Assembly: GCA_001871075.1 (NCBI GenBank)
Contig: MNUP01000035.1
Location: 1 to 11,776, forward strand
Length of the DNA: 11,776 bases
DNA from: Candidatus Desantisbacteria bacterium CG1_02_49_89
GTDB lineage: Bacteria; Desantisbacteria; UBA1551
Reading direction: 5' to 3'
How positions within the stretch are numbered: the first letter of the stretch is position 1; each line of letters starts with the position of its first letter. The translations under genes were made by a program, and so were the position numbers. This document shows positions 1-11,776 of this stretch, piece after piece. The notes below the pieces were generated by a model. The model worked only from the letters and a program-made list of their open reading frames with translations. It did no database searches and was not told the origin of the DNA.

Positions 1-713
1 TTCGCGTTTGTCTGCTGCAGATGGATGACCGGGGAGACCTTCGCGAACCTGCGCAGCCATTCGTAGGGATCGGTGTCTTTGTCGCTGTGGGGGAAGTTGT
101 GGCAGCAGGCGTGGCCCACGTCCACCGTAAGGTAAACCGGCACAGCGGAATCCTTGTTGAACTTGTCGTAATATTCCTGCGCTTCATCGAGGGTGTAGGG
201 TTTTTCGGATGGAACATACATCTGCTCGAGCATCAGGAACTTGAGGCCTTTTTTCCTGCATTCCTCAGCCAGCATCATAAAGGATTTGTAAACGCACTGC
301 ATAAGGAAATCTTTTTCCCTGGGCCTCATCAGGTTCCTGTAAGGTATGTTGTCCAGGTGGCCCCCCATTCCGGACGCGCCCATGGCCACAGCCACTTCTA
401 TTGCCTCTTTACACCAGTGCTCGCCGTCCTTCCTTACTCCGGGCCTTGCGTCCCCCAGCAGGTTTACGCAGTGGGTTATGGTGCCGGTGTAGTAGTCGTA
501 GATGACAACTCCGTCTTCCTTGCATTCCTTCAGGGTTTTTTTCGCGATCTCCGTTCTCGTGGGTTCGGATATCATCAGGGGATCAAGCAGGTCCGAGCAG
601 AACTCCACGTATTTCACGCCGATCTTATTGACCACCCACAGCCATTCCCTTGGCTGGGGCCATCTTTTTTTCGCGAACGCGAGGTTTATTCCCAGATGAA
701 GCTTGGTCGCCAT
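1..713 (-). CDS. Sugar-phosphate isomerase/epimerase, TIM-barrel type (3' end outside window)
   Basis: Open from the ATG at 711-713 to the window edge, giving 237 residues with no stop. A strong Shine-Dalgarno (GGAAAGGAG) lies 6 nt upstream and fixes the start. The protein opens MATKLHLGINLAFAKKRWPQ and has the features of the xylose-isomerase-like TIM-barrel family: an early 'KYVEFCSDLLDP' strand, 'LMLEQMYVPSE' with a probable metal-binding Glu, 'YLTVDVGHACCH' with the Asp/His metal ligands, and 'VSPVIHLQQTNA' near the cut end. Family members are cytosolic, metal-dependent and isomerise or epimerise sugars or sugar phosphates; the 'PVIHLQQT' ending resembles the branch that includes tetrose/pentose-phosphate epimerases. 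The exact substrate cannot be read from the sequence. Roughly 40-80 C-terminal residues should lie beyond base 1. A repeat-filled spacer separates it from the TPR-SPOR gene upstream. Confidence 0.85.
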   Translation of the reverse strand, partial: MATKLHLGINLAFAKKRWPQPREWLWVVNKIGVKYVEFCSDLLDPLMISEPTRTEIAKKTLKECKEDGVVIYDYYTGTITHCVNLLGDARPGVRKDGEHWCKEAIEVAVAMGASGMGGHLDNIPYRNLMRPREKDFLMQCVYKSFMMLAEECRKKGLKFLMLEQMYVPSEKPYTLDEAQEYYDKFNKDSAVPVYLTVDVGHACCHNFPHSDKDTDPYEWLRRFAKVSPVIHLQQTNA

Positions 714-741
714 GATTTGCTCCTTTCCTTTAAATGATGAT

Positions 742-820
742 GTCAGCGATAAATACCCAAATTAATACTGTTTTTTTGTTTTTAATCGCTGAAATTGGTC
801 TTTTATCGCTGTAATCATTA
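742..820. repeat. Inverted short-unit repeat filling the 714-821 spacer (GATTACAGCGAT type)
   Basis: Read in the gene direction, this begins with GATTACAGCGATAAA just after the upstream stop codon and has a second TTTCAGCGATTAAA unit about 22 nt on. The far side carries a single inverted unit. A perfect 10-bp inverted pair, CAGCGATAAA at 744-753 and TTTATCGCTG at 802-811, flanks an AT-rich middle. It is a diverged relative of the elements at 3572-3671, 6160-6259 and 7721-7856. Confidence 0.7.
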
Positions 821-821
821 T

Positions 822-1844
822 TTATTTGATTTTAACCACATGCGCCGGCATCGCGCCTTCCGCTTTGATCTTTGCCGCGAGCTCTTTTGCTTTTTTTTCG
901 TCGGTAAATTTCCCGATGTTAACCCTGTAGAAATTGTCCAGGCCCACGGTAGCCTTCTGGGTCCAGGGGTCAAGGCCCTTCTTCTTAAGCTCCCGGACCT
1001 GCGCTTGAGCGTTCTCCTCGCTGATGAACGAACCTACCTGGACTGTCCATACCTGCCTGTCTAAAGGCCATAGGGCGTGTGTTTCAGCCACCGCTATCTT
1101 TTCAACAGGCACAGCCAGTATTTCAATTGTTTCTTCCGAGATCTCTGCGGTCGAAGGCGGAACGCCCTCTTTTATTTCAACCGTTTCCTCAGGGTGGCGT
1201 ATAAATTTCGCCTCAGAGCTCAACGGGTACCTGCGGCACAGGTCGTCCGCGGTGATCTGCGCTACCCTGTCGTTATCCGTTTTCATATAGCAGAGATATG
1301 TCTGGTAAAGCACGTAGGGTTCTATCTCCCGCGTCGGGAAGATCCACCTGTATTCCCGCAGGGCCCGGATATAATCCTCTTTTTTATAATAAGCGTTGGC
1401 GATCCCGGTCTTTGAAGGGACCACAAACCCAGACCAGGGGTTTGACGAGATGGCCCTGCGGAATTCTTCCACAGCAAGGTCGTATTTGCCGTTTTCCATT
1501 GAGCACAGCCCCATCCTGTACCAGGCAAGGGGGGTCTGCTTGTGCCTTATGAACAGCTTCGTGAATACCTCGTAGTTAAAATGCGCGGTTTCGTATTCCC
1601 CCATCAGGAACCTGGTTTCCGCTATCGCCATATAGGCTTCCCCGGCTTCATCCGTCCCGGGGAATTTTTCAACCACTTTCAGGTATTTTTCTATTGCCAG
1701 CAGTATATTTTCTTCCTTCCTGGCGCTGTCCATCAGGCCCAGTAGTTCAGCGTTCATTCCCGGCACCTCATACTGGGAGAAAGCCGGCAAGGAAGAGGCA
1801 ATTACCGCGAAAAGGATAATGACCGCAATATTTACTTTTTTCAT
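822..1844 (-). CDS. TPR-repeat envelope protein with C-terminal SPOR domain
   Basis: 340 residues. The ATG at 1842-1844 is chosen over an in-frame start 90 nt upstream because GAGGGGG sits just before it and the protein then opens with a clear signal peptide (MKKVNIAVIILFAVIASSLPAFSQ). Residues about 35-215 form TPR-like helical pairs, for example 'AWYRMGLCSMENGKYDLAVEEF' (quoted in part: AWYRMGLCSMENGKYD) and 'GIANAYYKKEDYIRALREY'. A Glu/Pro-rich linker follows at about 220-255. Residues about 265-340 are a SPOR domain ('WTVQVGSFISEENAQAQV' and 'FYRVNIGKFTDEKKAKELA'). SPOR domains bind denuded septal peptidoglycan glycan strands, so a periplasmic role in envelope or division is likely, with the TPR part binding a partner. 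The overall plan resembles BamD/CpoB-like TPR proteins with SPOR added. The specific function is unknown. Confidence 0.85.
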   Translation of the reverse strand: MKKVNIAVIILFAVIASSLPAFSQYEVPGMNAELLGLMDSARKEENILLAIEKYLKVVEKFPGTDEAGEAYMAIAETRFLMGEYETAHFNYEVFTKLFIRHKQTPLAWYRMGLCSMENGKYDLAVEEFRRAISSNPWSGFVVPSKTGIANAYYKKEDYIRALREYRWIFPTREIEPYVLYQTYLCYMKTDNDRVAQITADDLCRRYPLSSEAKFIRHPEETVEIKEGVPPSTAEISEETIEILAVPVEKIAVAETHALWPLDRQVWTVQVGSFISEENAQAQVRELKKKGLDPWTQKATVGLDNFYRVNIGKFTDEKKAKELAAKIKAEGAMPAHVVKIK

Positions 1845-1860
1845 TTCCCCCTCAAAGATT

Positions 1861-1946
1861 ACCACGAAAGCACTCCGCCCGTCTTTCAGCGGGCGAGACT
1901 TCGCCCACCCGGAAAGGATGGGCGAGGAAATCACGAAAACACGAAA
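1861..1946. repeat. CACGAAA-type short repeat with nested GC-rich hairpins
   Basis: ACCACGAAAGCAC on the left and TCACGAAAACACGAAAT on the right are units of one short array, split by a GC-rich block of about 55-60 nt (about 1874-1930). That block holds alternating complementary stretches: CGCCCG 1876-1881 with CGGGCG 1890-1895; GGGCGA 1891-1896 with TCGCCC 1901-1906; CGCCCA 1902-1907 with TGGGCG 1919-1924. Alternative hairpins are therefore possible. The base composition differs sharply from the AT-rich flanks, which suggests insertion. Confidence 0.6.
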
Positions 1947-1953
1947 TAAACAA

Positions 1954-2057
1954 CTTTATAACCTTTATAAACTACCTTTTAACCACGAATTTCCACTAAT
2001 TTACACGAATTATTTTTAACTTTGGAAACTCTGTAAACTATGTAAACTTGTAAGCTT
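1954..2057. repeat. Juxtaposed short-unit arrays (CTTTATAA, CACGAATTT and GTAAACT types)
   Basis: Three different arrays lie end to end. CTTTATAAC/CTTTATAAA occupies 1954-1971 (period 9). 1981-2012 reads as decamers, CACGAATTTC, CACTAATTTA, CACGAATTA, and matches one arm of the inverted element at 4253-4340. 2024-2057 contains GGAAACTCT, GTAAACTAT, GTAAACTT, GTAAGCTT (period 8-9). No coding sequence or clear promoter is seen here. Confidence 0.6.
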
Positions 2058-2073
2058 ATCAGCCTAAAACTCT

Positions 2074-2105
2074 GACACGCTGATACGTTGACACGTTGAT
2101 ACGCT
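2074..2105. repeat. Four tandem octamers, GAYACGYT
   Basis: GACACGCT, GATACGTT, GACACGTT and GATACGCT follow one another without gaps. Differences between units are transitions only. The array lies between the murG stop and the other arrays of this spacer. Confidence 0.75.
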
Positions 2106-2109
2106 TTAA

Positions 2110-2144
2110 CTTGTTACTTGTTACTTGTTACTTGTTACTTGTTG
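2110..2144. repeat. Five tandem heptamers, CTTGTTA, overlapping the 3' end of murG
   Basis: Units start at 2110, 2117, 2124, 2131 and 2138; the last is CTTGTTG. In the gene direction the unit is CAAGTAA. The three units nearest murG are translated as its last residues and the next unit supplies its TAA stop at 2121-2123. Confidence 0.85.
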
Positions 2145-3245
2145 CGCCATTTGCAGTATTATGGCGGCTATCCTTGCCGCTGCGCACGGCCTGCCGAAGT
2201 TCTTGCTCGCCCTGCCCATTTTTTCAAGGATCTCCGGGTTGTTTATAAGGCTCAGTATCTCACAGGCAAGCCTGCGACCGTTCAAGTCGCTGTCCGCTAT
2301 TGTCCGCGAAGCCCCCCTTCCCATAAGCACTTCCGCGTTCAGCATCTGGTGGTTTTCCGCCGCGTAAGGGTAAGGTATAAGGATCGAAGGAAGGCCCCTG
2401 GTTGTTATTTCAGCGATGCTTGTGGCTCCCGCCCTGCATACAACAAGGTCAGCCGCGGCAAGGGCGTCCCAGATATCGTCCATGTATGCATACAGCTCAT
2501 AGCTCATAGCTGATGGCTTAAAACCTGAAGTCAGGGATTTAACGGATTCAAAATCGTCACGGCCGGTAATGTGAAGGATCTGGAGATCGGGTTTATCAAG
2601 GAGTTTAAGGGCTTCGGCGAACACGGTGTTGATCTTTCTCGCTCCCCTGCTGCCGCCGAACACCAGCACCGTTTTTTTATTAAGGTCAAGCCCCAGCTTT
2701 TTCATCGAGGTTTCCCTTTCAGCTGAAAGGACCTCTTCCCTTACAGGATTACCCGTAACCTCTATCTTTTCCTTCGGGAAATATTTGCCTGATACTTCAA
2801 AGGTTATGCCTATGCCTGTTGCCGCCTTACCAAGGATCCTGTTCGTAAGCCCGGCAACCGTGTTCTGCTCGTGTATGAAAACAGGGACCCGGAGGAACCA
2901 GCCTGCCAGAGCGACAGGCCCGCTCACGTAACCGCCTACCCCAACGCACACATCGGGCCTGAATTTATTCACTATCGAAAGCGACTGGAAACACGCGGCA
3001 ACGGCGCTGAAGAAAAACGCGGGGTACGTCAGGACGTTCCGCCTGAGGAGCTTTTTAGCGGAAATACTTTCAAATGGGATCCCGGCTTTTTTCACGACAG
3101 CTTCCTCTATGCCGCCCTTTGTGCCGACAAAAAGGATCTTCACTCCCTTGTTTTTCAGGAGCTGTTCAATGATCGCAAGCGCCGGATACAGGTGCCCGCC
3201 TGTCCCGCCCGCAGCAATTAATATTTTTATTTCCTTATTATTCAT
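2121..3245 (-). CDS. murG: UDP-GlcNAc--lipid I N-acetylglucosaminyltransferase MurG
   Basis: 374 residues, normal for the family (about 355-375). MurG transfers GlcNAc from UDP-GlcNAc to undecaprenyl-PP-MurNAc-pentapeptide at the inner face of the cytoplasmic membrane, making lipid II. Diagnostic motifs are the N-terminal glycine loop 'AAGGTGGHLYPALA' (H18), 'VGVGGYVSGP', 'HEQNTVAGLTNRILG', 'TGNPVRE', 'FGGSRGARKIN' and the donor-site segment 'CRAGATSIAEITTRGLPSI' followed by 'PYPYAAENHQ'. The ATG at 3243-3245 is preferred because it places the glycine loop near the N-terminus as usual; no Shine-Dalgarno precedes it, only a TTTAACC-type repeat. Two parts derive from repeats: residues about 244-251 (see 2494-2514) and the tail VTSNK plus stop. 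No other division/cell-wall cluster genes are adjacent. Confidence 0.96.
   Translation of the reverse strand: MNNKEIKILIAAGGTGGHLYPALAIIEQLLKNKGVKILFVGTKGGIEEAVVKKAGIPFESISAKKLLRRNVLTYPAFFFSAVAACFQSLSIVNKFRPDVCVGVGGYVSGPVALAGWFLRVPVFIHEQNTVAGLTNRILGKAATGIGITFEVSGKYFPKEKIEVTGNPVREEVLSAERETSMKKLGLDLNKKTVLVFGGSRGARKINTVFAEALKLLDKPDLQILHITGRDDFESVKSLTSGFKPSAMSYELYAYMDDIWDALAAADLVVCRAGATSIAEITTRGLPSILIPYPYAAENHQMLNAEVLMGRGASRTIADSDLNGRRLACEILSLINNPEILEKMGRASKNFGRPCAAARIAAIILQMAQQVTSNK
2494..2514. repeat. Three AGCTCAT heptamers inside the murG coding sequence
   Basis: AGCTCAT, AGCTCAT, AGCTGAT at 2494-2514. The 20 nt at 2495-2514 are identical to 4603-4622 in the FmdB/kinase spacer. In murG the units are read in frame as about seven residues (SAMSYEL, residues 245-251), just before the conserved 'MDD' that precedes the UDP-GlcNAc-binding region. 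Confidence 0.75.
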
Positions 3246-3249
3246 TTGT

Positions 3250-3392
3250 TTAAAAGTTAAAAAGGTTAAAGGGGTTAAAGGTTTTAAACCATAATTCGTG
3301 CTAATTCGCGCCGTAGCCCGCCACGAATATTGGCGGGCGGAGGCCCCTGTATTGAGCTGCATAGCAGCTACAGGGGGAAATTCGTGGTTAAA
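3250..3392. repeat. GGTTAAA array plus ATTCGTG half-element with nested GC-rich hairpins
   Basis: 3250-3290 is a run of GTTAAA-containing units (AGTTAAAA, AGGTTAAA, GGGGTTAAA, GGTTTTAAA) that abuts the murG start codon. From about 3290, AATTCGTGCTAATTCG and, at about 3378-3392, AAATTCGTGGTTAAA belong to the decameric element type seen at 4253-4340. Between them lie two GC-rich hairpins: GCCCGCCA 3316-3323 with TGGCGGGC 3331-3338, and CCCCTGTA 3344-3351 with TACAGGGG 3369-3376, the second enclosing AGCTGC/GCAGCT. Confidence 0.65.
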
Positions 3393-3398
3393 TGTATT

Positions 3399-3560
3399 TC
3401 AGGGGGTAAACGATGAAAGCATCGCGATGATCTTCGAGTAATAGCCCTCAAGGGCGCTTTGAAAGAGCGCGTGCGCTCCCAGGGCAGCAAGCCCCACGAA
3501 CGCGGCCGCCATCACGTACTCCACCATCCCCTGTCCTTTTTCCCTGAGTTTTACAATCAT
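3399..3560 (-). CDS. Small Flp/TadE-like prepilin (53 aa)
   Basis: Short ORF from ATG 3558-3560 to TGA 3399-3401; a weak AAAAGG precedes the start. The protein begins MIVKLREKGQGMVEYVMAAA and continues with an unbroken hydrophobic stretch to about residue 34, then an amphipathic tail ending SSFTP. A short basic leader, G9-Q10, Glu at +5 after the predicted cut (Q10-G-M-V-E14-Y15) and a following hydrophobic helix are the class III (Flp-type) prepilin signature, so processing by a TadV/PilD-like prepilin peptidase between G9 and Q10 is likely. No peptidase, TadA ATPase or secretin gene lies in the window. It may be a minor pilin/pseudopilin or a small membrane-anchored protein using the same export route. 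Not confirmed by length-based gene finding, but composition and motif are convincing. Confidence 0.75.
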   Translation of the reverse strand: MIVKLREKGQGMVEYVMAAAFVGLAALGAHALFQSALEGYYSKIIAMLSSFTP

Positions 3561-3571
3561 GTTCGCCTTTT

Positions 3572-3671
3572 GATTACAGTGATTTAAAAAGAGATTACAG
3601 TGATTACTTTTAAAATATCATGATCAGTTTTTCAATATCACCGTAATCATTAGTTAATAATCACCGTAATC
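3572..3671. repeat. 100-nt inverted element, GATTACGGTGATTA type
   Basis: In the gene direction: two GATTACGGTGAT units 23 nt apart, an AT-rich core, then two inverted ATCACTGTAATC units 21 nt apart. It begins directly after the TAA at 3673-3675 and ends 11 nt before the Flp-like start codon. A second copy of exactly the same length is at 6160-6259; others are at 7721-7856 and, diverged, 742-820. Confidence 0.85.
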
Positions 3672-3672
3672 G

Positions 3673-4236
3673 TTATTTAAAGGAAACGCTGGCGGCAAGC
3701 AGGATAAGCAGCGAAATAACGCTTGCACCCAGAGCGAACTTTGTTTTCCTGGTTTCTTTCCCCTGCTCATTAAGCCGGGATATCAGCGCGTCCTGCTGAG
3801 CTGCCGCGTCTGAAAGATTCTTTTCAAGCACTGCCATGTCCTGAGCCACACCTGTTACTATTTCGGAAGGCTCTTTCCGCGCTTCTTCCTTTATAAGCGA
3901 TCCCCGGATCTCCTCAAACAGGCTTTTAAGCGAAGCAGGTTCTCTGTTCGAGACCTTGTAACCGGGGCTGAGCGCCAGTATTTCTCTTATTTCAGCCTTC
4001 ATTTTCTCGTCGTCGCCGAAAGCCCTGTGTATCTTCATCATATAATAGTGCGCTTTTATTTTGTCTTCGTCAGGCGCGTCAGCGGAGTCAGCTATTCCCC
4101 GGAATTCTTTCAGGGCGTCTTCGTAATACGCTTTGTCGAACAGGTCAATGCCTTTCTTCATCTCCTGCGCCGGGCAGGAACTTTTGACACAGATCACCAC
4201 AGATATCACTGTTACCGCTAAGATCAACTTTTTCAT
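3673..4236 (-). CDS. Small exported TPR-like protein with C-terminal membrane anchor
   Basis: 187 residues from ATG 4234-4236; GGGAG 5-6 nt upstream supports this start over one 42 nt earlier. An N-terminal signal sequence (MKKLILAVTVISVVICVKSS, cleavage probably near residue 23) precedes a TPR-like helical region at about 25-110 ('GIDLFDKAYYEDALKEFRG', 'KAHYYMMKIHRAFGDDEKM'). A helical, Glu/Gln-rich stretch at about 120-160 ('AVLEKNLSDAAAQQDALIS') suggests a coiled coil. Residues about 166-184 form a hydrophobic helix, ending VSFK. The protein is likely periplasmic and tethered by its C-terminus. The family is not one I recognise; similar small TPR proteins often accompany PEGA-domain or kinase genes, and a PEGA kinase lies two genes upstream here, but a functional link is only inferred. 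Confidence 0.7.
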   Translation of the reverse strand: MKKLILAVTVISVVICVKSSCPAQEMKKGIDLFDKAYYEDALKEFRGIADSADAPDEDKIKAHYYMMKIHRAFGDDEKMKAEIREILALSPGYKVSNREPASLKSLFEEIRGSLIKEEARKEPSEIVTGVAQDMAVLEKNLSDAAAQQDALISRLNEQGKETRKTKFALGASVISLLILLAASVSFK

Positions 4237-4252
4237 TTTAACTCCCGTTAGC

Positions 4253-4340
4253 AACCACGAATTTACACTAATTTCCACGAATTAAATGAAGTTATTTGCC
4301 AAATTTGCTAATTCGTGAAAATTCGTGATAATTAGTGGTT
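4253..4340. repeat. Inverted decameric element, CACGAATTT type
   Basis: Left arm 4253-4284 and right arm 4309-4340 are each 32 nt and are inverted copies matching at 27 of 32 positions. Each arm is three roughly 10-nt units built on CACGAATTT/CACTAATTT. The core (4285-4308) is AT-rich. The element starts 4 nt after the FmdB stop codon in the gene direction and ends close to the GGGAG of the next gene. Half-elements of the same type are at 1981-2012 and about 3290-3392. Confidence 0.85.
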
Positions 4341-4344
4341 AAAA

Positions 4345-4587
4345 TCAGTTCGAGCAGGTAGAGCATTTGTGCGAGCCGCAGGAACCGCATTTTGAACCGG
4401 AACTTGAGCAGGAGCCTGAAGACGATTTATTATCCGCGCTGTGCGCGCCGTGCACTGCGAACGCGGAAAGCAGTTTGTCTAAATTGCCGCTGCCGCACTT
4501 TTCGCAGTTTATCTTTTCGTCCTTCCTCATTACAAGGGTCTCAAACTCTAACCCGCATTCATTGCACTTAAATTCGCGAATAGGCAT
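4345..4587 (-). CDS. FmdB-family zinc-ribbon protein with Cys/Ser-rich tail
   Basis: 80 residues. The ATG at 4585-4587 is preceded by GGAGG with 7-8 nt spacing; an in-frame ATG seven codons earlier has no such site. The N-terminus MPIREFKCNECGLEFE and the second knuckle 'INCEKCGSGNLDK' give C8, C11, C28 and C31, the single zinc ribbon of the FmdB/CxxC_CxxC_SSSS family. The tail (about 54-80) is rich in Ser, Gly and Cys, with five further cysteines including C67-x-x-C70 and C75-x-x-C78, as is common in this family. The original FmdB was proposed as a regulator of amidase genes, but for most members the role is unknown; nucleic-acid or protein binding through the ribbon is likely. Cytosolic. 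Confidence 0.9.
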   Translation of the reverse strand: MPIREFKCNECGLEFETLVMRKDEKINCEKCGSGNLDKLLSAFAVHGAHSADNKSSSGSCSSSGSKCGSCGSHKCSTCSN

Positions 4588-4602
4588 CACAACCTCCAAA
4601 AT

Positions 4603-4686
4603 GCTCATAGCTCATAGCTGATAGCTCATAGTTAGAACAAAATACTTAAGCAGCTGCAATGAGCCATGAGCTATATGCGGCATTTG
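4603..4686. repeat. Inverted heptamer element, AGCTCAT type, with GCATTTGTT end
   Basis: 4603-4632 is heptameric (GCTCATA, GCTCATA, GCTGATA, GCTCATA). A core containing CTTAAG follows, then inverted units GAGCCATGAGCTAT, and GGCATTTGTT, which touches the kinase stop codon at 4687-4689. The right half matches the element at 9133-9223, including the non-heptameric GCATTTGTT end. The left end lies beside the FmdB Shine-Dalgarno. Confidence 0.8.
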
Positions 4687-6150
4687 TTATTCTAAAGTGA
4701 TTTCTCCGTTCTTGTAAATTATCCGCAAGACAGGCTTGTCGGGCGTTATTTCGACCGCCCGGATCTCGTCTTCATAGTCCGGATGGGTGATCTTTATAGC
4801 GTGCTTCCCGGCTTTGACATTTTTAATGACCCTGCTTCCCTCTCCCTGCGCCGCGTTATCAAAATATATAATTGCGTCCGCCGGGGTCGAGTTAATGTAA
4901 ATTGCCCCGGGTATCTCCTCTTTTTTTGCGGAATAAACCGCCTTGTCTTCTTTAAGGGTGGTAAGCGAAGGGTCCGCGTTGTTCAGGGGAGCCGCGGGTG
5001 CTTTGCTGATCTCACCGGAACTTTCAGCATTTTTCTTTTCCTCCGGGACAGTAACAGCCGCGGGGGCCGCGTTTTCCTCAACTGACTGTTTGGTTCCGGG
5101 TTTATAAAAGAATAAGACCGCTATTATTGTGCACAAAAGCGCTGCGGAAGCGGTTATAATGACCTTCCGGGACATGCCTGATCCTGTTGCCGCTCTGACA
5201 ATTCTGGAGCTGATCACCTGTGTCTGGGCGCCGGCCGTAGGTGACGCGCCGGCAGCGGTGGTATCTTCGGCCGGCTGCAGCAGTGCCGCGGCGTCTTTTT
5301 CGGAAAAAACTATTCCCAGTTCCCTTGCCGCGGCTTCCAGGCCGGTAAGCACTGCCTGCGCTGACCCGTACCTTTTATCCCTGTCTTTTTGAAGGCTTTG
5401 CCTCAGGACCTTCAATATCTCCTGCGGGACCCCTTCAAGTGAACGCAGGTCTGTTTCGATCTCAGCGTTGCGCACTTTCTCCAGTATCTCGAATTCCGAT
5501 TCACCTGCGAACAGCCTGCGGCCGGCAAGCATTTCATACATTACTATACCGGCGGCGAATATGTCCGCGCGCAGGTCCGTGTTTTCCCCTTTCGCCTGTT
5601 CCGGAGAAAGATAGGAAAGTTTGCCTTTCAGCATCCCTACGCTTGTGTTCGAGGGAGCCATGAACGCGGCCCTGGCTATGCCAAAATCGCTGAGCTTCAC
5701 CCTGCCTTCGTTCGAAATAAGGATGTTGGACGGGTTTACATCCCTGTGGATCACGTTCTTTGTGTGCGCGAACTGCAAAGCGTTCAAAACGGATGTTATC
5801 ACAAAAAGAGCGGAAGCAAGCGGTATCCCGCTGGGGGATGTTTCCATTTTTTCCGCCCTGTCCAGCACCTGGGCAAGGGTCCTGCCATCCACGTATTCCA
5901 TGGAGATATAGTAACTGCCGTCCTGCATCCCCATTTCGTATATGCTGACTATCCCGGGATGGTTAAGGTTCGCCGCGATGACCGCTTCGTTGCGGAACAT
6001 CCGGACGAATTCCTTATCCTCGCTTAAGTGGAGTTTTATCATTTTGATGGCGACTATCCTGCGCAGGTCTGTCTGCCTGGCTTTCAGGACATTGGCCATC
6101 CCGCCCCTGCCTATCTCTCCCAGTATCTCGTAGTTCCCGAACTTCTCCAT
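4687..6150 (-). CDS. Membrane-anchored Ser/Thr protein kinase with C-terminal PEGA domain
   Basis: 487 residues from ATG 6148-6150, which places MEKFGNYEILGEIGRGG at the N-terminus as in PknB-type kinases. The kinase domain spans about 7-275: glycine loop GRGGMANV (14-21), VAIK lysine K36, alpha-C Glu E55, HRDVNPSN with catalytic D137, DFG D155, 'LSPEQ' (181-185) in the position of APE, and D196. The usual Lys of HRDLKPEN is replaced by Asn, a change seen in other bacterial HRDxxPSN kinases. A linker leads to a transmembrane helix at about 330-349 ('VIITASAALLCTIIAVLFFY'). The distal part ends in a PEGA domain (about 415-487, 'INSTPADAIIYFDN', 'AGKHAIKITHPDYE'), probably periplasmic. It likely transmits an envelope signal into cytosolic phosphorylation. 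No Shine-Dalgarno is visible; a repeat abuts the start codon. Cognate phosphatase and targets are not in the window. Confidence 0.93.
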   Translation of the reverse strand: MEKFGNYEILGEIGRGGMANVLKARQTDLRRIVAIKMIKLHLSEDKEFVRMFRNEAVIAANLNHPGIVSIYEMGMQDGSYYISMEYVDGRTLAQVLDRAEKMETSPSGIPLASALFVITSVLNALQFAHTKNVIHRDVNPSNILISNEGRVKLSDFGIARAAFMAPSNTSVGMLKGKLSYLSPEQAKGENTDLRADIFAAGIVMYEMLAGRRLFAGESEFEILEKVRNAEIETDLRSLEGVPQEILKVLRQSLQKDRDKRYGSAQAVLTGLEAAARELGIVFSEKDAAALLQPAEDTTAAGASPTAGAQTQVISSRIVRAATGSGMSRKVIITASAALLCTIIAVLFFYKPGTKQSVEENAAPAAVTVPEEKKNAESSGEISKAPAAPLNNADPSLTTLKEDKAVYSAKKEEIPGAIYINSTPADAIIYFDNAAQGEGSRVIKNVKAGKHAIKITHPDYEDEIRAVEITPDKPVLRIIYKNGEITLE

Positions 6151-6159
6151 TTTGATTAT

Positions 6160-6259
6160 GATTACAGTGATTCTAAAAGAGATTACAGTGATTATTTTTA
6201 AATTGCCATACTCAGCTTTTAAATAATCACCGTAATCATTAGTTGAAATCACCGTAATC
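6160..6259. repeat. 100-nt inverted element, GATTACGGTGATTA type (second copy)
   Basis: Exactly 100 nt, like 3572-3671, with the same two outer and two inner units: GATTACAGTGATT at 6160 and 6181 (21-nt period) and ATCACCGTAATC at 6226 and 6248. The arms match the first copy closely, while the core differs but again contains TTTAAA. It begins 7 nt beyond the bL28 stop codon in the gene direction and ends 9 nt before the kinase ATG. Confidence 0.88.
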
Positions 6260-6266
6260 GGTATTA

Positions 6267-6452
6267 TTAAGCCTTGGGCATCTTGCCGGAACGCAGGCAC
6301 TTGGTGCACAGCATAACAGTTTTCACCCTGCCCTTTATCTTGACCTTGGTTTTGTGCAGGTTCGGCTGGAAGGTGCGTTTAAACCCCTGGTGCGAGTGGC
6401 TGATCTGAAATCCCTGCTGGTGTACCTTGCCGCACAGTTCGCATTTTGCCAT
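6267..6452 (-). CDS. rpmB: 50S ribosomal protein bL28, zinc-binding form
   Basis: 61 residues, normal length. Start ATG 6450-6452 has GGAGG 4 nt upstream; an in-frame ATG seven codons earlier would overlap the repeat and lacks support. The sequence has the bL28 pattern: MAKCELCGKVHQQGFQISHS, then 'RTFQPNLHKTKV' and 'TVMLCTKCLRSGKM'. C4, C7, C49 and C52 form the two CxxC pairs of the zinc-binding (C+) paralogue type. The protein sits in the large subunit near the E site. Unlike the common rpmB-rpmG pairing, no bL33 gene is adjacent; the downstream neighbour is the PEGA kinase. Confidence 0.96.
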   Translation of the reverse strand: MAKCELCGKVHQQGFQISHSHQGFKRTFQPNLHKTKVKIKGRVKTVMLCTKCLRSGKMPKA

Positions 6453-6467
6453 AATTCCTCCGGAATT

Positions 6468-6542
6468 CGTCATACGTCATACGTCGTAGGTCGTACGTTT
6501 AAACATTTAAAACGTATGACGTAAGACGTTCGACGCTCGACG
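6468..6542. repeat. Inverted heptamer element, CGTCATA type
   Basis: Left arm 6468-6497 (CGTCATA, CGTCATA, CGTCGTA, GGTCGTA, CG) and right arm 6513-6542 (CGTATGA, CGTAAGA, CGTTCGA, CGCTCGA, CG) are each 30 nt and match as inverted copies at 22 of 30 positions. The 15-nt core is TTTAAACATTTAAAA. The right arm ends exactly at the nagB stop codon and the left arm ends 7-8 nt from the bL28 Shine-Dalgarno, so the element takes up nearly the whole spacer. CG content is high compared with the other elements. Confidence 0.88.
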
Positions 6543-7343
6543 TTATTTAGCCCGTGCCATTTTTTCGAACTTCCTTGTGGCTTTAGCCACAAAATTGTAA
6601 TACTGCTTCCTTTTCAAAAGGGACGCCGCTTCCTCGTCCAGGAACACGTTGACCCTGCGGTGCAGCTGCAGGACGGAAGCGGTAACCTGCGCCGTTACCC
6701 CGCCCTCTATGGTTATGGAGATGACGTTCGCCTTGCTCTTCCCGTTCGCGAGCAGTATTATTTCCTTCGCCTCCATAACGGTGCCCACGCCCATTGTTAT
6801 GGAATAAGTGGGCACTTCGCTCTGGTCTTTGAAGAAACGGGAGTTGTCCTGTATGGTTTCCTCTGTGAGCGTTTTTACCCTTGTGCGGGAGCCCAGCGAT
6901 GAGCCCGGTTCGTTGAACCCTATGTGCCCGTCCCTTCCTATGCCCAGCACCTGCAGGTCGATGCCGCCGAATTTCTTTATGCGGCTCTCGTACCAGTCGC
7001 AGTATTCATCTATGTCGCACGGCTTCGCCATGCCGTTGGGCACGTGGACGTTCTTTATATTGATGTCCAGGTGCTTGAAAAGGTTCTCGCGCATGAAACG
7101 GAAATAGCTCTGTTCGTGGTCCTGCGCGATCCCCAGGTATTCGTCCAGGTTGAACGTAACCACGTGTTTGAAGCTCAGCCCTTCATCCTTGTGCAACCTT
7201 ATGAGTTCTTTGTAAAGCCCCAGCGGCGTGCTGCCGGTCGCAAGGCCCATCACAAGGTTCGGTTTTTTAAGCAGCCTGTCCTTTACCTCAAGCGCGGCTT
7301 CCCTGCTCATTTCTTCGTAATTCTTCAGTATGAATACCTGCAT
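6543..7343 (-). CDS. nagB: Glucosamine-6-phosphate deaminase NagB
   Basis: 266 residues, the same length as the E. coli enzyme. It converts glucosamine-6-phosphate to fructose-6-phosphate and ammonia in the cytosol, linking amino sugars and glycolysis. Motifs: phosphate loop 'LATGSTPLGLYKEL' (34-47), 'TFNLDEYLG' with D67, and 'GIGRDGHIGFNEPGSS' with D138, H140 and E145 as the counterparts of the catalytic Asp/His/Glu set. The C-terminal part carries the family's 'ITIEGGVTAQVTASVLQLH' lid/loop region. ATG 7341-7343 is chosen because GGGGG sits 5 nt upstream; the TTG four codons earlier overlaps that site. With the ACP and GlmU-like genes upstream it suggests an amino-sugar module; those genes are separated by repeat elements, so cotranscription is not certain. 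Confidence 0.96.
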   Translation of the reverse strand: MQVFILKNYEEMSREAALEVKDRLLKKPNLVMGLATGSTPLGLYKELIRLHKDEGLSFKHVVTFNLDEYLGIAQDHEQSYFRFMRENLFKHLDINIKNVHVPNGMAKPCDIDEYCDWYESRIKKFGGIDLQVLGIGRDGHIGFNEPGSSLGSRTRVKTLTEETIQDNSRFFKDQSEVPTYSITMGVGTVMEAKEIILLANGKSKANVISITIEGGVTAQVTASVLQLHRRVNVFLDEEAASLLKRKQYYNFVAKATRKFEKMARAK

Positions 7344-7360
7344 GTCAACCCCCAATCCAA

Positions 7361-7462
7361 TTATGAATTATGAATGATGAATTATGAGTCAAAAACAAGG
7401 ATTTTTTTATTTAAATTTAACTCCATGCAGTTGATTCATAACTCATAATTCATAACTCATAA
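7361..7462. repeat. Inverted heptamer element, TTATGAA type
   Basis: Left arm 7361-7390 and right arm 7433-7462 are each 30 nt, four heptamers plus two bases, and match as inverted copies at 26 of 30 positions. In RNA of the gene sense two of the four differences become G-U pairs. The 42-nt core contains ATTTAAATTTAA. The element ends 3 nt short of the ACP stop codon. Confidence 0.9.
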
Positions 7463-7465
7463 CTA

Positions 7466-7705
7466 TTATTTAAGAAGATTTTGAATAAAGTCGATTGCCT
7501 TGCCGACGGTCTTGACGTCAAGCGCGGCTTCCTCGTCCATGGTTATGTCGAACTCCTGCTCGAACGCCGCCACGAGCTCAAGGCTCTGTATGGATTCCGC
7601 CCCGAGGTCCTTTACGAAGTCAGACTCGTTTTTGATCTTTTCGGGCTGGACTTTCAGCTGTTTTGACACCACCTTCTTCACCCTTTCCTCAACGCTTCCT
7701 TCCAT
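7466..7705 (-). CDS. Acyl carrier protein
   Basis: 79 residues; ATG 7703-7705 with GGAGG 5 nt upstream. It has the four-helix carrier-protein pattern: MEGSVEERVKKVVSKQLKV, 'NESDFVKDLGAESIQSLELV' and 'EEAALDVKTVGKAIDFIQ'. The phosphopantetheine site is S38 in E37-S38-I39, where the usual motif is DSL. The acidic helix II (ELVAAFEQEFDITMDEEA) that docks fatty-acid enzymes is kept. It probably carries acyl chains as the 4'-phosphopantetheine thioester. No fab genes adjoin it; it lies between nagB and a GlmU-like gene, so it may be the housekeeping ACP placed apart or a specialised carrier for acylated amino sugars. The second option is inference only. Confidence 0.93.
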   Translation of the reverse strand: MEGSVEERVKKVVSKQLKVQPEKIKNESDFVKDLGAESIQSLELVAAFEQEFDITMDEEAALDVKTVGKAIDFIQNLLK

Positions 7706-7720
7706 TTTTCCTCCACTTGG

Positions 7721-7856
7721 GATTACGGTGATTATAACTGAGATTACGGTGATTATCTAAATTTAAATAATCGCTGTCCCTAAAGGACCCCTGCGTCTTG
7801 TCCCGATTCTTATATCGGGACTGCAGGGGTAATCATCTTTCTAAATCACTGTAATC
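7721..7856. repeat. GATTACGGTGATTA-type inverted element carrying a nested hairpin insertion
   Basis: Left arm: GATTACGGTGATTA at 7721 and 7742 (21-nt period). Right arm: ATCACTGTAATC at 7845-7856 and a second unit interrupted after TAATCGCT (7767-7774) that resumes as GTAATC at 7829. Without the interruption the element is 82 nt with core TTTAAATTTA. It fills the spacer from 15 nt upstream of the ACP start to 3 nt from the stop codon of the GlmU-like gene. Confidence 0.85.
7775..7828. repeat. 54-nt GC-rich double-hairpin insertion
   Basis: Contains two stems: inner GTCCCGAT 7800-7807 with ATCGGGAC 7814-7821 (6-nt loop), and outer ACCCCTGC 7787-7794 with GCAGGGGT 7823-7830, plus a small GTCC/GGAC pair at 7775-7788. 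Removing it restores a contiguous CGCTGTAATC unit in the host repeat. GT is present at both junctions, so it could be a 2-bp duplication or microhomology. The stem could act as a bidirectional terminator, but no T-tract follows on either strand. Confidence 0.7.
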
Positions 7857-7859
7857 AGT

Positions 7860-9116
7860 TTATTGCATTCTCGACTTGCGGACTGCTTCTTCGCGGTCAT
7901 CTTTGGTAATTTCATGCACGTGCTTCAGGAGCGCGATATCCTCTTCCGCCAGGCTGACGCCCCTTCTTGACATCGCGGCCCTGGCGGTTTCTGTCTGCAT
8001 CCTGAACCCGTAGCCTTTTGAAAACGCGTTATTCAAAAACCAGCAGTAGGAAGGGATGTATTTCGGCGCCACTCCCCCGCTTCCCACAACATTGCACATA
8101 ATGCCTATCACCGTGCCGGTGTTCAGGAGCGTGCCGATGCTTGTTTTGGTGTGGTCCCCGATAAACGAGCCCACCTTGGTGCTTCCGGAATCCACGGCCG
8201 TGTTTTTCACGTGCACGGAAACAGAGCTGTAGTCATTTTTCAGGTCGCTGTTCGTGGTTAGCGCGCCAAGGTTCACCCATTCGCACACGTAGGCGTGGCC
8301 CAGGAACCCGTCGTGGTACTTGTTGGAATAGGCGTGGATGATGGTTTCCTCCACTTCGCCGCCGACCCTGCACACAGGCCCGATGGATGTCCCTTCCCTT
8401 ATCCTGGACGCTCCCATTATCTGCGAGTTCCTGCCCAGGTACATAGGCCCTTCTATCCGGGAAAAAGGAAAGATCTCAGAGCTTTCATCAAGGATGATCG
8501 GTCCCCTGGTCGTGTCCAGGACCACAAAAGGATGCACCTTCGCGCCGGGAGCGACCCGTATCCTGTTCTCGTCGCCGTACACACAGGCAAGTTTGTGTAT
8601 CTCGCCTTTGACAGACCCTCCACCGGATGCCATGAAGTCATCCTCTATCGCTTTCGGGTTGTAATTTACAAGGTCCCACGGAAAGGATATGACAGGGATA
8701 TCCGTTTCTTTTGCCGGGACCGCATGTTTAATTGACTCGAGAAAGATCCAGATATTACCGGCGGCTTTTGACGCTTTTTCTTTTTTAAGCCTTGCGAAAA
8801 CCACGGAATCGCTTTTTATCCCTATTTCTTCTTCCCCGGTAAGCGGCGGCGCCTTCCCTTCCAGGACAAGCATCCTGCCGTTAATGAAAAGGATGTCGTC
8901 GTTAATCGCACCTTCGTTGTTCGCTCCGGCAAACCTTTTGCCGAAAACCGGGACCAGTTCTTCCCGCATCCTGTAAATGATCTCGCATTTCCCGTAAAAC
9001 CTCGCTATTTTCTCCCAGAGCTTTGTCGCCCCGCATCTCAGCTCGAAAACCGGGCGCAGGAACGTAAGCGGGTAAAGCTGGTCGATCTTGTCGTCCTCGA
9101 ATACGCAGACTTTCAT
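7860..9116 (-). CDS. Alternative GlmU-like sugar nucleotidyltransferase/acetyltransferase
   Basis: 418 residues from ATG 9114-9116, with GGGGGG just upstream; the ATG four codons earlier overlaps that site. The N-terminus MKVCVFEDDKIDQLYPLTFL followed by 'RPVFELRCGATKLWEKI' is the signature of the alternative bacterial GlmU family, whose N-terminal half is a diverged nucleotidyltransferase fold. The C-terminal half (about 185-370) is a left-handed beta-helix of hexapeptide repeats with the family block 'SNKYHDGFLGHAYV', 'EWVNLGALTTNSDLKNDY' and 'GDHTKTSIGTLLNTGTVIG'. Such proteins are predicted to make UDP-GlcNAc from glucosamine-1-phosphate, or a related nucleotide sugar, in the cytosol. Proximity to nagB and murG, which respectively drain and consume this route, fits. 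The product sugar is not proven by the sequence. Confidence 0.9.
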   Translation of the reverse strand: MKVCVFEDDKIDQLYPLTFLRPVFELRCGATKLWEKIARFYGKCEIIYRMREELVPVFGKRFAGANNEGAINDDILFINGRMLVLEGKAPPLTGEEEIGIKSDSVVFARLKKEKASKAAGNIWIFLESIKHAVPAKETDIPVISFPWDLVNYNPKAIEDDFMASGGGSVKGEIHKLACVYGDENRIRVAPGAKVHPFVVLDTTRGPIILDESSEIFPFSRIEGPMYLGRNSQIMGASRIREGTSIGPVCRVGGEVEETIIHAYSNKYHDGFLGHAYVCEWVNLGALTTNSDLKNDYSSVSVHVKNTAVDSGSTKVGSFIGDHTKTSIGTLLNTGTVIGIMCNVVGSGGVAPKYIPSYCWFLNNAFSKGYGFRMQTETARAAMSRRGVSLAEEDIALLKHVHEITKDDREEAVRKSRMQ

Positions 9117-9132
9117 TAAACCCCCCATTTCG

Positions 9133-9223
9133 CATATGGCTAATGGCGTATGGCAACTGCTTAAGGGTCTGGATTCATATCATAGGTTGTAAGCCATGAG
9201 CCATGAGCTATTGAGCGCATTTG
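9133..9223. repeat. Inverted heptamer element, ATGGCTA/GCCATGA type, with GCATTTGTT end
   Basis: Left arm 9133-9155 has ATATGGC, TAATGGC, GTATGGC. Right arm about 9187-9218 has GCCATGA, GCCATGA, GCTATTGA. The core includes CTTAAG. The right end GCGCATTTGTT lies a few bases from the PorV-like stop codon (9229-9231), just as GGCATTTGTT does next to the kinase stop at 4687. ATGAGCCATGAGCTAT is shared exactly with the element at 4603-4686. Confidence 0.8.
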
Positions 9224-9228
9224 TTCTT

Positions 9229-10158
9229 TTACAGGTTCATCCTTGCCGATATCCTGTGGGTATTGCCTACCGCGCCGAACGGTATCCAGGCGTAATCGAT
9301 CGCGAACGACTCTCCCTGGATCCCCCCTCCGAGCGTAAGCCCGCCCGGGCATCCCGCTGAATAGTTCGTTCCGTTATAACCCGCGCGCAGGATGCATGAA
9401 AGAGAACCCGCAACGTTTACCGCGTATTCGGCGCCGGCCTGCAGCGATACGTCGGCATCATACGGCATTACTGCGTCCAGGGAAACAAGCAGCGACCGGA
9501 ACCTGTACGAGGCACCCAGGCGCACCGCTGAAGGAAGCGTGTCCTGCTGGGATATGAATTTCATGGATGCCCCCAGGTTCTGCACAGACAGGCCGGCCCT
9601 GAGGCTGTCCTGAAGCACGGAATAGGTAATGCCGGCGTCAACCGCAAGCGAGCTCGCCGAAGACCCGTCTATGTCGGAATAGATAACCTTTGCCGCGAAA
9701 CCCGCGTCCAGTCCCGGGATGATATTTTTCGCGACCGCGGCGCCTGCTGCTATGTCAAAGGGGGAGAAACTGCCCGCAAGTTCTATTCCGTTCTTGTCGA
9801 GCTTCTGTATCGCGCCGGCGTTCAGGTAACCGAAAGTAAATCCAAGGGTGGCGAATTCCTGCAATGGCACGGCGCATGCCACGTAATCGACCGTAGCGTC
9901 CTCAAGCCAGAACGAATGCATGAACGAAACCGATGCGTTCATCCCTGAAATGGATGCCGGGTTCCAGCACACGCTGAAAGCGTCACCTTTCACCGAAGAG
10001 AACGCGTCGCCCATAGCCGCCTGCCTCGCGCCCGGCCTGAACTTCAGGAACTGAGCCCCGGTTGTCCCAGCGTTCTGGTTTATCGCGTATGACACGCTTG
10101 CCCCGCCTGCCACCATCCCCATTATTATTACCGCTATTACTGCAGATGATTTTTTCAT
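9229..10158 (-). CDS. PorV/PorQ-family outer-membrane protein
   Basis: 309 residues; ATG 10156-10158 with AAGGAG 5 nt upstream. A signal peptide (about 1-25, ending SVSYA) is followed by the family hallmark 'GTTGAQFLKFRPGARQAAMG' and 'DAFSVCWNPASISGM'. The rest consists of alternating beta-strand segments typical of a FadL-like barrel ('LGFTFGYLNAGAIQKL', 'SLLVSLDAVMPYDADV', 'LTLGGGIQGESFAIDYAW') and ends in a short aromatic/hydrophobic strand, ISARMNL. PorV shuttles cargo in the type IX secretion system of Bacteroidetes, and related proteins occur widely in candidate phyla. It follows the secreted repeat protein gene by 29 bp with no repeat element, so the two are probably cotranscribed and may act as transporter and cargo. 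Other type IX components are not in the window. Confidence 0.88.
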   Translation of the reverse strand: MKKSSAVIAVIIMGMVAGGASVSYAINQNAGTTGAQFLKFRPGARQAAMGDAFSSVKGDAFSVCWNPASISGMNASVSFMHSFWLEDATVDYVACAVPLQEFATLGFTFGYLNAGAIQKLDKNGIELAGSFSPFDIAAGAAVAKNIIPGLDAGFAAKVIYSDIDGSSASSLAVDAGITYSVLQDSLRAGLSVQNLGASMKFISQQDTLPSAVRLGASYRFRSLLVSLDAVMPYDADVSLQAGAEYAVNVAGSLSCILRAGYNGTNYSAGCPGGLTLGGGIQGESFAIDYAWIPFGAVGNTHRISARMNL

Positions 10159-10187
10159 TTTATCTCCTTAATTTATAGTGTTTGAGA

Positions 10188-11776
10188 CTACCGGACCATA
10201 CTTATCTTACCGCTTTTTCTTTCCCCGTTCGCGTTGGTAATAATGTATATGTAGGTGCCGCTGGCAAGATCAGCGCCATTCTGGTTAACGCCCTTCCAGA
10301 GGAAGAACCCGTCCCCGTCAGTTTCCTCGCCTTCATATACGGGTTCGCCCATCATAGTATAGATACGTATCGTGGCTTTTGACGTAAGGCCGGCGAAAGT
10401 TATATCAGTGCTGTCAAGGGAGGTCCCGCTTCCCGGGCGCCAGGGATTAGGGTACACCTTCGCGTCCTTAAGGGTTGAAGAAACAGATTCCTTCATAAGT
10501 ATGGAATAAACGGAAAAATGCCTTGACTGCGTTGTGAGCTCTTTGCCGTTCTTGTCAAGCGTGAAGGAAACCTTGTCCCAGGTTTTCGCAACTTCGTTAA
10601 AAAGATACAGGCCCAGGTTTTCAACGGGGATGCTTGTCCCGTCGACAATTCCGTCATTATCGCTGTCCTGGAACGGTATCCTTAACGTAACAGGCAGCAC
10701 AAAGTTCTGAGTGAAACCTTCGCCGCTTGATGATCTGAACGCAGAGAACTCGCGCTTTATGCCTGTAAGCCTGTGCGCGCCCGCCTTGCTGTCAGCCTCA
10801 AGCAGGGAGTCCGCGTTGACAGCTATGGGCTGCGCCTGGGGGTCTGTCGAGATCGCCACAACAAGGTCAGAGCCAAGCGCTCCCGGATTTGCGTCCGCTA
10901 TTGTTTTGCTGTCCTCCCCTGTTACGAAACCGCCTGCCGCGCTTGCTATGAGTTTTGCCGCGGGGAGCGCGTTTACCTTCTGGCAGTATAAGTTCCAGTC
11001 TGCCGCGTTCCTATTATCGCACCATACCGTAAAAAAGCCTCCGCCGCAATCGGTTAACGCGACCGGCGCGGACTTATCGTTCGCTATAACGCAGAGTGTT
11101 TCGCCTTTCGCGGTCCATACCGAATTTAAAGAACTGTTAATGTGCTGGGCGTACAGGTTGTAGTTACCTTTGCGGTTGTCCCTCCAGGCAGCGAACGCCC
11201 CGCCAAGGCCATCATTGGCAACCGATACACCCTGGCTCATCAAATGATCGTATAGCGTTATCCCTGAGCCGGATGCCAGCAGGCTGCCTGACGCGTTAAC
11301 TCCCTGCAGCATGGCGTTGGTTCCGTCCGTCCATATTATCCAGCTCCCGCCTTTGCCGTCCGCGCATATGGACCAGTTGTCGTTGGTTAAGGCGCCTGAA
11401 ATAAGTATCCCGTTGTTCGTCCACTTCATTATTCCGTTGCCGTCAAATCTCTGGGTGTAAACACAGCTAGCGCCTCCTGAGCGGCGGTCGCGCCAGGCTG
11501 TGATCGCTCCTCCTGAACCGTCAGAGATAACCGAGAGCGCCCTGCGCCAGTTCACCTCAACGCATACCGTAATGCCGTTTGTGGCCCATTTGGTATCGCC
11601 GTTCGCGTTAAAACTTTGCGCGTAAACATCGCAGTCGTGCACGCGCGAGTCCATCCATGCCGCGATCACCCCGCCCGCTCCGTCAGGCGCAATACCCATG
11701 TCGTTCTGGTAACCCGTGAACGTGCAGACAGTTTCCCCATTCTTTGTCCATAGCATTGTGCCGCTGGGGTCAACTC
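10188..11776 (-). CDS. Secreted repeat protein with FlgD-like C-terminal domain (5' end outside window)
   Basis: The frame is open through the window edge (codons for VDPSGT precede the ATG at 11754-11756), so the start lies upstream; 528 residues are visible. The first part has about five imperfect repeats of roughly 50-60 residues with the pattern DGxGGAxxAWRDxR...YAQ...G...W..NG, for example 'ISDGSGGAITAWRDRRSGG' and 'NDGLGGAFAAWRDNRKGN'; these probably form beta-propeller-like or sandwich units. A middle region has an Asp-rich possible calcium loop, DSDNDGIVDG, within a domain ending 'SRHFSVYSILM'. The C-terminus, 'DAKVYPNPWRPGSG' to 'GTYIYIITNANGERKSGKIS', is a FlgD-like/type A sorting-domain-like Ig fold. 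The protein is likely exported to the cell surface or released, with the adjacent PorV-like barrel as a candidate partner. The true ligand or enzymatic activity, if any, is unknown. Confidence 0.85.
   Translation of the reverse strand, partial: VDPSGTMLWTKNGETVCTFTGYQNDMGIAPDGAGGVIAAWMDSRVHDCDVYAQSFNANGDTKWATNGITVCVEVNWRRALSVISDGSGGAITAWRDRRSGGASCVYTQRFDGNGIMKWTNNGILISGALTNDNWSICADGKGGSWIIWTDGTNAMLQGVNASGSLLASGSGITLYDHLMSQGVSVANDGLGGAFAAWRDNRKGNYNLYAQHINSSLNSVWTAKGETLCVIANDKSAPVALTDCGGGFFTVWCDNRNAADWNLYCQKVNALPAAKLIASAAGGFVTGEDSKTIADANPGALGSDLVVAISTDPQAQPIAVNADSLLEADSKAGAHRLTGIKREFSAFRSSSGEGFTQNFVLPVTLRIPFQDSDNDGIVDGTSIPVENLGLYLFNEVAKTWDKVSFTLDKNGKELTTQSRHFSVYSILMKESVSSTLKDAKVYPNPWRPGSGTSLDSTDITFAGLTSKATIRIYTMMGEPVYEGEETDGDGFFLWKGVNQNGADLASGTYIYIITNANGERKSGKISMVR

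Follow-up and report, generated by a model that had tools for sequence, protein, structure and literature searches.

Dispersed palindromic elements among the intergenic short-unit arrays of Candidatus Desantisbacteria bacterium CG1_02_49_89

What accounts for tandem arrays of short units at nearly every gene junction of one operon-like locus? The window analyzed here (the whole stretch of 11,776 nt, from the genome of Candidatus Desantisbacteria bacterium CG1_02_49_89, hereafter G000) contains 12 spacers between co-directional minus-strand genes, and we confirmed that arrays occupy 11 of them, the 29-nt spacer at 10159..10187 being the sole array-free exception. Palindromic intergenic repeats typically comprise a handful of families per genome and are linked with a known transposase or with some old IS. 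The preliminary description of this locus had proposed that each array was generated at its own site by slippage or local templating, with selection for hairpins. An operon-like run on the minus strand (2121..9116; Pfam), collinear with the nearest relative compared (G001, of the same order), encodes a sugar nucleotidyl transferase, an ACP-like protein, a glucosamine-6-P isomerase family protein, L28, a protein kinase with PEGA, a Zn-ribbon protein, a TPR-like protein and murG, and carries on into a SPOR/TPR gene (822-1844) and the gene at 3-713. No Rfam model matched within the window.

Tandem Repeats Finder placed arrays of period 7-10 and 21-23 at 1983-2143, 3248-3281, 3571-3680, 4255-4337, 4603-4631, 6468-6544, 7359-7464 and 9192-9208, with one more (2494-2511) inside the murG ORF. 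This last array (AGCTCAT, 2.6 copies, annotated at 2490..2515) was rejected as a coding insertion, the G001 murG orthologue having the same length at that place. Inverted arms, a feature of the preliminary description, aligned without gaps at 731-824, 4253-4340, 6181-6237, 6468-6528 and 7361-7455. The same GATTACRGTGATT element (family A) is found in three spacers, at 3572, 6160 and 7721: the copy at 3561..3672 consists of GATTACAGTGATT x2 (3572-3605), an AT core and ATCACCGTAATC x2 (about 3637-3672); that at 6151..6266 (fold z -7.7) has an A-type arm (6160-6193) and a G-type arm (6225-6259), with ungapped inverted arms at 6181-6197/6221-6237 (94%); and that at 7706..7859 (fold z -7.7) has arms at 7721-7754 and about 7835-7857, its distal arm and core being broken by a GC-rich CCCCTGC..GCAGGGG hairpin (about 7775-7832). 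The spacer at 714..821 (fold z -4.1) holds TTATCGCTG/CAGCGATAA units in an inverted array that resembles a degenerate family A (ungapped 33-nt arms, 731-763/792-824, 79%).

The remaining spacers carry shorter units. A family D element at 4237..4344 (fold z -5.2) is built of CACGAATTT 10-mer arms (4253-4284/4309-4340, ungapped over 32 nt, 84%), and family D ends (AATTCGTG/CACGAATT) flank a GC-rich hairpin in the spacer 3246..3398 (fold z -4.9), which also contains GTTAAAGGG 9-mers (3248-3281). The composite spacer 1845..2120 combines CACGAATTT 10-mers (1983-2011), GTAAACTTT-type 9-mers (2018-2057), ACGCTGATACGTTGAC 8-mers (2073-2103) and ACTTGTT 7-mers (2109-2143). Heptamer elements are found at 4588..4686 (AGCTCAT; arms 4603-4631 and 4656-4674), at 6453..6542 (family C; CGTCATA/ACGTCNN at 6468-6498 and 6508-6544; ungapped arms 6468-6484/6512-6528, 94%; fold z -4.1) and at 7344..7465 (family B; TTATGAR at 7359-7389 and 7434-7464; ungapped arms 7361-7382/7434-7455, 91%; fold z -6.8), the last with a core containing CAAGGA..TTTAAA..TGCATGG. 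The spacer 9117..9228, with CATATGG/CATTAGC/AGCCATG heptamers at 9192-9208 and in its flanks, shows no unusual fold stability (z +0.3). The claim that array sequences differ from spacer to spacer held between families, but within the window some sequences recur: the GATTACRGTGATT element, the CACGAATTT element (in at least two spacers) and AGCTCAT-like units (in at least two).

Arrays are not peculiar to this locus; array-free spacers elsewhere, one of the two outcomes that were to refute the preliminary description, are not what the genome shows. Among 384 spacers of 40-400 nt from 0.80 Mb of G000, one third of the genome, 225 contained tandem repeats of period 7-10 (328 arrays in total), compared with none of the shuffled spacers and 1% of coding segments. 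Genome-wide, a tandem score of at least 12 was reached by 60% of spacers versus 0% of dinucleotide shuffles, and inverted arms were present in 26% versus 0.4%; the excess of arrays over chance is very large. Other parts of the preliminary description likewise extended to the genome at large: 43 of 153 inverted arrays have the AT-rich core motif TTTAAA in their loop (10.8 expected); in 49% of the spacers with arrays, the first array begins no more than 9 nt from the stop codon, and a median of 24 nt separates the end of the last array from the next start.

The sampled arrays fall into 69 unit families, of which 30 have at least three arrays and 29 were seen once; unit length is 7-10 nt except in family A (21-23 nt). 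Genome-wide, G000 contains 117 family A unit pairs and 121 family B triple-unit matches, and G001 contains neither. Copies within a family have their core, unit order and left/right asymmetry in common, which indicates that elements spread intact and in either orientation. Four observations together argue for whole-element copying: (i) families recur; (ii) variant units occupy fixed places, ATGATGA being confined to unit -2 or -3 of a single arm; (iii) of 67 cross-arm pairs in family A, 63 join an A-type to a G-type arm; and (iv) arms within one element are no more similar (0.847) than arms of different elements (0.861). Inverted pairs always point inward ('><': 17 in family A, 18 in B, 6 in D, 5 in E, 4 in F; '<>' in none), many arrays consist of one arm only, and some cores enclose GC-rich REP-like hairpins. 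The arrays are therefore not locus-specific, and the best families are dispersed, asymmetric palindromic elements copied whole. The proposal of one architecture beneath different sequences stands genome-wide (inward arrays around an AT-rich core, located between stop codon and Shine-Dalgarno) in modified form, since families B (ATTATGA 7-mer arms) and E (CGTGTCAA 8-mer arms) set different arms on one core, CAACnnCAAGGAaTTTTATTtAAA.

Comparison with G001, in which the window's ten-gene order is kept and the junctions are compact, points to array gain and away from ordinary point divergence of the spacers. Across 39 co-directional junctions conserved in both genomes, spacers have a median length of 125 nt in G000 versus 15 nt in G001 (p = 4e-7), and an array score of at least 10 is reached at 74% versus 5%; where the G001 junction is 25 nt or shorter, 20 of the 23 matching G000 junctions exceed 40 nt. 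The element itself supplies the stop codon at 12 G000 genes, and in the four of these with a G001 match the alignment reaches to within four residues of the end. That arrays were gained in G000, rather than lost from G001, is inferred from the tight junctions of a relative outside the genus.

Our favored reading, to which we assign a probability of roughly 0.6, is that several dozen families of short, non-autonomous, palindromic ERIC/BOX/MITE-like elements colonized the spacers of this genome. Each measures about 75-140 bp and consists of two inward arrays, with units of 7-10 nt (family A, 21-23 nt), on either side of an AT-rich core that often contains TTTAAA. Most lie between a stop codon and the Shine-Dalgarno of the next gene, sometimes providing the stop codon, and the matching compact junctions of G001 lack them. 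They may have spread in the G000 lineage through insertion or template copying, surviving wherever no gene was broken; recombination between arms and cores would yield families that differ in their arms on a single core, and RAYT-type REP hairpins were probably acquired later. The tandem units may be binding sites of the mobilizing agent or of a host DNA-binding protein. As RNA, the elements would be expected to form long hairpins in polycistronic mRNA, although selection for hairpins was not detected. Against this reading, many arrays have a single arm, target-site duplications stayed near the permutation level (family A, 1.9 versus 2.5 permuted; family B, 3.0 versus 2.4 permuted), and the sampled third of G000 yielded no transposase flanked by family arms that could serve as an autonomous source. 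Only two genes lay there between inward arms of the same family, and these candidates were rejected, their products resembling by sequence an ABC-transporter ATPase and GyrI, neither of them transposase-like.

The arrays might alternatively be functional sites of host regulators, either IHF/HU-like DNA benders or an RNA-binding translational regulator, with selection acting on the constant unit positions; we regard this as unlikely. Paired opposite-strand arrays of 7-8-mers in Geobacter metallireducens have been read as IHF/HU sites (PMC2700814), TAACTGA arrays of Beggiatoaceae point toward start codons (PMC4679880), and G000 has three HU/IHF-type genes versus one in G001. Unit positions are conserved unequally, and single arms of family A show a strongly preferred orientation relative to the gene (38 versus 8, p = 9e-6), a bias that neutral insertion does not predict and that also counts against dispersal. 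However, no significant orientation bias was found in families B, C, D, I or J, dozens of unrelated unit families would call for dozens of regulators, and RNA folds are equally stable on both strands (sense to antisense, 53:53), with G.U mismatches no more frequent than A.C. On these last two grounds, the hairpin selection of the original proposal is not supported at the RNA level.

The other part of that proposal, replication slippage at each locus followed by fold-back copying, now appears very doubtful. Unit sequences do vary between families, arms are inverted, and the families seen once would suit a local origin; yet the recurrence over 0.8 Mb of families with common cores, set unit order and left/right asymmetry, the arm similarities and the lack of an RNA-strand bias all speak against it. 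Local slippage is contradicted for families A and B and may still apply to the singleton families of the sampled third.

Less probable still is the production of arrays by RAYT (Y1) transposases, as with REP and BIME elements, which is largely refuted: G000 has ten Y1_Tnp matches and REP-like hairpins within its cores, but the repeats next to its readable RAYT genes are GC-rich, for example GTAACTCAGGGCTTTAGCCCTGA or GGGGACGGTTC, and not the AT-rich arrays, G001 has RAYTs and those GC-rich REPs with almost no arrays, and an unrelated, 93% complete genome (G094) has arrays, taken to be of the same kind, in 55% of 20 spacers scored and no Y1_Tnp match. Reverse transcriptase was likewise rejected as the generator, G000 having a single partial match, located where a contig ends, and G094 none. 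The search for a generator that the preliminary description had suggested therefore leaves both enzymes unlikely.

Besides G000, D-like unit patterns were found in 9 of 385 genomes and family B patterns in 14 (reversed-pattern controls, 1 and 3); as the B matches are mostly plain direct arrays without the core, common descent across phyla is not demonstrated. Among viral contigs, family A matched one, a simple direct array.

Several known systems resemble these arrays in part. The paired tandem hepta- and octanucleotide 'global regulator binding sites' of Geobacter metallireducens (consensus units GTTGCTYN, TCTCCGTS and MTYCTGA; 16-49 sequences per family; Aklujkar 2009, PMC2700814) also form several families per genome, with three to five tandem 7-8-nt units in intergenic, opposite-strand pairs at variable distance, an arrangement of paired units that the G000 arrays share; the sister species G. 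sulfurreducens lacks them, much as G001 mostly lacks the G000 arrays. G000 differs in its 69 families, its occupancy of about 60% of sampled spacers, its whole-element homology, its core common to families with different arms, and its opened operon junctions. The TAACTGA arrays of Beggiatoaceae, Cyanobacteria and Bacteroidetes (MacGregor 2015, PMC4679880) are likewise intergenic heptamers, patchy in distant phyla and with no evident mobilizer, but comprise one unit in start-codon-oriented direct repeats, inverted in one instance only, whereas G000 has many units, often in inverted pairs with a core; TAACTGA is absent from the 30 commonest G000 families.

The G000 elements resemble classical, DDE-type MITEs in being short, non-autonomous and dispersed, with terminal inverted repeats. 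Like the prokaryotic MITEs, ERIC among them, which reach tens to hundreds of copies (review PMC10969869), they are palindromic and mostly intergenic, sometimes within operons or at gene 3' ends; they differ in their tandem-array arms, in the coexistence of dozens of families, and in that no target-site duplication or parental transposon was detected. Pneumococcal BOX elements (PMC3049150) share end modules, variable tandem inner modules, a stem-loop and insertion of repeats into one another, but keep the tandem module in the middle, whereas in G000 tandem units form both arms around the core and arm sequence varies by family. REP/BIME/REPIN elements with RAYT (PMC3116915, PMC2817692) are also palindromic, extragenic and dispersed, and both REP-like hairpins and RAYT genes occur in G000; its arms, however, are AT-rich, multi-unit and do not adjoin RAYT genes, and G094 has arrays with no RAYT detected. 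Tentatively, the G000 elements may belong to a class of palindromic elements not described before, modular in build, with exchangeable arrayed arms and a common core, that spread without RAYT or reverse transcriptase and re-opened compact operons in at least the unrelated lineages of G000 and G094.

In this genome, arrays of dozens of families occupy about 60% of the spacers sampled, RAYT and reverse transcriptase look unlikely as generators, and the junctions of a conserved operon can be set against those of a compact relative that is mostly free of arrays. Two long-standing questions thereby become testable: (i) what moves ERIC/BOX-like elements, and (ii) how operons tolerate hairpin inserts of about 100 nt at nearly every junction.

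The arrays are members of dispersed families and not, as the preliminary description had read them, specific to each locus. Its observation that short-unit tandem arrays are present in 11 of the 12 spacers of the window, many of them arranged as inverted arms, was confirmed; the window is the entire contig C106 of a metagenome-assembled genome (G000; 2.48 Mb, 93.5% complete), its main genes all lie on the minus strand, and no Rfam family model matched it. The genome was sampled in 60 stretches (0.80 Mb, about one third of the total), with genes called by a home-made hexamer caller that overlooked some RAYT (Y1 transposase) genes, so that some long “spacers” include genes. At one mismatch, this sample yielded 69 unit families, 30 containing at least three arrays, the largest by array number being AATTATG (41), AACGTGTC (29), ACGACGT (22) and AAACTCTGT (22). 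Regex counts of unaligned copies across the whole of G000 gave 117 unit pairs for family A (GATTACRGTGATT, period 21-23 nt) and 121 triple-unit matches for family B (TTATGAR), with none of either in G001, a member of the same order and the one other genome to which comparison within the phylum was limited. All inverted pairs of families A, B, D, E and F are oriented inward, and full elements (arms plus core) read side by side have a common core, that of family B being CAACnGCAAGGAATTTATTTAAA with matching CCTTGTTGTTGA. An AGCTCAT heptamer array also lies within the murG reading frame (window 2490-2515), in a loop as long as its G001 counterpart; the same unit family forms the spacer array at 4603-4631.

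Among 384 G000 spacers of 40-400 nt, 60% reached a tandem score of at least 12 and 26% the inverted-arm threshold, versus 0 and 0.4%, respectively, in dinucleotide shuffles. A separate count of period 7-10 arrays gave 328, located in 225 spacers, and none in mononucleotide shuffles; such arrays occur in 1% of 165-nt coding segments. By the method of the dinucleotide-shuffle survey, 9% of 91 spacers were positive in G001, 12% in 80 Bacteroidota loci, 0 of 19 in 50 kb of E. coli K-12, and 55% of 20 in an unrelated genome, G094. In the latter (1.4 Mb; stretches L246 and L247), inverted short-unit arrays likewise fill spacers (e.g., AACAGTTTACAGTAACCAG and GGTTTACGGTTAACGG), and an IMG/VR contig carries AATCACTGTAATC units in a long direct array (L252, 10219-10294); recurrence of unit words across phyla was assessed with weak controls.

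The gene order of the window is the same in G001, where several of the corresponding junctions overlap or span less than 20 nt. The 39 adjacent pairs conserved between the two genomes have spacers with a median length of 125 nt in G000 and of 15 nt in G001 (p = 4e-7, Wilcoxon test), an array score of at least 10 is found at 74% versus 5% of junctions, and of the 23 junctions that measure 25 nt or less in G001, 20 are longer than 40 nt in G000. This two-genome comparison is more simply read as array gain in G000. At 12 genes of G000 the stop codon lies inside an array unit, and the C-terminus is kept to within four residues in all four of these that have a G001 match.

The elements were copied in their entirety. 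Family B has a variant unit, ATGATGA, at position -2 or -3 of one arm, and the other arm has it only in elements that look reversed; arm likeness is 84.7% within one element and 86.1% between different elements. The central base of the family A unit is A in one arm and G in the other in 63 of 67 cross-arm pairs. These fixed variant positions, arm likeness and A/G asymmetry are the reverse of what local fold-back copying would give.

Arms and core are separable. The core CAACnnCAAGGAaTTTTAT is also found in spacers with the 8-mer CGTRTCAR arms of family E (the core word is in 12 of 33 such spacers versus approximately 10% of untagged spacers), and GATCCTG-type heptamers accompany similar GAAGGAATT cores. 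The earlier proposal of different sequence with shared architecture thus holds in the form of one core shared by families with different arms. GC-rich, REP-like hairpins lie inside array cores (window about 7775-7832; stretches L012, L019, L021, L058, L062 and L071), in families B and E often at one shared core position.

The search for a mobilising agent was systematic for RAYT and reverse transcriptase only. G000 has 10 Y1_Tnp matches, and its readable RAYT genes have GC-rich palindromes on their flanks, one type of which, GTAACTCAGG..., is common to G000 and G001; RAYTs are present in G001, where arrays are few, and array-rich G094 gave neither a Y1_Tnp nor a reverse transcriptase match. 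RAYT genes at the L041 and L039 loci are framed by inverted GGGACAG/CTGTCCC ends that differ from the arrays, and other RAYT genes have GGGGACGGTTC ends. L042 carries a pair of similar RAYT genes of 160 aa, some 2 kb from each other (6201-6683 and 8227-8709, reverse-complement coordinates), both embedded in tandem GTAACTCAGGGCTTTAGCCCTGA-type hairpins, and a partial reverse transcriptase match lies near a contig end (G000:C119:37201-37527). No target-site duplication was seen for families A and B.

No paper describing arrays of this lineage was found in a literature search. Several families of paired, opposite-strand 7-8-mer arrays in Geobacter metallireducens have been interpreted as IHF/HU sites (PMC2700814), and TAACTGA arrays are known in Beggiatoaceae (PMC4679880); the nearest mobile parallels to the G000 elements are ERIC (PMC10969869) and BOX (PMC3049150).

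The elements are probably transcribed, because they are located between co-directional genes. Folds are strong in 9 of the 11 array spacers of the window (z -3.0 to -7.7); over 106 elements, sense and antisense fold stability was equal (53:53), and G.U mismatches showed no excess over A.C (153 vs 175). Orientation to the gene is the one sign of function: 38 of 46 single arms of family A (p = 9e-6) and 26 of 35 of family E (p = 0.006, uncorrected for ten families) face the same direction with respect to the gene.
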